Of a DNA stretch of 64,000 bases, positions 1 to 64,000 are shown in pieces. This DNA comes from Streptomyces ardesiacus. Its GTDB lineage: Bacteria; Actinomycetota; Actinomycetes; Streptomycetales; Streptomycetaceae. The notes beneath the pieces were generated by a model. It was given only the letters and a program-made list of their open reading frames with translations, searched no databases and was not told the DNA's origin. How positions within the stretch are numbered: the stretch's first letter is position 1; the number at the start of each line of letters is the position of its first letter. Location: assembly GCF_003112575.1 (NCBI RefSeq), contig NZ_BEWC01000001.1, positions 620,001 to 684,000 of the forward strand, given 5' to 3'. The position numbers and the translations under genes were made by a program.

Positions 1-276
1 GTCGGGCCCCGACTTCCAGGCGTCCTCGAACACCTCGTGGGCGTGGAACGGCTTGCCCTCGTCCAGCAGCCGCTGCGCCTCGGCGACCGTCTCCGCCGGG
101 GCCCGGACGACGCCCTCGGGCTGGCGCGGCACGCCGTCGGAGCCGTACGGCAGGGGCCGCCCGAGTCCGTCCCGCGGCCGGGCGTTGCGGGCGCGGCCCG
201 CGTCGTCGCGGTCCCGTCCGGCCTCCGGGCGGCCGGGGTCGGTGCTGTCCATGGGGCTGTCGGCAGGGCGGTCCAT
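1..276 (-). CDS. DUF309 domain protein, C-terminus beyond window
   Basis: The frame opens at an ATG and runs off base 1 after 92 residues, so only the N-terminus is visible. A charged linker of about 60 residues rich in Asp, Arg and Pro is followed by AQRLLDEGKPFHAHEVFEDAW, matching the start of the DUF309 helical domain (HAHEVFE). The biochemical role of the family is not established. A second in-frame ATG eight codons downstream is an alternative start. The gene points away from the tRNA at 376. Confidence 0.75.
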   Translation of the reverse strand, partial: MDRPADSPMDSTDPGRPEAGRDRDDAGRARNARPRDGLGRPLPYGSDGVPRQPEGVVRAPAETVAEAQRLLDEGKPFHAHEVFEDAWKSGPD

Positions 277-375
277 GGGCCGATTGTCCCTCGCCGGAGC
301 CCGCTTAGGCATCGCCCGGTGGGTGGGGTAAAGTGCTGTCCGCGTGATCGCGCGGTGCACCGCGCGTGAGCACAC

Positions 376-449
<74 letters not shown>

Positions 450-456
450 CGGTGTG

Positions 457-496
457 AAGGGCCTTCACGGACACGAGTCCGCGAAGGCCCTTTCTG
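457..496 (+). terminator. Rho-independent terminator of tRNA-Pro
   Basis: A ten-pair stem AAGGGCCTTC/GAAGGCCCTT is extended after one mismatch by CGGAC/GTCCG around an ACGA loop. It is followed by a short T run and starts 7 bases after the tRNA. Confidence 0.85.
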
Positions 497-540
497 TGTC
501 GTCCCCCTGCTGTTCCCCCCGCCGTGGTTGCCGCCGGCGG

Positions 541-963
541 TCAGTCCCTGGGCAGCGCCCCCGCCGCGAGCAGCAGGTCGGCCGTCTCCTGGTGCGGGCC
601 GTTCGACGCCCACTGCAGCGGCGTCCAGCCGGTGCCGTGGTCCTCGCGCAGGTTCGGGTCGGCTCCGTGCTCCAGCAGCGCGCGGACGGTCTCCGTGTGC
701 CCCCAGCAGGCCGCCCCGCACAGCGGAGTGCCCTCCGAACCGATTCCGCTCTCCGTGTCCGGCCGGGCCCCGGCCGCGAGCAGGAGGCGGACGATGCCTG
801 TCTCCCCGCCCACGGACGCGAGGTACAACGGGGTGCTTCCGGCGGAGTCGGCGGTCTCGGCCGGTGCTCCGGCCCGCAGGGCGGCCCGGACCCGTGAGAC
901 GTCACCGGTCAGCGCGGCGCCGGCGAGACGTCGGGACAGTTTCTTGCGCTTTCGCCAGTTCAC
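541..963 (-). CDS. ankyrin repeat protein
   Basis: A 140-residue cytoplasmic protein. After a basic N-terminus (NWRKRKKLSRRL) come about four ankyrin repeats with the usual TPLxxA and LLxxGA signatures: GSTPLYLASVGG, LLLAAGARPD, GTPLCGAACWGH, ALLEHGADPN, GWTPLQWAS and LLLAAGA. Ankyrin repeats bind partner proteins, and no partner can be named here. The start is taken as the inner GTG at 963, and another GTG at 972 is possible. It lies 53 bp downstream of gntR on the same strand with no clear functional link. Confidence 0.85.
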   Translation of the reverse strand: MNWRKRKKLSRRLAGAALTGDVSRVRAALRAGAPAETADSAGSTPLYLASVGGETGIVRLLLAAGARPDTESGIGSEGTPLCGAACWGHTETVRALLEHGADPNLREDHGTGWTPLQWASNGPHQETADLLLAAGALPRD

Positions 964-1016
964 CCGTTCCACCCTAGGCGGCGGGCGGGGCCGTTGCTCC
1001 CGTCGCGGTCGTCCGG

Positions 1017-1802
1017 TCAGCTCCTGGCCAGCAGTTGGAAGTCGAACGCGTACCGGGAGGCGCGGTAGACGTGCGTCCCGTACTCGACCGCCCGCCCGGT
1101 GTCGTCGTACGCGGTGCGCTGCATGGTGAGCAGCGCGGCGCCCTCCTGCTCGCCGAGGCGCTCGGCCTCCTCGGGGCGGGCGATGCGGGCGCCGACGGTC
1201 TGGCGGGCGCTGTGCAGGGTGATGCCGGACGCGCGCATCATCCGGTACAGGCCGGTCGACTCCAGCCGGGCGTCGTCGAGTTCCAGCAGGTCCGCCGGAA
1301 GGTAGTTGCACAGCATCGCCACCGGCCGGCCGTGGGTGAGGCGCAGCCGCTCCAGGACGGTGACCTCGGTGCCCTCCGCGAGACCGAGGGCCGTCGCGAC
1401 CTCGGCCCCGGCCGGGACGCGCTCGTTGCGCACCACCCGGGTGCCGGGGCCCTGTCCGGCCGCCTCCAGGTCGTCGTAGAGACTGCTCAGTTCCAGCGGG
1501 CGCCTGACCTGGCTGTGCACCACCTGGGTGCCGACCCCGCGCCGCCGGACCAGCAGTCCCTTGTCGACCAGGGACTGGATGGCCTGGCGGACGGTCGGCC
1601 GGGACAGGCCGAGGCGGACGGAGAGGTCGACCTCGTTGCCCAGCAGGTTCCCCGGGGCGAGCACGCCGTGTCCGATCGCTGCTTCGAGCTGCTGGGCCAA
1701 CTGGTAGTAGAGCGGCACCGGACTGCTCCGGTCCAGGGCGAAGTCCATGGTGCCGGTCGCGGGGGCGGTCACGGCACGTGCGGGGTCGCCGGTCTTCGCC
1801 AT
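1017..1802 (-). CDS. GntR/HutC-type repressor, probable inositol regulator
   Basis: A 261-residue protein with an N-terminal winged helix (about residues 25-95; LGLSRPTVRQAIQSLVDKGL is the recognition part) and a C-terminal UTRA ligand-binding domain (about 115-255). GGGAGG precedes the ATG. It lies 54 bp after iolD on the same strand and probably belongs to that operon. A GntR repressor of inositol catabolism is known from S. coelicolor. The TGTCAA dyads at 6582-6651 and 13651-13666 are the likely binding sites. Family assignment is firm, while the regulon is inferred from position and shared motifs. Confidence 0.9.
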   Translation of the reverse strand: MAKTGDPARAVTAPATGTMDFALDRSSPVPLYYQLAQQLEAAIGHGVLAPGNLLGNEVDLSVRLGLSRPTVRQAIQSLVDKGLLVRRRGVGTQVVHSQVRRPLELSSLYDDLEAAGQGPGTRVVRNERVPAGAEVATALGLAEGTEVTVLERLRLTHGRPVAMLCNYLPADLLELDDARLESTGLYRMMRASGITLHSARQTVGARIARPEEAERLGEQEGAALLTMQRTAYDDTGRAVEYGTHVYRASRYAFDFQLLARS

Positions 1803-1856
1803 GGACGTACCTCCCTTGCGTCGGTGACGGGCTGTGCGGGCGGGGGGGCGGAGGGC

Positions 1857-3731
1857 TCAGAGGTGGTGGCGGCGGTCGGCGACCGCGCGCTCGTAGGCCT
1901 CGCGCGCGCCGGTGGCGGCCTCGCGGGCCGACACCTCGGCCACCGGCACGTCCCACCAGGCCGCCGCGGGCGGCGCGGCCGACGGCGGCGCCGTCTCGAC
2001 GTACACGCACGTCGGCCGGGTCGCCGTCCGGGCCGTCGCCAGCGCCTCGCGCAGCTCACGCACCGTCTTGGCGCGCAGCACGTCCATGCCGAGGCTGGCC
2101 GCGTTGGCGGCGAGGTCGACGGGGAGCGGGGCACCGGTGAAGGAGCCGTCGGCGACGCGGTGGCGGTAGTCGGTGCCGAAGCGCTCGGCACCCACCGACT
2201 CGGAGAGGCCGCCGATGGACGCGTAGCCGTGGTTCTGCACCAGGACCAGCTTCACCGGCAGGTTCTCCTGGACGGCCGTGACGATCTCCGTCGGGTTCAT
2301 CAGGTACGTGCCGTCGCCGACCAGGGCCCACACGGGCGTGCCGGGCGCGGCCTGCTGGACGCCGAGCGCGGCCGGGATCTCGTAGCCCATGCAGGAGTAG
2401 CCGTACTCCAGGTGGTACTGGCGCGGGGAGCGGGCCCGCCACAGCTTGTGCAGGTCGCCGGGGAGCGAGCCGGCCGCGTTGATCACGACGTCCTCGTCGC
2501 CGACGACCGCGTCCAGCGCGCCCAGCACCTGCGTCTGCGTCGGCACCGCGCCGTCGTCCTCGGCCCGGAAGGCGGCCTCCACCGTCTCCTCCCAGCGGGC
2601 CTTGCCCGCCCGGTACTCGGTCTCGTACGCCGCGTCCACACGATGGCCGGACAGCGCCTCCGCCAGCGCTGAGAGCCCCGCCCGCGCGTCGCACACCAGG
2701 GTGCCGGCGGCGAGCTTGTGGGCGTCGAAGGCGGTGATGTTGAGGTTCAGGAAGCGGACGTCCGGATGCTGGAAGAGGGTGCCGGAGGCGGTGGTGAAGT
2801 CCGAGTAGCGGGTGCCGACGCCGATCACCAGGTCGGCGGTGCGGGCGAGTTCGTCGCTCACCGCGGTGCCGGTGTGCCCGATGCCGCCGAGGTCGGCCGG
2901 GTGGTCGTGGCGCAGCGCCCCCTTGCCCGCCTGGGTGGAGGTGACCGGGATGCCGGTGGCGTCCACCAGCTCCCGCAGGGCTCCTTCGGCCTCGCTGTGG
3001 TGGACGCCGCCGCCCGCGACGATCAGCGGGCGGGCGGCGGCCCGGACCGCCCGGACGGCGTCGGCCAGTTCCGCCGGGTCGGGCGCGGGGCGGCGCACCC
3101 GCCAGACGCGGTCGGCGAAGAACTCCTCCGGCCAGTCGTACGCCTCCGCCTGCACGTCCTGCGGCAGCGCCAGGGTGACCGCGCCGGTCTCCGCCGGGTC
3201 GGCCAGCACACGCACGGCCTTCAAGGCGGAGGCGAGCAGCGCCTCGGGGCGGGTGATCCGGTCGAAGTACCGGGAGACGGGCCGCAGGGCGTCGTTGACC
3301 GACACGTCGGCCTCGACGGGGTGCTCCAGCTGCTGGAGCAGCGGGTCGGCGGCGTGCGAGGCGAAGTAGTCGCCGGGCAGGAGCAGGACCGGCAGGCGGT
3401 TGATGGTGGCGAGGGCGGCGCCGGTGACCAGGTTGGTCGCGCCGGGGCCGATGGACGTCGTCACCGCCTGCGCGGACAGGCGGTTGAGCTGGCGGGCGTG
3501 GCCGACGGCCGCGTGCACCATGGCCTGTTCGCTGCGGCCCTGGTGGTACGGCATCGCGTCCCGGTACTCGACGAGCGCCTGGCCGAGACCGGCCACGTTG
3601 CCGTGGCCGAAGATGCCCCAGGTGCCCGTGATCAGCCGGCGCCGCACGCCGTCGCGCTCGGTGTACTGCGCGGCCAGGAAGCGCACCAGGGCCTGGGCGG
3701 TGGTCAGTCGGCGGGTGGCGGCGGCGCTCAT
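1857..3731 (-). CDS. iolD: 3D-(3,5/4)-trihydroxycyclohexane-1,2-dione acylhydrolase
   Basis: A thiamine-diphosphate enzyme of 624 residues, the usual IolD length. It hydrolytically opens the trihydroxycyclohexanedione ring to 5-deoxy-D-glucuronate. The N-terminal TPP-Pyr domain begins with LTTAQALVRFLAAQY and contains GNVAGLGQAL and SIGPGATN. The C-terminal TPP-binding domain carries the GDG motif (VGDGTYLMNPTE) and a following Asn (QNHG). The start overlaps the iolB stop by 4 bp (ATGA), which indicates translational coupling. GGAGAGG precedes it. Confidence 0.95.
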   Translation of the reverse strand: MSAAATRRLTTAQALVRFLAAQYTERDGVRRRLITGTWGIFGHGNVAGLGQALVEYRDAMPYHQGRSEQAMVHAAVGHARQLNRLSAQAVTTSIGPGATNLVTGAALATINRLPVLLLPGDYFASHAADPLLQQLEHPVEADVSVNDALRPVSRYFDRITRPEALLASALKAVRVLADPAETGAVTLALPQDVQAEAYDWPEEFFADRVWRVRRPAPDPAELADAVRAVRAAARPLIVAGGGVHHSEAEGALRELVDATGIPVTSTQAGKGALRHDHPADLGGIGHTGTAVSDELARTADLVIGVGTRYSDFTTASGTLFQHPDVRFLNLNITAFDAHKLAAGTLVCDARAGLSALAEALSGHRVDAAYETEYRAGKARWEETVEAAFRAEDDGAVPTQTQVLGALDAVVGDEDVVINAAGSLPGDLHKLWRARSPRQYHLEYGYSCMGYEIPAALGVQQAAPGTPVWALVGDGTYLMNPTEIVTAVQENLPVKLVLVQNHGYASIGGLSESVGAERFGTDYRHRVADGSFTGAPLPVDLAANAASLGMDVLRAKTVRELREALATARTATRPTCVYVETAPPSAAPPAAAWWDVPVAEVSAREAATGAREAYERAVADRRHHL

Positions 3732-4621
3732 GCGGACCTCTCCGGTGCGGTGTAGAGGGGGAGCCGGGGGTCGACCGGCTGCTCGGGCCAGGTGTCGCGG
3801 ATCCAGGCGTGGCCGGGATGGTCGCTGATCAGCCAGGCACGCTCGGCCTCCGGCCCGGCCATGACGTTGAGGTAGTACATGTGGTGCCCGGGGACCGCCA
3901 TCGACGGTCCGTGCCAGCCGTCGGGGATCAGGACGACGTCCCCGTCGCGCACTTCGGCGAGGACGTCGGTGCCCCCTCCCCGCCCGGACGGCGAGACCCG
4001 CTGGTAACCGAGGCCCGGGATGCCCGCGTGGTCAGTGAACTCGAAGTAGTAGATCTCCTCCAGCACCGACTCCTCGCCGGGGCGGTGCTCGTCGTGCTTG
4101 TGGGGCGGGAAGGAGGACCAGTTGCCGCCCGGCGTGAGGACCTCCACCGCGATCAGCCTGTCGCACGCGAACGTCCCCGCCGCGGCGAAGTTGTTGACCT
4201 GCCGCGAGCAGGTGCCGGTGCCCCGCAGCTCCACCGGCACCTCGGAGGCCGGTCCGTAGCGGGCGGGCAGGCGGCGGGTGCAGCGCGCGCCGGTCAGGGC
4301 GAACCGGCCGCCGCCGGAGGACGTCAGCGTCGTACGGGCCTCGCGCGGCACGTAGGCGAAGTCGGTGACGCCGGCGAACACGCCCTCGCGCCCGGTCAGT
4401 TCGAAGGTGTCCTCGCCCGACTCGTCGGTGGCCCGGACCGTGCAGCCGCCGCTCAGCGGCAGGACGATCCACTCGCTCTCGCCGCTGTCGAAGGTGTGGC
4501 TGCCGCCGGGCGGCAGGCGCACCACCCGCAGACTGCTGTAGCCCCAGCCGGCGCTCTCGGGGGTCACGTCCACGGCGTACGGGCCGTCCGCCGCCTCGCC
4601 CGCGGGAAGGTGATAGGTCAT
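3728..4621 (-). CDS. iolB: 5-deoxy-glucuronate isomerase
   Basis: A 297-residue bicupin of the IolB family, isomerising 5-deoxy-glucuronate to 2-deoxy-5-keto-gluconate. Family signatures visible are FPPHKHDEH, LEEIYYFEF, GDVVLIPDGWHGPSMAVPGH and YYLNVMAGP. The His and Glu residues of the C-terminal cupin are metal ligands in the family. GGCGGAGG precedes the ATG, 25 bp after the upstream aldolase. It is coupled to iolD by a 4-bp overlap. Confidence 0.95.
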   Translation of the reverse strand: MTYHLPAGEAADGPYAVDVTPESAGWGYSSLRVVRLPPGGSHTFDSGESEWIVLPLSGGCTVRATDESGEDTFELTGREGVFAGVTDFAYVPREARTTLTSSGGGRFALTGARCTRRLPARYGPASEVPVELRGTGTCSRQVNNFAAAGTFACDRLIAVEVLTPGGNWSSFPPHKHDEHRPGEESVLEEIYYFEFTDHAGIPGLGYQRVSPSGRGGGTDVLAEVRDGDVVLIPDGWHGPSMAVPGHHMYYLNVMAGPEAERAWLISDHPGHAWIRDTWPEQPVDPRLPLYTAPERSA

Positions 4622-4646
4622 CGTCCGGTCCTCCGCCTCGTCTCGG

Positions 4647-5543
4647 TCACAGCAGTCCGACGGCCGTGTCCACCGCCTCCTCCACGCTGCCCCCGGCCGG
4701 GTAGAGCAGCGAGCGGCCGACGACCATGCCCTGCACGGTGGGCAGCCTCAGGGCCTTGCGCCAGCGTTCGTAGGCCGCGCTCTGGTCCGCCGGGGTTCCT
4801 CCTATGTCGCCGCCCAGCAGCACGGTGGGCAGCGTGGAGGTCTCCAGGACCTCGGCCATGTCGTCCGGGTCCCGGGTGACGGGCAGTTTCAGCCAGGTGT
4901 AGGCGGAGGTGCCGCCCAGGCCCGAGGCGATGGCGATGGAGCGGGTGACGGCCTCGGCGGACAGGTCGTTGCGGACCCGCCCGTCGATCCGGCGGGATAT
5001 GAACGGCTCGACGAACAGGGGGAGCCGGCGCGCGGCCATGGCGTCCACCGCGCGGGCGCCGGCCTCCATCGTGGCCAGCGAGCCGGGGTCGTCGTAGTCG
5101 ATGCGCAGCAGCAGCTTGCCCGCGTCGAAGCGCAGGCGGGCGATGTCCTCGGCGCGGTGGCCGGTGAAGCGGTCGTCCATCTCGAAGGCGGCGCCCGCCA
5201 GGCCGCCCCGGTTCATCGAGCCCATGACGACCTTGTTCTCCAGCACGCCGAGCAGCAGCAGGTCCTCCAGCACGTCGGCGGTGGCGAGCACTCCGTCGAC
5301 GCCGGGCCGGGACAGCGCGGTGCACAGGCGTTCCAGCAGGTCGGCGCGGTTGGCCATGGCGAGTGCGCGGTCGCCGACGCCGAGCGCGCCGCGCGCCGGA
5401 TGGTCGGCGGCCACGATCATCAGGCGGCCGGAGTCGCCGATCAGCGGGCGGCGCACCCGGCGGGCCGCGGCCTCGGCGATCGCCTCCGGGTGCCGGGCCC
5501 GGACCGCGGTGAGGTCCGGGATGCTGGAGATGCTGGGGGACAA
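4647..5543 (-). CDS. Cgl0159-type (beta/alpha)8 aldolase, probable IolJ equivalent
   Basis: A 298-residue TIM-barrel protein similar to the Cgl0159 family found in actinobacterial inositol clusters. Motifs include MIVAADHPARGALG, ENKVVMGSMNRGGLAG, TWLKLPV and VLLGGDIGG. The Lys in WLKLP fits a Schiff-base aldolase. Lying between iolC and iolB, it probably splits 2-deoxy-5-keto-gluconate-6-phosphate into malonate semialdehyde and dihydroxyacetone phosphate. The start is inferred to be TTG at 5543, with GGAG 8 bases upstream and 13 bp after the iolC stop. No better ATG or GTG is in frame. Confidence 0.8.
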   Translation of the reverse strand: MSPSISSIPDLTAVRARHPEAIAEAAARRVRRPLIGDSGRLMIVAADHPARGALGVGDRALAMANRADLLERLCTALSRPGVDGVLATADVLEDLLLLGVLENKVVMGSMNRGGLAGAAFEMDDRFTGHRAEDIARLRFDAGKLLLRIDYDDPGSLATMEAGARAVDAMAARRLPLFVEPFISRRIDGRVRNDLSAEAVTRSIAIASGLGGTSAYTWLKLPVTRDPDDMAEVLETSTLPTVLLGGDIGGTPADQSAAYERWRKALRLPTVQGMVVGRSLLYPAGGSVEEAVDTAVGLL

Positions 5544-5556
5544 GACGTGGCTCCGT

Positions 5557-6519
5557 TCAGGGAGTGGCTCGCGCGAGGAGGTCGTCGACCTCGGCCCCGG
5601 TGGGCATCGCGGAGGAGCAGGCGAGGCGGGAGGCGACGAGGGCGCCGGCCGCGTTGGCGTACCGCATGGTCCGCTCCAGCTCCCAGCCGGAGAGCAGACC
5701 GTGGCACAGGGAACCGCCGAACGCGTCACCCGCGCCGAGGCCGTTGACCACCTCGACCGGCACCGGCGGCACTTCGGCCGACCGGCCGTCGCGGTGGAGG
5801 GCGAGGACACCCTTCGGTCCCTGTTTGACGACGGCCAGTTCCACCCCGGCCGCGAGCAACGCCTCGGCGCAGGCACGGGGTTCGCGCAGGCCGGTGGCGA
5901 TCTCGCACTCGTCCAGGTTGCCGACCGCGACGGTCGCGTGCCCGAGGGCCTCGGCGTAGTACGGGCGGGCCTCGTCCGGGTCGGTCCAGAACATGGGGCG
6001 CCAGTCCAGGTCGAAGACCGTGGTGCCGGACTTGGCGCGGTGGGCGAGGGCGGTCAGCGTCGCCGTACGGCTCGGCTCCTCGCTCAGGCCGGTGCCGGTC
6101 ATCCAGAAGACCGACGCCGCGCGGATCGCGTCCAGGTCCAGTTCCTCCGGGCGGATCTCCAGATCCGGTGCCTTGGGGCGGCGGTAGAAGTACAGCGGGA
6201 AGTCGTCCGGCGGGAAGATCTCGCAGAACGTCACCGGGGTCGGGTGGTCCGCCACCGGGGTGACCCAGCGGTCGTCGACGCCGAACTCCTCGAGCGCGCC
6301 GTGCAGATAGCCCCCGAAGGGGTCGTCGCCCGTGCGGGTGATGACGGCCGCGGTACGGCCGAGCCGGGCGGCGGCGACCGCCACGTTGGAGGCCGAACCG
6401 CCGAGAAACTTGCCGAAGGTCTCAACCTCCGCCAGGGGTACGCCCGTCTGCAGAGGATAGAGATCGACGCCGATGCGGCCCATCGTGATGAGATCGAAAC
6501 GCGGGACTGACTCGGCCAT
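5557..6519 (-). CDS. iolC: 5-dehydro-2-deoxygluconokinase
   Basis: A 320-residue PfkB/ribokinase-fold sugar kinase. The N-terminal signature is GGSASNVAVAAARLG and the C-terminal one is NGLGAGDAFGGSL, with Asp of GAGDAF as catalytic base. It phosphorylates 2-deoxy-5-keto-D-gluconate at O6. It is the first gene of the leftward iolC-aldolase-iolB-iolD-gntR operon. AAAGGAG precedes the ATG. The promoter and GntR-type sites are at 6562-6651. Confidence 0.93.
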   Translation of the reverse strand: MAESVPRFDLITMGRIGVDLYPLQTGVPLAEVETFGKFLGGSASNVAVAAARLGRTAAVITRTGDDPFGGYLHGALEEFGVDDRWVTPVADHPTPVTFCEIFPPDDFPLYFYRRPKAPDLEIRPEELDLDAIRAASVFWMTGTGLSEEPSRTATLTALAHRAKSGTTVFDLDWRPMFWTDPDEARPYYAEALGHATVAVGNLDECEIATGLREPRACAEALLAAGVELAVVKQGPKGVLALHRDGRSAEVPPVPVEVVNGLGAGDAFGGSLCHGLLSGWELERTMRYANAAGALVASRLACSSAMPTGAEVDDLLARATP

Positions 6520-6561
6520 GTGCGACGCTCCTTTGGCTGGGCGGGGGCCTGCCGCCTCCCA

Positions 6562-6651
6562 GGTGTATGACTCCTGGACGACACTGTCAAGACTTTGTAC
6601 TTACATTCGGACCTGTGAGTGAAAGGATGTCTTGACAAAGTATTGACAGTG
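6562..6651. promoter_or_regulatory. divergent iolC / importer promoters with GntR-type operators
   Basis: The leftward promoter has TTGACA (complement of 6585-6590), a 17-bp spacer and TACACC (complement of 6562-6567). The rightward one has TTGACA at 6643, an 18-bp spacer and TGTATC at 6667. Two inverted 17-mers, CACTGTCAAGACTTTGT at 6582-6598 and ACAAAGTATTGACAGTG at 6635-6651, differ from a perfect inverted repeat at one base. A further TTGACA lies at 6632. The half-site TGTCAA recurs at 13651. One repressor bound here could shut both operons. Confidence 0.75.
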
Positions 6652-6758
6652 GGCGTCTCAAGGGCTTGTATCCGGTCCCAGCGCAGCATCAGCCATTCTT
6701 CTCGGGTCTGGCACACGGCTTTCCCGTCGCACAGTCGCACAGTGAGGTGCAGGAAAAG

Positions 6759-7781
6759 ATGGACCGCTCTTCGCACGCCCGCTCCCGCAGATTCGCCCCC
6801 GCCGTGGCCCTCGCCGCCGCCGCGGCCCTGACCCTCGCCGGCTGTTCCAGCAGCTCGGGCGGGAAGAAGGCCGACGAGGAGGGCGAGGCGGGGGCCTCCG
6901 CGGGCAAGGCGAACACCCCGCGCATGACCGTCGCCCTGGTCACCCACCAGGCACCCGGCGACACCTTCTGGGACATCGTCCGCAAGGGCGCCCAGGCCGC
7001 CGCCGACAAGGACAACGTCAAGCTCGTCTACTCCGCCGACCCGAACGCCGGCAACCAGGCCAACCTGGTGCAGAACGCGATCGACCAGAAGGTGGACGGC
7101 ATCGCCGTCACCCTCGCCAAGCCGGACGCCCTCAGGAGCGTCCTCGCCAAGGCGGAGAAGGCGGGCATACCCGTGGTCGGGCTCAACTCCGGTCTGGCGG
7201 ACTGGAAGAAGCTCGGCCTGATGTCGTTCTTCGGCCAGGACGAGAGCGTGGCGGGCGAGGCGTTCGGCAAGAAGCTGAACGAGGTGGGCTCGAAGAAGGC
7301 CCTGTGCGTCATCCACGAGCAGGGCAACGTCGGCCTGACCCAGCGCTGCGACGGCATGAAGAAGACGTTCAAGGGATCCGTGGAGAACCTCTACGTCAAC
7401 GGCGCCGACCAGCCCTCCGTGAAGTCGACGGTCACGGCCAAGCTGCGGCAGGACGGCGCCGTCGACCACGTCGTCACGCTCGGCGCCCCGTTCGCCATGA
7501 CGGCCGTGCAGTCGGTGGCCGAGTCCGGCAGCAAGGCCAAGGTCGCCACCTTCGACCTCAACAAGGAACTGACCGGCGCCATCGAGAAGGACGACATCGA
7601 GTTCGCCGTCGACCAGCAGCCCTACCTCCAGGGCTACCTCGCGGTCGACGGCCTGTGGCTCTACAAGAACAACGGCAACTACAGCGGCGGCGGCGAGCAG
7701 CCGGTGCTGACCGGCCCCGCCTTCGTCGACAAGTCCAACGTCAAGGCCGTCGCCGAGTTCGCCTCGAAGGGCACCCGGTGA
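6759..7781 (+). CDS. sugar ABC transporter substrate-binding lipoprotein (CUT2, probable inositol)
   Basis: A 340-residue periplasmic-binding protein of the ribose type (peripla_BP_4). The N-terminus is basic, then a hydrophobic stretch ends in a lipobox LTLAGC, so the mature protein is lipid-anchored outside the membrane. The ligand domain begins at MTVALVTHQAPGDTFWDIV and contains NAIDQKVDGIAVTLAKPDAL and GIPVVGLNS. AGGAAAAG precedes the chosen ATG, and longer upstream starts lack a site. It is the first gene of the rightward operon, and its position opposite iolC suggests inositol as ligand. Confidence 0.88.
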   Translation: MDRSSHARSRRFAPAVALAAAAALTLAGCSSSSGGKKADEEGEAGASAGKANTPRMTVALVTHQAPGDTFWDIVRKGAQAAADKDNVKLVYSADPNAGNQANLVQNAIDQKVDGIAVTLAKPDALRSVLAKAEKAGIPVVGLNSGLADWKKLGLMSFFGQDESVAGEAFGKKLNEVGSKKALCVIHEQGNVGLTQRCDGMKKTFKGSVENLYVNGADQPSVKSTVTAKLRQDGAVDHVVTLGAPFAMTAVQSVAESGSKAKVATFDLNKELTGAIEKDDIEFAVDQQPYLQGYLAVDGLWLYKNNGNYSGGGEQPVLTGPAFVDKSNVKAVAEFASKGTR

Positions 7782-8857
7782 TGAGCATGGCCCCACAGGC
7801 TGAGCCGGCGGCGCTCGCGCCGCCGGCCCCCGGCCCCCAGGAGACCGACGGACGGACCCGGGAACGCCCCGTGGCGCTGCGGCTGCTCGCCCGGCCCGAG
7901 GTCGGCGTCTTCCTCGGCGCCGTCGCCGTGTTCGTCTTCTTCCTGATCGCCGCCCCCACGCTCCGCGACGGCGGCTCCATGGCGACCGTGCTGTACCAGT
8001 CGTCCACCATCGGCATCATGGCGCTGCCCGTCGCCCTGCTGATGATCGGCGGCGAGTTCGACCTGTCCGCCGGTGTCGCCGTCATCACCTCCGCGCTCAC
8101 CGCCGGCATGCTCAGCTACCAGCTCACCATGAACGTCTGGATGGGCGTGGTCGTCGCCCTCGTCGCCTCGCTCGCCGTCGGCGCCTTCAACGGCTGGGTG
8201 CTGGTGAAGACCGGCCTGCCGAGCTTCCTGGTGACCCTGGCCACCTTCCTGGTCCTGCAGGGCGTCAACCTCGCCGTCACCAAGCTCGTCACCGGCAACG
8301 TCGCCACCGACGACATCAGCGACATGGACGGCTTCGACCAGGCCAAGGCCCTGTTCGCCTCGTCCTTCGACGTGGGCGGCATCGAGGTGAAGATCACGGT
8401 CGTGTGGTGGCTGGTCTTCGCGGCCCTGGCCACCTGGGTGCTGCTGCGCACCAAGTACGGCAACTGGATCTTCGCCGTCGGCGGCAGCCAGGAGTCCGCC
8501 CGCGCGGTCGGCGTGCCCGTCACCTTCACCAAGATCACGCTGTTCATGCTCGTCGGCTTCGGCGCCTGGTTCGTCGGCATGCACCAGCTGTTCTCCTTCA
8601 ACACCGTGCAGTCCGGCGAGGGCGTCGGCCAGGAGCTGATCTACATCGCCGCCGCGGTCATCGGCGGCTGCCTGCTCACCGGCGGCTACGGCTCCGCCAT
8701 CGGCCCGGTCTTCGGAGCCTTCATGTTCGGCATGGTGAACCAGGGCATCGTCTTCGCCGGCTGGAACCCCGACTGGTTCAAGGCGTTCCTCGGCGTGATG
8801 CTCCTCGGCGCCGTCCTCATCAACCTGTACGTCCGCCGCGCCGCGACCCGGAGGTGA
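7781..8857 (+). CDS. sugar ABC transporter permease (CUT2, probable inositol)
   Basis: A 358-residue RbsC-type permease with about eight to ten membrane segments. Typical features are [17 protein letters not shown] near the N-terminus, [22 protein letters not shown], and [21 protein letters not shown], the conserved loop that contacts the ATPase. The start ATG overlaps the preceding stop by one base (TGATG). It is part of the importer operon with the binding protein and the ATPase. Confidence 0.9.
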
Positions 8858-8862
8858 CCGGA

Positions 8863-9876
8863 ATGGCCACAAAGACCCCCTCGTCCACCGGGGCCCCCGG
8901 CACCCACGGCGCCGTCCTCGCCGACCCCGCGCCCGAGCGGGACCGCCCGCTCGTCGAACTGCGCGGCGCCGGCAAGTCCTACGGCAACGTCCGCGCCCTG
9001 CACGGCGTCGACCTCGCCGTCCACCCCGGCCGGGTGACCTGCGTGCTCGGCGACAACGGCGCCGGCAAGTCCACCCTCATCAAGATCATCTCGGGGCTGC
9101 ACCAGCACACCGAGGGCGAGTTCCTCGTCGACGGCGAGCCCGTGCGCTTCTCCAGTCCGCGCGACGCCCTCGACCGCGGTATCGCCACGGTCTACCAGGA
9201 CCTCGCGACCGTCCCGCTGATGCCGGTGTGGCGCAACTTCTTCCTCGGCTCCGAGATGACCAAGGGCCCCTGGCCCGTGCGGCGCCTCGACATCGCCCGC
9301 ATGAAGCGGACCGCCGACGAGGAACTGCGCAACATGGGCATCGTCCTGGACGACCTCGAACAGCCCATCGGCACCCTCTCCGGCGGCCAGCGCCAGTCCG
9401 TCGCCATCGCCCGCGCCGTCTACTTCGGCGCCCGCGTCCTCATCCTCGACGAGCCGACCGCCGCCCTCGGCGTCAAGCAGTCCGGCGTGGTCCTCAAGTA
9501 CATCGCCGCCGCCCGGGAACGCGGCCTCGGCGTCGTCTTCATCACCCACAACCCCCACCACGCCTACATGGTCGGCGACCACTTCAGCGTGCTGCGCCTG
9601 GGCACCCTCGAACTCAGCTCCGCCCGGGCCGACATCACCCTGGAGGAACTCACCAACCACATGGCGGGCGGCGCCGAACTCGCCGCTCTCAAGCACGAAC
9701 TGGCCCAGGTCGGCGGGGTCGACGTGGACGCCCTTCCGGACGACGTTCCGGATGCGGCGGGGGGCCCCGCGCCGGACAGTGCCGACAAGAGCGACAGCAC
9801 CGCGTCCGACAGCACCGCGTCTGACAGCACCGCGTCCGACAGCACCGTATCCGGCACCGCCGAAGGGAAGGCCTGA
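8863..9876 (+). CDS. sugar ABC transporter ATP-binding protein (CUT2)
   Basis: A 337-residue protein with a single ABC domain. Walker A is GDNGAGKST, the signature is [14 protein letters not shown], and Walker B is [12 protein letters not shown], followed by the switch His in FITHN. CUT2 importers often have two fused ABC domains, whereas this one has one and presumably dimerises. The C-terminus ends in a low-complexity tail of repeated DSTAS units. GGAGG sits just before the ATG, 5 bp after the permease stop. Confidence 0.9.
9793..9852 (+). repeat. four 15-bp tandem repeats encoding DSTAS
   Basis: GACAGCACCGCGTCC occurs three times (one copy ends in T) and a fourth copy diverges to CCGTATCC. 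The repeats encode [20 protein letters not shown] near the C-terminus of the ABC ATPase, outside the nucleotide-binding fold. Confidence 0.95.
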
Positions 9877-9878
9877 GC

Positions 9879-10781
9879 ATGCCCTCTGCCCTCGACCGCA
9901 TCCGCGTCGGCTCGGCCCCCGACTCCTGGGGCGTCTGGTTCCCCGACGATCCCGGGCAGGTCCCCTGGGAACGGTTCCTGGACGAGGTCGCCGAGGCCGG
10001 CTACGACTGGATCGAGCTGGGCCCCTACGGCTACCTCCCCACCGACCCCGCCCGACTGGCCGACGAGGTGACCCGGCGCGGGCTCAAGGTCTCCGCGGGC
10101 ACCATCTTCTGCGGGCTGCACCGCGGACCCTCCGAGTGGGACACCACCTGGGAGCAGGTCGCCCGCGTCGCCGCCCTGACGCAGGCCATGGACGCCAAGC
10201 ACCTCGTCGTCATCCCGTCCTTCTGGCGCGACGACAAGACCGCCGAGATCCTGGAGCCGCCGGAGCTGACCGGCGAGCAGTGGACCCACCTCACCCGCGG
10301 CATGGAACGCCTCGGCCGCGAGGTGCGGGAGACCTACGGCCTGGACATCGTCGTCCACCCGCACGCCGACACCCACATCGACACCGAGGAGCACGTCGGG
10401 CGCTTCCTCGACGCCACCGACTCCGGCCTGGTCAACCTGTGTCTGGACACCGGTCACTACGCCTACTGCGGCGGCGACAGCGTCAAGCTGATCGAGACCT
10501 ACGGCGAGCGCATCGGCTACCTCCACCTCAAGCAGGTCGACCCCGAGATCCTCGCCGGGGTGCGGGAGGGCGGCGTGCCCTTCGGGCCGGCCGTGCAGCG
10601 CGGGGTGATGTGCGAGCCGCCGGGCGGCGTGCCGGACCTGGGCCCGGTGCTCACGGCGGCCCAGGAACTCGGCGTGGACCTGTTCGCCATCGTCGAGCAG
10701 GACATGTACCCCTGCGAACCGGACAAGCCGCTGCCCATCGCAGTGCGCACCCGGAGATTCCTGCGCTCCTGCGGCGCCTGA
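9879..10781 (+). CDS. iolE: TIM-barrel sugar isomerase/dehydratase, probable inosose dehydratase
   Basis: A 300-residue xylose-isomerase-like TIM-barrel protein (AP endonuclease 2 superfamily). The N-terminus VGSAPDSWGVWFPDD resembles the IolE start, and metal-ligand regions VVHPHADTHIDTEEHV, LCLDTGHYAYCGGD and YLHLKQVD are visible. IolE dehydrates scyllo-inosose to trihydroxycyclohexanedione, the substrate of IolD. No other IolE candidate exists in this otherwise complete locus. An inosose isomerase is the main alternative. It starts 2 bp after the ATPase stop. Confidence 0.75.
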   Translation: MPSALDRIRVGSAPDSWGVWFPDDPGQVPWERFLDEVAEAGYDWIELGPYGYLPTDPARLADEVTRRGLKVSAGTIFCGLHRGPSEWDTTWEQVARVAALTQAMDAKHLVVIPSFWRDDKTAEILEPPELTGEQWTHLTRGMERLGREVRETYGLDIVVHPHADTHIDTEEHVGRFLDATDSGLVNLCLDTGHYAYCGGDSVKLIETYGERIGYLHLKQVDPEILAGVREGGVPFGPAVQRGVMCEPPGGVPDLGPVLTAAQELGVDLFAIVEQDMYPCEPDKPLPIAVRTRRFLRSCGA

Positions 10782-10901
10782 GACGGGCCCCGACGGCGGG
10801 GAGGGTACCGCCGGTGCGCCGTCCGGCGGGCCGTCGCCGGTGCCGCGCGCTAGCGTGCGCAGCACCGACACCCGCACCTCGTGCCGTTCCGGGAGGCAGC
10901 C

Positions 10902-11315
10902 ATGACCTCGCGTCTCAACCCGTACCTCAGCTTCGACGGCGACGCCCGACAGGCGATGGAGTTCTACGAGGAGGTGTTCGGCGGCACCCTGGCGCTGAAC
11001 ACCTTCGGCGAGTCCGGCATGCCGGACCCCGCGTACGCCGACAAGATCATGCACGCCATGCTGGAGACCCCGTCCGGCTTCACCCTGATGGCCGCCGACA
11101 CGCCGCCCGGGATGGAGTACAGGCCGGGCACCACCTTCTCGGTGAGCCTCAGCGGCGACGACGCGGCCGAACTGCGCGGCTACTGGGAGAAGCTGTCCGC
11201 CGGCGGCGCTGTCGCCGTGCCCCTGGAGAAGCAGATGTGGGGCGACGTCTTCGGCATGTGCACGGACCGGTTCGGCGTCCCCTGGATGGTGAACATCAGC
11301 GAGCCGGCGAGCTGA
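10902..11315 (+). CDS. VOC superfamily (PhnB/glyoxalase-like) protein
   Basis: A 137-residue protein of the PhnB-type VOC family. YLSFDGDARQAMEFYEEVFGG opens the domain, and MHAMLETPSGFTLMAADTP and FGVPWMVNISEP close it. Members are often called PhnB or 3-demethylubiquinone methyltransferase-like without assigned chemistry. GGGAGG precedes the ATG. A TAGCGT -10-like element at 10851 suggests its own promoter. No evidence ties it to inositol. Confidence 0.85.
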   Translation: MTSRLNPYLSFDGDARQAMEFYEEVFGGTLALNTFGESGMPDPAYADKIMHAMLETPSGFTLMAADTPPGMEYRPGTTFSVSLSGDDAAELRGYWEKLSAGGAVAVPLEKQMWGDVFGMCTDRFGVPWMVNISEPAS

Positions 11316-11335
11316 CCGAGCAGCCCGCCGGCTCG
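11300..11335. terminator. bidirectional terminator between VOC gene and iolG
   Basis: A perfect ten-pair stem CGAGCCGGCG/CGCCGGCTCG with a 16-base loop overlaps the last codons of the VOC gene, between two convergent genes. Confidence 0.7.
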
Positions 11336-11354
11336 TGGTGCCGCCCCGCGGCGC

Positions 11355-12359
11355 TCAGCCCCGCCGCACCTCCGCGATCGTCACCGGGCGGTGCTCGTGC
11401 AGCGACAGGGTGCACGCCTCGGCGATCCAGCCCGCCTCCAGCGCGTCCTCGACCGTGCAGGGGGAGGTGCGGGTACCGGCGACGACCTCGGTGAACGCGG
11501 TCAGCTCGGCGCGGTAGGCGGCGGCGAAGCGGTCCATGAAGAAGTCGTGCGGGGTACTGGCCGGGAAGGTCGCGCCCGGCTCCACCGAGCGCAGCGGCAG
11601 CCGGTCCTCCAGGCCGACGGCGATCGAGTCCTCGAAGCCGTGGATCTCCATGCGGACGTCGTAACCGCGGGCGTTGTGGCGGCTGTTGGACACCACCGCG
11701 AGCGTGCCGTCGTCCAGGGTGAGGACCGCGCCGGTGGTGTCCGCGTCGCCCGCCTCCCGGATGTGGGCGGCGCCCCGGTTGCCGCCGACGGCGTACACCT
11801 CGCTCACCTCGCGGCCGGTCACCCAGCGGATGATGTCGAAGTCGTGCACCGAGCAGTCCCGGAAGATGCCTCCGGACGCGGCGACGTAGGCGGCGGGCGG
11901 CGGTGCCGGGTCCAGCGTGGTCGACCGTACGGTGTGCAGCGTGCCCAGCTCACCGCCGAGCACGGCCGCCCGCGCGGCCACGAACCCGGCGTCGAAGCGA
12001 CGGTTGTAGCCGATCTGGACCGGCACGTCGTGGTCCGCGAGCGCCTTGAGCACCTCGACGCCCTCCGTCATGGTGCGGGCGACGGGCTTCTCGCAGAAGA
12101 CGGGCACGCCGGCCTCGGCGGCGGCCAGGATGAGCCCTGGGTGGGCGTCGGTCGCCGCCGCGACCACCACACCGTCCACCCCCGCGGCCAGCACGGCCTC
12201 GGGGGAGTCCGCGACCTCGGCGCCGAACCGTTCGGCGGCGGCCCGCGCCGCGTCCGCGAACGGGTCGGCGACGACCAGTGAACCGACGGCGTCCAGTCCG
12301 GCGAGGGTCTCGGCGTGGAAGGCGCCGATGCGGCCGAGGCCGAGGATTCCGATGCGCAT
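11355..12359 (-). CDS. iolG: inositol 2-dehydrogenase
   Basis: A 334-residue Gfo/Idh/MocA dehydrogenase. The Rossmann motif GILGLGRIG lies at the N-terminus. The EKP motif (FCEKPVART) binds the nicotinamide, and GGIFRDCSVHDFDIIRW provides the catalytic Asp and His region. It oxidises myo-inositol to scyllo-inosose with NAD. AAGGAG precedes the ATG. It follows the second oxidoreductase gene on the same strand with a 64-bp gap and probably shares the promoter near 13650. Confidence 0.88.
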   Translation of the reverse strand: MRIGILGLGRIGAFHAETLAGLDAVGSLVVADPFADAARAAAERFGAEVADSPEAVLAAGVDGVVVAAATDAHPGLILAAAEAGVPVFCEKPVARTMTEGVEVLKALADHDVPVQIGYNRRFDAGFVAARAAVLGGELGTLHTVRSTTLDPAPPPAAYVAASGGIFRDCSVHDFDIIRWVTGREVSEVYAVGGNRGAAHIREAGDADTTGAVLTLDDGTLAVVSNSRHNARGYDVRMEIHGFEDSIAVGLEDRLPLRSVEPGATFPASTPHDFFMDRFAAAYRAELTAFTEVVAGTRTSPCTVEDALEAGWIAEACTLSLHEHRPVTIAEVRRG

Positions 12360-12423
12360 GTGCTCCGCTGCTCCTTGCGTGGGGTGGGGGTGAGGATGGG
12401 GTGAGGGGGGTGCTTGCGGCACG

Positions 12424-13587
12424 TCACCCGGGCAGTTCGGGAACGACCCAGGTGCCGCGCTCCGCCGACCGCGCCATCGCGTCCAGCACCGCCGCGCTGT
12501 GCACGGCATCGGTCAGGGTGGCGCCGTACGGGGTGCCCTCCGCCACGGAGCGCAGGAAGCGGTGGGCCTCCACCACCTTCAGGTCGTCGTAGCCCATGGC
12601 GTTGGCGGCACCCGGCTGGAAGGCCGCGAACTCGCCGTGGCCGGGGCCGACGTAGACCGTGCTGACCGGCTGGTCCTGGTAGGCCGTGCCGCGGCTGACG
12701 CCCAGTTCGTTCATGCGGCGGAAGTCCCAGTACACCGCGCCCGTGGTGCCGTGCACCTCGAAGCCGTAGTTGTTCTGCTCGCCGACCGAGACCCGGCAGG
12801 CCTCCAGGACGCCGCGGGCGCCGGAGGCGAAGCGCAGCAGGCAGTTGACGTAGTCCTCGTTCTCGACCGGTCCCGGCTCGCCGCCCGCCGCCCGGGAGTG
12901 CCCGGCCGTGGCCGCGGCCGGGCGGGCCCGCTCGGGCAGGAAGACGGCCGTGTCGGCGGTCAGGGACGCGATGTCGCCGAGCAGGAAGCGGGCCAGGTCG
13001 GCGCCGTGCGAGGCCAGGTCGCCGAGCACGCCGCTGCCGCCGCGCTCGCGCTCGAACCGCCACGTCAGAGCGGACTCGGGGTGGGCGGCGTAGTCGCTGA
13101 AGAGGCGGATGCGGACATGGGTGACGGTGCCGATCTCCCCGGCGCCGATCAGGTCGCGGGCGGCCTCGACCGCGGGCGCGTTGCGGTAGTTGAAGCCGAC
13201 CGCGCCCTGCACACCCGCCTTGGCGACCGCGTCCGCCACCGCGCGGGCGTCCCCGGCGGTCAGCCCCACCGGCTTCTCGATCCAGATGTGCTTGCCCGCC
13301 TCGGCCATCGCCACGGCGATCTCGCGGTGCAGGAAGTTCGGTGCCGTGATGCTCACGGCGCCGATCCGCGGGTCCGCGGCCACCTCGCGCCAGTCGCGGG
13401 TCGTCGAGGCGAACCCGAACTGCGCGGCGGCCTCCTCGGCCCGTCCCGGCACCTCCTCGGCGACCGTCACCAGCTCGGGGCGCAGCGCGAGTCGGGGGTA
13501 GTGGTGCCGGACGCGGGCGTACGCCTGGGTGTGCACCCGCCCCATCCAGCCGAAACCGACGACGGCGACACCGAGTGCCTCGACCAT
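12424..13587 (-). CDS. Gfo/Idh/MocA family oxidoreductase
   Basis: A 387-residue dehydrogenase with the Rossmann start VAVVGFGWMGRVH, an EKP motif (IWIEKPVGLT) and a C-terminal alpha/beta domain including GSGVLGDLASHGADLARFL. It may act on scyllo-inositol, an inositol epimer or another sugar, which sequence alone cannot decide. GAGGGG precedes the ATG. A TGTCAA dyad at 13651 places it in the presumed GntR regulon. Confidence 0.85.
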   Translation of the reverse strand: MVEALGVAVVGFGWMGRVHTQAYARVRHHYPRLALRPELVTVAEEVPGRAEEAAAQFGFASTTRDWREVAADPRIGAVSITAPNFLHREIAVAMAEAGKHIWIEKPVGLTAGDARAVADAVAKAGVQGAVGFNYRNAPAVEAARDLIGAGEIGTVTHVRIRLFSDYAAHPESALTWRFERERGGSGVLGDLASHGADLARFLLGDIASLTADTAVFLPERARPAAATAGHSRAAGGEPGPVENEDYVNCLLRFASGARGVLEACRVSVGEQNNYGFEVHGTTGAVYWDFRRMNELGVSRGTAYQDQPVSTVYVGPGHGEFAAFQPGAANAMGYDDLKVVEAHRFLRSVAEGTPYGATLTDAVHSAAVLDAMARSAERGTWVVPELPG

Positions 13588-13650
13588 GGGAGCCCCTCTT
13601 CGGACCGGTCCGTGAACTGTCCAGGCCACCCTGGGCGGGCATCGGCATCA

Positions 13651-13666
13651 TGTCAACCTTTTGACA
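13651..13666. promoter_or_regulatory. GntR-type operator TGTCAA-N4-TTGACA
   Basis: A perfect dyad TGTCAACCTTTTGACA lies 64 bp upstream of the oxidoreductase ATG. On the minus strand its TTGACA can serve as the -35 of that gene, so bound repressor would block the promoter. It shares its half-site with the two inverted sites at 6582-6651. Confidence 0.75.
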
Positions 13667-14002
13667 GGACAAACTCTGAACCGCTCAGGTCGCCCGAGGA
13701 CCTGGAGTCCCAGGGGCCCGTCGAGCGCATCCGCAACCGCGGCTCACGGGTGCGGGTGGTGACCGTGGTGAGGCCGCCGCCCTCACCGGGTGCCGGCCGG
13801 ACCTCGAAGGGCTCTGCGCGGCCAAGGCCGCCGCCGTCGTCGACGACGGCCAGGTCGCCCGGTGGAAGGAGCTGGGGCACGGCGATGCGCGAGGCCGTGG
13901 CCGGCGGGGAACCGCTGACCTACTCGGACCCCAGCCACGAAGACCACGCCCGCCACGCACCCGCAGCCGGACAGTGGCCCCCGGCGAAACGGCGCACTCC
14001 GT
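13667..14002. other. intergenic stretch without a convincing gene
   Basis: About 335 bp between the oxidoreductase promoter and the convergently placed end of the BASS transporter gene. Rightward frames contain a coding-like fragment (GLCAAKAAAVVDDGQVARW near 13810) with no plausible start, ribosome site or full domain. It may be an eroded gene end, and no function can be given. Confidence 0.5.
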
Positions 14003-14995
14003 TCAGCCGGCCGCGGGCCCCCGCCCCCGGCGCGAGAACCACGCCGCGACGACCGCCCCGGAGACGTTGTGCCACACGGAGAACACCGCCGCCGGCAACG
14101 CCGCCAGGGGACTGAAGTGCGCGGTGGCCAGCGACGCGGCGAGGCCGGAGTTCTGCATCCCGACCTCGAAGGCCATCGCGCGGCTGCCGGGCTCGCCCAG
14201 CCGTCCCAGGCGCCCCGCGCCGTAACCGAGGGCCAGACCGAGCCCGTTGTGCAGCACGACGGCGACGAAGACCAGACCGGCGGCCGACTTGATGGCGTCC
14301 GCGCTGCCCGCCACGACCACCGCCACGATCACGGCGATGGTCAGCGCGGAGAGCCAGGGCAGCGCCGGCAGCGCCCGCTGCACGTACCGCCCCGCGAGGA
14401 GCCGTACGACGACGCCCGCGAGGACCGGCAGCAGCACCGTCTTGAGGATGTCCGTGACCATGGACCCGGCGTCCACCGGGAGGTACTCGCCGGCCAGCAG
14501 CAGCGTCAGCGGCGGGGTGACCAGCGGAGCGACCAGCGTCGAGACGGTGGCCACGGAGACCGACAGGGCGACGTCGCCGCGGGCGAGGTAGGTCACCACG
14601 TTGGACGCCGTACCGCTGGGCGCGCAGCCCACCAGGATCACGCCCGCGGCGAGCTGCGGCGGAAGGTCGAGCAGGTGGGCGACGGCCCAGCCGAGCCCCG
14701 GCATGATGACGTAGTGCGCGCCCAGCCCCAGCGCCACCGCCCACGGACGCTTCGCGACCCCGCGGAAGTCCTGCGGGGTCATGGTGATGCCCATGCAGAA
14801 CATCACGACACCCAGCAGGTACGGCACCGCCCCGCTCCACCCGGTGAAGCTCCCGGGGAGCAGCAGGCCGAGCGCGCCGGCCAGGAGGACGAGGACCGGG
14901 AAGACGGTGACGGCGCGCCGCGCGGAGCGGTCACCGGTCGGGTCGGTGGCGAGGGGGTCGTTTCGTTCTGCTCGTTCAGTTCTTTCGGTACGCAC
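14003..14995 (-). CDS. bile acid:sodium symporter (BASS) family transporter
   Basis: A 330-residue membrane protein with nine or ten hydrophobic helices of the SBF/BASS type. Characteristic motifs are GVVMFCMGITMTPQDF, GVILVGCAPSGTASNVVTYLARGDVALSVS and EVGMQNSGLAASLA. Members import organic anions with sodium, and the substrate here is unknown. The start is uncertain. GTG at 14995 is chosen, but the frame stays open upstream across the antisense strand of the tRNA and no strong ribosome site is seen. Confidence 0.85.
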   Translation of the reverse strand: MRTERTERAERNDPLATDPTGDRSARRAVTVFPVLVLLAGALGLLLPGSFTGWSGAVPYLLGVVMFCMGITMTPQDFRGVAKRPWAVALGLGAHYVIMPGLGWAVAHLLDLPPQLAAGVILVGCAPSGTASNVVTYLARGDVALSVSVATVSTLVAPLVTPPLTLLLAGEYLPVDAGSMVTDILKTVLLPVLAGVVVRLLAGRYVQRALPALPWLSALTIAVIVAVVVAGSADAIKSAAGLVFVAVVLHNGLGLALGYGAGRLGRLGEPGSRAMAFEVGMQNSGLAASLATAHFSPLAALPAAVFSVWHNVSGAVVAAWFSRRGRGPAAG

Positions 14996-15101
14996 CGTGC
15001 GAGACAACGCCTGGTGGGCGGCCCGGTGCAAGGCCGTCTCGTCATGTGACCGGATGAGGTAGGCTTGACCAGCGCGATCACGGCAGACGTGGATCGCACA
15101 C

Positions 15102-15175
<74 letters not shown>

Positions 15176-15194
15176 CTTTACGAAGTCGCAGGTC

Positions 15195-15231
15195 AGGGGT
15201 CATGTCGGAGAATGTCCGACATGACCCCTTG
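15195..15231 (+). terminator. Rho-independent terminator of second tRNA-Pro
   Basis: A perfect 15-pair stem, AGGGGTCATGTCGGA with its complement, encloses a five-base loop GAATG and ends in TTG, 19 bases after the tRNA. It differs from the terminator behind the first copy, so the duplicated unit is only the tRNA itself. Confidence 0.85.
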
Positions 15232-15377
15232 ATCGTTCTCGGGGCCTTCGGAGTTCAACTCACGGGCCGGGCCCGCGAAGCACCCCGGGACGGTCACCAC
15301 GAAGAGCGCGCGCTTCCGCGTACGGTCGCCCGGACGAACCGCCGTGCCCGCCGCCCCCCAGCGGCGGACACGGCGTG

Positions 15378-15422
15378 GGCCGCGGAACGTCTGCCCTCCC
15401 CCGAAGGAGACGTTCCGCGGCC
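15378..15422 (-). terminator. terminator hairpin of metalloprotease gene
   Basis: A perfect 15-pair inverted repeat GGCCGCGGAACGTCT / AGACGTTCCGCGGCC with a 15-base loop lies 54 bp beyond the stop of the leftward metalloprotease gene. The rest of 15232-15476 shows no gene. Confidence 0.7.
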
Positions 15423-15476
15423 GGCCCCCGGCGCCGGTCCGTGGCCGCGGCGCCCGGGCGGCTGCGAGCCGTGCGG

Positions 15477-16556
15477 TCACCAGTACATGACCGCCGTCTC
15501 ACCCGCACCCCACGAGGAGTACAGGCGCACCCGGACGACATAGCGGCGGCCCTTGACGAAACGGGCCCTGATCGTGGCGTTGCGGGGGCTTCCTCCGTCG
15601 TCCTGTCCGGTGAAGTAGCGGGGCACGCCGTCGCGCTCCTCGAAGACGACCACGACGGCGTCGCTGTCGCCGAAGGTGCCCACCGTGTACTCGCGGGTCT
15701 CCGGCGGATCCACCCGGAAGTCGGCCTGCTCGCCGGGCCCGAGGCCCAGAGGCACCGAGCGGAAGGGCACCAGCGGACCGGGCCGTCCGGTGGGCGGGTA
15801 CCAGCGCAGGGCGAACTCCTTGTCGGCGGCGGAGAGGACACCGGGCGGGTGCAGGCCGGAGCGGTAGTGCTCGGGCTCCAGGATCAGGCCCGACGGGAAG
15901 GGATACTCCATGATCGACTGCGGGTCCCAGACCGGGCCGTTGGCCTCGTCGTCGTCGAGCTTGCGCAGGATGTTGTGGAAGGTCCGCTCCCGGCTCCAGT
16001 GGTTGGGCGGGCCCGCCAGCTCGGCGTAGACGGCCTCGTCGTCCCAGAGGATCCCGGCGTACGGGCTCTGGTGCTCGTGCAGCATGCCGAGCGCGTGGCC
16101 GATCTGGTGCAGGGCCGTCGCCCGCTCACCCGGTGCGGTCAGGTCCCAGCCGAAATTCATCGTGCGGTCGTTCAGGCCCACCCGGAGCGCGTCCCTGCCC
16201 ACCGCCGACCAGGACCCGTCGCCCGACCGGAAGCCGATGCGCAGCTCCGCCTCCGACCGGTCGCGGACCTCCCTGAGGTCGAGCCCGATGCCGAGGTCCC
16301 GCCACTCCCGGAAGCAGTCACGCACCACGTCCCGCTGCTCCTCGGTCCCCGCCCACGCGTTGCGCCGCGGCCGGCCGGTGCCCGGCATCGGGACCACCGA
16401 GGTGTCGACGTCGCCGCCGAGGAAGCAGTAGTGCAGCACGGTTCCGTTGACCCACATCCGCTGCCCGCCCACGAGCGCGGCGGCGCGCTCGGCGGCCAGC
16501 CCGGGGGCGAGCACCGGGGCCGGCTGCCGCGGCAGCGAGCAGTAGCGTGCGGTCAT
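15477..16556 (-). CDS. astacin-like (M12) metalloprotease homologue with Glu-to-Gln change
   Basis: A 359-residue protein resembling bacterial M12A/astacin-type zinc peptidases. The zinc motif is HQIGHALGMLHEH (His150, His154, His160), with the usual catalytic Glu replaced by Gln at 151. A Met-turn-like SIMEYPF follows. The C-terminal third (about 240-359) resembles a beta-rich domain ending in RYVVRVRLYSSWG. There is no signal peptide, so it may be cytoplasmic. The zinc ligands are intact, but peptide hydrolysis would be expected to be weak or absent. It is divergent from the LuxR gene across a short dyad-containing gap. Confidence 0.8.
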   Translation of the reverse strand: MTARYCSLPRQPAPVLAPGLAAERAAALVGGQRMWVNGTVLHYCFLGGDVDTSVVPMPGTGRPRRNAWAGTEEQRDVVRDCFREWRDLGIGLDLREVRDRSEAELRIGFRSGDGSWSAVGRDALRVGLNDRTMNFGWDLTAPGERATALHQIGHALGMLHEHQSPYAGILWDDEAVYAELAGPPNHWSRERTFHNILRKLDDDEANGPVWDPQSIMEYPFPSGLILEPEHYRSGLHPPGVLSAADKEFALRWYPPTGRPGPLVPFRSVPLGLGPGEQADFRVDPPETREYTVGTFGDSDAVVVVFEERDGVPRYFTGQDDGGSPRNATIRARFVKGRRYVVRVRLYSSWGAGETAVMYW

Positions 16557-16604
16557 GGTCGCCAGGGTGCCGTCCGGCCCGCGCCCGGCGCCTGAGTCGA
16601 GGGG

Positions 16605-16635
16605 TACTCAAGTCACCGTGTATCACGGGTGAGTA
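16605..16635. promoter_or_regulatory. dyad between metalloprotease and LuxR genes
   Basis: Nested inverted repeats: TACTCA at 16605 pairs with TGAGTA at 16630, and inside them CCGTG-TAT-CACGG forms a perfect 13-bp palindrome at 16616-16628. They lie in the 72-bp divergent gap and touch the first possible start codon of the LuxR gene. Operator function is inferred from position only. Confidence 0.5.
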
Positions 16636-18464
16636 GGCCGACTCATGTTCCCGTGACGACTTCTACTCCGCGGGACGCGAGGACACTGGACGCCCCCTGG
16701 CCGTTCACCGGGCGGGCGGACGAACTGGAGCTGGTGCGCAGGTCCGTGGCGGCCGGACGGGGCGGCCTCGTGGTGACGGGACCGGCCGGGTCGGGCAAGA
16801 CCAGGCTCGTCACGGAGGCCGTGCGCGGCGCGGACTGCGCCCGGGCCGCCGGGACGCCCGAGGCCCGGGACATCCCCTTCGCCGCCTTCGCCCACCTGCT
16901 GCCCGAGACCGTCACCCTGCACCGGGCGGTGCACCTCCTGTCCGGCGTACGGCTGCTGCTGGTCGACGACGCCCATCTGCTGGACGACTCCTCCGCCGCC
17001 CTGCTGCACCAGCTCGCCGTACACGGCCGCACCCGGCTCCTGGTCGTCGCCACCGACGGCACCGCCGTCCCGGGCGCGGTGTCCCGGCTGTGGTCCGGGG
17101 AACTGCTGCCGCGCCTCGCCCTGGAACCGCTGCCCCGCGAGGAGACCGCGGAACTCCTCACGGCCGGGGCCGGCGCCCGCCTGGAACCGCTCACCGTGGA
17201 CCGGCTGCACCGCCTGGGCCGCGGAGACCTCCGGCTGCTGCGCGAGCTGCTGACCGCCGTGCGCGAGGAGGGCCAGCTCGTGCCGGTGCCCGGCACGGGC
17301 CTGCGGGCGTGGCGGGGACCCGTACCGGTCACGCCGGTGGTCCGCGAGCGCACCGCCCGGGTCCTGGACCGCGCCCGCGCGGAGGAGCGGGAGACCCTGG
17401 ACCGGCTGGCCTTCGCCGAGCCCCTGCCCCTGGACCTGAACCGGGACTCCCTCGACCTGCGGGCCCTGGAGGACCTGGAGGCCGAGGGCCTGGTCACCGT
17501 CGACGACCACGGCGCCGCCCGTCTCGCGCACCCGCTGCACGGCCCCGTCCTGCGCGCCGCCGCAGGCCGGCTGCGGGCCCGGCGCCTGGCTCGCACCGCG
17601 GACCGGACCGGGCCCGCCCTGGAGGCGGAACGGGCCGCCCTCGCCGGGCGCGTCGCGCGGGCGGACGTACGGCCGGCGGAGACACCCGTCGGGGACTGGC
17701 TGGCCGCCGAGGGAGCCCCGCTGCCGGCCCCGTACGCGGCGCTGCGGGCCCGGTACGCCCGGCTGGGGGGCCGGCTGCACGACGCCGCGGCCTGGGCCCG
17801 CGAGGGTCTGCGGGCCGGCCACGACGATGCCGCCTGCCGCGACGAACTCGCCCTGGCCGTGGCACAGACGGGCGACGACCCCGCTAGGTGCGGGGGTACG
17901 GCGGGTGCCTGCGCCGCCTGGGCCGCCGCCGCGCGGGGCGACCTCGACGCGGCGGTCCGGGCGGCCGCCGCGGGCGACCCCTACGACGCCGTCCGGTTCG
18001 GCGCGCCCGAGCATGCGGCCGGCCGGCTGACCGGCGTCTTCGCCGCGCACGCCGACGCCCTGGCGCGCGGCGACGGACCGGCGCTCGACCGGGTCGCCGA
18101 GGAACTGGAACGGCGCGGCTTCCTGCTGTTCGCGGCCGAGGCGAACGCGCAGGCGGTACGCGCCCACCGTGAACCCCGGGCCGCCCGCACCGCCCGTACC
18201 CGTGCCGCCGCCCTCGCCCGGCGCTGCCAGGGTGCCCGCACCCCCGCGCTGTCCGGCCTGGTGCTCGGCGAGCTCACCGCCCGCCAGCGGCAGATCGTCA
18301 CGCTCGCGGCCGCCGGCCTGAGCAACCGGCAGATCGCGGAGCGGCTCACCCTCTCCGTCCGCACCGTCGGCAACCACCTGTACGGCGCCTACACCCGCCT
18401 GGGCGCGGGCGACCGGGAGGCGCTGCCCTGGCTGATGGAACTGCCCGAACCGCTGCCCGCCTGA
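16629..18464 (+). CDS. LuxR-family regulator with N-terminal ATPase domain
   Basis: A 611-residue regulator. The N-terminal P-loop ATPase has Walker A GPAGSGKTRL and Walker B-like LLLVDDAHLLDD. The middle is helical and Ala/Arg rich. The C-terminus has a LuxR HTH (LTARQRQIVTLAAAGLSNRQ to RTVGNHLYGAYTRLG). It resembles the LAL class but is shorter than the usual 850-1000 residues. The start is uncertain: GTG 16629 would overlap the dyad and could be leaderless, while GTG 16653 gives 603 residues. Target genes are unknown; the adjacent metalloprotease is the obvious candidate. Confidence 0.85.
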   Translation: MSRPTHVPVTTSTPRDARTLDAPWPFTGRADELELVRRSVAAGRGGLVVTGPAGSGKTRLVTEAVRGADCARAAGTPEARDIPFAAFAHLLPETVTLHRAVHLLSGVRLLLVDDAHLLDDSSAALLHQLAVHGRTRLLVVATDGTAVPGAVSRLWSGELLPRLALEPLPREETAELLTAGAGARLEPLTVDRLHRLGRGDLRLLRELLTAVREEGQLVPVPGTGLRAWRGPVPVTPVVRERTARVLDRARAEERETLDRLAFAEPLPLDLNRDSLDLRALEDLEAEGLVTVDDHGAARLAHPLHGPVLRAAAGRLRARRLARTADRTGPALEAERAALAGRVARADVRPAETPVGDWLAAEGAPLPAPYAALRARYARLGGRLHDAAAWAREGLRAGHDDAACRDELALAVAQTGDDPARCGGTAGACAAWAAAARGDLDAAVRAAAAGDPYDAVRFGAPEHAAGRLTGVFAAHADALARGDGPALDRVAEELERRGFLLFAAEANAQAVRAHREPRAARTARTRAAALARRCQGARTPALSGLVLGELTARQRQIVTLAAAGLSNRQIAERLTLSVRTVGNHLYGAYTRLGAGDREALPWLMELPEPLPA

Positions 18465-18487
18465 CCGGTGTCCGGGCAACCCGTCCC

Positions 18488-21400
18488 TCAGGCCGCCCCG
18501 AACGCCGTGAACGCCCACCCCGTGGCCTGGTGCACCGCGTCGCCCGGCAGCGAGGCCCGCGCGTCACGGAGGGCCTCCGCCAGCGACAGGCCCGCGTCCA
18601 GGCCCTTGTGCAGCGCGAGCATCAGCGGCACCACGGCGGCGTCGTTGACCGGCGCGGTGCACGCCACCACGCCGGCCGTGCCCAGCGGCAGCAGCGCGGT
18701 GACGAGGCCGAGCAGCTCGTCGGCGCCGACGGACGCGAAGCGAGCGGTGTCGCAGCAGGGCAGGATGATCCGGTACGGGCTGCGGTCCAGCCGCTCGAAG
18801 TCGTGCACGATGAGCGGCCCGTCCGCCATCCGCAACGACGAGAACAAAGGGCTGTCCGCGCGGAACGTCCCGTGCGCCGCGATGTGCGCCAGCGCGGCCC
18901 CGTCCAACTCCCGCAACACCCTCGGCACCCGTGCCTCGTCCCCTTCCAGCACGGTGGGCCCGCCCCGCCCGGCCGAACCGCCGGGAAGCCCCGCCGCACG
19001 TGCGCGCGGGACACGTCGGTCCGCCCCCTCCGGTCCGGCCCACGGCCCGGGTCCCCACGCGCCCTCGCCGCCCGCCGTGCCCGGCCTCCTCCGGCCGGCC
19101 GTGGCGCGCGGACCGTCCGGGGAGCCCGTCGCGGACGGGGCCGCGTCGCCCGCCGCCGCGGACGGGGCCGCGTCGCCCGCCGCCGGGGCCGGGAGCCCGC
19201 CGCCCGCCGCCGGGGGCCGTGCCCAGCGACCGGCCGCCCCGGGAAGGGGCTCCTCGTCGGACGGCCGGAGCCGGGCCGGCCGGGCCGGAGCCGCCGTGCG
19301 GCTGCCGTCCCCGGTCCCCGGGAGCCGGTCCCCGCGGTCGGCCGTCCCCGCCCCGTCTCCGGCGCCGGGGAGCCGGAACGGGCCCGCGACACTCGCCCCG
19401 GGCCGGCCGCCGGTGCCGGCCGCCCGAGCCTCCGGGCCGACGACGACCGGGCCGGGCGGGGTGTCGTCCTTGTTCTCGGGCGGGTGGTGGGTCGGGGTTT
19501 CGCTGTCCGGTGTGCGTGGGGCTTCGTGGCGTGTCGTGGTGGCCGGGTCGGGCGGGGTGTCGTCCCCGTCCCCGGGCGGGCGGTGGGCCGGGGTTTCGTT
19601 CCCCGGTGTCCGTGTCGCCCCGTACCGTTCCGCGAGTTCGGGGATCTCGGCGCCGCCGCTCGCCAGGCCGGGGCCGCGGACCAGGACCTGGCGGCCGCCG
19701 GGCGGGGGAGCGGTGTCCTTCGCGCGCAGCCAGCTGCTCGCCGACGGCGACACGCTCAGGACCCGTTCGCGCAGGGCGGGCAGCAGGGCCCACGGCACGC
19801 GGTGCAGGCGGCCGGGCGGGACCACGACGACCGGGCCGCAGCCGAGGTGCGCCGCGGCGGGGCCCAGCAGCAGGTGCTGCAGCCGCGCGCCGGCCGCCTC
19901 CACCAGCGGCAGCCGCGCCTCCGCGCCCGGATGGGCCAGCCGTCGCAACCCCGCCTGTACGTGCTCCGCCTCCGCCTCCGCCTCGGCCAGCATCCCGGCC
20001 TCGAACCGCCGCACCCGGCCCTGCCCGCACAACAGCACGTGCACCCGCCCGTCGAGCACCGCCAGCTCCACCAGCCGCACCTCCTCGCCCAGCCGGTGCA
20101 GCAGCCGCCCCACGTCGAACCGGTCGCCGTCGTGCGGTGCCTCGCCCCGCATGTGCAGGGTGCGGGAGCGGACCTCCCGTTCCAGGCGCCGCTGTTCGCG
20201 CTCCAGCGCGGGCGCGGGCCGGCCGCCTTCCGAACGGGCCTCCTCCGCGCGGGCGGCGAGTTCCCGGAACGCCGTCATGGCGGTCAGCAGCACCGGATCG
20301 GCCGGCGGCCGGGCCGGCGGCGCCGACAGCACCGTCGCCCGCCAGCGCTCGCTCCAGCCCAGCAGCCGCCGCGGCCCGCCGGAGACCAGCGACGCCCGCT
20401 GCGCCAGCGCCGCCAGCTCCGCGCCCTGCGCGGTGGCCCGGGCCCGCAACTCCGAGGCGCCCAGCGTCATCCGGTGGTCGTCCAGGACGTCCAGACCGCG
20501 CCGGCAGGCTTCGAGCACGCCCCGCGCCGACCCGGCCGCCCGCGCCCGCAGCGCCTGCGCCGCCCAGCCCGTCATCCGCGCCAGCGGCGGACCGCCGTGC
20601 CTGCTGCGCGCGGCCACCGCCAGATGCCGTTCCGCGTCCGCCGTCCAGCCGAGGTCCAGCGCGATCCGGCCCGCCAGCAGCGAAGCCTCCGGCGCGGCGG
20701 GCGCACCGAAGGCCGCCAGCCGTTCGGCCACCGCCGCCGCGTCCGCGACCAGCCGGCCCGACCCGCGCCCCGTGGCGGCCCGTGCCTCGAGCAGCACCAG
20801 CCGGGCGTGCGTCTCGTACCAGGTGCGCCGCTGCCCGGCGAACAGCCGCACCGCCACGGCCGCGCGCGCGAGCGAGGTCTGCGGGTCGCCCGCCAGCCGG
20901 GCCGCCCGCGCCGCCACCAGCAGCAGCTCCGCCTTGCGGGTGGACTGCCCGCCGATCCCGTCCAGCGCCGCGACCGCCCCGTCCGCCTCCGCCAGCGCCT
21001 CCGGCGCCAGCCCCGCCGCCATCAGCACCTCGCAGCGCCGGATGGTGAGCATGAACGTCGGCGTGCCCAGCTTCGCGTACCGCTCCTCCGCCTCGTCGAG
21101 GAGCCGCAGCGCCGCCGGCACGTCACCGGCGCGGAACGCCGCGAGCCCCCGGCTCTCCACCGCGTCCGCCTTGTCGTGCTCCTGGCCCGTGGTGTCCCAC
21201 AGCGCCTCCGCCGCCGTGAAGTCGGCGTTGGCCCGCTCCACCGAGCCCTGCGCCAGGTGCACCGTCGCCCGCAGGGTCAGCGCCCGCGCCGTCCAGATCA
21301 CGTCGTCGGCCTGGCGCAGCACCGGGATCGCCCGCCGTACGTCCTCCAGCGCCTCGCCGTGCCGGCCCAGGACCCACCACACGTACGCCCGCCGGAACAG

Positions 21401-21754
21401 CACCCGCGCGCGCGTGTGCCCGCTCCCGCGCGCCACGCCCCGCTCGAACGCGGCCAGCCCCGCCCGCGTACGCCCGGAGTGCACCAGCGCCACCCCGAGC
21501 GTGGCCAGCACGTCCGCCTCCCGCTCGGCCGAATCGGCGCGGGCGGCGAGGTCCCGGGCGCGCCGCAGGTGGGCCAGGGCCCGCCGGGTGTCGCCGAAGT
21601 CCCGCTGCCAGATGCCGATCACCTGATGGGCGACCGAGGCGTGCAGCGGCGAGGGATCGGCGCCGAGCAACTCCTCCGCCCGCGTCAGCGCTTCGCCCGG
21701 GGCGGCGAACACCATCGGCAGCAGGTCGAGAACCGGGTCGTTTCGCGCCGTCAC
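18488..21754 (-). CDS. TPR-CHAT caspase-like protease homologue
   Basis: A 1,088-residue protein. Residues about 20-520 are TPR-like helical repeats (for example RRALAHLRRARDLAARAD, AALRLLDEAEERYAKLG). Residues about 560 to the end form a CHAT domain, the caspase/separase-like fold. VPPGRLHRVPWALLPAL is typical, and the catalytic pair is His961 in AHIAAHGTF and Cys1001 in LPCCDTAR. A Pro/Gly/Ala-rich insertion of roughly 215 residues (about 712-928) interrupts the domain just before TVLEGDEA. The start is GTG 21754, and the frame stays open further upstream. It is divergent from a subtilisin gene by 151 bp, suggesting a proteolytic signalling pair. Confidence 0.85.
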   Translation of the reverse strand: MTARNDPVLDLLPMVFAAPGEALTRAEELLGADPSPLHASVAHQVIGIWQRDFGDTRRALAHLRRARDLAARADSAEREADVLATLGVALVHSGRTRAGLAAFERGVARGSGHTRARVLFRRAYVWWVLGRHGEALEDVRRAIPVLRQADDVIWTARALTLRATVHLAQGSVERANADFTAAEALWDTTGQEHDKADAVESRGLAAFRAGDVPAALRLLDEAEERYAKLGTPTFMLTIRRCEVLMAAGLAPEALAEADGAVAALDGIGGQSTRKAELLLVAARAARLAGDPQTSLARAAVAVRLFAGQRRTWYETHARLVLLEARAATGRGSGRLVADAAAVAERLAAFGAPAAPEASLLAGRIALDLGWTADAERHLAVAARSRHGGPPLARMTGWAAQALRARAAGSARGVLEACRRGLDVLDDHRMTLGASELRARATAQGAELAALAQRASLVSGGPRRLLGWSERWRATVLSAPPARPPADPVLLTAMTAFRELAARAEEARSEGGRPAPALEREQRRLEREVRSRTLHMRGEAPHDGDRFDVGRLLHRLGEEVRLVELAVLDGRVHVLLCGQGRVRRFEAGMLAEAEAEAEHVQAGLRRLAHPGAEARLPLVEAAGARLQHLLLGPAAAHLGCGPVVVVPPGRLHRVPWALLPALRERVLSVSPSASSWLRAKDTAPPPGGRQVLVRGPGLASGGAEIPELAERYGATRTPGNETPAHRPPGDGDDTPPDPATTTRHEAPRTPDSETPTHHPPENKDDTPPGPVVVGPEARAAGTGGRPGASVAGPFRLPGAGDGAGTADRGDRLPGTGDGSRTAAPARPARLRPSDEEPLPGAAGRWARPPAAGGGLPAPAAGDAAPSAAAGDAAPSATGSPDGPRATAGRRRPGTAGGEGAWGPGPWAGPEGADRRVPRARAAGLPGGSAGRGGPTVLEGDEARVPRVLRELDGAALAHIAAHGTFRADSPLFSSLRMADGPLIVHDFERLDRSPYRIILPCCDTARFASVGADELLGLVTALLPLGTAGVVACTAPVNDAAVVPLMLALHKGLDAGLSLAEALRDARASLPGDAVHQATGWAFTAFGAA
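19453..19640 (-). repeat. two 96-bp repeats within the CHAT insertion
   Basis: Two imperfect copies of a 96-bp (32-codon) unit start with GGGCGGGGTGTCGTCC at about 19455 and 19551 on the + strand. They encode DDTPPDP/DDTPPGP-containing segments. A second small repeat (24-bp units encoding AAGDAAPSA) lies near 19130-19190. Both fall in the low-complexity insertion, which keeps the reading frame. Confidence 0.8.
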
Positions 21755-21905
21755 CCCACGGATGGTAGTGCTCCGGAACCGAGCCCCACAGGTTCGAGTC
21801 TGTATCAATCGGCCGCCCCGGGACTCTGATTGACGACCGCCGTCACCACCGCGGTCACGACCGCGGCCCGCACCGCCGTCACCGCCGCCCCAGTGGAGGA
21901 CACGC

Positions 21906-23339
21906 ATGGCACCACAGCGATTCCGCGAGCAGTTCGACCAGATCCAGCGCTCGATGCCCGGCGTCCCGCTGGCGATGGGCCCGGACGACTCCGCCGAGTT
22001 CCTCTACGAGAAGGGCGTCGTCCTGGCCCGTGACGGCGAGGAGGCCCGCCTCGTCGAGGACACCGTGCGCGACCACTTCACCACCATGTCCGGCCTGACC
22101 CCCGACCACGTGCGCCGGGCGGGCCCGGAGACCAACCGCACCGGCATCACCCGCATCCAGGTCGCCGACCCCGGCCAGGGCGGCGGCGAGGGCGACCCCA
22201 CCGTCGGCCACGCCCTGCGCTCCCTGAGGACCATGGAGGGCCGCGCGGGCCGCCGGCTGATCAGCCGCAACCACGTCGTCTCCATCGCCGTCAACGCCTG
22301 CCCCGGCGACGAACCCGTGCCCGTCCCGCTGACCGAGCCGCCCAACCCGGCCCCCGCCGGGACGCCGTACGACGCCGGGACCGCCGTGGGCGTCCTCGTC
22401 CTGGACACCGGGCTCATGCACGACTACCGGTCCTACCCGCTGCTGGCCCACACCGAGGGCGACGCCCAGATCAGGGAGTGCGACGACGACGGCGTCCTGT
22501 GCCAGTACGTCGGACACGGCACCTTCATCGCCGGGCTGGTCGCCGCCGTCGCGCCCAACACCGGGGTGACCGTCCGCAACACCCTCAACGACGCGGGCGC
22601 CATCCTGGAGTCCGAGCTGGGCGAGAAGCTCTTCGAGGCCGTCGACCGGGACGGCTGGCCCGAGATCCTCAGCCTCTCCGCCGGCACCTCCAACGGCCGC
22701 ACCGACGGCCTGCTCGGCGTGCACGCCTTCATGGAGGAACTGCGCGAGCAGCGCACCCTGCTGGTCGCCGCCGCGGGCAACAACGCCAGCGCCACGCCCT
22801 TCTGGCCCGCCGCCTACGCCACCCTGCCCGGCTGGGAGGACGCGGTGCTGTCCGTCGGCGCGCTGCGCTCCGACGGGGAGTTCGGCGCCTGCTTCAGCAA
22901 CCACGGCGCCTGGGTGCGGGCGTACGCCCCCGGCGAGCGCCTCACCAGCGCCCTCACCGGCTTCGGCACACCCGTGCCCTACGTCTACCAGCACTCCACC
23001 TACGACGCCTGCCGGTTCGGCTTCGCCTACCCCTGCACCTGCCAGTACCCGCGCCACCACGGGGTGCTGAGCGAGCCGGGGGAGGCGCCCGCCAAGCCGG
23101 ACCAGGTGATGTTCGAGGGGCACGCCCAGTGGAGCGGCACCTCCTTCGCCACCCCGGTGGTCGCGGGCCTGGTCGCCTCCCACATGACGGCGCACCGGGA
23201 AAGCGATCCCCGCGCGGCCGGCCGGCAACTGCTCGCGGCGAACAAGGAGTACGCGGAGGTGCGCGGCGCGCACGTGCCCGCGCTGCTCCCGCCCACCTGG
23301 CACCCGGTCTCCGTCGACTCCTCGGCCGGCGGGTCGTGA
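21906..23339 (+). CDS. S8 (subtilisin) family serine peptidase, cytoplasmic
   Basis: A 477-residue subtilase. The triad is Asp167 in VLVLDTG, His204 in GHGTFIAG and Ser413 in SGTSFATPVVAG, with the oxyanion Asn in AAAGNN. About 130 residues precede the catalytic domain and contain no signal peptide, so this is not an exported subtilisin. The stretch CRFGFAYPCTCQYPRHH just before the Ser is Cys-rich and might bind metal or form a lid. GGAGGA precedes the ATG. It is followed by a sigma factor and is divergent from the CHAT protein. Confidence 0.92.
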   Translation: MAPQRFREQFDQIQRSMPGVPLAMGPDDSAEFLYEKGVVLARDGEEARLVEDTVRDHFTTMSGLTPDHVRRAGPETNRTGITRIQVADPGQGGGEGDPTVGHALRSLRTMEGRAGRRLISRNHVVSIAVNACPGDEPVPVPLTEPPNPAPAGTPYDAGTAVGVLVLDTGLMHDYRSYPLLAHTEGDAQIRECDDDGVLCQYVGHGTFIAGLVAAVAPNTGVTVRNTLNDAGAILESELGEKLFEAVDRDGWPEILSLSAGTSNGRTDGLLGVHAFMEELREQRTLLVAAAGNNASATPFWPAAYATLPGWEDAVLSVGALRSDGEFGACFSNHGAWVRAYAPGERLTSALTGFGTPVPYVYQHSTYDACRFGFAYPCTCQYPRHHGVLSEPGEAPAKPDQVMFEGHAQWSGTSFATPVVAGLVASHMTAHRESDPRAAGRQLLAANKEYAEVRGAHVPALLPPTWHPVSVDSSAGGS

Positions 23340-23375
23340 AGGTCCTGGCGGCGGTCGGAACGACCCACTCCACGG

Positions 23376-23396
23376 CGTACGATGGCACGTCGTACA
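23376..23396. promoter_or_regulatory. inverted repeat before sigma factor gene
   Basis: CGTACGA, seven bases, TCGTACA: seven-base arms with one mismatch, 15 bp before the sigma start. It may be an autoregulatory or promoter element, with position as the only evidence. Confidence 0.4.
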
Positions 23397-23410
23397 CGAG
23401 GGGTGGGACC

Positions 23411-23986
23411 GTGGACCGTGCAGATGTCGGGGCGCTCGTCCAGTCGGCTGCCGACGGGGACGCGGCGGCCTGGAAGTCACTGGTGGACGGACTCGGCCCG
23501 CTCGTGTGGTCCGTGGCCCGTTCGCACGGGCTGTCCGACGCCGACGCGCACGAGGTGTACCAGACCGCCTGGTTCCGGTTCGCCCAGCATCTGGGGCGGA
23601 TCCGGGAACCGGAGAAGACCGGCTCCTGGCTGGCCAGCACGGCACGCAACGAGTGCCTGAAGCTGCTCAAGGCCTCCAGGCGGTGGACACCGACCGACGA
23701 TCCGCAGTTGCTCGACCGGCCGAGCGAGGACCGCACGCCGGAGGAGTCGGTGCTCGACTCCGAGGAGGCCGCCGCGCAGACCGAGCGCGTACGGCTGCTG
23801 TGGCAGGAGTTCGAGGAACTGGGCGAGCGGTGCCGCCAGTTGCTGCGGGTGCTGATCTCCTCGCCACCGCCCAGTTATCAGGAGGTGTCCGCCGCGCTGG
23901 GCATCGCGGTGGGCAGCATCGGGCCGATGCGCCAGCGCTGTCTGCGCCGGCTGCGTGCCCGGCTCGAGGCACGGGGGACGAAATGA
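23411..23986 (+). CDS. ECF-like RNA polymerase sigma factor
   Basis: A 191-residue sigma-70 family protein. Region 2 spans about 15-85, with LVQSAADGDAAAWKSLVDGL at its start and AHEVYQTAWFRFAQHLGRIR in region 2.2-2.4. Region 4 is a HTH (SYQEVSAALGIAVGSIGPMR). Regions 1 and 3 are missing, as in ECF factors. GAGGGG precedes GTG 23411. An upstream GTG at 23336 overlaps the S8 stop and would add 25 residues. It overlaps the next gene by 4 bp. Confidence 0.88.
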   Translation: MDRADVGALVQSAADGDAAAWKSLVDGLGPLVWSVARSHGLSDADAHEVYQTAWFRFAQHLGRIREPEKTGSWLASTARNECLKLLKASRRWTPTDDPQLLDRPSEDRTPEESVLDSEEAAAQTERVRLLWQEFEELGERCRQLLRVLISSPPPSYQEVSAALGIAVGSIGPMRQRCLRRLRARLEARGTK

Positions 23987-24510
23987 GCGACCTGAACGAC
24001 GAGTACGACGCATACGACGAGTACGACGGGGCCGACGGCCACGGCGCGTCCGGCGCGTACGACGAGCGGGACGAGGAACTGCACGACGGGCTCGTGGAGG
24101 AGGAACTGCGGCAGGCCGCCGCGATCCTGGACCCGGTCCCGGCCGGGCTGCGGCGCGTCGCGGTCGACGCCTTCGTCCTGCGCGACCTGGACGCCCGGAT
24201 CGCCGAGCTGACCTTCGACTCGCTGGTGGACGGCATCCCCGTCCGGGGCGAGACGGACCCGCCGCGGATGCTGACGTTCAGCACCGACGCGGTGACCGTC
24301 GACGTCGAGGTGACCGCGGACGGCCTGATCGGCCAACTCCTGCCGCCGGGCCCCGCCGGGGTCGAGGTGCTCAGCGGCCCGCGGGCGCACGCGCGGCTGA
24401 CGGCCGACGACATGGGCCGGTTCGCCGGCGAGGCACCGCCCGCCGGCCCGTTCGCGCTGCGGCTGCGAACCGGCCGGGAGGTGGTCGTCACGGAGTGGCT
24501 GCGGGCCTGA
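23983..24510 (+). CDS. acidic protein coupled to the sigma factor
   Basis: A 175-residue soluble protein with no recognised domain. The first 40 residues are strongly acidic (DEYDAYDEYDGADGHGAS) and the rest is an alpha/beta-like region with TFSTDAVTVDVEVTADGLIGQLL and VVVTEWLRA at the C-terminus. The start ATGA overlaps the sigma stop, so the two are translationally coupled. This is typical for anti-sigma factors, adaptors or targets, but no anti-sigma zinc motif or membrane segment is seen. Confidence 0.75.
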   Translation: MSDLNDEYDAYDEYDGADGHGASGAYDERDEELHDGLVEEELRQAAAILDPVPAGLRRVAVDAFVLRDLDARIAELTFDSLVDGIPVRGETDPPRMLTFSTDAVTVDVEVTADGLIGQLLPPGPAGVEVLSGPRAHARLTADDMGRFAGEAPPAGPFALRLRTGREVVVTEWLRA

Positions 24511-24537
24511 GCGCGCGGCGGCCACCAGGCGTAGGGC

Positions 24538-25761
24538 CTACCAGGTGCACGGGAGCGTGCGCGGCCCCCTGATCATGGTCTTGCGGCGCCAGGCCACCTG
24601 GTCGGCGGGGACCGCGAGCCGCAGCTCCGGCAGCCGCTCCAGGAGCGTGTCGACCAGCAGTTCGGTCTGCATCCGGGCGAGCACGGCGCCCGTGCAGAAG
24701 TGGTGCCCGTTGCCGTACGCCAGGTGCGGGTTGGGCTCGCGGTCCAGGTCGATGCGGTCCGGGTCGGGGAAGACCTCCGGATCGCGGTTGGCGGCCAGGT
24801 AGGAGACGTACACGGGGTCGCCGGCGGCGATGCGCGTCCCGCGGACCTCGACGTCCTCCAGGGCGATGCGGGCCAGGCCCACCGAGGTGCGGTGCGAGAT
24901 CCAGCGCAGCAGTTCGTCCAGCGCCGTGCCGCGCGCCCCGGGCCGCTCCCGCATCCGCGTCATCAGCTCGGGGCGGGTGAGCAGCAGGTACAGCATCTGG
25001 CCGACGTTGTGCGTGACGGCCTCGCCGCCGATCTGCAGCGGCCCCGCCAGCCCGACGGCCTCCGTCTCGCCGACCTCGCCGCGGCCCACGGCGGCGCCCA
25101 GCAGGGAGTACACGTCGTCGCCGTCGCCGTCCGCCCGGGCGCGGACGGTCTCGGTGATCCACCCGTACAGGCCCTGCTTGGCCCGCTCGGCGGCCTCCGC
25201 GCCGCCGGAGGTGGAGATGATCTGCCGGGTCCAGGAGTGCACACGCTCCCGGTCGGCGGCCGGCACGCCCATCACCTCGCTGACCACGGCGATCGGGAAC
25301 GGCTCCAGCACCCGCTCGACCAGGTCCGCCGGCGGTCCCTCGGCGAGCATCCCGTCGACCAGGCCGTCGAGGATCTCCTGCGCCCGGGGCCGCAGCCGCT
25401 TCGTCGCGCCCACGGTGAACGCCCCCGCGACCGCCCGCCGCAGCCTGTTGTGGTCCGGCTGGTCGGCGAAGGCGAGCGAGCCGGGGCGCGGCTTGAAATG
25501 CGGAGCGAGACGCGTGACCTGACGGCGCGTCAGCTCGGCCCGGCCGAAACGCGGATCGTTCGTGATCGCCCTGACGTCGTCGTACCGCGTCACCAGCCAG
25601 GCCCACCCCTCGCCGTGCGGGAGCCGGACGCGGGTCAGCGGCCCCTCGCGCATGAGTGCGGCGAGGACCGGGTCGAACTCCGGGCCGTCCAGGTCGAGGG
25701 CGGGCCAGTCCCGTACCGGGGGCGGCGACTGGCCGGTGAGGGTGGTGGTCTCCTGCGTCAT
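24538..25761 (-). CDS. cytochrome P450, CYP158A1-like
   Basis: A 407-residue bacterial P450. The heme loop is YGNGHHFCTGAVLAR with Cys356 as thiolate ligand, the K-helix motif is ELLRW, and the I-helix is QIGGEAVTHNVGQM rather than the usual AGxDT. Several stretches (PPVRDWPALDLDG, GEGWAWLVTR, QVTRLAPHF, VSYLAANRDPEVFPDPDRID) match my memory of S. coelicolor CYP158A enzymes, which couple flaviolin into pigments. No type III polyketide synthase lies in the window, so flaviolin would be made elsewhere. No ferredoxin gene is adjacent. Confidence 0.9.
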   Translation of the reverse strand: MTQETTTLTGQSPPPVRDWPALDLDGPEFDPVLAALMREGPLTRVRLPHGEGWAWLVTRYDDVRAITNDPRFGRAELTRRQVTRLAPHFKPRPGSLAFADQPDHNRLRRAVAGAFTVGATKRLRPRAQEILDGLVDGMLAEGPPADLVERVLEPFPIAVVSEVMGVPAADRERVHSWTRQIISTSGGAEAAERAKQGLYGWITETVRARADGDGDDVYSLLGAAVGRGEVGETEAVGLAGPLQIGGEAVTHNVGQMLYLLLTRPELMTRMRERPGARGTALDELLRWISHRTSVGLARIALEDVEVRGTRIAAGDPVYVSYLAANRDPEVFPDPDRIDLDREPNPHLAYGNGHHFCTGAVLARMQTELLVDTLLERLPELRLAVPADQVAWRRKTMIRGPRTLPCTW

Positions 25762-25834
25762 CCCCCCACCCTCGCCGGGCGTCCGCCCGGCTGTCGCGCG
25801 GGAGTGCTCCAGCCGGTGGGCGGCCGGCCGGCGC

Positions 25835-26632
25835 TCAGGCGGACACGGCGTCCACGAGCGCCGCGAGCGACTCGGCGAGCCGGGACAGCCCCGGCCCGGC
25901 CGGACCGCCCGGCTCCGTCATGTAGGTGTCCCGGCGGATCTCCACCATCAGCGCGGCGACCTCGGCCCGCTTCCCGTAGAAGTCCAGCGGTACGTACGTC
26001 CCGCCGAAGGGGCTGTCCAGGCCGGTCTCCCCGCACGGGGCGAAGGCCTCCCGGGCCGCGGCGAGCAGCCCGGGCGGCGTGTGGAAGCCGTCGGTGCCCA
26101 GGCAGACGGGCGGGCGCGGTCCCCCGCCGTGCAGTTCGTAGGGGAGCGGCTCGGCCGGATAGGAGTGCACGTCGACGATCACGGCCCGTCCGGTGGCCGC
26201 GAGCCGGTCGGCGACCGCCTCGGTCATGGCCCGCGCGTAGGGCCGGAAGTACCGCTCGAGCAGCGGCTCGGGGTCGGTGCCGTCCGGGCGCAGCACCTCG
26301 CGGTGCGAGGTCCGCGTGTACACGGCGCCCATCCCGGCGGCCGTCATCTCCTCCCGCTCGTCCGGGAACCGTTCCGGGTCGACCACCAGCCGCGAGGTCC
26401 GGTTCACGAACCGCCAGGGTGTGAGGCCGGCGAGTTCGGCGGCCCGCCCGGCGATCTCCGCCGTGTGCGCGTCGGTCATGTGGTCCAGCTCCCGCTCCAG
26501 CTCCGCGCCGGTGAGGGCGAGGCCGGCCCGCACGTCGGCGGGGACCGCACGGGAGGAGTGCGGCACGTGCAGCAGCACCGGGGAGTGCGGGGCGCCCGGC
26601 AGCAGCTCGAAGGCGGGCGGGGCGTCGGTCAC
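25835..26632 (-). CDS. N-formylglutamate amidohydrolase family protein
   Basis: A 265-residue FGase-family metallo-amidohydrolase. Visible motifs are VLLHVPHSSRAVP, the DAHTAEIAG region, NRTSRLVVDPERFPD, VIVDVHSYPAEPLPYE and ALMVEIRRDTYM, with the conserved His, Asp and Glu metal ligands of the family. The family hydrolyses N-formylglutamate in histidine degradation. No hut genes adjoin, so the substrate could differ. It is divergent from the DUF5713 gene. Confidence 0.85.
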   Translation of the reverse strand: MTDAPPAFELLPGAPHSPVLLHVPHSSRAVPADVRAGLALTGAELERELDHMTDAHTAEIAGRAAELAGLTPWRFVNRTSRLVVDPERFPDEREEMTAAGMGAVYTRTSHREVLRPDGTDPEPLLERYFRPYARAMTEAVADRLAATGRAVIVDVHSYPAEPLPYELHGGGPRPPVCLGTDGFHTPPGLLAAAREAFAPCGETGLDSPFGGTYVPLDFYGKRAEVAALMVEIRRDTYMTEPGGPAGPGLSRLAESLAALVDAVSA

Positions 26633-26712
26633 GGGGCGGCTCCGGGGGGCGTTGTCAGTGGGGCGCGGCAGGATGCGCGGTGTCGGCGACGGACTACGAG
26701 GACGGGAGCGTC

Positions 26713-27054
26713 ATGCCGATCACCAACGAGCGGGTGGCCGCACATCGGTTTCTGGAGGGGCTGTACAAGGACGACTACTTCCCCGACCGGGTGGTGGACC
26801 GGGGCCGCGACGTCCTGCTGCGGCTGTGCGAGCGCGTGGAGAGCGACCGGCCCGCCGGTCTTGCGGCACTGTACGCGCTGACCCACGCGGCCACCGAGGA
26901 GTTCAACGAGCTGGAGGCGGCCTTCGAGGAGGCGGGCAGCGAGATCGAGACCACGGCGCGGGAGGAGATCGGCGAGGCCTTCTGGTTCGTCGCCCAGGCC
27001 TACGGCTTTCCCGACGCGGACCCGGAGGAGCTGATCGCGCCACGGGAGTGGTGA
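26713..27054 (+). CDS. DUF5713 family protein
   Basis: A 113-residue soluble protein matching DUF5713. It begins [20 protein letters not shown] and contains [20 protein letters not shown] and [19 protein letters not shown]. It is mostly helical and acidic. Function is unknown. GGGAG precedes the chosen ATG, and an upstream GTG at 26680 is possible. Confidence 0.8.
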
Positions 27055-27060
27055 GGCGGC

Positions 27061-27095
27061 GGCACCCCGCCTCCGGGTGACGGAGACGGGGTGCC
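27061..27095. terminator. bidirectional terminator between DUF5713 gene and icd
   Basis: GGCACCCCG/CGGGGTGCC plus an inner CTCCG/CGGAG, separated by single mismatches, enclose a five-base loop. It sits between convergent genes, 7 bp after the DUF5713 stop and 26 bp beyond the icd stop. Confidence 0.85.
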
Positions 27096-27121
27096 GGGGT
27101 CCCGGCGGGCCGGGGAGAGGG

Positions 27122-29443
<2,322 letters not shown>

Positions 29444-30523
29444 TCAGGGGAGCGCGACGGTGTCCTCGCCCGCCCGCTGCCGCGGAAGGACCACGGCCCC
29501 CTGCTGGAGCGCGACCGTCCGCGCGGGCGACGGGATCCGGATGCCCTCGGCCCGGTAGCGCTTGTGCAGGCGCTTGATGAACTCGTGCTTGATCCGGTAC
29601 TGGTCGCTGAACTCGCCCACGCCCAGGATCACGGTGAAGCCGATCCGCGAGTCGCCGAACGTGTGGAAGCGGATCGCCGGCTCGTGGTCCGGGACCGCGC
29701 CGCCGACCTCCGTCATCACCTCGGCGACCACCTCGGCCGTCACGCGCTCCACGTGGTCCAGGTCACTGTCGTAGGAGACGCCGACCTGGACCAGGACCGT
29801 GAGCCGCTGCTCGGGCCGCATGAAGTTGGTCATGTTCGACTTGGCGAGCTGCCCGTTCGGGATCACGACCAGGTTGTTGGACAGTTCGCGCACGGTGGTC
29901 TGGCGCCAGTTGATGTCCTCGACGTAGCCCTCCTCGCCGCTGCTGAGCTGGATGTAGTCGCCCGGCTGCACGGTCTTGGAGGCGAGGATGTGAATGCCCG
30001 CGAACAGGTTGGCCAGCGTGTCCTGGAGGGCCAGCGCGACCGCCAGACCACCGACGCCGAGGGCCGTGAGCATCGGCGCGACGGAGACGCCCAGTGTCTG
30101 CAGCATCACCAGGAAGCCGAGGGCCAGCACCAGGATCCGGGTGATGTTGACGAAGATCGTGGCCGACCCGGCGACCCCGGAGCGCGAGGTCGTCACCGTC
30201 CGTACCAGGCCGGCGACCACCCGGGCCGCCGTCACCGTCGCCACGAAGATCAGCAGCACCGTCAGGGTCTGGTTGACGCTGTGCCGCACCGCCCGCGTCA
30301 GCGGCAGCGCCGCCGCGGCACCGGCCACGCCGCCCGCGACCGCCGCCCACGGCGCCACCGTGCGCAGGGCGGCCACGATCACGTCGTCGCCGCTCCAGCG
30401 GGTGCGCCGCGCGTGGCCCGCCAGCCGGCGCAGCAGCAGACGCAGCAGGAACGCGCCGAGCAGGCCCGCCCCCAGCGCGACGCCGGCGGGCAGCAGGTGG
30501 TCCATGGTCGGGTCCTCGGTCAC
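29444..30523 (-). CDS. MscS-type mechanosensitive ion channel
   Basis: A 359-residue membrane protein. Four or five hydrophobic helices are followed by the MscS core: the pore helix GGLAVALALQDTLANLFAGI, then the beta domain EGYVEDINWRQTTVREL and VIPNGQLAKSNMTNFMRP. It releases solutes on hypoosmotic shock. GTG 30523 is chosen because GGAGG stands six bases before it. An in-frame ATG six codons on (30505) is an alternative. The final 25 residues are an extra tail with Ala, Val and Arg. Confidence 0.9.
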   Translation of the reverse strand: MTEDPTMDHLLPAGVALGAGLLGAFLLRLLLRRLAGHARRTRWSGDDVIVAALRTVAPWAAVAGGVAGAAAALPLTRAVRHSVNQTLTVLLIFVATVTAARVVAGLVRTVTTSRSGVAGSATIFVNITRILVLALGFLVMLQTLGVSVAPMLTALGVGGLAVALALQDTLANLFAGIHILASKTVQPGDYIQLSSGEEGYVEDINWRQTTVRELSNNLVVIPNGQLAKSNMTNFMRPEQRLTVLVQVGVSYDSDLDHVERVTAEVVAEVMTEVGGAVPDHEPAIRFHTFGDSRIGFTVILGVGEFSDQYRIKHEFIKRLHKRYRAEGIRIPSPARTVALQQGAVVLPRQRAGEDTVALP

Positions 30524-30665
30524 CGGCCGCCTCCAACGGAAAGCCCAGGGATGTCGGGGATGCGCGATCCGCCCGGACCGCAAGGCAGTTCGACCGGCGT
30601 GCGGGCTCATCCTGCCGCATCCCGGGAGGTGCTCCCCACCGTGCCGGAGCGCGGGGCGGGCCGTC

Positions 30666-32180
30666 TCAGACGATGCCCTCGGCGAGTTCCGCCTGCTCGC
30701 GGTCGTCGCCGTAGGCCGCGGCCGTCGGGGTGCCGTAGGAACGGCGGGCGACGAACCACCACACCGTGGCCAATACCAGGACGACGACCAGGGCGACGGC
30801 GGCGTAGTTCATCGTGTCGGCCGTCACCGGGGAGGACTGCGGGAGGCAGAACAGCACGGTGACCAACGCCACCCACACCACCGCGACCCACCCGACCGGC
30901 CTGCTCCACCGGCCCAGGTTCCAGGGCCCCGGCGTGAACCGGTCACCGGCCCGCAGCCGCAGCAGCACCGGGATGGCGTACGCAGGCGTGATGCCGATGA
31001 CGTTGATGGCGGTCACCGCCCCGTACGCCGTCGCCGAGTACAGGGACGGCAGCGCCAGCAGACAGGCGACCGCCACCGACAGCCACACCGCCGCCACCGG
31101 CGTCTGGGTGCGGGCGGAGACCCTGCGCCACAGCGACGAGCCGGGCAGGGCGCCGTCCCGGCTGAACGCGAACACCATCCGGCTGGCCGCGGCCACCTCG
31201 GCGTTGCCGCAGAACAACTGCGCCACGATCACCACCAGCAGCAGCGCGCTCGCGCCGTCCGTGCCCAGGCCGTCCAGGAGGATCTGCGCGGGCGGCACCC
31301 CGGTCGCGGTGTCGCGGGTCGCGGCGTAGTCCTGGATCGCGAAGGTCAGCCCGGCCAGCAGCACGAAACCCGCCAGCCACGACACCCAGATGGCCCGCAC
31401 GATGCCGCGCGCCGCCGACACCGACGCGTTCGAGGTCTCCTCGGACAGGTGGGCGGAGGCGTCGTAGCCGGAGAAGGTGTACTGCGCGAGCAGCAGGCCG
31501 ATCGCGGCCACGTACAGCGGGTTCTCCCACCCGGTGTCGTTGACGAACTCGGTGAAGACGAAGGACGGCGACTGGTGGTGGTCCGGGACGATCACCAGCG
31601 CCCCGACGATCAGCGCCACACCGGCCAGGTGCCACCACACGCTGACCGAGTTGAGCACGCTGACCAGCCGCACCCCGAAGAGATTGAGGGTGGCGTGCAG
31701 CAGCAGGATCACGACGAAGATCAGCATCGTCTTCTCCGGCGTCGGCTCGAAACCCCACTGGAGGTTCAGGAACGCGCCGGTGAACAGCGCCGCCCCGTAG
31801 TCGATCCCGGCGATCGCCCCGAGCAGCCCCAGCAGGTTCAGCCAGCCCGTGTACCAGCCCCAGCGCCGCCCGCCGAGCCGGTCGGCCATGTAGTACAGGG
31901 CGCCGGACGTGGGATACGCGCTGGTCACCTCGGCCAGCGCCATCCCGACGCACAGCACGAACAGGCCCACCCCCGCCCAGCCCCACATCATCACGGCGGG
32001 ACCGCCGGTGCCCAGGCCGAAGCCGTACAGGGTCATGCAGCCGGACAGGATCGAGATCACCGAGAAGCTGATCGCGAAGTTGCCGAAGCCGCCCATGCGG
32101 CGGGCCAGCACCGGCCGGTATCCGAGTTCGCGCAGGCGCTGTTCCTCGTCGGTGGCCGACGGTTCGGGGGAGCGGGACAT
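30666..32180 (-). CDS. APC superfamily amino acid/amine permease
   Basis: A 504-residue membrane protein with about twelve helices, of the amino acid/choline transporter (GabP/UGA4-like) type. The N-terminal part is LARRMGGFGNFAISFSVISI, followed by FGLGTGGPAVMMWGW and GMALAEVTSAYPTSGALYY. GYDASAHLSEETSNA is a typical central motif. Substrate is unknown. GGAGG precedes the ATG by six bases. The hypothetical gene upstream ends 31 bp before, so both may form an operon. Confidence 0.88.
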   Translation of the reverse strand: MSRSPEPSATDEEQRLRELGYRPVLARRMGGFGNFAISFSVISILSGCMTLYGFGLGTGGPAVMMWGWAGVGLFVLCVGMALAEVTSAYPTSGALYYMADRLGGRRWGWYTGWLNLLGLLGAIAGIDYGAALFTGAFLNLQWGFEPTPEKTMLIFVVILLLHATLNLFGVRLVSVLNSVSVWWHLAGVALIVGALVIVPDHHQSPSFVFTEFVNDTGWENPLYVAAIGLLLAQYTFSGYDASAHLSEETSNASVSAARGIVRAIWVSWLAGFVLLAGLTFAIQDYAATRDTATGVPPAQILLDGLGTDGASALLLVVIVAQLFCGNAEVAAASRMVFAFSRDGALPGSSLWRRVSARTQTPVAAVWLSVAVACLLALPSLYSATAYGAVTAINVIGITPAYAIPVLLRLRAGDRFTPGPWNLGRWSRPVGWVAVVWVALVTVLFCLPQSSPVTADTMNYAAVALVVVLVLATVWWFVARRSYGTPTAAAYGDDREQAELAEGIV

Positions 32181-32211
32181 GACAGACCTCCGGGGACGGA
32201 AGGGTGGGGGG

Positions 32212-33231
32212 TCAGGGGTGCCGTCGGCCACGGTCGCCGCCACGGCCGCCGGCGGCCGAGCGGCTGCGCGTGCGGGCCTGGAGGAAGACCTCCACCGCCC
32301 GCCTGGCCGAGCCGTCGCCCGGGGTCCGGCAGGCCCAGGGCAGGGGAGTCCAGTAGGGGCCGAGCGCGTCGAACACCTGGTTCGCCTCCCGGAATCGCAG
32401 GGCGCCCCACAACGCGTGGGCCAGGTGGTTCAGATCGGGCAGGGAGCGCTCGTCCCGCGGACAGAGCGTGAACCAGGAGTCGAACGCCTGCCGTGCCTCC
32501 CGGGTGGCGTCCTCCGCCACCCAGTGCAGGTCCAGCGCCGCCTCGCGGGCGCCCGAACGGCGGTAGCGCTCCACCCGCACGTACAGCGGCAGCACGTGCA
32601 GCGCCGATCCCGGCGGCGCCGACCCGGCCGCCCAGTGCGCGAACCCCGCCGCCTGGGCCAGGCGTTCGGAGCCGCCGCGCGGATACAGGAACTGCAGCAT
32701 GCGGTGATGGGCCTCGCGGTTGTACGGGTCCCGCTTGCCGGCCTCGGCGAGCAGGCCCCACGGCCCCGGCGGCAGCATCGGCTCGGGCGGCGCCATCCGG
32801 TGCTCCTGCCAGCGCTGCCCCTCGTCGAGCCTGGCCAGCGCGAGCAGGCACACCCACGGCACCGGGTCGTACGGCGCCGAGCGCGTCGCCGCGTCGCAGG
32901 CGTGCCAGGCCTGCAGCCACAGTTCGCGCGTGCGGGCGTGGTCCTCGCGGTGCGCCCGCAGCGCGCGCTCCACCACCACCCGGGCGTGCATCACCGCGGC
33001 GGCCACACTGTGCGGCTCCTCCGCGAGCCAGGCCCGCACCACGTCCGTACCGGCCGCCGAGGCGGCCAGCACCTGGGTGCGGCGCGTCCACTGCGACCAC
33101 GAACCGGTCTGCTCCAGCAGGATGCGCATCGACATCCAGCGCCCGGCCCGCACCTCCTGCAGGGCGGAGCGCAGCGCCGTGTCGTGGCCGGCGGGGTCGT
33201 AGGCGGGCTGTGCTCCGTCTCTGGCCATCAC
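32212..33231 (-). CDS. hypothetical helical (TPR-like) protein
   Basis: A 339-residue soluble protein I do not recognise by name. It is Ala, Arg and Trp rich and predicted mostly helical. Repeated segments such as TRELWLQAWHACDAATRSAP, YDPVPWVCLLALARLDEG and DPYNREAHHRMLQFL suggest a TPR-like superhelix. The C-terminus is basic and low complexity. It is preceded by a TATAGT -10 with a strong dyad and followed at 31 bp by the amino acid permease. Confidence 0.7.
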   Translation of the reverse strand: MMARDGAQPAYDPAGHDTALRSALQEVRAGRWMSMRILLEQTGSWSQWTRRTQVLAASAAGTDVVRAWLAEEPHSVAAAVMHARVVVERALRAHREDHARTRELWLQAWHACDAATRSAPYDPVPWVCLLALARLDEGQRWQEHRMAPPEPMLPPGPWGLLAEAGKRDPYNREAHHRMLQFLYPRGGSERLAQAAGFAHWAAGSAPPGSALHVLPLYVRVERYRRSGAREAALDLHWVAEDATREARQAFDSWFTLCPRDERSLPDLNHLAHALWGALRFREANQVFDALGPYWTPLPWACRTPGDGSARRAVEVFLQARTRSRSAAGGRGGDRGRRHP

Positions 33232-33329
33232 ACGCCCGCTGTCGGAAGCGGAACGGACCGTACGGCAGCATGGCGTGACAAACAGCCCTCCCCGGGGGCG
33301 GCGGTGCGGTGGTCGAGCGGTCGGCGCAC

Positions 33330-33355
33330 ACTATAGAGGCGGAGGTTCCGCCTCT
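33330..33355 (-). promoter_or_regulatory. promoter with dyad upstream of the hypothetical gene
   Basis: On the minus strand TATAGT (complement of 33330-33335) is a good -10. Adjoining it, AGAGGCGG and CCGCCTCT (33335-33342 and 33348-33355) form an 8-bp inverted repeat with a five-base centre, in the spacer region. This is an operator position by geometry; the cognate factor is unknown. Confidence 0.5.
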
Positions 33356-33422
33356 GTTCAGTTTTGACCGGGCGACGCAAAACCGTTGCCACCAGGGCGA
33401 GTTGACCGACAGTCAGCCGCTC

Positions 33423-33451
33423 TTGACGCGGTGTGCCCGCGACGGCAGGCT
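33423..33451 (+). promoter_or_regulatory. promoter of the FGGY kinase operon
   Basis: TTGACG at 33423, 17-bp spacer, CAGGCT at 33446: a Streptomyces vegetative-type promoter about 50 bp before the kinase ATG. Confidence 0.6.
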
Positions 33452-33501
33452 GGCGCGCAGAGATCGCCGGGACCGTCGGCGCCGGAACGGGGAGGTGGGC
33501 G

Positions 33502-34941
33502 ATGCCGGACGCGGTGCTCGCCGTCGACCAGGGCACGTCCGGCACCAAGGCCCTGGTGATCTGCCCCGAACGCGGCGTGCTCGGGACCGGGTTCGCCGAG
33601 GTCCGCCCCCGGTACCTGCCCGGCGGACGGGTCGAGGTGGACCCGCGGGAGCTGTACGGATCGGTGGTCGACGCCGGCCGCCGGGCGCTCGCCGACGCGG
33701 ACGAGCCGGTGGCGGCCCTGGGCCTCGCCAACCAGGGCGAGACGGTGCTCGCCTGGGACCCGGGCACCGGCCGCCCGCTCACCGACGCGCTGGTCTGGCA
33801 GGACCGCCGGGCGGCCCCCCTCTGCGACCAACTGCGGGATCACTCGAACGAGTTACAGCAGCTGACCGGCCTTCCCCTGGACCCGTACTTCGCCGCGCCG
33901 AAAATGGCCTGGATACGACGGCACCTCACCCGCGCGGGCCACGTCACCACCTCCGACACCTGGCTGGTCCACCGCCTCACCGGCGCCCACGTCACGGACG
34001 CCGCGACCGCCTCCCGCACCCAGCTCCTCGACCTCGACCGCGCCGCCTGGTCGCCCCGCGCCCTGGAGCTGTACGGCCTCACCGGCGAACCCCTCCCGGA
34101 CATCGTGGACAACGCCGTCCACGTCGGCACCACCAGGGCCTTCGGTCCCGAACTCCCGCTCACCGGCCTCGCCGTCGACCAGCAGGCCGCCCTGCTGGCC
34201 CAGCGCGTGACCGAACCCGGCACCGCCAAGTGCACCTACGGCACCGGTGCGTTCCTCCTCGCCCACACCGGCGGCACACCCCGGCGCGGCACCTCGGGCC
34301 TGGCCGCCTGCGTCGCCTGGCGGCTCGGCGGGCGCACCGACCACTGCCTGGACGGGCAGGTGTACACGGCCGCCTCCGCAGTACGCTGGCTCACCGGCCT
34401 CGGCGTCGTCACCGGCGCCGCCGACCTCGACCCCGTGGGCGCCACGGTGCCGGACACCGGCGGCGTCACCTTCGTCCCGGCGCTGGCCGGGCTCGCCGCC
34501 CCCTGGTGGCGCGGGGACCTGCGCGGCTCGCTCACCGGTCTCGGCCTGGACACCACCCCCGGGCACCTGGTGCGCGCCCTGTGCGAGGGGCTCGCCGCCC
34601 AGGTCGCCGAACTCGCCGACGCCGCGGCGGCCGACCTCGGAGGCCCCCTGACCGCCCTGCGCGTCGACGGCGGCCTCACCCGCTCCGCGCTCCTCATGCA
34701 GACCCAGGCCGACCTGCTGCAACGCCCGGTCGAGGTGTCCGCCCTGCCGGACGCCACCGCACTCGGCGCCGGCGCCCTCGCCCGGCTCGGCGCGGACCCG
34801 TCCCTCACCCTCGCCGACGCGCTCCCCGACCTCGGACCCACCACCGTGTACGAACCCCGCGTCAGCGCCGACGAGGCCGGCGAACGCCGCGCCCGCTTCC
34901 GCACGGCGGTCGCCGCACTCCTCGCCGGGGATCCGGCGTGA
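33502..34941 (+). CDS. FGGY family carbohydrate kinase, glycerol kinase-like
   Basis: A 479-residue sugar kinase of the FGGY fold. The N-terminal phosphate motif is LAVDQGTSGTKALVI, followed by NQGETVLAWD and ALVWQDRRA. The C-terminal half has GLAVDQQAALLAQ, KCTYGTGAFLL and LRVDGGLTRSALLMQ. The QGTSGTK and WQDRR features are those of glycerol kinases. The next two genes encode G3P dehydrogenase-type flavoproteins, which supports glycerol or a related polyol. GGGGAGG precedes the ATG. Confidence 0.85.
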   Translation: MPDAVLAVDQGTSGTKALVICPERGVLGTGFAEVRPRYLPGGRVEVDPRELYGSVVDAGRRALADADEPVAALGLANQGETVLAWDPGTGRPLTDALVWQDRRAAPLCDQLRDHSNELQQLTGLPLDPYFAAPKMAWIRRHLTRAGHVTTSDTWLVHRLTGAHVTDAATASRTQLLDLDRAAWSPRALELYGLTGEPLPDIVDNAVHVGTTRAFGPELPLTGLAVDQQAALLAQRVTEPGTAKCTYGTGAFLLAHTGGTPRRGTSGLAACVAWRLGGRTDHCLDGQVYTAASAVRWLTGLGVVTGAADLDPVGATVPDTGGVTFVPALAGLAAPWWRGDLRGSLTGLGLDTTPGHLVRALCEGLAAQVAELADAAAADLGGPLTALRVDGGLTRSALLMQTQADLLQRPVEVSALPDATALGAGALARLGADPSLTLADALPDLGPTTVYEPRVSADEAGERRARFRTAVAALLAGDPA

Positions 34942-35314
34942 CGAGCGGCCGCCGCCCCGCCGCGCGAGGGCCCGCACCCGCCCCACCCGGTCCGGGGGCC
35001 CCGCCCGTCGGACCGGGCGCGGAGGGCCGGGGCCGCACAGGGGCCGGACGAACGCCCGGTGCGACGGTGTCCGCGCCCGGGACGCCCTGCCCCCCGGCGC
35101 CCGGGGCCGCGCACCGTGCCGGGCGGGCGCGGGTCCCGCTCGCCGTGCCGTCCCGGGCGGGTCTGCCGCGCGGTCGCGGACACGGGCCGGGGCGAGGGTC
35201 CCGTGGGGCGGCGTCCGGTGCCGCGCGGTCCGCCGCCCGGCCGTCGGCCCCGCCGCCTCCCGGGACGGGCACGCACCCCGTCCCGTGCGGTGCGCGGCCC
35301 GAAGGGAGTCCCGC
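34942..35314. other. GC-rich intergenic stretch without a gene
   Basis: About 370 bp of extremely GC-rich sequence between the kinase and the first flavoprotein gene. I see no start with ribosome site, no domain and no clear hairpin. The last 20 bp carry GAAGGGAG for the next gene. It may be a long leader within one operon. Confidence 0.6.
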
Positions 35315-36718
35315 ATGACCGTCACCGCGTCGGGGACGCTGCCCGTCGAGCCGTACGACGTGGCCGTCGTCGGCGCCGGGGTCGTCGGATGCGCCGTCGC
35401 CCGCGGGCTCGCGCACCACCCGGGGCTGCGGGTCGCCCTCGTCGAGGCGCAGGACGACGTCGGGCAGGGCACGTCGAAGGCCAACACCGCCATCCTGCAC
35501 ACCGGATTCGACGCCGTCCCCGGCTCGCTGGAGGCCCGTCTGGTGCGCGAGGGCGCCCGCGAACTCGCCGCGTACGCCGCCGAGTCGGGCATCCCCGTCG
35601 AACGCGTCGGCGCCCTGCTCGTCGCCTGGGACGAGGAGCAGCTCGCGGCGCTGCCCCGCCTCGCCGAGAAGGCCGCGCGCAACGAGTGCCACGACACCCG
35701 CCTCCTCGGCCCCGCCGACCTCTACGCCCGCGAACCCCACCTCGGCCCCGGCGCCCTCGGAGCCCTGCACGTCCCCGGCGAGAGCATCATCTGCCCGTGG
35801 ACGACGACCCTGGCCTACGCCGTCCAGGCGGTCCGCGGCGGAGTCGACCTGCACCTCAACGCGCCCGTCACGCACGCCGGTCACGCGGACGGCGTCCACC
35901 GGCTCGACACCCCGCGCGGCCCGCTGCACGCCCGTCGCCTCGTCAACGCCGCCGGGCTGCACGCCGACACCCTCGACCGGGCCCTCGGCCACCACGACTT
36001 CACCGTCACCCCGCGCCGGGGCCAGCTCGTCGTCCACGACAGGTTCGCCCGCGCCCTCGTCCGCCACATCCTGCTGCCCGTCCCCACCGCCCTCGGCAAG
36101 GGCGTCCTGGTCGCCCCCACCGTCTACGGCAACGTCCTGCTGGGCCCCACCGCAGAGGACCTGGACGACAAGCGCGCCACCGGTTCCACCGCCGAGGGAC
36201 TGAGCCGCCTGCGCGCACAGGGCCGCCGTATCCTCCCCGCGCTGCTGGAGGAGGAGGTCACCGCCGTCTACGCGGGCCTGCGCGCCGCCACCGAGCACGA
36301 CGACTACCGCATCGCCGCCCACCCGGACCAGGGCTACGTCACCGCCGGCGGCATCCGCTCGACCGGCCTCACCGCCTCCCTCGCCATCGCGGGGCACGCC
36401 ATCGGACTGCTCGCCGGCACCGGCCTCGACCTCGGCCCCCGGCGCCCGCTCGCACCGGTCCGCATGCCCAACCTCGGCGAGGCGTTCCCCCGCCCGCACC
36501 AGCAACCGGAACGCGTCGCCGCCGACCCGGAGTACGGCATCCTGGTCTGCCACTGCGAACGCGTCTCCCGCGGCGAGATCCGCGACGCCCTCGCCGGGCC
36601 GGTCCCGCCCCGCTCCCTCGACGGACTGCGCCGCCGCACCAGGGCCCGGGCGGGGCGGTGCCAGGGCTTCTACTGCGGGGCCGCGGTGCGGGCGCTGTTC
36701 GAGGAGGCACAGAGGTGA
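35315..36718 (+). CDS. FAD oxidoreductase (GlpA-type) with BFD-like 2Fe-2S domain
   Basis: A 467-residue DAO-fold flavoprotein. The FAD motif is YDVAVVGAGVVGCAVARGL near the N-terminus, with LVEAQDDVGQGTSKANTAILH characteristic of GlpA-like G3P dehydrogenases. The C-terminal 60 residues carry Cys412, Cys414, Cys449 and Cys454, in C-x-C...C-x4-C spacing as in BFD-like 2Fe-2S domains. It probably oxidises a polyol phosphate and passes electrons to the next gene product, with which it overlaps by 4 bp. GAAGGGAG precedes the ATG. Confidence 0.87.
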   Translation: MTVTASGTLPVEPYDVAVVGAGVVGCAVARGLAHHPGLRVALVEAQDDVGQGTSKANTAILHTGFDAVPGSLEARLVREGARELAAYAAESGIPVERVGALLVAWDEEQLAALPRLAEKAARNECHDTRLLGPADLYAREPHLGPGALGALHVPGESIICPWTTTLAYAVQAVRGGVDLHLNAPVTHAGHADGVHRLDTPRGPLHARRLVNAAGLHADTLDRALGHHDFTVTPRRGQLVVHDRFARALVRHILLPVPTALGKGVLVAPTVYGNVLLGPTAEDLDDKRATGSTAEGLSRLRAQGRRILPALLEEEVTAVYAGLRAATEHDDYRIAAHPDQGYVTAGGIRSTGLTASLAIAGHAIGLLAGTGLDLGPRRPLAPVRMPNLGEAFPRPHQQPERVAADPEYGILVCHCERVSRGEIRDALAGPVPPRSLDGLRRRTRARAGRCQGFYCGAAVRALFEEAQR

Positions 36719-37959
36719 CAGGCCGACAGGTCGACGTCCTGGTGGTGGGAGCCGGCCCCGCCGGACTCGCCGCCGCGTCCCTGCTCGCGACCACCGGCGC
36801 CCGCGTCGAGGTCCTGGAGCGCGAGCAGCGGCCCGGGGGAGTGCCCCGGCACTGCGCCCACGGCGGCTTCGGCACCTGGCCCGCCACGCTGACCGGCCCC
36901 GCCTACGCCGCTCTCCTCGCCGACGGGGCCGCCCGCGCGGGAGCCGAGGTCCGCACCGGCGTCACCGCCCTCGACTGGGCGGGCCCGCGCACCCTCACCA
37001 CCATCGGCCCCCGGGGCACCGAGACCCTCGCCGCCCGCGCGGTCGTCCTGGCCACCGGCGCCCGCGAACGCCCCCGCGCCGCGCGCCTGGTCCCCGGCAC
37101 CCGTCCCGCCGGAGTCTGCACCACCGGCGAACTCCAGCAGGCCGTCCACCTGTACGGGCAGCACATCGGCACCCGCGCGGTGATCGTCGGCGCCGAGGAC
37201 GTCTCCCACGCCGCCGCCGACACCGTACGGGCCGCCGGAGCCGAAGTCGTCGCGCTGGTCACGGAACTGCCCCGCGCCCCCGTCGCGCCCGTGCGGACCC
37301 TGACCGCGCGCCTGTGGCACCGCACGCCCGTCCTCACCGGCACCACGGTCACCGAACTCCTCGGCCACGGCCGCCTGTCGGGCGTGCGCGTACGCCACCG
37401 CGACGGACGGACGGCCACGCTGGCCTGCGACACCGTCGTGTTCACCGGCGACTTCGTCCCCGACCACGAACTCGCCCGGCGCGGCGCGCTGACCCTGGAC
37501 CCCGGCACCCGCGGGCCCGCCGTGGACGGCGCCCTGCGCACCTCGCGGCCCGGCGTCTTCGCGGTCGGCAGCGTGCTGCACGCCGTCGAGAGCGCGGCCA
37601 CGGCGGCCCGCGAGGGCGCGCACGCCGCGACGGCCGTCCGCGCCTGGCTGACGCGGGACGCGGACCCCGCGGACGGGAACTGGCCCGCCGGCGTCCCCCT
37701 CGTCGCCGAGCCGCCCCTGCTGCGCATCACCCCGAACCGCGTCACCCCGGCCGACCGCCTCCCGTACCTCCTGCGTACGGCATTCCCGCTGACCCGCCCC
37801 GTCCTGGACGTCACCCAGGACGGCCGCCCCCTGCACCGCGAGCGGTTCCCCCTCACCAGGGCCGTCCCGCACCGCGCGCTGACGCTGACGGCGCGCTGGA
37901 CGCACCGGGTCGACCCCGGCGGCGGCCCGGTGCACGTCACCGTCAGCCGCCCGGTCTGA
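36715..37959 (+). CDS. FAD-dependent pyridine nucleotide-disulfide-type oxidoreductase
   Basis: A 414-residue flavoprotein. The N-terminal dinucleotide motif is VDVLVVGAGPAGLAAASLL and a second Rossmann segment occurs near RAVIVGAEDVSHAAADTV. DTVVFTGDFVPDHELARRG and GVFAVGSVLHAVESAATAAREG give the second FAD-binding element. It resembles the partner subunits of GlpA-like or hydrogen cyanide synthase-like pairs. The GTGA overlap with the preceding stop indicates coupling. Its last codons (HVTVSRPV) are the source of the tandem repeat downstream. Confidence 0.87.
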   Translation: MTGRQVDVLVVGAGPAGLAAASLLATTGARVEVLEREQRPGGVPRHCAHGGFGTWPATLTGPAYAALLADGAARAGAEVRTGVTALDWAGPRTLTTIGPRGTETLAARAVVLATGARERPRAARLVPGTRPAGVCTTGELQQAVHLYGQHIGTRAVIVGAEDVSHAAADTVRAAGAEVVALVTELPRAPVAPVRTLTARLWHRTPVLTGTTVTELLGHGRLSGVRVRHRDGRTATLACDTVVFTGDFVPDHELARRGALTLDPGTRGPAVDGALRTSRPGVFAVGSVLHAVESAATAAREGAHAATAVRAWLTRDADPADGNWPAGVPLVAEPPLLRITPNRVTPADRLPYLLRTAFPLTRPVLDVTQDGRPLHRERFPLTRAVPHRALTLTARWTHRVDPGGGPVHVTVSRPV

Positions 37960-38250
37960 CCCGCCCCGGCCCGGCGGTCCCCGGGCGCGTCACCGTCAGC
38001 CGCCCGGTCTGACCCGCCCCGGCCCGGCGGTCCCCGGGCGCGTCACCGTCAGCCGCCCGGTCTGACCCGCCCCGGCCCGGCGGTCCCCGGGCGCGTCACC
38101 GTCAGCCGCCCGGTCTGATCCGCGTCGACTCCGGCGGTGCCGGGGCGTGTCACCGTTGCCCGTCCCGTCTGGCCCGCCCCGCCCCGCCCCCGACTCCGGC
38201 GTCCCCGGGGCGCGTCACCGTCAGCCGTCCGGTCTGACCCGCCCCGATCC
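37936..38250. repeat. 53-bp tandem repeats copied from the end of the flavoprotein gene
   Basis: The unit begins GTCACCGTCAGCCGCCCGGT and repeats at 37936, 37989, 38042 and 38095 with exactly 53-bp spacing. Degenerate copies start at 38149 and 38214. The first copy contains the gene's own stop and last codons (VTVSRPV stop), so the downstream copies are non-coding duplicates. Each unit contains GCCCGG and CCGGGC arms able to form a hairpin. The array fills the gap between two convergent genes and could act as a multiplied terminator. Confidence 0.9.
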
Positions 38251-38269
38251 CGACGGCCCCCCCGGCGCC

Positions 38270-39238
38270 TCAGATCACCCGCGTCCGCACCAGTACCGCC
38301 AGCGTCAGCGCCCCCGGCAGCAGGGGCAGCCACACCGTCAGCAGCCGGAACGCCAGCACCACCGCCGTGGCCACGGCCGCCGTCCCGCCCGCCGCCACCA
38401 GCGCCACGACCAGCGCCGCCTCGACCGAGCCGATGCCGCCGGGCGTGGGCACCAGCGCCACCGCCACCGTCGCCGCGAGGTACGCCACCGCCAGGTGCCC
38501 GGCCGGCACCCCGAGGCCCAGCGACCGCCCCACCAGGACCAGCGCCGACGCCTGCAAGGCGGGGAAGGCCAGCGCCCCGCCCCACAGCGCCAGCGCCCGC
38601 GCCGGACGGGCGTGCACCGACCGGGCCTCGCCCAGCGCCGTCCGCAGGAAGGAGGCCAGCGCCCCGCGCAGCCGCGGCAGCAGCGCCAACGCCACCGCCG
38701 CCAGCACCGGAACCGCGCCCACGACGGCCATCAGCGGCCCCACGGCCCCCTCCGGCAGCAGCGCCCCGAGGCTCAGCGCGTCGGGAAACGCGAACAGCAG
38801 GGCCCCCAGCAGGGCGAGCCGGCCGGCGCTCTCCGCCAGCAGGTACAGCGCGAGCGCGGCCGAGGAACGGGCGAGCGGCAGCCCGCACACCGTCATGAAC
38901 CGCAGGTTCACCGCGCTCGCGCCCAGCCCGGTCGGCAGCAGGTGGTTGGCCGCGCCCGCCGCGAACTGCGTGGCCAGCAACCGCCGCCGGGGCAGCCGCT
39001 CCACCACCGCCCCCTGCCGGGTGCAGGCGGCGGCGACCCAGGTCAGACAGGTCGCGCCGGCGGCGGCCAGCAGCCAGGGCCAGCGGGCCGTGGCGAGATG
39101 ACCGAACCCCTCGGCCAGCACGGACCGGTGGCGCACCGCGACCACCCCCACCAGGAGCAGCGGAAGCACACACAGCGCCCGGCGGACCGGGACGCGGTGC
39201 AGAAGTGGCTTCTCGGAGACTCGGACCCCTGTCGTCAC
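38270..39238 (-). CDS. UPF0104 / lysylphosphatidylglycerol synthase TM-region protein
   Basis: A 322-residue membrane protein with about eight hydrophobic helices, of the LPG-synthase transmembrane (UPF0104) family. The family-typical stretches are ATQFAAGAANHLLPTGLGASAVNLRFM and VALVPTPGGIGSVEAALVVAL. Some members flip or synthesise lipids, and no specific substrate can be given. The start is taken as GTG 39238, with GGGGGA 12 bases before. An ATG at 39250 abuts the same purine run. Confidence 0.8.
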   Translation of the reverse strand: MTTGVRVSEKPLLHRVPVRRALCVLPLLLVGVVAVRHRSVLAEGFGHLATARWPWLLAAAGATCLTWVAAACTRQGAVVERLPRRRLLATQFAAGAANHLLPTGLGASAVNLRFMTVCGLPLARSSAALALYLLAESAGRLALLGALLFAFPDALSLGALLPEGAVGPLMAVVGAVPVLAAVALALLPRLRGALASFLRTALGEARSVHARPARALALWGGALAFPALQASALVLVGRSLGLGVPAGHLAVAYLAATVAVALVPTPGGIGSVEAALVVALVAAGGTAAVATAVVLAFRLLTVWLPLLPGALTLAVLVRTRVI

Positions 39239-39326
39239 ACCACAAGACATTCCCCCAGCCGCGCCAACTACGGATGGCCGACGCGCGGACACCGGCTTAC
39301 GGACCGGGGGACGCGCCGCCGCCACC

Positions 39327-39357
39327 TTGACCTCAAGGAAGGTCGAGGTTCTACGGT
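39327..39357 (+). promoter_or_regulatory. SoxR-type promoter of the ABC exporter
   Basis: TTGACC at 39327 and TACGGT at 39352 are separated by 19 bp, the overlong spacing of MerR-family promoters. In the spacer is ACCTC-N10-GAGGT (39330-39349), a dyad centred like the SoxR box. SoxR activates such promoters when its 2Fe-2S cluster is oxidised by redox-cycling compounds. Confidence 0.75.
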
Positions 39358-39364
39358 CATCCCC

Positions 39365-41245
39365 ATGAGTATGGAGACCACGGCCTGGACGCAGCTGTAC
39401 AGCGTCATGCACGCCAAAGAAGAGCGCCGCCCCTTCGCCCGCGCCACACTGCGCCGCATCGCCGGGTTCGCCCGCCCGCACCGCCGCCGCATCGTCCGCT
39501 TCCTGCTGCTCGGGGTGGCGACCGCACTGCTCGCCGTCGCCACCCCCGTCCTCGCCGGAAAGGTCGTCGACGCGATCGTGTCGGGCGGCGACGAGGGCAC
39601 CGTCGTGCGCCTCGCCCTGCTCATCGCGCTCATCGCCCTCGTCGAAGCGGTGCTCGGCATCCTCTCCCGCAGGCTCTCGGCGACGCTCGGGGAGGGACTC
39701 ATCCTCGATCTGCGCACGGCCGTGTTCGATCATGTGCAGCGCATGCCGGTCGCGTTCTTCACACGCACCCGTACGGGAGCGCTCGTCTCCCGTCTCAACA
39801 ACGACGTCATCGGCGCCCAACGCGCCTTCAGCAACACCCTGTCCGGCGTGGTCAGCAACGTGGTCACCCTGCTGCTCACCCTCGCCGTCATGCTGACCCT
39901 GTCCTGGCAGATCACCCTGCTGGCCCTGGTACTGCTCCCGGTGTTCGTGCTCCCGGCCCGGCGGATGGGCCGCCGCATGGCCCGCATGCAGCGCGAGGCC
40001 GCCGCCCTCAACGCCGCCATGGGCACCCGCATGACCGAGCGCTTCTCGGCACCCGGCGCCACCCTGGTCAAGCTGTTCGGCCGCCCCGAGGAGGAGTCCG
40101 CCGAGTTCGCCGACCGGGCCCGCCGCGTCGCCGACATCGGCGTGCGCACCGCCACCGCCCAGGCCGCCTTCATCACCGCGCTCACCCTCGTCTCCGCGCT
40201 GGCCCTCGCCCTCGTCTACGGCCTCGGCGGCTTCTTCGCCCTGCGCGGCACCCTGGACCCGGGCGCCGTCGTCGCGCTGGCCCTGCTGCTCACCCGCCTG
40301 TACGCGCCGCTCACCTCGCTCGCCGGGGCCCGGGTGGAGGTCATGAGCGCCCTCGTCAGCTTCGAGCGCGTCTTCGAGGTCCTCGACCTGACCCCGCTCA
40401 TCGACGAGAAGCCCGACGCCCGCCCGGTCCCCGACGGCCCCGTGGCCGTCGAGTTCGACGACGTCCGCTTCGGCTACCCGGCCGCCGACAAGGTCTCCCT
40501 CGCCTCCCTCGAAGAGGTCGCCGCCCTGGACACCCGGGGCGGCGAAGAGGTCCTGCACGGCCTCTCCTTCCGCGCCGAACCGGGCCAGACCATCGCCCTC
40601 GTCGGCTCGTCCGGCGCCGGCAAGTCCACCATCGCCCAGCTCCTGCCGCGCCTGTACGACACCGACGGCGGCACCGTCCGCGTCGGCGGCGTCGACGTGC
40701 GCGAGCTGAGCGCGCGGTCCCTGCGCGCCACCGTCGGCATGGTCACCCAGGACGGCCACCTCTTCCACGACACGGTCCGGGCCAACCTGCTGCTCGCCCG
40801 GCCCGGCGCCACCGAGGACGAGCTGTGGCAGGCGCTGGGCCGCGCCCGCCTGGCCGGCCTCGTACGGTCCCTGCCGGACGGGCTGGACACCGTGGTCGGC
40901 GAGCGCGGCTACCGGCTCTCCGGCGGCGAACGCCAGCGCATGACCATCGCCCGGCTGCTCCTGGCCCGCCAGCGCGTCGTCATCCTCGACGAGGCCACCG
41001 CCCACCTCGACAACACCTCCGAGGCGGCCGTCCAGGAGGCCCTCACCGAGGCCCTGCGGGGCCGGACGGCCCTCGTCATCGCGCACCGGCTCTCCACGGT
41101 CCGGGCGGCCGACCGGATCCTGGTGGTCGAGGCCGGCCGCATCGTGGAGAGCGGCACCCACGAGGAACTCCTCGCGGCCGACGGCCGCTACGCCCAACTG
41201 CACCGGACCCAGTTCGAACGCCCCGCCCTGGACCAGGCCGCCTAG
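39365..41245 (+). CDS. ABC transporter, fused membrane and ATPase domains (exporter)
   Basis: A 626-residue half-transporter. The membrane domain (about 25-335) has six helices, and the ATPase domain (about 365-620) has Walker A GSSGAGKST, signature LSGGERQR, Walker B VVILDEATAHLD and switch His in VIAHRLST. It probably works as a homodimeric drug or pigment exporter. About 20 residues (ADKVSLASLEEVAALDTRGG) are inserted in the ATPase domain before the Walker A strand. Its promoter carries a SoxR-type box, and in S. coelicolor an ABC exporter is among the few SoxR targets. Confidence 0.92.
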   Translation: MSMETTAWTQLYSVMHAKEERRPFARATLRRIAGFARPHRRRIVRFLLLGVATALLAVATPVLAGKVVDAIVSGGDEGTVVRLALLIALIALVEAVLGILSRRLSATLGEGLILDLRTAVFDHVQRMPVAFFTRTRTGALVSRLNNDVIGAQRAFSNTLSGVVSNVVTLLLTLAVMLTLSWQITLLALVLLPVFVLPARRMGRRMARMQREAAALNAAMGTRMTERFSAPGATLVKLFGRPEEESAEFADRARRVADIGVRTATAQAAFITALTLVSALALALVYGLGGFFALRGTLDPGAVVALALLLTRLYAPLTSLAGARVEVMSALVSFERVFEVLDLTPLIDEKPDARPVPDGPVAVEFDDVRFGYPAADKVSLASLEEVAALDTRGGEEVLHGLSFRAEPGQTIALVGSSGAGKSTIAQLLPRLYDTDGGTVRVGGVDVRELSARSLRATVGMVTQDGHLFHDTVRANLLLARPGATEDELWQALGRARLAGLVRSLPDGLDTVVGERGYRLSGGERQRMTIARLLLARQRVVILDEATAHLDNTSEAAVQEALTEALRGRTALVIAHRLSTVRAADRILVVEAGRIVESGTHEELLAADGRYAQLHRTQFERPALDQAA

Positions 41246-41261
41246 CGGGTCGCCGGGGACG

Positions 41262-43043
41262 CTACGGCGGGCCGGGCTCCCCGGCCCGCACCGGCAGGTC
41301 CTGCTCGGCCCAGACCACCTTTCCGCCGGGCGTGCGGCACGAACCCCAGCGCCGGCACATCATGTTGATCAACTGGAGCCCGCGCCCGCTCTCGTCGCTC
41401 ACGTCCGCGTGCTGGATCTGCGGCAGGTCGGGACCCGAGTCGGAGACCTCCACGGACAGCCGCTCGTGCCGCAGCAGCCGCAGTTCCCCGGGAGCGTTCC
41501 CGTACCGCAGGGCGTTGCCGACCAGCTCGCTCACCACCAGCTCCGTGGTGTCGACCAGTTCCTCCAGGTCCCACCGCGCCAACTGCTCGCGCACCGCCGT
41601 ACGCGCCTGCCCCGCGGCCTTGCCGTCCGGCGGCAGCGCCCGCACGTAGACGTCGCAGGCGGGACCGAGCGGCCGGGCCCGCGCCGTCAGGACGATCGCG
41701 TCGTCCGACCGGTCGCCGCCGACCCGCTCGGCCACCGCCCGGCACCCGCTCCCGTCCTCCGGCACGCCGTCGCCGACCGCCTCGCGCAGCCGCTCCAACT
41801 GGGCGCCCAGGTCGGCCGTGCGCGACCTGACCAGCCCGTCCGTGTACAGCGTCAGCCGGCTCTGCCCGGGCACCGGCACCTCGACCGGGTCGTACGGGAT
41901 CACCCCCGCCCCCAACGGCGCCCCCGCGGGCACCTCCAGGAACGAGACGGCGCCGTCGGGTCCGGTCAGCAGCGGCGGCGGGTGCCCGGCACTGGCGATG
42001 CGGAAGGTGCTGCCGTACGGGTCGTAGACCGCGCACAGACACGTGGCGACCTGGTCCTCCTCCAGGTCGCGGGCGGCCAGGTCGAGCCGGGCCAGCAGCC
42101 GCTCGGGCGCGATGTCCAGCGCCATCAGGGTCCGGGCCACCGTCCGCAGCCGCCCCATGGTTGCGGCGGCGGCCAGACCGCGCCCCATCACGTCGCCCAC
42201 CATCAGCGCCGTACGGCCGGTGGGCAGCGCGACCACGTCGAACCAGTCGCCGCCCACGGCCGACGGATCGGCGGCCGGGTCGTAGCACGAGGACACGTCA
42301 AGCCCCGGGGTGCCGGGGCTGGACCGGGGGAGCAGCGCCCGCTGCAGGGTGACCACGTGGTCGCGCTCGCGCCCGTAGAGCCGGGCGTTGTCGATGCGGA
42401 CGGCGGCCTTGGACGCCAGCTCCATGGCCAGCGCCACGTCGGTCCGGTTGAACGGCGCCCGGTGGCCGGCCCGGACGAAGTCGGCGAGCCCCAGCAGCAC
42501 CCCGCGGGCGATCAGCGGCACCGCCAGGTAGGAGTGGACGCCCGCGCGGCGCATGATGTCCGACGCCTCGCGCGAGGGGGCGATCACGGCGAAGTCCGCC
42601 CGCGTCATCCGGGAGACCAGCACCGGTCTGCGGGTGGTGAGACACCGCTGCCCCAGCCGGTCGGCGGTGTGCACCGACAGTTCGCCCACGGGATCGGGCG
42701 CCAGGTTCAGTCCCTCGACCTCCGACACCGCCATGGCCCTGAGCCGGGAGGCCTCCCCTCCCGTGACCCGGTCGCCGTCCTGGAAGCGCAGCACCGACTC
42801 GAGGAGGTCCACCGCGGCGCCGTCGGCCAGCTCCGGCACGGCGAAGCCGGCCAGTTCCTCCGCGGTCCGCCGCACGTCCAGCGTGGTGCCGATGCTCAGG
42901 TCCGCCGCGTTCAGCCAGGCCAGCCGCCGTCGCCCGCCCAGCGCCTCCGACATCGACCGCAACGCGCCCCGCGCCGCCCGCTCTCCGCTCACCAGGGGGT
43001 TCGGAGGGCGGCGCAGTCCGCCCAGCCACGGTCGTACCCGCAC
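41262..43043 (-). CDS. GAF-PP2C (SpoIIE) phosphatase with C-terminal HATPase domain
   Basis: A 593-residue regulator. A GAF-like domain spans about 55-225 (VHSYLAVPLIARGVLLGLADF). A PP2C/SpoIIE phosphatase follows at about 245-445 (VGGDWFDVVALPTGRTALMVGDVMGRG and DDAIVLTARA, with metal-binding Asp). A C-terminal HATPase anti-sigma-like domain comes last (VVSELVGNALRYG and ESGRGLQLINMM). Such proteins control sigma factors through anti-sigma and anti-anti-sigma partners. GGGAGGAGG precedes GTG 43043, and this ribosome site lies within a hairpin. Confidence 0.88.
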   Translation of the reverse strand: MRVRPWLGGLRRPPNPLVSGERAARGALRSMSEALGGRRRLAWLNAADLSIGTTLDVRRTAEELAGFAVPELADGAAVDLLESVLRFQDGDRVTGGEASRLRAMAVSEVEGLNLAPDPVGELSVHTADRLGQRCLTTRRPVLVSRMTRADFAVIAPSREASDIMRRAGVHSYLAVPLIARGVLLGLADFVRAGHRAPFNRTDVALAMELASKAAVRIDNARLYGRERDHVVTLQRALLPRSSPGTPGLDVSSCYDPAADPSAVGGDWFDVVALPTGRTALMVGDVMGRGLAAAATMGRLRTVARTLMALDIAPERLLARLDLAARDLEEDQVATCLCAVYDPYGSTFRIASAGHPPPLLTGPDGAVSFLEVPAGAPLGAGVIPYDPVEVPVPGQSRLTLYTDGLVRSRTADLGAQLERLREAVGDGVPEDGSGCRAVAERVGGDRSDDAIVLTARARPLGPACDVYVRALPPDGKAAGQARTAVREQLARWDLEELVDTTELVVSELVGNALRYGNAPGELRLLRHERLSVEVSDSGPDLPQIQHADVSDESGRGLQLINMMCRRWGSCRTPGGKVVWAEQDLPVRAGEPGPP

Positions 43044-43055
43044 GCGTCCGCCTCC

Positions 43056-43094
43056 TCCCACGGCCTCCTGTCCCGATTCTGCCCTGCCGTGGGA
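43056..43094 (-). promoter_or_regulatory. hairpin overlapping the phosphatase ribosome site
   Basis: TCCCACGG (43056-43063) and CCGTGGGA (43087-43094) pair around a 23-base loop. On the minus strand the 3' arm runs directly into the GGAGG of the phosphatase gene. It may end the alpha-glucosidase transcript or restrict translation of the phosphatase. Confidence 0.4.
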
Positions 43095-43158
43095 CGACAG
43101 GCGACGGCGGCACCCCTGTCCCGCCCCTCTCCGGCAGGGGCGCCGCCGCGAAGACGGC

Positions 43159-44763
43159 TCAGGCGCGCAGCCACACCGCCGTGTCGGCCGGCAGCCGGCC
43201 GGACCCGTCCAGGGCTCCGCTGACGAGCAGTACGGCACGGTGCGCGGGCAGGTCCACGGGCGCGGCGGACAGGTTGACCACGCACACCGTGCCGCCCGCG
43301 CGCCGGAACGCGAGTACACCCTCCGGCGCGGGCAGCCAGTCCAGCGGACCGTCGCCGAACCCCTCGGTGGAGCGGCGCAGACGCAGGGCCTCGCGGTACA
43401 GCGAGAGCATCGACGCCGGGTCCGCGCTCTGGCGGTCCGCCGCGTACGCCGCCCAGCCCTCCGGCTGCGGCAGCCAGGGCTCGGTCTCGGAGCCGAACCC
43501 GCAGTACGGCGCGTCGGCGGCCCAGGGCAGGGGCACACGGCAGCCGTCCCGTCCCGGGTCGACGCCCCCGGAGCGGAAGTGCATCGGGTCCTGGATGCGC
43601 TCGCGCGGGATGTCGGCCTCGGGCAGGCCCAGTTCCTCCCCCTGGTACAGGTAGACGGACCCGGGCAGGGCCAGCGTCAGCAGCGCGGCGGCCCGCGCGC
43701 GCCGGGTGCCCAGGGCCAGGTCGGTCGGGGTGCCGAAGGCCTTCTTCGCGAAGTCGAACCCGGTGTCCTCGCGGCCGTACCGGGTCACCGTGCGGGTCAC
43801 GTCGTGGTTGCACAGCACCCAGGTGGCCGGGGCGCCGACGGGCGCGTGCTCGGCCAGGGTGTCGTCGATGGTGCGACGCAGCCGGTCCGCCTGCCAGGGG
43901 CAGGAGAGGAAGTTGAAGTTGAAGGCGGTGTGCAGTTCGTCGGGGCGCAGGTACCGGGCGAAGCGCTCGGCGTCGGGCAGCCACACCTCGCCGACGAAGA
44001 CGCCCCCGAACTCGTCGGCGACCCGGCGCCAGGAGCGGTAGATGTCGTGCAGCTCGTCCTGGTCGATGTAGGGGTGCGGGTCGACGCCCTCCACGAAGTC
44101 CGCGAGCGCCGGGTCCTTCGCGAGCAGGGCCGCGGAGTCGATGCGTACGCCCGCCACCCCGCGCTCGAACCAGAACCGCAGCACGTCCTCGTGCTCCCGG
44201 CGCACCTCCGGATGGGCCCAGTTCAGGTCGGGCTGCTCCGGGGTGAACAGGTGCAGGTACCACTCGCCGTCCGGGACCCGGGTCCAGGTCCGGCCGGAGA
44301 ACTGCGAGGGCCAGTCGTTGGGCGGCAGTTCGCCGTGCTCGCCGCGGCCGGGGCGGAAGTGGAACCGCTCCCGTTCCGGGCTGCCCGGGCCGGCCTCCAG
44401 CGCCGCCCGGAACCAGGCGTGCTGGTCGGAGACGTGGTTGGGGACGATGTCGACGATGGTGCGGATGCCCAGCTCCCGCGCCTCGGCGATCAGCTTCTCG
44501 GCCTCGCCCAGGGTGCCGAACGCGGGGTCGATGGTGCGGTAGTCGGCGACGTCGTAGCCGCCGTCGACGAGCGGGGAGACGTACCAGGGGGTGAACCAGA
44601 CGGCGTCCACACCGAGTTCGGCGAGGTGGGGCAGTCTCGCCCTCACACCCGCGAGGTCACCGGTGCCGTCGCCGTCGCCGTCGGCGAAACTGCGGGGATA
44701 CACCTGGTAGATGACGGCGTCGCGCCACCAGTCGTCGGTGCGCTGCGAGTCGGGGGCTGCCAC
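43159..44763 (-). CDS. GH13 alpha-glucosidase, intracellular
   Basis: A 534-residue GH13 enzyme of the actinobacterial alpha-glucosidase type. Conserved regions are VDIVPNHVS, GVRIDSAAL with nucleophile Asp209, VGEVW with acid/base Glu259, and CNHDVTR with Asp321. There is no signal peptide, so it cleaves imported oligosaccharides to glucose in the cytoplasm. The start is GTG with GAAAGGA before it. It is the last gene of the leftward ABC operon, which suggests that the transporter's substrate is an alpha-glucoside. Confidence 0.93.
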   Translation of the reverse strand: MAAPDSQRTDDWWRDAVIYQVYPRSFADGDGDGTGDLAGVRARLPHLAELGVDAVWFTPWYVSPLVDGGYDVADYRTIDPAFGTLGEAEKLIAEARELGIRTIVDIVPNHVSDQHAWFRAALEAGPGSPERERFHFRPGRGEHGELPPNDWPSQFSGRTWTRVPDGEWYLHLFTPEQPDLNWAHPEVRREHEDVLRFWFERGVAGVRIDSAALLAKDPALADFVEGVDPHPYIDQDELHDIYRSWRRVADEFGGVFVGEVWLPDAERFARYLRPDELHTAFNFNFLSCPWQADRLRRTIDDTLAEHAPVGAPATWVLCNHDVTRTVTRYGREDTGFDFAKKAFGTPTDLALGTRRARAAALLTLALPGSVYLYQGEELGLPEADIPRERIQDPMHFRSGGVDPGRDGCRVPLPWAADAPYCGFGSETEPWLPQPEGWAAYAADRQSADPASMLSLYREALRLRRSTEGFGDGPLDWLPAPEGVLAFRRAGGTVCVVNLSAAPVDLPAHRAVLLVSGALDGSGRLPADTAVWLRA

Positions 44764-44917
44764 GTGACGGTCCTTTCGGGCAGGGTGGATCTCCGCCGCC
44801 GGTCCGGACGGAGCGGGGCGTCGGACGGGCCGGCGACGGAGGTTGACGGGACGTGCTGCCGGGAGGCGGGAGGCGGGAGGAGGACGGGCGGCGACAGGTG
44901 CCCCGGCCCGTGGCCCC

Positions 44918-45793
44918 TCAGCCCTTCAGACCTCCGGCGGTGAGTCCGCTCATGATGTTGCGCTGGAAGATGAGGAAGATGACGAGCGTGGGCAACGAGG
45001 CCATGGTGAGCGCGGCGATCAGCACGTTCATGGGAACCCCGTTCGACAGGGAGTAGATCCCGACGTTCAGGGTCTGCTTGGCGGGGTCGGGCAGGGTCAG
45101 CATGGGCCAGAGGAAGTCCTTCCAGACGCCCACGATCGCGAAGATGGAGACCACGCCGAGGATCGGCCGCGAGATCGGCAGCACGATCGACCGGAGCGTG
45201 CGCATCGGTGAGGCACCGTCCATGGCGGCGGCGTCGAGCAGCTCCCGGGGGATCGAGTCGAAGAACCGCTTCAGCAGGAAGATGTTGAAGGCGTTGGTCA
45301 CCGAGGGCAGCCAGATGGCCCACGGCGTGTTCAGCAGGTTGCGTTCGAAGATCGGCACGTCCAGCACGGTCAGGTACTGCGGCACGACCAGCACGGTCGC
45401 CGGGATCATCAGCGTCGCCAGCATCAGGCCGAGGATCGCCTTGCCGAGGACCGGCCGGAGCTTGGACAGCGAGTAGGCCGCCGCCACGTCGAAGACCAAC
45501 TGGAAGGCGAGCGCGCCGAACGCGTAGAACAGGGTGTTCCCCAGCAGGCCGGCCAGGTCCATGACGTCCCAGGCCTGCGTGTAGTTGCCGGGCCGGAAGG
45601 ACTCGGGGACCAGTGTCGGCGGGGTCCGCACGACCTCCTGCGTGTCCTTGAAGCCGCTGGAGACCATCCAGTACATCGGCCCGAGGAAGACCACGGTGAA
45701 CAGGGCGACGACGAGGCCGAACACCACCCAGTACAGCGCCTTTCCGCGCGGGCGGGCGAGCTGGGCCGGTGAGACGAGTGTGCGTGTGGACAT
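44918..45793 (-). CDS. carbohydrate ABC transporter permease (CUT1, MalG-type)
   Basis: A 291-residue protein with six helices. The EAA loop is ELLDAAAMDGASPMRTLRSI, which docks on the MsiK-type ATPase shared by Streptomyces CUT1 importers. No ATPase gene is in this operon, as usual for these systems. MSSGFKDTQEV near the N-terminus is typical for MalG. It starts 19 bp after the first permease stop. The following 154 bp before the alpha-glucosidase gene contain short GGGAGGC repeats but no gene. Confidence 0.9.
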   Translation of the reverse strand: MSTRTLVSPAQLARPRGKALYWVVFGLVVALFTVVFLGPMYWMVSSGFKDTQEVVRTPPTLVPESFRPGNYTQAWDVMDLAGLLGNTLFYAFGALAFQLVFDVAAAYSLSKLRPVLGKAILGLMLATLMIPATVLVVPQYLTVLDVPIFERNLLNTPWAIWLPSVTNAFNIFLLKRFFDSIPRELLDAAAMDGASPMRTLRSIVLPISRPILGVVSIFAIVGVWKDFLWPMLTLPDPAKQTLNVGIYSLSNGVPMNVLIAALTMASLPTLVIFLIFQRNIMSGLTAGGLKG

Positions 45794-45812
45794 CAGTGCT
45801 TTCCCCCGGGCT

Positions 45813-46772
45813 CTACTCGTCCTCGGCGCGGCTGAGCTTCACGTACGCCGCCGAGAACCCGGCCAGCAGTACGAGGAGCAGCAGACCGAGGGCCGCCGCG
45901 GCACCGTAGTTGTTGAAGTTGAAGGCGTACTGGTAGATGAGGTACACGACCGTCGTCGTCGAACCCTCGGGGCCGGCGCCGCCGGTGAGCAGGAAGGGCT
46001 CCACGAAGACCTGCATGGTCGCGATGATCTGCATCAGCAGCATCAGCGAGAGGATGAGCCGTGTCTGCGGGATCGTCACGTGCCAGATCTTGCGCAGCAG
46101 CCCTGCCCCGTCCAGCTCCGCCGCCTCGTACAGCTCACCGGGGATGCCCTGGAGCGCGGCCAGGTAGATCAGCGCCGCGCCGCCCATGTTCATCCAGGTC
46201 GAGGCGATGACCACGGACAGCATGGAGAGGCCGGGGTCCTGCAGCCACTGCTGCTCGGGCAGCCCGAAGAAGCCGAACACCTCGTTGAGCAGGCCGTAAC
46301 CGGGGTCGTACAGGTACTTGAACAACAGCACGGAGGCGACCGGGGGCAGCATCACCGGCAGGTAGACGAGCAGGCGCAAGTACCCCTTGCCGTGCCTGAG
46401 TTCGTTGATGACGAGGGCGACGGCGAACGGCACGGCGAAGCCGAGGACCAGCGCCAGCACCGTGAACAGCGCGGTGTTGCGCCAGGCCTGCCAGAAGGCC
46501 GGGTCGTTGAAGACCGTCTCCAGGTTCTCCATGCCGACCCAGGAGACCTCGCCCCGGTCCGTCTTCTGGAAGGCGAGGAGGAACTCCCGGACCATCGGGT
46601 ACCAGGAGAAGAACGCGAAGCAGAGGACCGCTCCGATCAGGAAGCCGTGCGCGGTGAGGTTGCGCTTCAGGCTCCTGCCGAACGCCCCGCCGCGCTGGGG
46701 CGGGCCGTCCGCCGGAGGCTGTGCGTGGCGGGCTCCGGCCGCCTTGCTCGGGGTCAGGCTGGGGGCCGACAT
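45813..46772 (-). CDS. carbohydrate ABC transporter permease (CUT1, MalF-type)
   Basis: A 319-residue protein with six helices after a 35-residue cytoplasmic N-terminus. Its EAA loop is ELYEAAELDGAGLLRKIWHV. YPMVREFLLAFQ and NTALFTVLALVLGFAVPFAVAL are typical of the MalF side. AAGGAG precedes the ATG. It lies between the binding protein and the second permease. Confidence 0.9.
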   Translation of the reverse strand: MSAPSLTPSKAAGARHAQPPADGPPQRGGAFGRSLKRNLTAHGFLIGAVLCFAFFSWYPMVREFLLAFQKTDRGEVSWVGMENLETVFNDPAFWQAWRNTALFTVLALVLGFAVPFAVALVINELRHGKGYLRLLVYLPVMLPPVASVLLFKYLYDPGYGLLNEVFGFFGLPEQQWLQDPGLSMLSVVIASTWMNMGGAALIYLAALQGIPGELYEAAELDGAGLLRKIWHVTIPQTRLILSLMLLMQIIATMQVFVEPFLLTGGAGPEGSTTTVVYLIYQYAFNFNNYGAAAALGLLLLVLLAGFSAAYVKLSRAEDE

Positions 46773-46839
46773 CGTCGCTCCTTGGGGCTGGTCTCATGGG
46801 CCCCGGGGAGCGGTGCGGCCCGCCCCCCGAGGGAGCCGG

Positions 46840-48255
46840 TCACTGCGTGGCCAGAACCTGGTCGACCTGCTGCGCCGCGGTGGAGAGCAGCTTGTCGACG
46901 TCGGCGTCCTTGTTGGTGAGGAGGCCGGACATCACGTTGTCCAGGACCTTGTAGACCTCCTGCGCCTTCGGCGGCTCGGCCATGCCCGGCACCGGGTTGT
47001 CCATGAACGCCTTGAAGTTCTCGACCGGCATGGTGGCGTGCTCGACGCGGGCCGCGTCGTCCTTCTTCTTCGACTCGTTCAGCCAGAAGTTGGGCTGCGG
47101 CAGACCCACCGGCAGGTCGTCCTTCTTCTTGCGGGCCCAGTCGAACTGCCCCTTGCCGACGGTGAGGTTCTCGAAGTTCAGCCAGGCGACGGCCGCCTTG
47201 ATCTTGTCGGCGGAGATGCCCTTCTTGATCATGTAGCTGTTGCCGCCGGCGAGGGTGTTCTTCTCGCCCGGGATCGGGCCCATGCCGAAGTTCTCGTAGT
47301 CGGCGCCGAGTTGCTGCACCATGTACGTGATGTCGTCCGGCGCGGCGAGGAACATGCCGAGCTTGTCGGTGGCGATCTGCTTCTGCAGGTCGCCCCACTT
47401 CAGGAGCTGGGTCTTGCCCATGCTCCCGTCCTCCCAGCGCATGGCGTGGAGGTTCTCGGCGACCTCCTTGCCCGCCGTGTTGTCGAACGCCGCCTTCTTG
47501 CCGCTCTCGTCCACGACCTCGGCGCCGCGGCTGTACATCTGGGCGGTGAAGTGCCAGCCGCCGGTGTTGCCCGCGCTGTACTCGCCGAAGCCGGCGATGC
47601 CGTCGCCCAGGTCCGCGATCTTCTTGGCGGCGGTGCGGACCTCGTCCCAGGTGCGCGGCGGGGAGTCCGGGTCGAGTCCGGCCTTCTCGAAGAGCTTGCG
47701 GTTGATCAGCAGGCCCATCGTGTAGTTGCTCGTGGGCAGGCCGTAGAGCTTGTTCTCGTGCTTGAGGGAGCCGAGGACGTTGGGGTCGATGTCCTTCAGC
47801 GCCGGGACGGTCCCGTCGTTGACGTAGGCCGTGATGTCCTCGGCTCCGTCGTTGTCCAGCACCTGGGGCAGGTCGGTGAAGTAGGTGTAGAAGACGTCGG
47901 GCTGCGACTTGGCCTTGAGCATCGCCGTGAAGCGCGGCGGCTCCAGACACTGGCCCGGGGTGGAGCGGCCCTCGATCGTGACGTTCGGGTAGATCTCGTT
48001 GAACGCCTTGACGTCCTCCTGCCACTCCTTCAGCTCGGCCGCCTTCGCCTTCGGCGGCATGCAGTCGATGGTGATCGTCACCTTGGTCTTCGGGTCCAGC
48101 GGTGCGGCCGGGTCGGAGGACCCGCTGCCGCCTTCGGAACCGCCGCCGTCGTCGCTGCTGCTCGTGCCGCAGGCGGCAAGAGCGGTCAGGGTGAGAGCGG
48201 AGACGAGCGTGATGGCGCCGGCACGGCGAGTACGGCGGAACCGAGCACTTCTCAT
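46840..48255 (-). CDS. carbohydrate ABC transporter substrate-binding lipoprotein (CUT1)
   Basis: A 471-residue extracellular binding protein. The N-terminus is basic, then a hydrophobic stretch ends in the lipobox LTALAAC, followed by a Ser/Gly linker. The solute-binding fold shows ELKEWQEDVKAFNEIYPNV, LPTSNYTMGLLINRKLFEKAG and GGNSYMIKKG. AAGGGGA precedes the ATG; GTG further upstream would disrupt the signal peptide. With the GH87 enzyme, GH13 glucosidase and LacI neighbours, alpha-linked gluco-oligosaccharides are the likely ligands. Confidence 0.9.
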   Translation of the reverse strand: MRSARFRRTRRAGAITLVSALTLTALAACGTSSSDDGGGSEGGSGSSDPAAPLDPKTKVTITIDCMPPKAKAAELKEWQEDVKAFNEIYPNVTIEGRSTPGQCLEPPRFTAMLKAKSQPDVFYTYFTDLPQVLDNDGAEDITAYVNDGTVPALKDIDPNVLGSLKHENKLYGLPTSNYTMGLLINRKLFEKAGLDPDSPPRTWDEVRTAAKKIADLGDGIAGFGEYSAGNTGGWHFTAQMYSRGAEVVDESGKKAAFDNTAGKEVAENLHAMRWEDGSMGKTQLLKWGDLQKQIATDKLGMFLAAPDDITYMVQQLGADYENFGMGPIPGEKNTLAGGNSYMIKKGISADKIKAAVAWLNFENLTVGKGQFDWARKKKDDLPVGLPQPNFWLNESKKKDDAARVEHATMPVENFKAFMDNPVPGMAEPPKAQEVYKVLDNVMSGLLTNKDADVDKLLSTAAQQVDQVLATQ

Positions 48256-48285
48256 GGGTGGTCCCCTTCGGGCATGAACGTGGAA

Positions 48286-48317
48286 GGCGCCCCACCGCCG
48301 ATGCGTTGTGGGGCGCC
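48286..48317 (-). promoter_or_regulatory. leader hairpin between LacI gene and binding-protein gene
   Basis: A perfect ten-pair stem GGCGCCCCAC/GTGGGGCGCC with a 12-base loop lies 30 bp before the binding-protein start and about 90 bp after the lacI stop. No T run follows, so it may be a weak terminator or an mRNA-stabilising leader element. Confidence 0.5.
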
Positions 48318-48406
48318 GCTCACTCAACCACCGTGAACAAGTGGGCGCAATATCTCGCGCTGATTTCGTAATTGTTTGACAGAGGGTTGGAGAAGTTGAG
48401 GTTCCG

Positions 48407-49417
48407 CTACCGGGCGGCAGCCTGCGCGGTGGAGCCGCGGACGACGAGTTCGGGTTCGAAGAGCAGCTCGCTGTGCGGGACTTCGGTGCCTTGGATTTGT
48501 GCGCAGAGGAGGTCGACGGCGGCGCGTCCCATGGCTTCGATGGGTTGGCGGACGGTGGTGAGGGGTGGTTCGGTGCAGGTCATGAAGGCGCTGTCGTCGT
48601 AGCCGACGACGGAGACGTCGTGGGGGACGTGGTGGCCGTGTCGGCGTGCGGCGCGGACGGCGCCGAGGGCGAGGGGGTCGCTGGCGCAGATGATGCCGGT
48701 GATGCCGCGGTCGAGGAGGCGGGTGGCGGCTGCCTGTCCGCCTTCCAGGGAGAACATGGCCCGCTCCACGTACGCGTCGGGCAGGGTGCCGCCGGCCGCC
48801 TCCGCGGCCTCGCGGGCGGCGGCCAGTTTGCGGCGGGAGGGGATGTGGTCGGAGGGGCCGAGGACGAGCCCGATGCGCTCGTGTCCCAGGGAGGCCAGGT
48901 GTCGCCAGGACTGCTCGACGGCCACGGCGTCGTCGCAGGCGATGCAGGGGAAGTCCAGGCCGGCGATGGAGGCGTTGATGAGGACGACGGGGATGTTGCG
49001 TTCGGCGAGGAGGCGGTAGTGGTCGTGGGGGGCGTCGGCCTGGGCGAAGAGTCCGCCCGCGAAGACGACGCCGGAGACCTGCTGCTGGAGGAGGAGTTCG
49101 ACGTAGTCGGCCTCGGAGACGCCGCCCTTGGTCTGGGTGCACAGCACGGGGGTCAGTCCCTGCTGGGCCAGTGCGCCGCCGATGACCTCGGCGAAGGCGG
49201 GGAAGATGGGGTTCTGCAGCTCCGGCAGGACCAGGCCGACCAGGCGGGCGCGCTCGCCCCGCAGTTGGGTGGGGCGCTCGTAGCCCAGGACGTCCAGCGC
49301 GCTGAGCACCGACTGCCGGGTCGCCTGGGAGACTCCCGGCTTGCCGTTGAGCACCCGGCTGACCGTGGCCTCGCTGACCCCAACCTTCTTCGCCACCTGA
49401 GCAAGTCGTCGCGTCAC
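48407..49417 (-). CDS. LacI-family repressor, first of two near-identical copies
   Basis: A 336-residue LacI/GalR regulator. The HTH is RRLAQVAKKVGVSEATVSRV followed by the hinge LNGKPGVS. The periplasmic-binding-like effector domain has GLVLPELQNPIFPAFAEVI and GIICASDPLALGAVRA. It differs from the copy at 54033-55043 mainly in one block around residue 210 (EAAEAAGGTLPDAY versus ETARAAGMELPDTH) and in the last few residues. The operator-like palindrome at 49431 suggests autoregulation. It lies between the GH87 gene and the ABC operon. Confidence 0.93.
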   Translation of the reverse strand: MTRRLAQVAKKVGVSEATVSRVLNGKPGVSQATRQSVLSALDVLGYERPTQLRGERARLVGLVLPELQNPIFPAFAEVIGGALAQQGLTPVLCTQTKGGVSEADYVELLLQQQVSGVVFAGGLFAQADAPHDHYRLLAERNIPVVLINASIAGLDFPCIACDDAVAVEQSWRHLASLGHERIGLVLGPSDHIPSRRKLAAAREAAEAAGGTLPDAYVERAMFSLEGGQAAATRLLDRGITGIICASDPLALGAVRAARRHGHHVPHDVSVVGYDDSAFMTCTEPPLTTVRQPIEAMGRAAVDLLCAQIQGTEVPHSELLFEPELVVRGSTAQAAAR

Positions 49418-49430
49418 AAACGCAAGACTA

Positions 49431-49456
49431 GCGCAAGTCTCGCAAGAGACTTGCGC
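49431..49456. promoter_or_regulatory. LacI-type operator upstream of first lacI gene
   Basis: GCGCAAGTCTC and GAGACTTGCGC form a perfect 11-bp inverted repeat around GCAA, 14 bp before the lacI GTG. Another CGCAAG stands at 49421. The CGCAAG/CTTGCG half-sites recur at 53987 and 55058. Confidence 0.75.
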
Positions 49457-49475
49457 CAGTCGGTGTCCTGTTCGA

Positions 49476-52400
49476 CTAGGGGTTGCGGATGATCCTGAAG
49501 GTGGACGTCGTGTTGCGGATGTCCACCGCGTTGTCGCCGAGCTTCAGCCCGTTGAAGGTGACCTCGCCGACCGCCGGTCCCTGTCCGCCCTCGGGCATCT
49601 CGTTGGCCCACAGGCCGAAGCCGGACTTGGCGTCGAACTCGTCACCGCTCTTGTGCGCGCCCGTGACGGAGACGTCGGTGAAGACCGTGTCCTTGATCGG
49701 GTACTGCGGCTGACCTGCCACGTAGTTCGTCTGGAACATGATGCCGCTGTAGGTCGGGTCCACGATGTCGACGTTGTTGACCCTGATCCCCTGGAACACC
49801 TTCGACGCCGAGAACACCCAGATGCCCGGGAAGGTCTGCCCGTTCCAGAAGTGCCCGCCGGCCCGGACGACCGAGACGTTCTCGAACGTCGTCGGACCGG
49901 TTCCGAAACCGTTCATCGGGTAGCCGAAGTCCAGCGAGCTGATGGTGATGCCCGAGTAGACCAGGGTGTCCGCGATGCGGATGTTCCGGAAGGTGTTGTC
50001 GTAGCCGCCGTAGACGGCCAGGCCCGCGGCGCGCCAGGTCAGCGTCGTCGTGAGGTTCTCGTACAGGTTGTTCTTCATGTCCGCGCCGCCCGCGTCGATC
50101 GCGGAGAAGAGCGCGAAACTGTCGTCGCCGGTGGCCCGGGCGTCGTTGTTGGAGACGAGGTTGTCGGTGGAGCCGTTGGTCATGTTGATGCCGTCGGCGA
50201 ACATGTTCCGGATCCGGGAGTTCTTGATCGTCATCCGGTCGGTGTTGGCACCCCAGTACAGGCAGACCATGTGCTCGTTCCAGATGTTGTCGATCACGAT
50301 GTCCGAGGTGTTGGAGAAGTCGAACACCTTGCCCGGCCCGTCGATGCGGGACGTGTAGTTGCCGAAGTAGGCGAAGTCCGCGAACGTCGACCCCTTGGCG
50401 CCGGCCTCGGCGCGGAACCCGATGTCGGTGTTGTCCTGCGACGCCGGGGCGTGGAACTGGGTGAACCAGGGACCGGCGCCGACCACCTTCACCGCCTTGC
50501 CGTACACCTGGAACTTGCTCGACGTCTGGTAGTCGCCGGGCGGCAGATACACGCCGACCAGTTTGCCGGAGGTGTCCATGCGGACCTTGTCGAGCGCGTT
50601 CTGCACGTCCTGGTGCGTGAACCCGGCCGGCACCGTGTACGCCGCCGGGTCGGGGTTCGGCAGCGCCGAGACCTGCTCCAGGTCGACGAAGTCGATCGCG
50701 TAGTCGGAGGTGTTCGCCGCGTCCTTCTGCAGCCGGATCCTGCTGCCCGCCGGGACCGTCTCGCCCAGCATCAGGTGCGCCTCGTCGTAGATGTGCCGGG
50801 GCGCGCCCGCACCGGGGGAGTTGCCCGGCGAGGCCTCGGCACCGTACAGCCAGGCGTACTTCGAGGTCAGCGGCAGCGCCTTCTTCATCACGCCGTCCAC
50901 GTACACGTTGAGCGTCGCGTCGATGCCGCCGCCGCCCGGCGCGTCCGGGATGGAGAAGCGGGTCACCAGGGTGTTGGTGTCCGCCTTCGTGGTGAACTCG
51001 ACGTACGCGCCGGTCTTGTCGAGGTGGACCGCCTTGCGGCCGGACGCCTCGCCCGCGAGGTCGCCGATGGTGCGGTTGGGCCCGACCACGGTGGCACCGC
51101 CGCCGACCGTGCCGTCCTCCGCCTCGTACATGTCGTACGGCATGTTGGCGCCGCGCCCGACGAACAGCGGCTGCGTGGAGGTGTTGTTCTCCCGCTTGAC
51201 CGGCAGTTCGTTCGCGTCCTCGCCGACCGTGACCTTCAGGGAGTACGAGCCGTTGACCGCCTTCCAGGTGCCGAGGTTCACGGCCGGAGCCGTCTCACCC
51301 GCGGCGATCACGCCGGAGTGCGCGCCGGTCAGGGTCTTGACCGTGCCGCCCTTGGCGTCGACCAGGGCGAGCGACACCGGATGGCTGCCGCCCGCGGAGT
51401 CCTGGGTGCCCTGGTTCCTCAGCGCGACCTTGAAGGTCACGTCGTCACCGGCGGCCGGGCTGGACGGCGTGGTGGTGACGGACGCGGCGACCAGGTCGGA
51501 ACTCCGCACCGCCTTGACGACCAGCGGATCGGGCCGCGTGTAGGTGTTGTTGGTCTCGTTCTCCTCGATGATCTCGTTGGCCTCGTCGACGACGGCGCTC
51601 AGGGCGTACGAACCGGCCTCCCGGGCGCCGACGGACACGCCGACCGTGCTCTGCGCGCCCGCCTTGAGGGCGGGGACGTCGGCGGTGGCGACCGTGGAGC
51701 CGCCCAGCCGGACGGCGACCCGGCCGGCCGGCGCGTCCGCCGCGCCGCTGTTGCGGACCGTCGCGGAGACCGTGATCTCGTCCGACTCGACGGGCGAGTC
51801 GGGCGACGTGGTCAGCTTCGTCACCTCGAGGTCCGGGTTGGGCGCCGGGGTGCCGACGACCTGGAACTCGGCGACCTGCCCGGCCGTCGCCCCGGAGTTG
51901 GCGGTGAACCGCAGCCGTACGTCCGCGGTGCGCCCGCCGACGGGTATGGACACGCTGTTGCCGCCGTTCGCGGGGTCGAAGACGTAGTCCTTCGCGTCCA
52001 CGAGGGAGGTGAAGCCGGAGGCGTCCTGGGCACGGCCGAGCACCTGGATGTTCTGGGTGCGCTTCGACCAGCCCGCGTCGGGGTTGAGCTTGAGGACCAC
52101 GCGGTCGACGTCGGCGTTCGCGCCCAGTGCGAGGGTGAGCGTGTTCGGGTAGCTGCCCGCCGCGCCCTCCCAGTACGTCGAGGTGCTGTTGTCGTTGGCG
52201 TTCTCGGCGACGTAGGTGTGGATGTGGGACGAGGCGCTGATGGGCTTGCCGACGGACAGGTTCGAGCCGTCCTTGGTGCCGTTGCGTGTCACCGTGTTGC
52301 TGTTGGCCGACTCGTTGCCCGCCGCGTCCCTGGCCCGCACGAAGTAGGTGACGTTCGCCGACGCCGGCTGGGTGTCGGTGTAGGTGGTGACGTCTCCGGC

Positions 52401-53765
52401 GACGCTCTTGCGGAGCTGGTTGTTGGCGTAGACGTCGTAGCCCGTGACGCCCGTGTCGTCGGTCGAGGCGTCCCAGCTCAGCCCGACCTGTCCGGCGGTC
52501 GGCTCGGCGAGCGTCAGGTTCGCGGGTGCGGTGGGTGCCTGGGTGTCGCCGGTGCCGGCGCGGCGGGTGACCGTGTTGCTGTTGCCCGACTGGTTCCCGG
52601 CGGCGTCCTTGGCGCGCACGTAGTAGGTGACCGTGGTGCCGGCCGGCCTGGTGTCGGTGTACGTGGTGACGTCGCCCCCGACCGAGGTCAGCAGCTCGCC
52701 GTTGGCATAGACGTCGTACCCCGTGACGGCCGTGTCGTCCGAGGAGGCGTTCCAGGTCAGCCGGATCTGTCCGGTGGCCGGCTCGGTGAACGCCAGGTTC
52801 GCCGGGGCGGTGGGAGCCTGGGCGTCTCCCGTCGCCGGGCCGTAGACCTCCAGCTCGGAGACCTGCGCGGCGGGCTGCCCGGTGTTGGCCGTCACCAGGA
52901 CCCGCACGTAGCGCGTGGTGGCCGCGTCGAAGGTGATCGTGGCCGACCGGCCGCCCGCCGCGTCGAACGTGTACGCCTGGGCGGCGGTCAGGTCGGTGAA
53001 GTCCGAGCCGTTCTCACTGGCCTGGATCTTCAGGGTCTGACTGCGGGCCGGCCAGCCGTCCGGCAGCCGCAGGACGACGCGGTCGACGCGGCGGGAGGTG
53101 CCGAGGTCGGCCTGCAGCCACTGCGGCAGGGCGTTGCCGGCGCTCTCCCAGTAGGTGGCCTTGTTGCCGTCGTTGCCGTTGCCGGGGGTGTAGGCACCCG
53201 TGGAACTGCTCGCGGTCAGACGACGCCCGGCGGCGAGGTTGGTGGACGACTCCCCGGCCGCGTGCACCTCCAGTTCGGAGAGCTGGGCCGCCTGCCAGCC
53301 GGTGTTCGCCGTGATGTCCACCCGCACGAACCGCGTCCGGGTGGCGGGGAAGGACACGGTGACCGTGTTGCCCGACCCCGGGTCGAACGCGTAGGCGGCG
53401 GACGTCTTCAGCGTGCTGAAGCTCGTGCCGTCGGCGCTGCCCTGGACGGAGAGGGTCTGCCGGCGGCTCTCCCAGCCGGCCGGCAGTTTCAGGACGACCT
53501 CGTCGACGCGTTCGGTGGCACCGAGGTCGGTCTGCACCCACTGGGGCAGGCTGCTGCCCGCGCTCTGCCAGTACGAACCCTGGTCGCCGTCGGTGATGTT
53601 GGCGGCTCCGTACTCGGCGTGCGAGCTGCTCGCCGCCGTGGCGTCTCCCACGGCGATGTTGGGACCGCCGGCCGCCGTGGCCGACAGCAGCGGTCCTCCC
53701 AGCGCCAGGAGACTGGTCGCGACCACCGTGCACAGGGCACGTGATCTCCAGTTCCGGTTTCTCAT
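49476..53765 (-). CDS. secreted multidomain GH87-type alpha-1,3-glucanase (mycodextranase)
   Basis: A 1,429-residue exported enzyme. In order: signal peptide (1 to about 32), two discoidin/F5-8C domains (about 36-168, 175-305), two fibronectin III domains (about 313-492), a third discoidin domain (about 500-640), two CARDB domains (about 645-860), a CBM6/35-like domain (about 872-1045, YEAEDGTV) and a right-handed beta-helix (about 1055-1429). Asp1191 in FADGIN and Asp1214-Asp1215 in ATGDDSFA have the +23/+24 spacing of the GH87 catalytic aspartates. It likely cuts alpha-1,3-glucan of fungal walls or mutan. GGGGACAG precedes ATG 53765. Confidence 0.85.
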   Translation of the reverse strand: MRNRNWRSRALCTVVATSLLALGGPLLSATAAGGPNIAVGDATAASSSHAEYGAANITDGDQGSYWQSAGSSLPQWVQTDLGATERVDEVVLKLPAGWESRRQTLSVQGSADGTSFSTLKTSAAYAFDPGSGNTVTVSFPATRTRFVRVDITANTGWQAAQLSELEVHAAGESSTNLAAGRRLTASSSTGAYTPGNGNDGNKATYWESAGNALPQWLQADLGTSRRVDRVVLRLPDGWPARSQTLKIQASENGSDFTDLTAAQAYTFDAAGGRSATITFDAATTRYVRVLVTANTGQPAAQVSELEVYGPATGDAQAPTAPANLAFTEPATGQIRLTWNASSDDTAVTGYDVYANGELLTSVGGDVTTYTDTRPAGTTVTYYVRAKDAAGNQSGNSNTVTRRAGTGDTQAPTAPANLTLAEPTAGQVGLSWDASTDDTGVTGYDVYANNQLRKSVAGDVTTYTDTQPASANVTYFVRARDAAGNESANSNTVTRNGTKDGSNLSVGKPISASSHIHTYVAENANDNSTSTYWEGAAGSYPNTLTLALGANADVDRVVLKLNPDAGWSKRTQNIQVLGRAQDASGFTSLVDAKDYVFDPANGGNSVSIPVGGRTADVRLRFTANSGATAGQVAEFQVVGTPAPNPDLEVTKLTTSPDSPVESDEITVSATVRNSGAADAPAGRVAVRLGGSTVATADVPALKAGAQSTVGVSVGAREAGSYALSAVVDEANEIIEENETNNTYTRPDPLVVKAVRSSDLVAASVTTTPSSPAAGDDVTFKVALRNQGTQDSAGGSHPVSLALVDAKGGTVKTLTGAHSGVIAAGETAPAVNLGTWKAVNGSYSLKVTVGEDANELPVKRENNTSTQPLFVGRGANMPYDMYEAEDGTVGGGATVVGPNRTIGDLAGEASGRKAVHLDKTGAYVEFTTKADTNTLVTRFSIPDAPGGGGIDATLNVYVDGVMKKALPLTSKYAWLYGAEASPGNSPGAGAPRHIYDEAHLMLGETVPAGSRIRLQKDAANTSDYAIDFVDLEQVSALPNPDPAAYTVPAGFTHQDVQNALDKVRMDTSGKLVGVYLPPGDYQTSSKFQVYGKAVKVVGAGPWFTQFHAPASQDNTDIGFRAEAGAKGSTFADFAYFGNYTSRIDGPGKVFDFSNTSDIVIDNIWNEHMVCLYWGANTDRMTIKNSRIRNMFADGINMTNGSTDNLVSNNDARATGDDSFALFSAIDAGGADMKNNLYENLTTTLTWRAAGLAVYGGYDNTFRNIRIADTLVYSGITISSLDFGYPMNGFGTGPTTFENVSVVRAGGHFWNGQTFPGIWVFSASKVFQGIRVNNVDIVDPTYSGIMFQTNYVAGQPQYPIKDTVFTDVSVTGAHKSGDEFDAKSGFGLWANEMPEGGQGPAVGEVTFNGLKLGDNAVDIRNTTSTFRIIRNP

Positions 53766-53986
53766 CTGTCCCCACATCAGGTAGACACGTCGATGTTCTC
53801 TGTCATTTACGTCAAGCGCTCGCAGAGTTGCAGAGAAATGTTGAGTCGTCTACGGGACGGGCAGCGTGAACTCGCCGCACCACCGGGCCGAACGGAGCGG
53901 TTGAGGGCCGGACGGTCGTCTGGGCATGCCGCGGAACAGCGGCTTTCACGGGCTACGTCGGGTAGCCGCAATCCGCTGTCAATTTA

Positions 53987-54001
53987 CGCAAGACGCTTGC
54001 G
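53987..54001. promoter_or_regulatory. LacI-type operator upstream of the glucanase gene
   Basis: CGCAAG-ACG-CTTGCG is a perfect dyad about 220 bp before the glucanase ATG and 31 bp after the second lacI stop. A related ATTTACGTCAAGCGC occurs nearer the gene at about 53803. On the minus strand TTGACG beside it could be a -35. Confidence 0.7.
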
Positions 54002-54032
54002 CTCGACGGACCGGGAAGAGGGCGCGCCCCTG

Positions 54033-55043
54033 CTAGTCGCCCGCAGGCTGGGCCGTTGAGCCGCGGACGACGAGTTCGGGTTCGAAGAGCAGCTCGCCGT
54101 GGGGGACTTCGGTGCCTTGGATTTGTGCGCAGAGGAGGTCGACGGCGGCGCGTCCCATGGCTTCGATGGGTTGGCGGACGGTGGTGAGGGGTGGTTCGGT
54201 GCAGGTCATGAAGGCGCTGTCGTCGTAGCCGACGACGGAGACGTCGTGGGGGACGTGGTGGCCGTGTCGGCGTGCGGCGCGGACGGCGCCGAGGGCGAGG
54301 GGGTCGCTGGCGCAGATGATGCCGGTGATGCCGCGGTCGAGGAGGCGGGTGGCGGCTGCCTGTCCGCCCTCCAGGGAGAACATGGCCCGCTCGACGTGTG
54401 TGTCGGGCAGTTCCATGCCTGCGGCCCGGGCGGTTTCCCGGGCGGCGGCCAGTTTGCGGCGGGAGGGGATGTGGTCGGAGGGGCCGAGGACGAGCCCGAT
54501 GCGCTCGTGTCCCAGTGAGGCCAGGTGTCGCCAGGACTGCTCGACGGCCACGGCGTCGTCGCAGGCGATGCAGGGGAAGTCCAGGCCGGCGATGGAGGCG
54601 TTGATGAGGACGACCGGGATGTTGCGTTCGGCGAGGAGGCGGTAGTGGTCGTGGGGGGCGTCGGCCTGGGCGAAGAGTCCGCCCGCGAAGACGACGCCGG
54701 AGACCTGCTGCTGGAGGAGGAGTTCGACGTAGTCTGCCTCGGAGACGCCGCCCTTGGTCTGGGTGCACAGGACCGGGGTCAGTCCCTGCTGGGCCAGTGC
54801 GCCGCCGATGACCTCGGCGAAGGCGGGGAAGATGGGGTTCTGCAGCTCCGGCAGGACCAGGCCGACCAGGCGGGCGCGCTCGCCCCGCAGTTGGGTGGGA
54901 CGCTCGTAGCCCAGGACGTCCAGCGCGCTGAGCACCGACTGCCGGGTCGCCTCGGAAACCCCCGGCTTGCCGTTGAGCACCCGGCTGACCGTGGCCTCGC
55001 TGACCCCAACCTTCTTCGCCACCTGAGCAAGTCGTCGCGTCAC
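54033..55043 (-). CDS. LacI-family repressor, second near-identical copy
   Basis: 336 residues, with the same HTH and effector domain as the gene at 48407. The recognition helix is identical, so both should bind the same operators. Differences are Gln31 to Glu, the block around residue 210 and the C-terminus (PAGD versus AAAR). The nucleotide identity is also very high outside the block, which implies a recent duplication or gene conversion. It lies directly upstream of the GH87 gene. GTG start. Confidence 0.93.
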   Translation of the reverse strand: MTRRLAQVAKKVGVSEATVSRVLNGKPGVSEATRQSVLSALDVLGYERPTQLRGERARLVGLVLPELQNPIFPAFAEVIGGALAQQGLTPVLCTQTKGGVSEADYVELLLQQQVSGVVFAGGLFAQADAPHDHYRLLAERNIPVVLINASIAGLDFPCIACDDAVAVEQSWRHLASLGHERIGLVLGPSDHIPSRRKLAAARETARAAGMELPDTHVERAMFSLEGGQAAATRLLDRGITGIICASDPLALGAVRAARRHGHHVPHDVSVVGYDDSAFMTCTEPPLTTVRQPIEAMGRAAVDLLCAQIQGTEVPHGELLFEPELVVRGSTAQPAGD

Positions 55044-55057
55044 AGGCGAAAGGCTAA

Positions 55058-55080
55058 CGCAAGCGCCGCAAGCGGCTTGC
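55058..55080. promoter_or_regulatory. LacI-type operator upstream of second lacI gene
   Basis: CGCAAGCG occurs twice as a direct repeat (55058, 55067) and GCAAGC/GCTTGC forms an outer dyad (55059-55064, 55075-55080), 15 bp before the lacI start. Related to, but not identical with, the palindrome at 49431. Confidence 0.6.
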
Positions 55081-55081
55081 T

Positions 55082-56110
55082 TCAGTGCCAGGTGACCCGG
55101 GCGACCACCGGAAGGTGATCGCTGCCGGTGGCGGGCAGGGTGCGGAGGGAACCGACGGTCCCGGCGCGGGCCATCACCTGGTCGATCCGTGCCAGCGGGA
55201 AGGCGGCGGGGAAGCTGAGGCCGACGCCGCGCTCGGCCACGTTCAGCCGCGTGGTCAGGGGATCGAGCGCGCGGTCGTCGACCGTGCCGTTGAGGTCGCC
55301 GAGCAGGACCACCCTGCTCCGCTGCTCGGCGGCGAGGGCGTCGCCCAGCAGACCGGCGCTCTCGTCGCGCCGGGACGACGCGAGACCGCTCGCCCGGACC
55401 CGTACCGACGGCAGGTGCGCGACGTAGACGGCGACTTCGCCGTGCGGCGTGTGCGCCACGGTCCGCAGTCCGCGCTCCCACTCCTCCTCGATGTCCCGCG
55501 GCCTGATGTCGAGGGGCCGGGAGCCGGTGAGCGGGTACTTCGACCAGAGCCCGACGGTGCCCCGCACCGTCCGGTACGGGTAGTCGGGGGCGAGGGTGCG
55601 CGCGTAGACCTCCAGCGCGGGCGGCACCAGTTCCTCCAGCGCGACGAGGTCGGGCTCGGCGCGGGCCAGGGAGCGGGCCGTTCCGGCGGGGTCGGTGTTC
55701 TCGTCGCTGACGTTGTGCTGCACCACCACCAGGTCGTCGGCGCCGGGATCCGGCGCGGGCAGGAGCAGACCGCCGAAGAGGTACGTCCAGGCGGCGGCCG
55801 GCAGCAGCAGGGCCACCAGGGCGAGCGCCGAACGGCGCACCAGCGTCAGGATCAGCAGCACCACGACGACACCGCCGAGCCACGGCAGGAAGGACTCCAG
55901 CAGACTCCCCAGCCCTCCCACACGGTTGGGCACCGCCCCGTGGAACACCAGGAGTACGGCCGTGAGTACCGCGGCCACGGCGAGCACCCGCCCCCGCGTC
56001 CAGGCGGACCGGCCCGGCCCGTCCGCCCGCCGAGTCGATGCCGGACGTCCCACCCACCGCCGCACCGCTTCCCCCACCGAAGCCGCACCACGGCCCGCCC
56101 GTCCCACCAT
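55082..56110 (-). CDS. membrane-anchored endonuclease/exonuclease/phosphatase family protein
   Basis: A 342-residue protein. Three hydrophobic helices (about residues 42-125) precede an EEP catalytic domain. The domain shows VVVQHNVSDENTD, LVALEELVPPALEVYA, VLLGDLNGT and the terminal GSDHLPVVARV. The Glu, Asp-Asn and Asp-His residues fit the family's metal-dependent phosphoesterase site. The domain is probably outside the membrane, and its substrate (DNA, lipid or sugar phosphate) is unknown. It is upstream of the second lacI with 38 bp between. Confidence 0.87.
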   Translation of the reverse strand: MVGRAGRGAASVGEAVRRWVGRPASTRRADGPGRSAWTRGRVLAVAAVLTAVLLVFHGAVPNRVGGLGSLLESFLPWLGGVVVVLLILTLVRRSALALVALLLPAAAWTYLFGGLLLPAPDPGADDLVVVQHNVSDENTDPAGTARSLARAEPDLVALEELVPPALEVYARTLAPDYPYRTVRGTVGLWSKYPLTGSRPLDIRPRDIEEEWERGLRTVAHTPHGEVAVYVAHLPSVRVRASGLASSRRDESAGLLGDALAAEQRSRVVLLGDLNGTVDDRALDPLTTRLNVAERGVGLSFPAAFPLARIDQVMARAGTVGSLRTLPATGSDHLPVVARVTWH

Positions 56111-56255
56111 CGTTTCCCGTCCACTCGTCCTTGCCCTTCAGGACGATCCACGGCACTGATCGGGTTCCCGACGCCGACATCCTCCTGGGTGTCCTGTCAG
56201 GAGCCGGCAACTGACCGCGTGAAGGGGAGAGGAGAAACAGAGGGCGGCTTGTGAA

Positions 56256-57818
56256 GTGGGTGTACGGATCACATACTGGTGCCGCAGTGATCAGCGTGAC
56301 GTCGCCCCCGGCGGGTGCGGACAGTGCCCGGGGGAAGCAGTGAGTGGTCTGGACGGCAGACTCGTGCAGACCGCGGTGATCGGGGGCCCGGACTCGGGGC
56401 GCGCGATCATTCTGCCGACCGACGCCGACGAACTGCTGCGGTGGCGCCGCGGTCACCGTGCCTGCACGTACTGGTGCGGAACCCAGCTCGGCGGCTGTGG
56501 CAACGAGCTTTCGGACCGCCTGTACCGGGACAAGGTCTGCCACTTCGCGCACCGGCCCCACACCTCCTGCCACCGCACGGCCACGGGCGCCAACAGCGCC
56601 GACCACCTCTTCGTCAAAGACGACCTCGCCGCCTGGACCGGCAGACTGGGGATCAAAGGACGTGCCACCTCACGCAACCTCGGGTACGGGCCCGGCGACG
56701 CCGTGGACTTCCGCGCCGGCCAGGGCGGGCAGCAGCACGTGCGCTTCCAGTTCAGCAAGCTCTCCCATGCCGAGTGGACGAGCACGCGTGATCGGCTGAC
56801 GCGCGAGGCGGCCACACTCGACTGGGTCTTCGGGCCGAGCACCGTGCGACCGGAAACCGTGGAAGCCCTGTGTGACGAGTACGGATACCTGCTTCGATTT
56901 CGCTTCGAGACGCACGGCGCGGCCCGGCACATCCGTCTCCGGGCCGAGGATCCGCGGAACCGCACCGCATGGGTGCCCCTCAAGGCCTGCGTCATGACTC
57001 CCGAGGGGCTGCGCGTGCCAGGAGCCGAGCGGCGACGCCGTACATCGGGCTCGCGGCCTCTCGGTGCGGCAGCCACCGCGGTGGCGCCGAGGTCGCGTGA
57101 CGACCAGGTCCGTTCGCTGCGAGAGGCGTTGACCAGCGCCGCACGCTTCCGGACCCGGCCCACCTGGGAGGCGCTGTGCCGCACGGCCGGCAGTGACCTG
57201 CTGAGGGTTTCTCCGCAGGAGCGGGTCGGCCTGCTCTTCGCCGTGGAACAGGCTGGTGAAGAGGGCGCACCGCTGCTGTCGGCCCTTCTGAGGACCAGCG
57301 CGGGCGAACCGCCGCCCTACGTCAGGGACGTCGTCGCCGCTGCCGGGGCCGGGACACCGGCCACAGGCCAGGTGTTGAAGCGCTGGTGCCAGCGGGAGGC
57401 CGATCGGGCGTTCGCCGTGTACGGAATGCCGTCCCGCACCGCCCCGGCACGACTGGTGCTCACCGCCGACGGACGGATTGCCGCACGGAGAGCTGCGCCG
57501 GCGACGCGGCGCACCATCGTCCATGTCGAGGCCCGCGCCTCGCTACGGGAAGTCACCCCCCTTCACGAGGCCCTGCGCGGTGCCCGGGAGAGGCAGGACA
57601 AGAGGCTCGTGGTGGGTCTTCTCGAACAGGCGGAAGACTCGATCGTCACCCTGCCGGCATCCGAACACGCCAAGCTGCTGCGGGAGATGCGGACGGCACG
57701 CGACTGGCTGAACAGCGGCGTGAGGAAGAGCGGACGGAAGCGCCGGTCGCTGGTGAACCCGCAGGACAGGTCACGGGCGAACGGGAAGAAGCCCAAGAAG
57801 AGGACGTCGTCGAGGTGA
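56256..57818 (+). CDS. CoiA-like zinc-finger/nuclease family protein
   Basis: A 520-residue protein. The N-terminal 110 residues hold Cys-rich elements (YWCGTQLGGCGNEL, DKVCHFAHRPHTSCHRT) followed by SADHLFVKDDLAAW, the layout of CoiA-like competence proteins (zinc finger, HFAH, then a nuclease-like domain). The middle has FQFSKLSHAEW and a C-terminal helical half rich in Arg. The last 30 residues are strongly basic. No partner competence genes are nearby. The start is GTG 56256. GC and codon use look somewhat less extreme than in its neighbours, which may hint at transfer. Confidence 0.65.
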   Translation: MGVRITYWCRSDQRDVAPGGCGQCPGEAVSGLDGRLVQTAVIGGPDSGRAIILPTDADELLRWRRGHRACTYWCGTQLGGCGNELSDRLYRDKVCHFAHRPHTSCHRTATGANSADHLFVKDDLAAWTGRLGIKGRATSRNLGYGPGDAVDFRAGQGGQQHVRFQFSKLSHAEWTSTRDRLTREAATLDWVFGPSTVRPETVEALCDEYGYLLRFRFETHGAARHIRLRAEDPRNRTAWVPLKACVMTPEGLRVPGAERRRRTSGSRPLGAAATAVAPRSRDDQVRSLREALTSAARFRTRPTWEALCRTAGSDLLRVSPQERVGLLFAVEQAGEEGAPLLSALLRTSAGEPPPYVRDVVAAAGAGTPATGQVLKRWCQREADRAFAVYGMPSRTAPARLVLTADGRIAARRAAPATRRTIVHVEARASLREVTPLHEALRGARERQDKRLVVGLLEQAEDSIVTLPASEHAKLLREMRTARDWLNSGVRKSGRKRRSLVNPQDRSRANGKKPKKRTSSR

Positions 57819-58290
57819 ACTCGCGCGCCGTCCGGCATCCGGCAGGAGACTGCGGCGGCGCACCCGGCGCACCCGCCTAACCGCCGGCGAACGCGGCGGC
57901 GTTCTCCGCGGGCCACCAAGTGCCGCACGGCCTCGCCGTACCGTGGGGCCCGCGCCGCACCGCCCGGTGGTGACGGTGTCGGGCGTGGATGCGGCGGCGG
58001 GAACGGTTGTGGGGGAGGCCGTGGACGGTGCGGCGGGCACCACCGCGAGGACGGTGCCGACGGCAACGGCGACGGCTGCGGCCGACGGCCGTCCGGGCAA
58101 CCGTATGCGGCTGCGTCTCGTGCGTCTCGTGCGTCTCATGCGTGTCTCCAAGCGAGGCGGGCGGCGTGGCCGCGGGCGGTTGAACGTCCTGGCGCTGAAA
58201 GGGTGAACGGAAAGTTGCTGAAACCTCTTACGGCAGCGGGAAGCTACCGGTACGCGGCGGCGTCGTAAAGGGGTCGCCTTTCAACTTTCC
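57819..58290. other. intergenic stretch before the amylase promoter
   Basis: No confident gene. A leftward frame (57771-58151) starts with Arg-rich repeats and a signal-peptide-like segment (AAAVAVAVGTVLAVVPA) but then loses coding character and overlaps the CoiA-like gene, so it is at best a remnant. Three 9-bp repeats (CGTCTCGTG) lie at about 58111-58137. GGAAAGTTG at 58209 and CAACTTTCC at 58282 form a widely spaced inverted repeat upstream of the amylase promoter. Confidence 0.5.
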
Positions 58291-58305
58291 TGCGTGCACG
58301 AAGGG

Positions 58306-58380
58306 TTGACCGTGGTTGAACGGCGCCCTTACGGTCACGACCGCAACCTCTTGCAGGCTTCTTGCTGCAACCCGTTGCAA
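58306..58380 (+). promoter_or_regulatory. alpha-amylase promoter with MalR-type operators
   Basis: TTGACC at 58306, 18-bp spacer, TACGGT at 58330. Just downstream are GCAA-CCTC-TTGC (58343-58354), TTGC-T-GCAA (58362-58370) and TTGCAA (58375-58380), the repeat type found at Streptomyces amylase promoters and bound by the MalR/Reg1 LacI-type repressor. Their place after the start point suggests roadblock repression relieved by maltodextrins. Confidence 0.75.
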
Positions 58381-58452
58381 GCGGGCGCCGACTCCCCAGG
58401 CGCCCGTCGGCACCATGCCCCGGGACACCCGCACCCTCACACGGGAGACTCC

Positions 58453-60177
58453 ATGCACGGGAAGACCAGTGCGGCGCGCAGAGCCGCCGCCACCGCGCTC
58501 GCCCTCACCGCCGGAGCGGCCGGCAGCCTCGTGGCCACCGCGGCGCCGGCCCAGGCGGCCCCGCCCGGAGACAAGGACGTCACCGCGGTGATGTTCGAGT
58601 GGAAGTTCGACTCCGTCGCCAAGGCCTGCACCGACACCCTCGGCCCGGCCGGCTACGGCTTCGTCCAGGTCTCACCGCCCCAGGAGCACATCCAGGGCGG
58701 ACAGTGGTGGACCTCGTACCAGCCGGTGAGCTACAGGATCGCGGGCCGGCTCGGTGACCGCGCGCAGTTCAAGAGCATGGTCGACACCTGCCACGCGGCC
58801 GGCGTGAAGGTCGTCGCCGACTCCGTCATCAACCACATGTCCGCCGGCAGCGGCACGGGCACCGGCGGCTCGTCCTACACCAAGTACGACTACCCCGGCC
58901 TCTACTCGTCGGGCGACCTCGACAACTGCACCGCGCAGATCAGCAACTACGGCGACCGCTTCAACGTCCAGGAGTGCGAACTGGTCGGCCTCGCGGACCT
59001 CGACACCGGTGAGGAGTACGTACGCGGCAAGATCGCCGGTTACCTCAACGACCTGCTGTCCCTCGGCGTCGACGGCTTCCGCATCGACGCGGCCAAGCAC
59101 ATGGCCGCGGGCGACCTGGCCGCCATCAAGTCCCGGCTCACCAACCCGAACGTGTACTGGAAGCACGAGGCGATCTACGGCGCGGGGGAGGCCGTCTCCC
59201 CGAGCGAGTACCTCGGCAGCGGCGACGTGCAGGAGTTCCGCTACGCACGCGACCTCAAGCGGGTCTTCGGCAGCGAGAACCTCGCGTACCTGAAGAACTT
59301 CGGCGAGTCCTGGGGATACATGCCCTCCGGCCAGTCCGCCGTCTTCGTCGCCAACCACGACACCGAACGCAACGGCGAGACCCTCACCTACAAGGACGGC
59401 GCCTCCTACACCCTGGCGCACGTGTTCATGCTGGCCTGGCCGTACGGCAGCCCCGACGTCCACTCCGGCTACGAGTTCACCGACCACGACGCCGGCCCGC
59501 CGGACGGCGGCCAGGTGAGCGCCTGTTACAACGACGGCTGGAAGTGCCAGCACGCCTGGCGCGAGATCTCCTCCATGGTCGCCCTGCGCAACGCCGCCCG
59601 CGGCCAGGCCGTGACCGACTGGTGGGACGACGGGGGCGACCGGATCGCGTTCGGGCGCGGCACGAAGGCGTACGTCGCCATCAACCACGAAGGGTCCTCG
59701 CTGACCCGTACGTTCCAGACGTCGCTGCCCGCCGGTGACTACTGCGACGTCCAGTCGGGCACGAACGTGACGGTCGACGGGGCAGGCCGGTTCACCGCCA
59801 CCCTGGGCGCCGACACGGCCTTGGCCCTGCACGTGGGCGCCCGCACCTGCGGCGGCACGAGCGTGCCCGGCGACCCCGACCCGGTGGCCTCCGGGGTGTC
59901 CTTCGCGGTCGACGCCACCACCAGGTGGGGGCAGAACCTCTACGTCACCGGCAACCGGCCGGAACTGGGCAACTGGAACCCGGGCGGCGCCCTCCCGCTC
60001 GATCCGGCCGCCTACCCGGTGTGGAAGCGGGACGTGGAGCTGCCGGAGGGTACCTCCTTCGAGTACAAGTACCTTCGCAAGGACGAGGCGGGCAACGTGA
60101 CCTGGGAGAGCGGAGCCAACCGGAGGGCCACCGTCAGCGGCACCAGGACTGCCCTCAAGGACACTTGGCGGGACTGA
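58453..60177 (+). CDS. secreted alpha-amylase, GH13 with C-terminal CBM20
   Basis: A 574-residue exported endo-amylase. The signal peptide ends near APAQAAPPG. The catalytic barrel has [20 protein letters not shown] with nucleophile Asp212, [12 protein letters not shown] with acid/base Glu239, and VANHDTERN with Asp303. After a short linker (about 470) a starch-binding CBM20 domain closes the protein ([38 protein letters not shown]). It hydrolyses starch and glycogen outside the cell. ACGGGAGA precedes the ATG. Confidence 0.96.
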
Positions 60178-60235
60178 CCGCCGCTGGTAGGAGAGTCGCG
60201 TGTGAGCAAGCCGACACACGCGGGGAGACCAGGGT

Positions 60236-60279
60236 GGGCCGTTCGGGGGAAGGTAGTGTGTTCAAGGCTCGAACGGCCC
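60236..60279. terminator. inverted repeat downstream of the amylase gene
   Basis: GGGCCGTTCG (60236-60245) and CGAACGGCCC (60270-60279) pair perfectly around a 24-base loop, 58 bp after the amylase stop. It may end the amylase transcript or lie in the leader of the next gene. Confidence 0.5.
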
Positions 60280-60360
60280 GCCGCGGGACCCGCGGTGGAG
60301 AGCACGGCGGCAGTCGTCCGGCCGGGCCGCGCCCGCACGCGACCTCTGAGAGTGGAGTTC

Positions 60361-61470
60361 ATGAACGTGTCGACCGGCGGCAGACGGATACGGAGCCGGG
60401 GCGCCACGGCGGCCCTCGTCTGCGCGATCATCCTGTTGCCCGGCCCCGGTTACGCCGCCCCGGGCGAACCCGACCCGCACACCGACAAGTCGATCGAGGA
60501 CATCCGCACCGAACTGGACGGCCTCTACCGCGAGGCGGAGGTCGCCACCGAGGCGTACAACGCCGCCAACGAGAAGGCGGTCAAGCAGGAGAAGCGGCTG
60601 ACCACCCTGCGCGCGGACCTGACCCGTGCCGAGAAGCGCGTGAAGGACCTGCACGACCTCGCCGGTGCGGCGGCCCGCACCCAGTACCGCGGCGGCGATC
60701 TCGCCGCCACCGGCATCCAGTTGCTGCTCGGCGACCACCCGGAAGCGGCCCTGGACGAGGCGTCCCAGGCCCGCCAGGCCCTGCGCGGCCTGGTCAACGT
60801 CTCCGAGACCCAGAAGACCGCCCGCCAGGAACTGGGCGAGCAGACCGCGGCGGCCAAGAAGGAACTGCGCAAGCTGGAGAGCAGCCGCGCGGACAAGGCG
60901 GCGGCGAAGCAGAAGATCGAGAAGAAGATCGCCACCGCCGAGGAGATCGAGGCCGGACTCGAAGAGGAACAGACCCGCAGGCTCGCCGAGTTGGAGAGGC
61001 AGCGGACCCGCCAGGCCGAGGCCCGGTGGACGGACTCCGGCGGCCCCTCCGGTGAATCCGCGGGCAAGGGGAAGAGCAAGGGCAAGGGGGGCGGGCCCGG
61101 CGGCGGCACGCAGGCGAGCGGAGCCGCCGGCAAGGCCGTCTCCTTCGCCATGGCGCAGATCGGCAAGCCGTACGTGTGGGGCGCCGTGGGCCCGTCCTCG
61201 TACGACTGCTCCGGACTCACCTCCGCGGCGTGGGCGGCGGCCGGCCACCCCATTCCCCGCACCTCCCAGGCACAATGGAGCGGGCTGACCCGTGTCGGCC
61301 TGTCCTCGGCACGCCCCGGAGACCTGATCATCTACTACAACGACGCCACCCACGTGGGCATGTACATCGGAGGGGGACAGATCGTCCACGCCCCGCGGCC
61401 CGGCCGCTCGATCACGACCGCGCCGGCCGCCTCCATGCCGATCCTCGGCGTCGTACGACCCGGAGCCTGA
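60361..61470 (+). CDS. secreted NlpC/P60 peptidoglycan hydrolase
   Basis: A 369-residue protein with a signal peptide (cleavage near GYAAPG), a long coiled-coil region (about 40-225, rich in Glu, Lys and Ala) and a Gly/Ser/Lys linker. The C-terminal NlpC/P60 domain has Cys283 in YDCSGLTSAAW, His331 in HVGMYIGGG and His343 in IVHAP. It cleaves the peptide stems of peptidoglycan, as the Rpf/RipA-type hydrolases of actinomycetes do. GGAG precedes ATG 60361. It is followed after 4 bp by a hypothetical gene. Confidence 0.93.
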   Translation: MNVSTGGRRIRSRGATAALVCAIILLPGPGYAAPGEPDPHTDKSIEDIRTELDGLYREAEVATEAYNAANEKAVKQEKRLTTLRADLTRAEKRVKDLHDLAGAAARTQYRGGDLAATGIQLLLGDHPEAALDEASQARQALRGLVNVSETQKTARQELGEQTAAAKKELRKLESSRADKAAAKQKIEKKIATAEEIEAGLEEEQTRRLAELERQRTRQAEARWTDSGGPSGESAGKGKSKGKGGGPGGGTQASGAAGKAVSFAMAQIGKPYVWGAVGPSSYDCSGLTSAAWAAAGHPIPRTSQAQWSGLTRVGLSSARPGDLIIYYNDATHVGMYIGGGQIVHAPRPGRSITTAPAASMPILGVVRPGA

Positions 61471-61474
61471 GCGG

Positions 61475-62398
61475 ATGACCCACTCGCTGACCCCCCGTGA
61501 CGAGGGGAACCTGCCCGCGCTCGGTGCCGCGCCGCTGATCCGCCTCGACGCCTATGTGGCCGAGGACGGGTCGACGGTGGTCAACGGTCACCTGCTGGAC
61601 ATGGGCGGAGTACGGCCGCCCAACGAGGCCATCCTCGACGCCGTCGCCATGTTCGCCCGCACCCTGGGGGCGCCGGTCGCGGCCACCGTCATCGACCGCA
61701 CCGTGCAGCAGGTGGCGCGGCTGCGGGTGCACCCCGACGGTTCGAGCCGGACCATCGCCGACGAGGACGACCTGCCGCCCGGGCGCGAGCGCACCGCCGC
61801 CGAGGAGGCCGCGTTCCCCCCGCTCGCCCGCGTCGAGCGCATCATCCAGCACGCCCAGCGCGAGGAACTGCACGCCGCGTTCGTCCTCGCCAGCGCGCTG
61901 CGCGAGCACCTCACACTGCGCCGGGGCGCCGAGGACGAACTGTCCCTGGAGGCACGGGCGATCGAGGCCTACCTCGCCTATCTGCGCGGCGACCACATGC
62001 TCTCCACCGTCCTCGCGCTGACCGTCGCCCGCATCCGCTGCCGCACCGACCTGGACCGGGCCGCCCCCGACGTCGCCCGCGCCACCGCGGCGTGGCAACG
62101 GCTGTGGGACGAGGGCCAGGTGGCCACCCGGGGGCAGGAACTGCTGCACATGTGGGAGCGGTTGTCCGCGGCGGGTCTGCTGCAGGACCCGTCCCACCAC
62201 GCCATGGCCCAGGCCGTACGGACCCGGCTCGCACACGGCGGCCGCTCCGTTCCGCCGCCGTCCGCACCCGTGGCCCTGACCGCGGGGCCCGGCCCGGCCC
62301 CGGACCGGCTCGCCCCCGAGGACAAACCTCTCAAGCCCGCCCGCCGGGGCCTGCGCCGCTTCACCCGGCGGGCCGGCCGGTCACCGGAGACGTCCTGA
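61475..62398 (+). CDS. hypothetical actinomycete protein
   Basis: A 307-residue soluble protein I do not recognise. The N-terminal 75 residues (LIRLDAYVAEDGSTVVNGHLL, APVAATVIDRTVQQVARLRV) look like a small alpha/beta unit. The rest is helical (HAAFVLASALREHLTLRRG, LSTVLALTVARIRCRTDL) and the C-terminus is Pro-rich and basic. It starts 4 bp after the NlpC/P60 gene with GGAG in the preceding codons, so co-expression is likely. Confidence 0.75.
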   Translation: MTHSLTPRDEGNLPALGAAPLIRLDAYVAEDGSTVVNGHLLDMGGVRPPNEAILDAVAMFARTLGAPVAATVIDRTVQQVARLRVHPDGSSRTIADEDDLPPGRERTAAEEAAFPPLARVERIIQHAQREELHAAFVLASALREHLTLRRGAEDELSLEARAIEAYLAYLRGDHMLSTVLALTVARIRCRTDLDRAAPDVARATAAWQRLWDEGQVATRGQELLHMWERLSAAGLLQDPSHHAMAQAVRTRLAHGGRSVPPPSAPVALTAGPGPAPDRLAPEDKPLKPARRGLRRFTRRAGRSPETS

Positions 62399-62627
62399 GG
62401 AACGGGACTCCGGCCGCCGGGGCTCGAAGGCAGGCAGGAGGAGGACGGCCGCGTGGCACCAGCCGGGTCTTGACGGCGGTCACGATCATCCCGCCCGACG
62501 GCTGACAGGCGCCCAGATCGCCGACGTCGTACCCGAGTTGGGCGGCCTTGGCGTTGCGGTCCTTCATGTCCGCGCCGCCCTTCGAGTAGTGGACGGCGCG
62601 TGCCTCCCTCGGGATGGCGGTGCTCAT
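62361..62627 (-). CDS. possible small protein, doubtful
   Basis: An 88-codon leftward frame whose first half (REARAVHYSKGGADMKDRNA, QLGYDVGDLGACQPSGGMIV) has protein-like composition. Its second half overlaps the end of the preceding gene and becomes Pro/Arg-rich. No domain is recognised. It could be a real small gene or a remnant of one. Confidence 0.25.
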   Translation of the reverse strand: MSTAIPREARAVHYSKGGADMKDRNAKAAQLGYDVGDLGACQPSGGMIVTAVKTRLVPRGRPPPACLRAPAAGVPFLRTSPVTGRPAG

Positions 62628-62763
62628 GAGGCGCTGTGAACGCCAGAGTCCGCGCAGAATCGGGGCGGTGGCCGATCCGGCCGCACGAGCCCGGCCCGGC
62701 GGGCGCTCTTACGCCCGCACGGTTCCTCCCTCACACTGGCTGCCGGCAGACGGGAGGAACAGG

Positions 62764-63468
62764 GTGTCAGCTCGTGGGGCGAAGCGCCGGACGTCCCGGC
62801 GCAGGCACGGGGACGTCCGGCTCGTCGCGGGAGCCGTCGGAGGGGCCGCCGTTCTCGGCGTGCTCACGGCGTCGTGGACCCTGATCTGGCCCTACCTCGT
62901 CGGGGCCCTGGCAGCGGGCGCGGCGACCGCCGGAGGCTGGTGGTGGCGGAAGACGGACCGGCTCCTCCGCGGCGGCGACCGCAGGTGGCGTCACGAGGAC
63001 GCGGTCCGTGCGGGCCGTCGGACCCTGGCCGAGGTCGACGTGATGGAAGCAGAGGACTTCGAGGAGTTCGTCGCCGGCCTGTGCCGGCGGGACGGATGCA
63101 CCGAAGTGCGCCGGGTCGGTCGCACGCACGACAACGGCGCGGACGTCCGGGGCAGACTTCCCGACGGACGGACCATGGTGGTCCAGTGCAAGCGCTACAA
63201 CCCGAAACGGAAGATCTCCAACAGCGAGGTCCGCAACCTCCTCGGCTCCCGCGTGCACTTCGGCGCCGACGTCGCGATTTTCGTGACCACTGCCTACTTC
63301 AGCGGCCCCGCCGAGAGCTGCGCCGTGGACAACGACGTCCTGGCCGTCCACCGCGACCACCTCGGCCTGTGGAACAACGGCGTCGCACTGTCCGCCCTCG
63401 CCGCTCTCAACGGCTCCGGCCAGGGAGACCGCCGGCACCGCGCCCGCCGGAAGAAGACGTACGGGTAG
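62764..63468 (+). CDS. membrane-anchored Mrr-type restriction endonuclease-like protein
   Basis: A 234-residue protein. After an Arg-rich start there are one or two hydrophobic helices (VRLVAGAVGGAAVLGVLTAS, WPYLVGALAAGAATAGGWWW), then a PD-(D/E)xK nuclease domain of the Mrr_cat type. Family features are MEAEDFEEFVAGLCRRDG, Asp127 in NGADVRG and Gln141-x-Lys143 in VVQCKRYN, matching the D...QxK active site. Such membrane-tethered forms may degrade foreign DNA at entry or act in repair. GGAGG precedes GTG 62764. Confidence 0.83.
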   Translation: MSARGAKRRTSRRRHGDVRLVAGAVGGAAVLGVLTASWTLIWPYLVGALAAGAATAGGWWWRKTDRLLRGGDRRWRHEDAVRAGRRTLAEVDVMEAEDFEEFVAGLCRRDGCTEVRRVGRTHDNGADVRGRLPDGRTMVVQCKRYNPKRKISNSEVRNLLGSRVHFGADVAIFVTTAYFSGPAESCAVDNDVLAVHRDHLGLWNNGVALSALAALNGSGQGDRRHRARRKKTYG

Positions 63469-63530
63469 CCGTACGCTTTCCCTCTCGTCGGCAAGCGGGT
63501 ACGGGCCCACGGCACGAAGGAGTGACGGAC

Positions 63531-64000
63531 ATGCGGCGTATCGACGTGGCGGAACGACGGGCGCGGCTCGGCCTACGGCACCGGCTGGCGGTCGCCGCCC
63601 GCGCGAAGAACCCGGTCGAGGTGGCCGGTGACCTCGTCGCGCTGCACAGCACCGATCCGTCCTCCGTCTACCTCGCCACCTGGGCACGGACGAACGACGG
63701 CTCGGTGCGGGAGGTGGAACGCGCCCTGTACGAGGACCGCACCCTCATCCGGCTGCTCGGCATGCGCCGCACCGTCTTCGTGACCACCCTCGACGTGGCC
63801 CCGGTGATGCAGGCCGCCTGCTCGCTGGCGGTGGCCGCGCGCGAACGCCGCAAGCTCCTCGGCTTCCTGGCCGCGTCCGGGGTCGCGGACGACGAGGCGG
63901 GGGTGCGCACCTGGCTGGCCGAGACCGAGGACATCGCCGTACGCGCGCTCGCCGCACGGGGCGAGGCGACCGCCGCCGAACTCGCCGGTGACGACCCGCG
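63531..64000 (+). CDS. winged-helix (AlkZ-like, HTH_42) protein, C-terminus beyond window
   Basis: The first 156 residues of a gene that runs off the window. AGDLVALHSTDPSSVYLATWAR and LIRLLGMRRTVFVTTLDVAPV match the winged-helix DNA-binding family that includes the interstrand crosslink glycosylase AlkZ. Most members of the paralogous groups lack a tested function. GAAGGAG precedes the ATG. The diagnostic glycosylase residues cannot be judged from the fragment. Confidence 0.8.
   Translation, partial: MRRIDVAERRARLGLRHRLAVAARAKNPVEVAGDLVALHSTDPSSVYLATWARTNDGSVREVERALYEDRTLIRLLGMRRTVFVTTLDVAPVMQAACSLAVAARERRKLLGFLAASGVADDEAGVRTWLAETEDIAVRALAARGEATAAELAGDDP

Follow-up and report, generated by a model that had tools for sequence, protein, structure and literature searches.

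What do a TPR-CHAT protease, a subtilisin-like protease, a sigma factor and a small acidic protein do together when their genes lie side by side? We examined such a locus in a 64-kb stretch of Streptomyces ardesiacus (NZ_BEWC01000001.1), hereafter the window. A sequence-only reading had described the four genes, and their coordinates, domains and catalytic residues were all found as described (Table 1). The CHAT and S8 genes start divergently, 151 bp apart, and the start of the acidic protein, here called D, overlaps the sigma stop by 4 nt as ATGA. The CHAT domain with its intact His/Cys dyad identifies a CHAT protease, and the Peptidase_S8 domain with a full triad (Asp167/His204/Ser413) identifies an S8 subtilase. 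The CHAT His was invariant in 75/75 relatives and the Cys in 76/76 relatives aligning at those positions. The TPR-CHAT protein is presumed to be the sensor and trigger of the module. The S8 protein of the window has a 150-aa N-terminal extension, and its N-terminus holds no hydrophobic signal-like stretch and no signal peptide. From gene order and annotation, it appears to be the homologue of S. coelicolor SCO6995. The sigma factor scored 74.2 bits against TIGR02937 (cut-off 42.9), which places it in the sigma70-ECF superfamily. It is putatively ECF54-like by its neighbourhood, as CHAT, subtilase and carboxypeptidase-like genes lie beside an actinobacterial ECF sigma gene (PMC8999054).

Table 1. 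Genes and predicted promoters of the module and of absR2 in the window.
Feature	Coordinates	Strand	Properties	Evidence
TPR-CHAT cysteine protease	18488..21754	(-)	GTG start, 1088 aa, His961/Cys1001	Pfam CHAT 80 bits, TPRs
S8 subtilisin-like protease	21906..23339	(+)	477 aa, Asp167/His204/Asn292/Ser413	Pfam Peptidase_S8 59 bits
ECF sigma factor	23411..23986	(+)	191 aa	TIGR02937 (ECF superfamily model)
Protein D	23983..24510	(+)	175 aa, pI 4.2, candidate anti-sigma	adjoins sigma throughout; AlphaFold2 model
Predicted ECF promoter TGTATCA-N16-CTC	21801..21826	(+)	before S8(-sigma-D)	exact match
Second predicted promoter TGTATCA-N16-CTC	16619..16644	(+)	before absR2	exact match
absR2, LuxR-type repressor, SCO6993 homologue	16653..18464	(+)		NCBIfam TransRegAbsR2 999 bits

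We then asked whether the four genes stay together elsewhere. Of the D-anchored loci, 51 carried the full set inside 7 kb, and these came from many families; 42 of the 80 named sigma-anchored loci carried it too. Across Actinomycetota, the genes occur in at least nine orders. Recurrence across the phylum in differing orders, well beyond close relatives, rules out a chance neighbourhood and supports the earlier view that the four genes form one functional module. In 73/84 loci, D lay no more than 30 nt downstream of sigma in the same orientation, and the two overlapped by exactly 4 nt in 35. Of 147 sigma+D loci, 32 lacked both proteases (20/84 D-anchored, 12/63 sigma-anchored), and sigma and D are usually translationally coupled, which supports the acidic protein as the partner of sigma. 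CHAT accompanied sigma and D without S8 nearby in 17 loci, and S8 did so without CHAT in five. CHAT+S8 pairs without D nearby were seen in three loci (L080, L082 and L302). Clustering of the neighbours for a fifth universal gene gave only core-genome synteny: the surrounding genes, named by reading their sequences, were sepH, a tdk-like gene and ferrochelatase, with icd in Streptomyces.

The module genes are also linked by a promoter motif, TGTATCA-N16-CTC, found before them across the phylum. The spacer was 16 nt in 31/99 loci and 17 nt in 7/99, and other spacers within 12-22 nt occurred at most three times each; among background genes, the motif at spacer 16 preceded 19/1360. The motif was present in 39/80 sigma-anchored loci compared to 34/806 background genes. 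The S8 promoter lay at the same place in the 12 module-bearing genomes tested. A longer element of this promoter, TGTATCA-N23-TGACGA, preceded S8 in the tested genomes with the module and was found in 0/2 controls lacking it. In raw counts over whole genomes, the short motif was no more frequent than the reversed-pattern control; the case rests on conserved positions. These positions suggest that the sigma factor, rather than another regulator, uses the motif. Because the quartet is kept together and shares this signal, the four genes probably form one signalling pathway. The motif and its targets are new relative to the known ECF54 neighbourhood: the ECF54 sources examined mention neither these nor the repeat RNA described below.

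The second motif of the window precedes absR2, which starts about 9 nt after it, and 16 of the 17 absR2-holding loci from related Streptomyces keep this motif before the gene. The GTG start at 16653 is thus probably leaderless, and absR2 is a predicted target of the sigma factor. In some Streptomyces (L059, L060), absR2 is missing from the module locus. AbsR2/SCO6993 represses act and red, the actinorhodin and undecylprodigiosin genes of S. coelicolor (PMC9628970).

In about one third of the module-bearing Streptomyces sampled, the motif also stands before an intergenic RNA in which ACGGGGGA units are repeated; this RNA was essentially absent where the module was lacking. The RNA had no significant match in Rfam and was not found outside Streptomyces in a class sample of 297 genomes. 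A relaxed pattern matched about 8-9 of 40 module-bearing genomes lacking the exact form and 10-11 of 40 module-less genomes. Four shared relaxed-pattern matches have a GGAAC-type upstream sequence instead and precede protein genes. As a sponge for 6C RNA, the repeat RNA gave a duplex energy of -92.8, not exceeding that of mononucleotide-shuffled sequences (mean -89.9, sd 6.7); therefore, a 6C sponge is supported only by the 6-nt match UCCCCC/GGGGGA.

The identity of D decides how such a pathway could work. The AlphaFold2 model of D (pLDDT 82) has an acidic disordered N-terminus, helices at 28-49 and 54-65, and a beta-sandwich at 72-175 that is carboxypeptidase-regulatory-like in its predicted structure. 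PF13620 (CarboxypepD_reg) matched 14 of the 24 D family members scanned (E up to 1, best 1.6e-7), and the D of the window itself had no match to this Pfam family. A role of D as a peptidase was rejected, as no catalytic domain was matched and a beta-sandwich of this regulatory-like kind is not enzymatic. The most divergent D models contain four N-terminal helices (9-16, 22-34, 37-54 and 63-77) in the order of anti-sigma domains. D showed no significant sequence match to anti-sigma domains; a weak RskA_N match in one member (E 0.043) was below the cut-off. When two D models were used in fold searches, which cover the beta-sandwich and barely the helical part, the matches listed were generic Ig/FN3-like sandwiches, with no anti-sigma structure among them. 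By position and architecture, D is a candidate soluble anti-sigma factor.

The earlier reading knew of no description of this unit. The quartet by name was indeed not described in the literature searched, but ECF54 sigma factors with CHAT and subtilase neighbours have been reported: a 2022 review lists 'carboxypeptidase, subtilase, CHAT' as neighbours of ECF54 sigma factors and takes an anti-sigma factor to be absent (PMC8999054). The review summarises the ECF54 group from Casas-Pastor 2021 and Huang 2015 and proposes proteolytic control. The module shares the actinobacterial ECF sigma factor and these neighbours with the group; the group is described without an anti-sigma factor, whereas here D is coupled to sigma. 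Because D has a carboxypeptidase-regulatory-like beta-sandwich and N-terminal helices, the 'carboxypeptidase' of the literature is probably the non-enzymatic D, coupled to sigma.

What the analysis shows directly is which genes are present and how they are conserved, the catalytic residues, the coupling of D to sigma, the domain make-up of D, and the motif with its target positions; binding of D to sigma, cleavage of D and transcription from the motif are inferred. The reading we prefer, to which we give about an even chance, is that the quartet is a cytoplasmic, CRISPR-independent, protease-controlled sigma switch with D as the anti-sigma factor, CHAT as the trigger and TGTATCA-N16-CTC promoters as the output. 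D would hold the ECF54-type sigma factor inactive until the TPR part senses a signal and the CHAT protease is thereby switched on. Active CHAT would cut D, directly or via another protease, and the freed sigma factor would transcribe from TGTATCA-N16-CTC promoters, as their conservation suggests. S8-sigma-D, absR2 and the ACGGGGGA-repeat RNA would thereby be switched on. The net effect in Streptomyces may be to lower antibiotic production in response to stress or a developmental cue. A more elaborate version is tentative and rather unlikely to hold in full: a CRISPR-free, TPR-CHAT-triggered sigma pathway, with D as an overlooked anti-sigma factor destroyed by proteolysis, whose Streptomyces output is AbsR2 induction together with a new class of ACGGGGGA-repeat small RNA soaking up a C-rich partner, such as 6C RNA (UCCCCC loops matching GGGGGA) or the anti-Shine-Dalgarno of the ribosome.

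The sequence-only reading had drawn a cascade in which CHAT activates or is activated by the subtilisin, ending in cleavage of the acidic protein and release of sigma. As a linear cascade, CHAT would cleave and activate an S8 proenzyme, S8 would cut D and sigma would be released. Catalytic residues are intact in both proteases, the N-terminal extension of S8 could be a propeptide, and the type III-B SAVED-CHAT system provides a precedent for CHAT acting on a second protease (PMC11229360). Forced expression of SCO6995 alone also inhibited antibiotic production in a previous report, by an unexplained route other than AbsB degradation (PMC2936110); the sigma-switch model predicts this result as well. 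However, 17 loci hold sigma, D and CHAT without S8 compared to five with S8 and without CHAT. The N-terminus of S8 is secretion-signal-like in several lineages (L069, L085 and L086; probably L089), and S8 is therefore not a universal D protease. Since the S8 gene carries a predicted sigma promoter, S8 seems to serve as an output or a feed-forward element; it also has other inputs, given the AdpA-like site in the SCO6995 promoter (PMC2936110). We thus consider the linear cascade doubtful. It is quite unlikely that the pathway has no anti-sigma factor and is silenced by the proteases through degradation of sigma itself, with D as a cofactor or adaptor. Such degradation has been proposed for ECF54, with AntA/ClpXP as a precedent (PMC8999054), but the proposal depends on there being no anti-sigma candidate. 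That place is filled by D, which is coupled to sigma in almost every locus. The 32 sigma+D loci without proteases also argue against this reading.

These 32 loci, where D stays with sigma, and the three CHAT+S8 pairs without D nearby make it highly unlikely that D acts on one of the proteases, as its inhibitor or chaperone, rather than on sigma. In favour of that reading, acidic beta-sandwich proteins can bind proteases, and the cluster regularly includes the D gene. A phage response had also been suggested as a possibility for this locus, and several immune systems do employ CHAT proteases (PMC10028731, PMC9729208). However, the module loci lie in core regions, absR2, a predicted target, encodes a regulator of antibiotics, and a PADLOC defence-system search matched S8 to a generic 'subtilase' model only, with no specific match. 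An anti-phage or abortive-infection system is thus extremely improbable.

The sigma switch resembles several known systems. In type III-B SAVED-CHAT, the second protease is a caspase and the output is a sigma/anti-sigma pair. The coupling of a CHAT protease to a second protease is common to both (PMC11229360), whereas here a subtilisin fills the second position. No match to a SAVED domain was seen in the module. In CalpL/CalpT/CalpS, a soluble protease cuts an anti-sigma factor and frees a sigma factor (PMC11229360), as proposed here, but that protease is of the unrelated Lon family and is activated by cA4. Type III-E CRISPR Craspase (Csx29 TPR-CHAT, Csx30, CASP-sigma) likewise has a TPR-CHAT protease, an ECF-like sigma factor and an inhibitor whose cleavage relieves sigma inhibition (PMC10028731). 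In contrast, the module has an extra S8 protease, a 175-aa D with a beta-sandwich in place of the 565-aa Csx30, and a chromosomal core location without a CRISPR effector: no cas gene, such as one for a Cas7-11/gRAMP effector, was recognised by reading the translations of genes called in the window, and the neighbouring genes in relatives look like housekeeping genes. Caspase-like peptidase genes also occur near an ECF sigma gene in EACC2/caspase neighbourhoods (PMC8195603), but with a TRADD-N/EACC2 architecture rather than the CHAT, S8 and D quartet.

With these results, a vague record of proteases near ECF54 sigma factors becomes a specific circuit that can be tested, one that includes a candidate anti-sigma factor, a promoter motif and named targets. 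The results offer a possible explanation for a finding left open in 2010, that forced expression of SCO6995, an intracellular serine protease, blocks antibiotic production without acting on AbsB, and they point to an undescribed ACGGGGGA-repeat RNA in antibiotic producers. They also suggest that the protease-to-sigma logic of CRISPR-linked CHAT systems is an ordinary chromosomal pathway across Actinomycetota as well, and the chromosomal module may be the stock from which the CRISPR systems drew parts.

The sequence-only reading had described a four-gene module encoding a TPR-CHAT protease (CHAT), a subtilisin-like S8 peptidase (S8), an ECF sigma factor (sigma) and an acidic protein (D). These genes and their positions were borne out: the domains, the catalytic residues, the 151-bp gap between the GTG start of CHAT and the ATG of S8, and the ATGA overlap were all present.

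Features of the module and its surroundings in the window
Feature	Position	Strand or orientation	Remarks
Motif site	16619-16644		before absR2
absR2	16653-18464	plus	LuxR-type repressor gene, SCO6993 homologue
CHAT	18488-21754	minus	TPRs and CHAT domain; His961/Cys1001; GTG start
Motif site	21801-21826		before S8
S8	21906-23339	divergent from CHAT	ATG start; Asp167, His204, Asn292, Ser413 present
sigma	23411-23986		matches ECF superfamily model
D	23983-24510		175 residues, pI 4.2; overlaps sigma stop as ATGA
Cytochrome P450 gene	24538-25761		between D and N-formylglutamate amidohydrolase gene

In related Streptomyces loci inspected, the N-formylglutamate amidohydrolase gene directly followed D. 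Residues ~700-925 of the CHAT protein formed a low-complexity Pro/Gly/Ala-rich insert (~230 residues) N-terminal to the catalytic dyad, and most close CHAT relatives were 855-870 aa long, without this insert. Four more CHAT-domain proteins were encoded outside the module in the same genome, at C1:417486, C2:849864, C2:1039964 and C5:158899 (contig:position; loci L001-L003 and L005).

Co-occurrence of all four homologues, which the sequence-only reading had proposed as a check, extended beyond close relatives. When D was searched against 246 genomes of the phylum, other classes also yielded relatives, and many of these had CHAT, S8 and sigma genes as neighbours. Within the class, the D profile matched in 106 of 297 genomes. 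Genes around the D matches were called with a simple purpose-written codon-usage caller and compared with profiles of the four proteins. All four genes lay within 7 kb in 51 of 99 D loci, where the quartet took nine distinct orders or orientations. In a second, named set anchored on sigma, all four were found in 42 of 80 loci, including Catellatospora, Amycolatopsis, Kribbella, Actinoplanes, Thermomonospora and Streptomyces as well as metagenome-assembled Patulibacter, Solirubrobacteraceae and Acidimicrobiia; Solirubrobacter isolates carried sigma, D and CHAT. Since the quartet recurred across the phylum, its genes do stay together elsewhere. These results demonstrated that the module is real and conserved.

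In 73 of 84 loci, sigma and D lay on the same strand at most 30 nt apart, and 35 loci had a 4-nt overlap; the named set agreed (48 of 62 loci, 24 with 4 nt). They were found without CHAT and S8 in 20/84 D-anchored and 12/63 sigma-anchored loci, contig ends having cut some loci. CHAT without S8 (17) was commoner than S8 without CHAT (5), and the CHAT His/Cys dyad was invariant among aligned relatives. Most S8 proteins lacked a signal-like N-terminus; those of loci L069, L085 and L086 had one, and that of L089 probably does too. The data are read most simply with D as the partner of sigma, CHAT as the protease acting upstream, and S8 as a protease that is accessory or induced.

Several loci showed other arrangements. 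L075:5240-16402 held two tandem D/CHAT/S8 sets and one sigma gene only. In one family (L128-L140), sigma and D occurred in a conserved core region, close to sepH, ferrochelatase and a tdk-like gene, and neither CHAT nor S8 lay near them. In a divergent group (L084, L085, L086, L089), the N-terminus of D was longer and helical and included an anti-sigma-like motif, WLEGRLP, and S8 tended to start with a sequence resembling a secretion signal. In some S8 relatives (L073:9456-10979, L075:9418-11232 and 14720-16402, L076:10357-11970), the catalytic domain was preceded by linkers of near-perfect tandem repeats, with the units TPYPGG, FTSGGP, MYDGHP and GVGYGD.

The window D alone had no match in Pfam or NCBIfam, and 14 of 24 D relatives matched PF13620, the carboxypeptidase regulatory-like domain. 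AlphaFold2 predicted a disordered acidic N-terminus, helices at 28-49 and 54-65, and a confident beta-sandwich at 72-175 (mean pLDDT 82). In the most divergent relatives the N-terminus was longer and was predicted to form four helices, at a modest mean pLDDT of 69, and among them a single, weak RskA_N match was found (E 0.043). In fold searches with the D models, the result lists were filled by the beta-sandwich. With its short predicted helices followed by a separate domain, D resembles anti-sigma proteins and is only a candidate for one.

The CHAT-S8 intergenic alignment of Streptomyces contained TGTATCA...TGACGA at fixed spacing. These elements stood upstream of S8 in genomes with the module and were missing from both module-less genomes compared. 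In other families, a GTATCA element with CTC 16-17 nt further on recurred before S8, sigma or D. Among 99 module loci, the spacer was 16 nt in 31, 17 nt in 7, and each other length from 12 to 22 nt in at most 3. The background at 16 nt was 19/1360 genes; as a locus has up to four genes, ~5-6% of loci would match by chance. In the sigma-anchored set, the motif occurred in 39/80 loci vs 34/806 background genes. Genome-wide raw motif counts showed no excess over the reversed control, so that conserved position carries the promoter argument. Such a distribution, with the predicted promoter before the module's own genes, is what an autoregulated ECF promoter would show.

Further conserved sites of the predicted promoter, in the form TGTATCA-N16-CTC, had no protein gene behind them. 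They preceded intergenic stretches in which 200 nt contained as many as nine ACGGGGGA units; a strong hairpin often came next. Unit density was 4.26 per 200 nt in the stretches vs 0.018 in flanks, the search pattern itself requiring one unit. The stretches occurred at several genomic places, such as G000:C2:479893 (L237/L247) outside the window in the same genome, which we take to lie downstream of sigQ, beside afsQ1; related loci for this repeat RNA candidate were L215, L222, L224, L234, L238, L239 and L245-L271. The candidate was carried outside the module by 24 of 199 Streptomyces genomes, 23 of them with D, which was present in 63 of the 199 (hypergeometric P ~2e-12, ignoring relatedness); the sole carrier without D was 79% complete. 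The candidate is thus almost confined to Streptomyces with the module, and its exact form occurred in about a third of module-bearing genomes. The hairpin stem had three pairs with two-sided changes, a modest signal, and the candidate matched no family in Rfam. A link to 6C RNA consisted of six-base complementarity only and did not pass an energy control.

For ECF54, the conserved presence of carboxypeptidase, subtilase and CHAT proteins in the neighbourhood has led to a proposal of proteolytic control without an anti-sigma factor (2022 review, PMC8999054). We infer that this 'carboxypeptidase' is D, whose regulatory-like domain takes its name from carboxypeptidases and is not an enzyme. In type III-E Craspase, CASP-sigma is inhibited by Csx30, which the TPR-CHAT protease Csx29 cleaves (PMC10028731). 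That mechanism is similar to the one proposed for the module, a comparison that implies no kinship between D and Csx30. A protease-to-sigma pathway is plausible for the module.

Exactly two motif sites were found in the window, and the one before absR2 ends ~9 nt upstream of its GTG start, a spacing as for a putative leaderless transcript. The motif preceded absR2 in 16 of 17 related Streptomyces loci holding this gene, and an AbsR2-like gene in two Streptosporangiales loci (L341, Actinomadura; L342, Thermomonospora). AbsR2 (SCO6993) represses actII-ORF4 and redD, and actinorhodin rose nine-fold on its deletion (PMC9628970). By gene order and annotation, the S. coelicolor module is probably SCO6994-SCO6997. 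SCO6995 is a putative intracellular serine protease that is AdpA-dependent, and when its expression was forced, antibiotic production was inhibited with no detectable effect on AbsB (PMC2936110); the SCO6996 protein was found in proteomes (PMC9739823). If the proposed circuit is true, the effect of SCO6995 on antibiotics would be explained via AbsR2.
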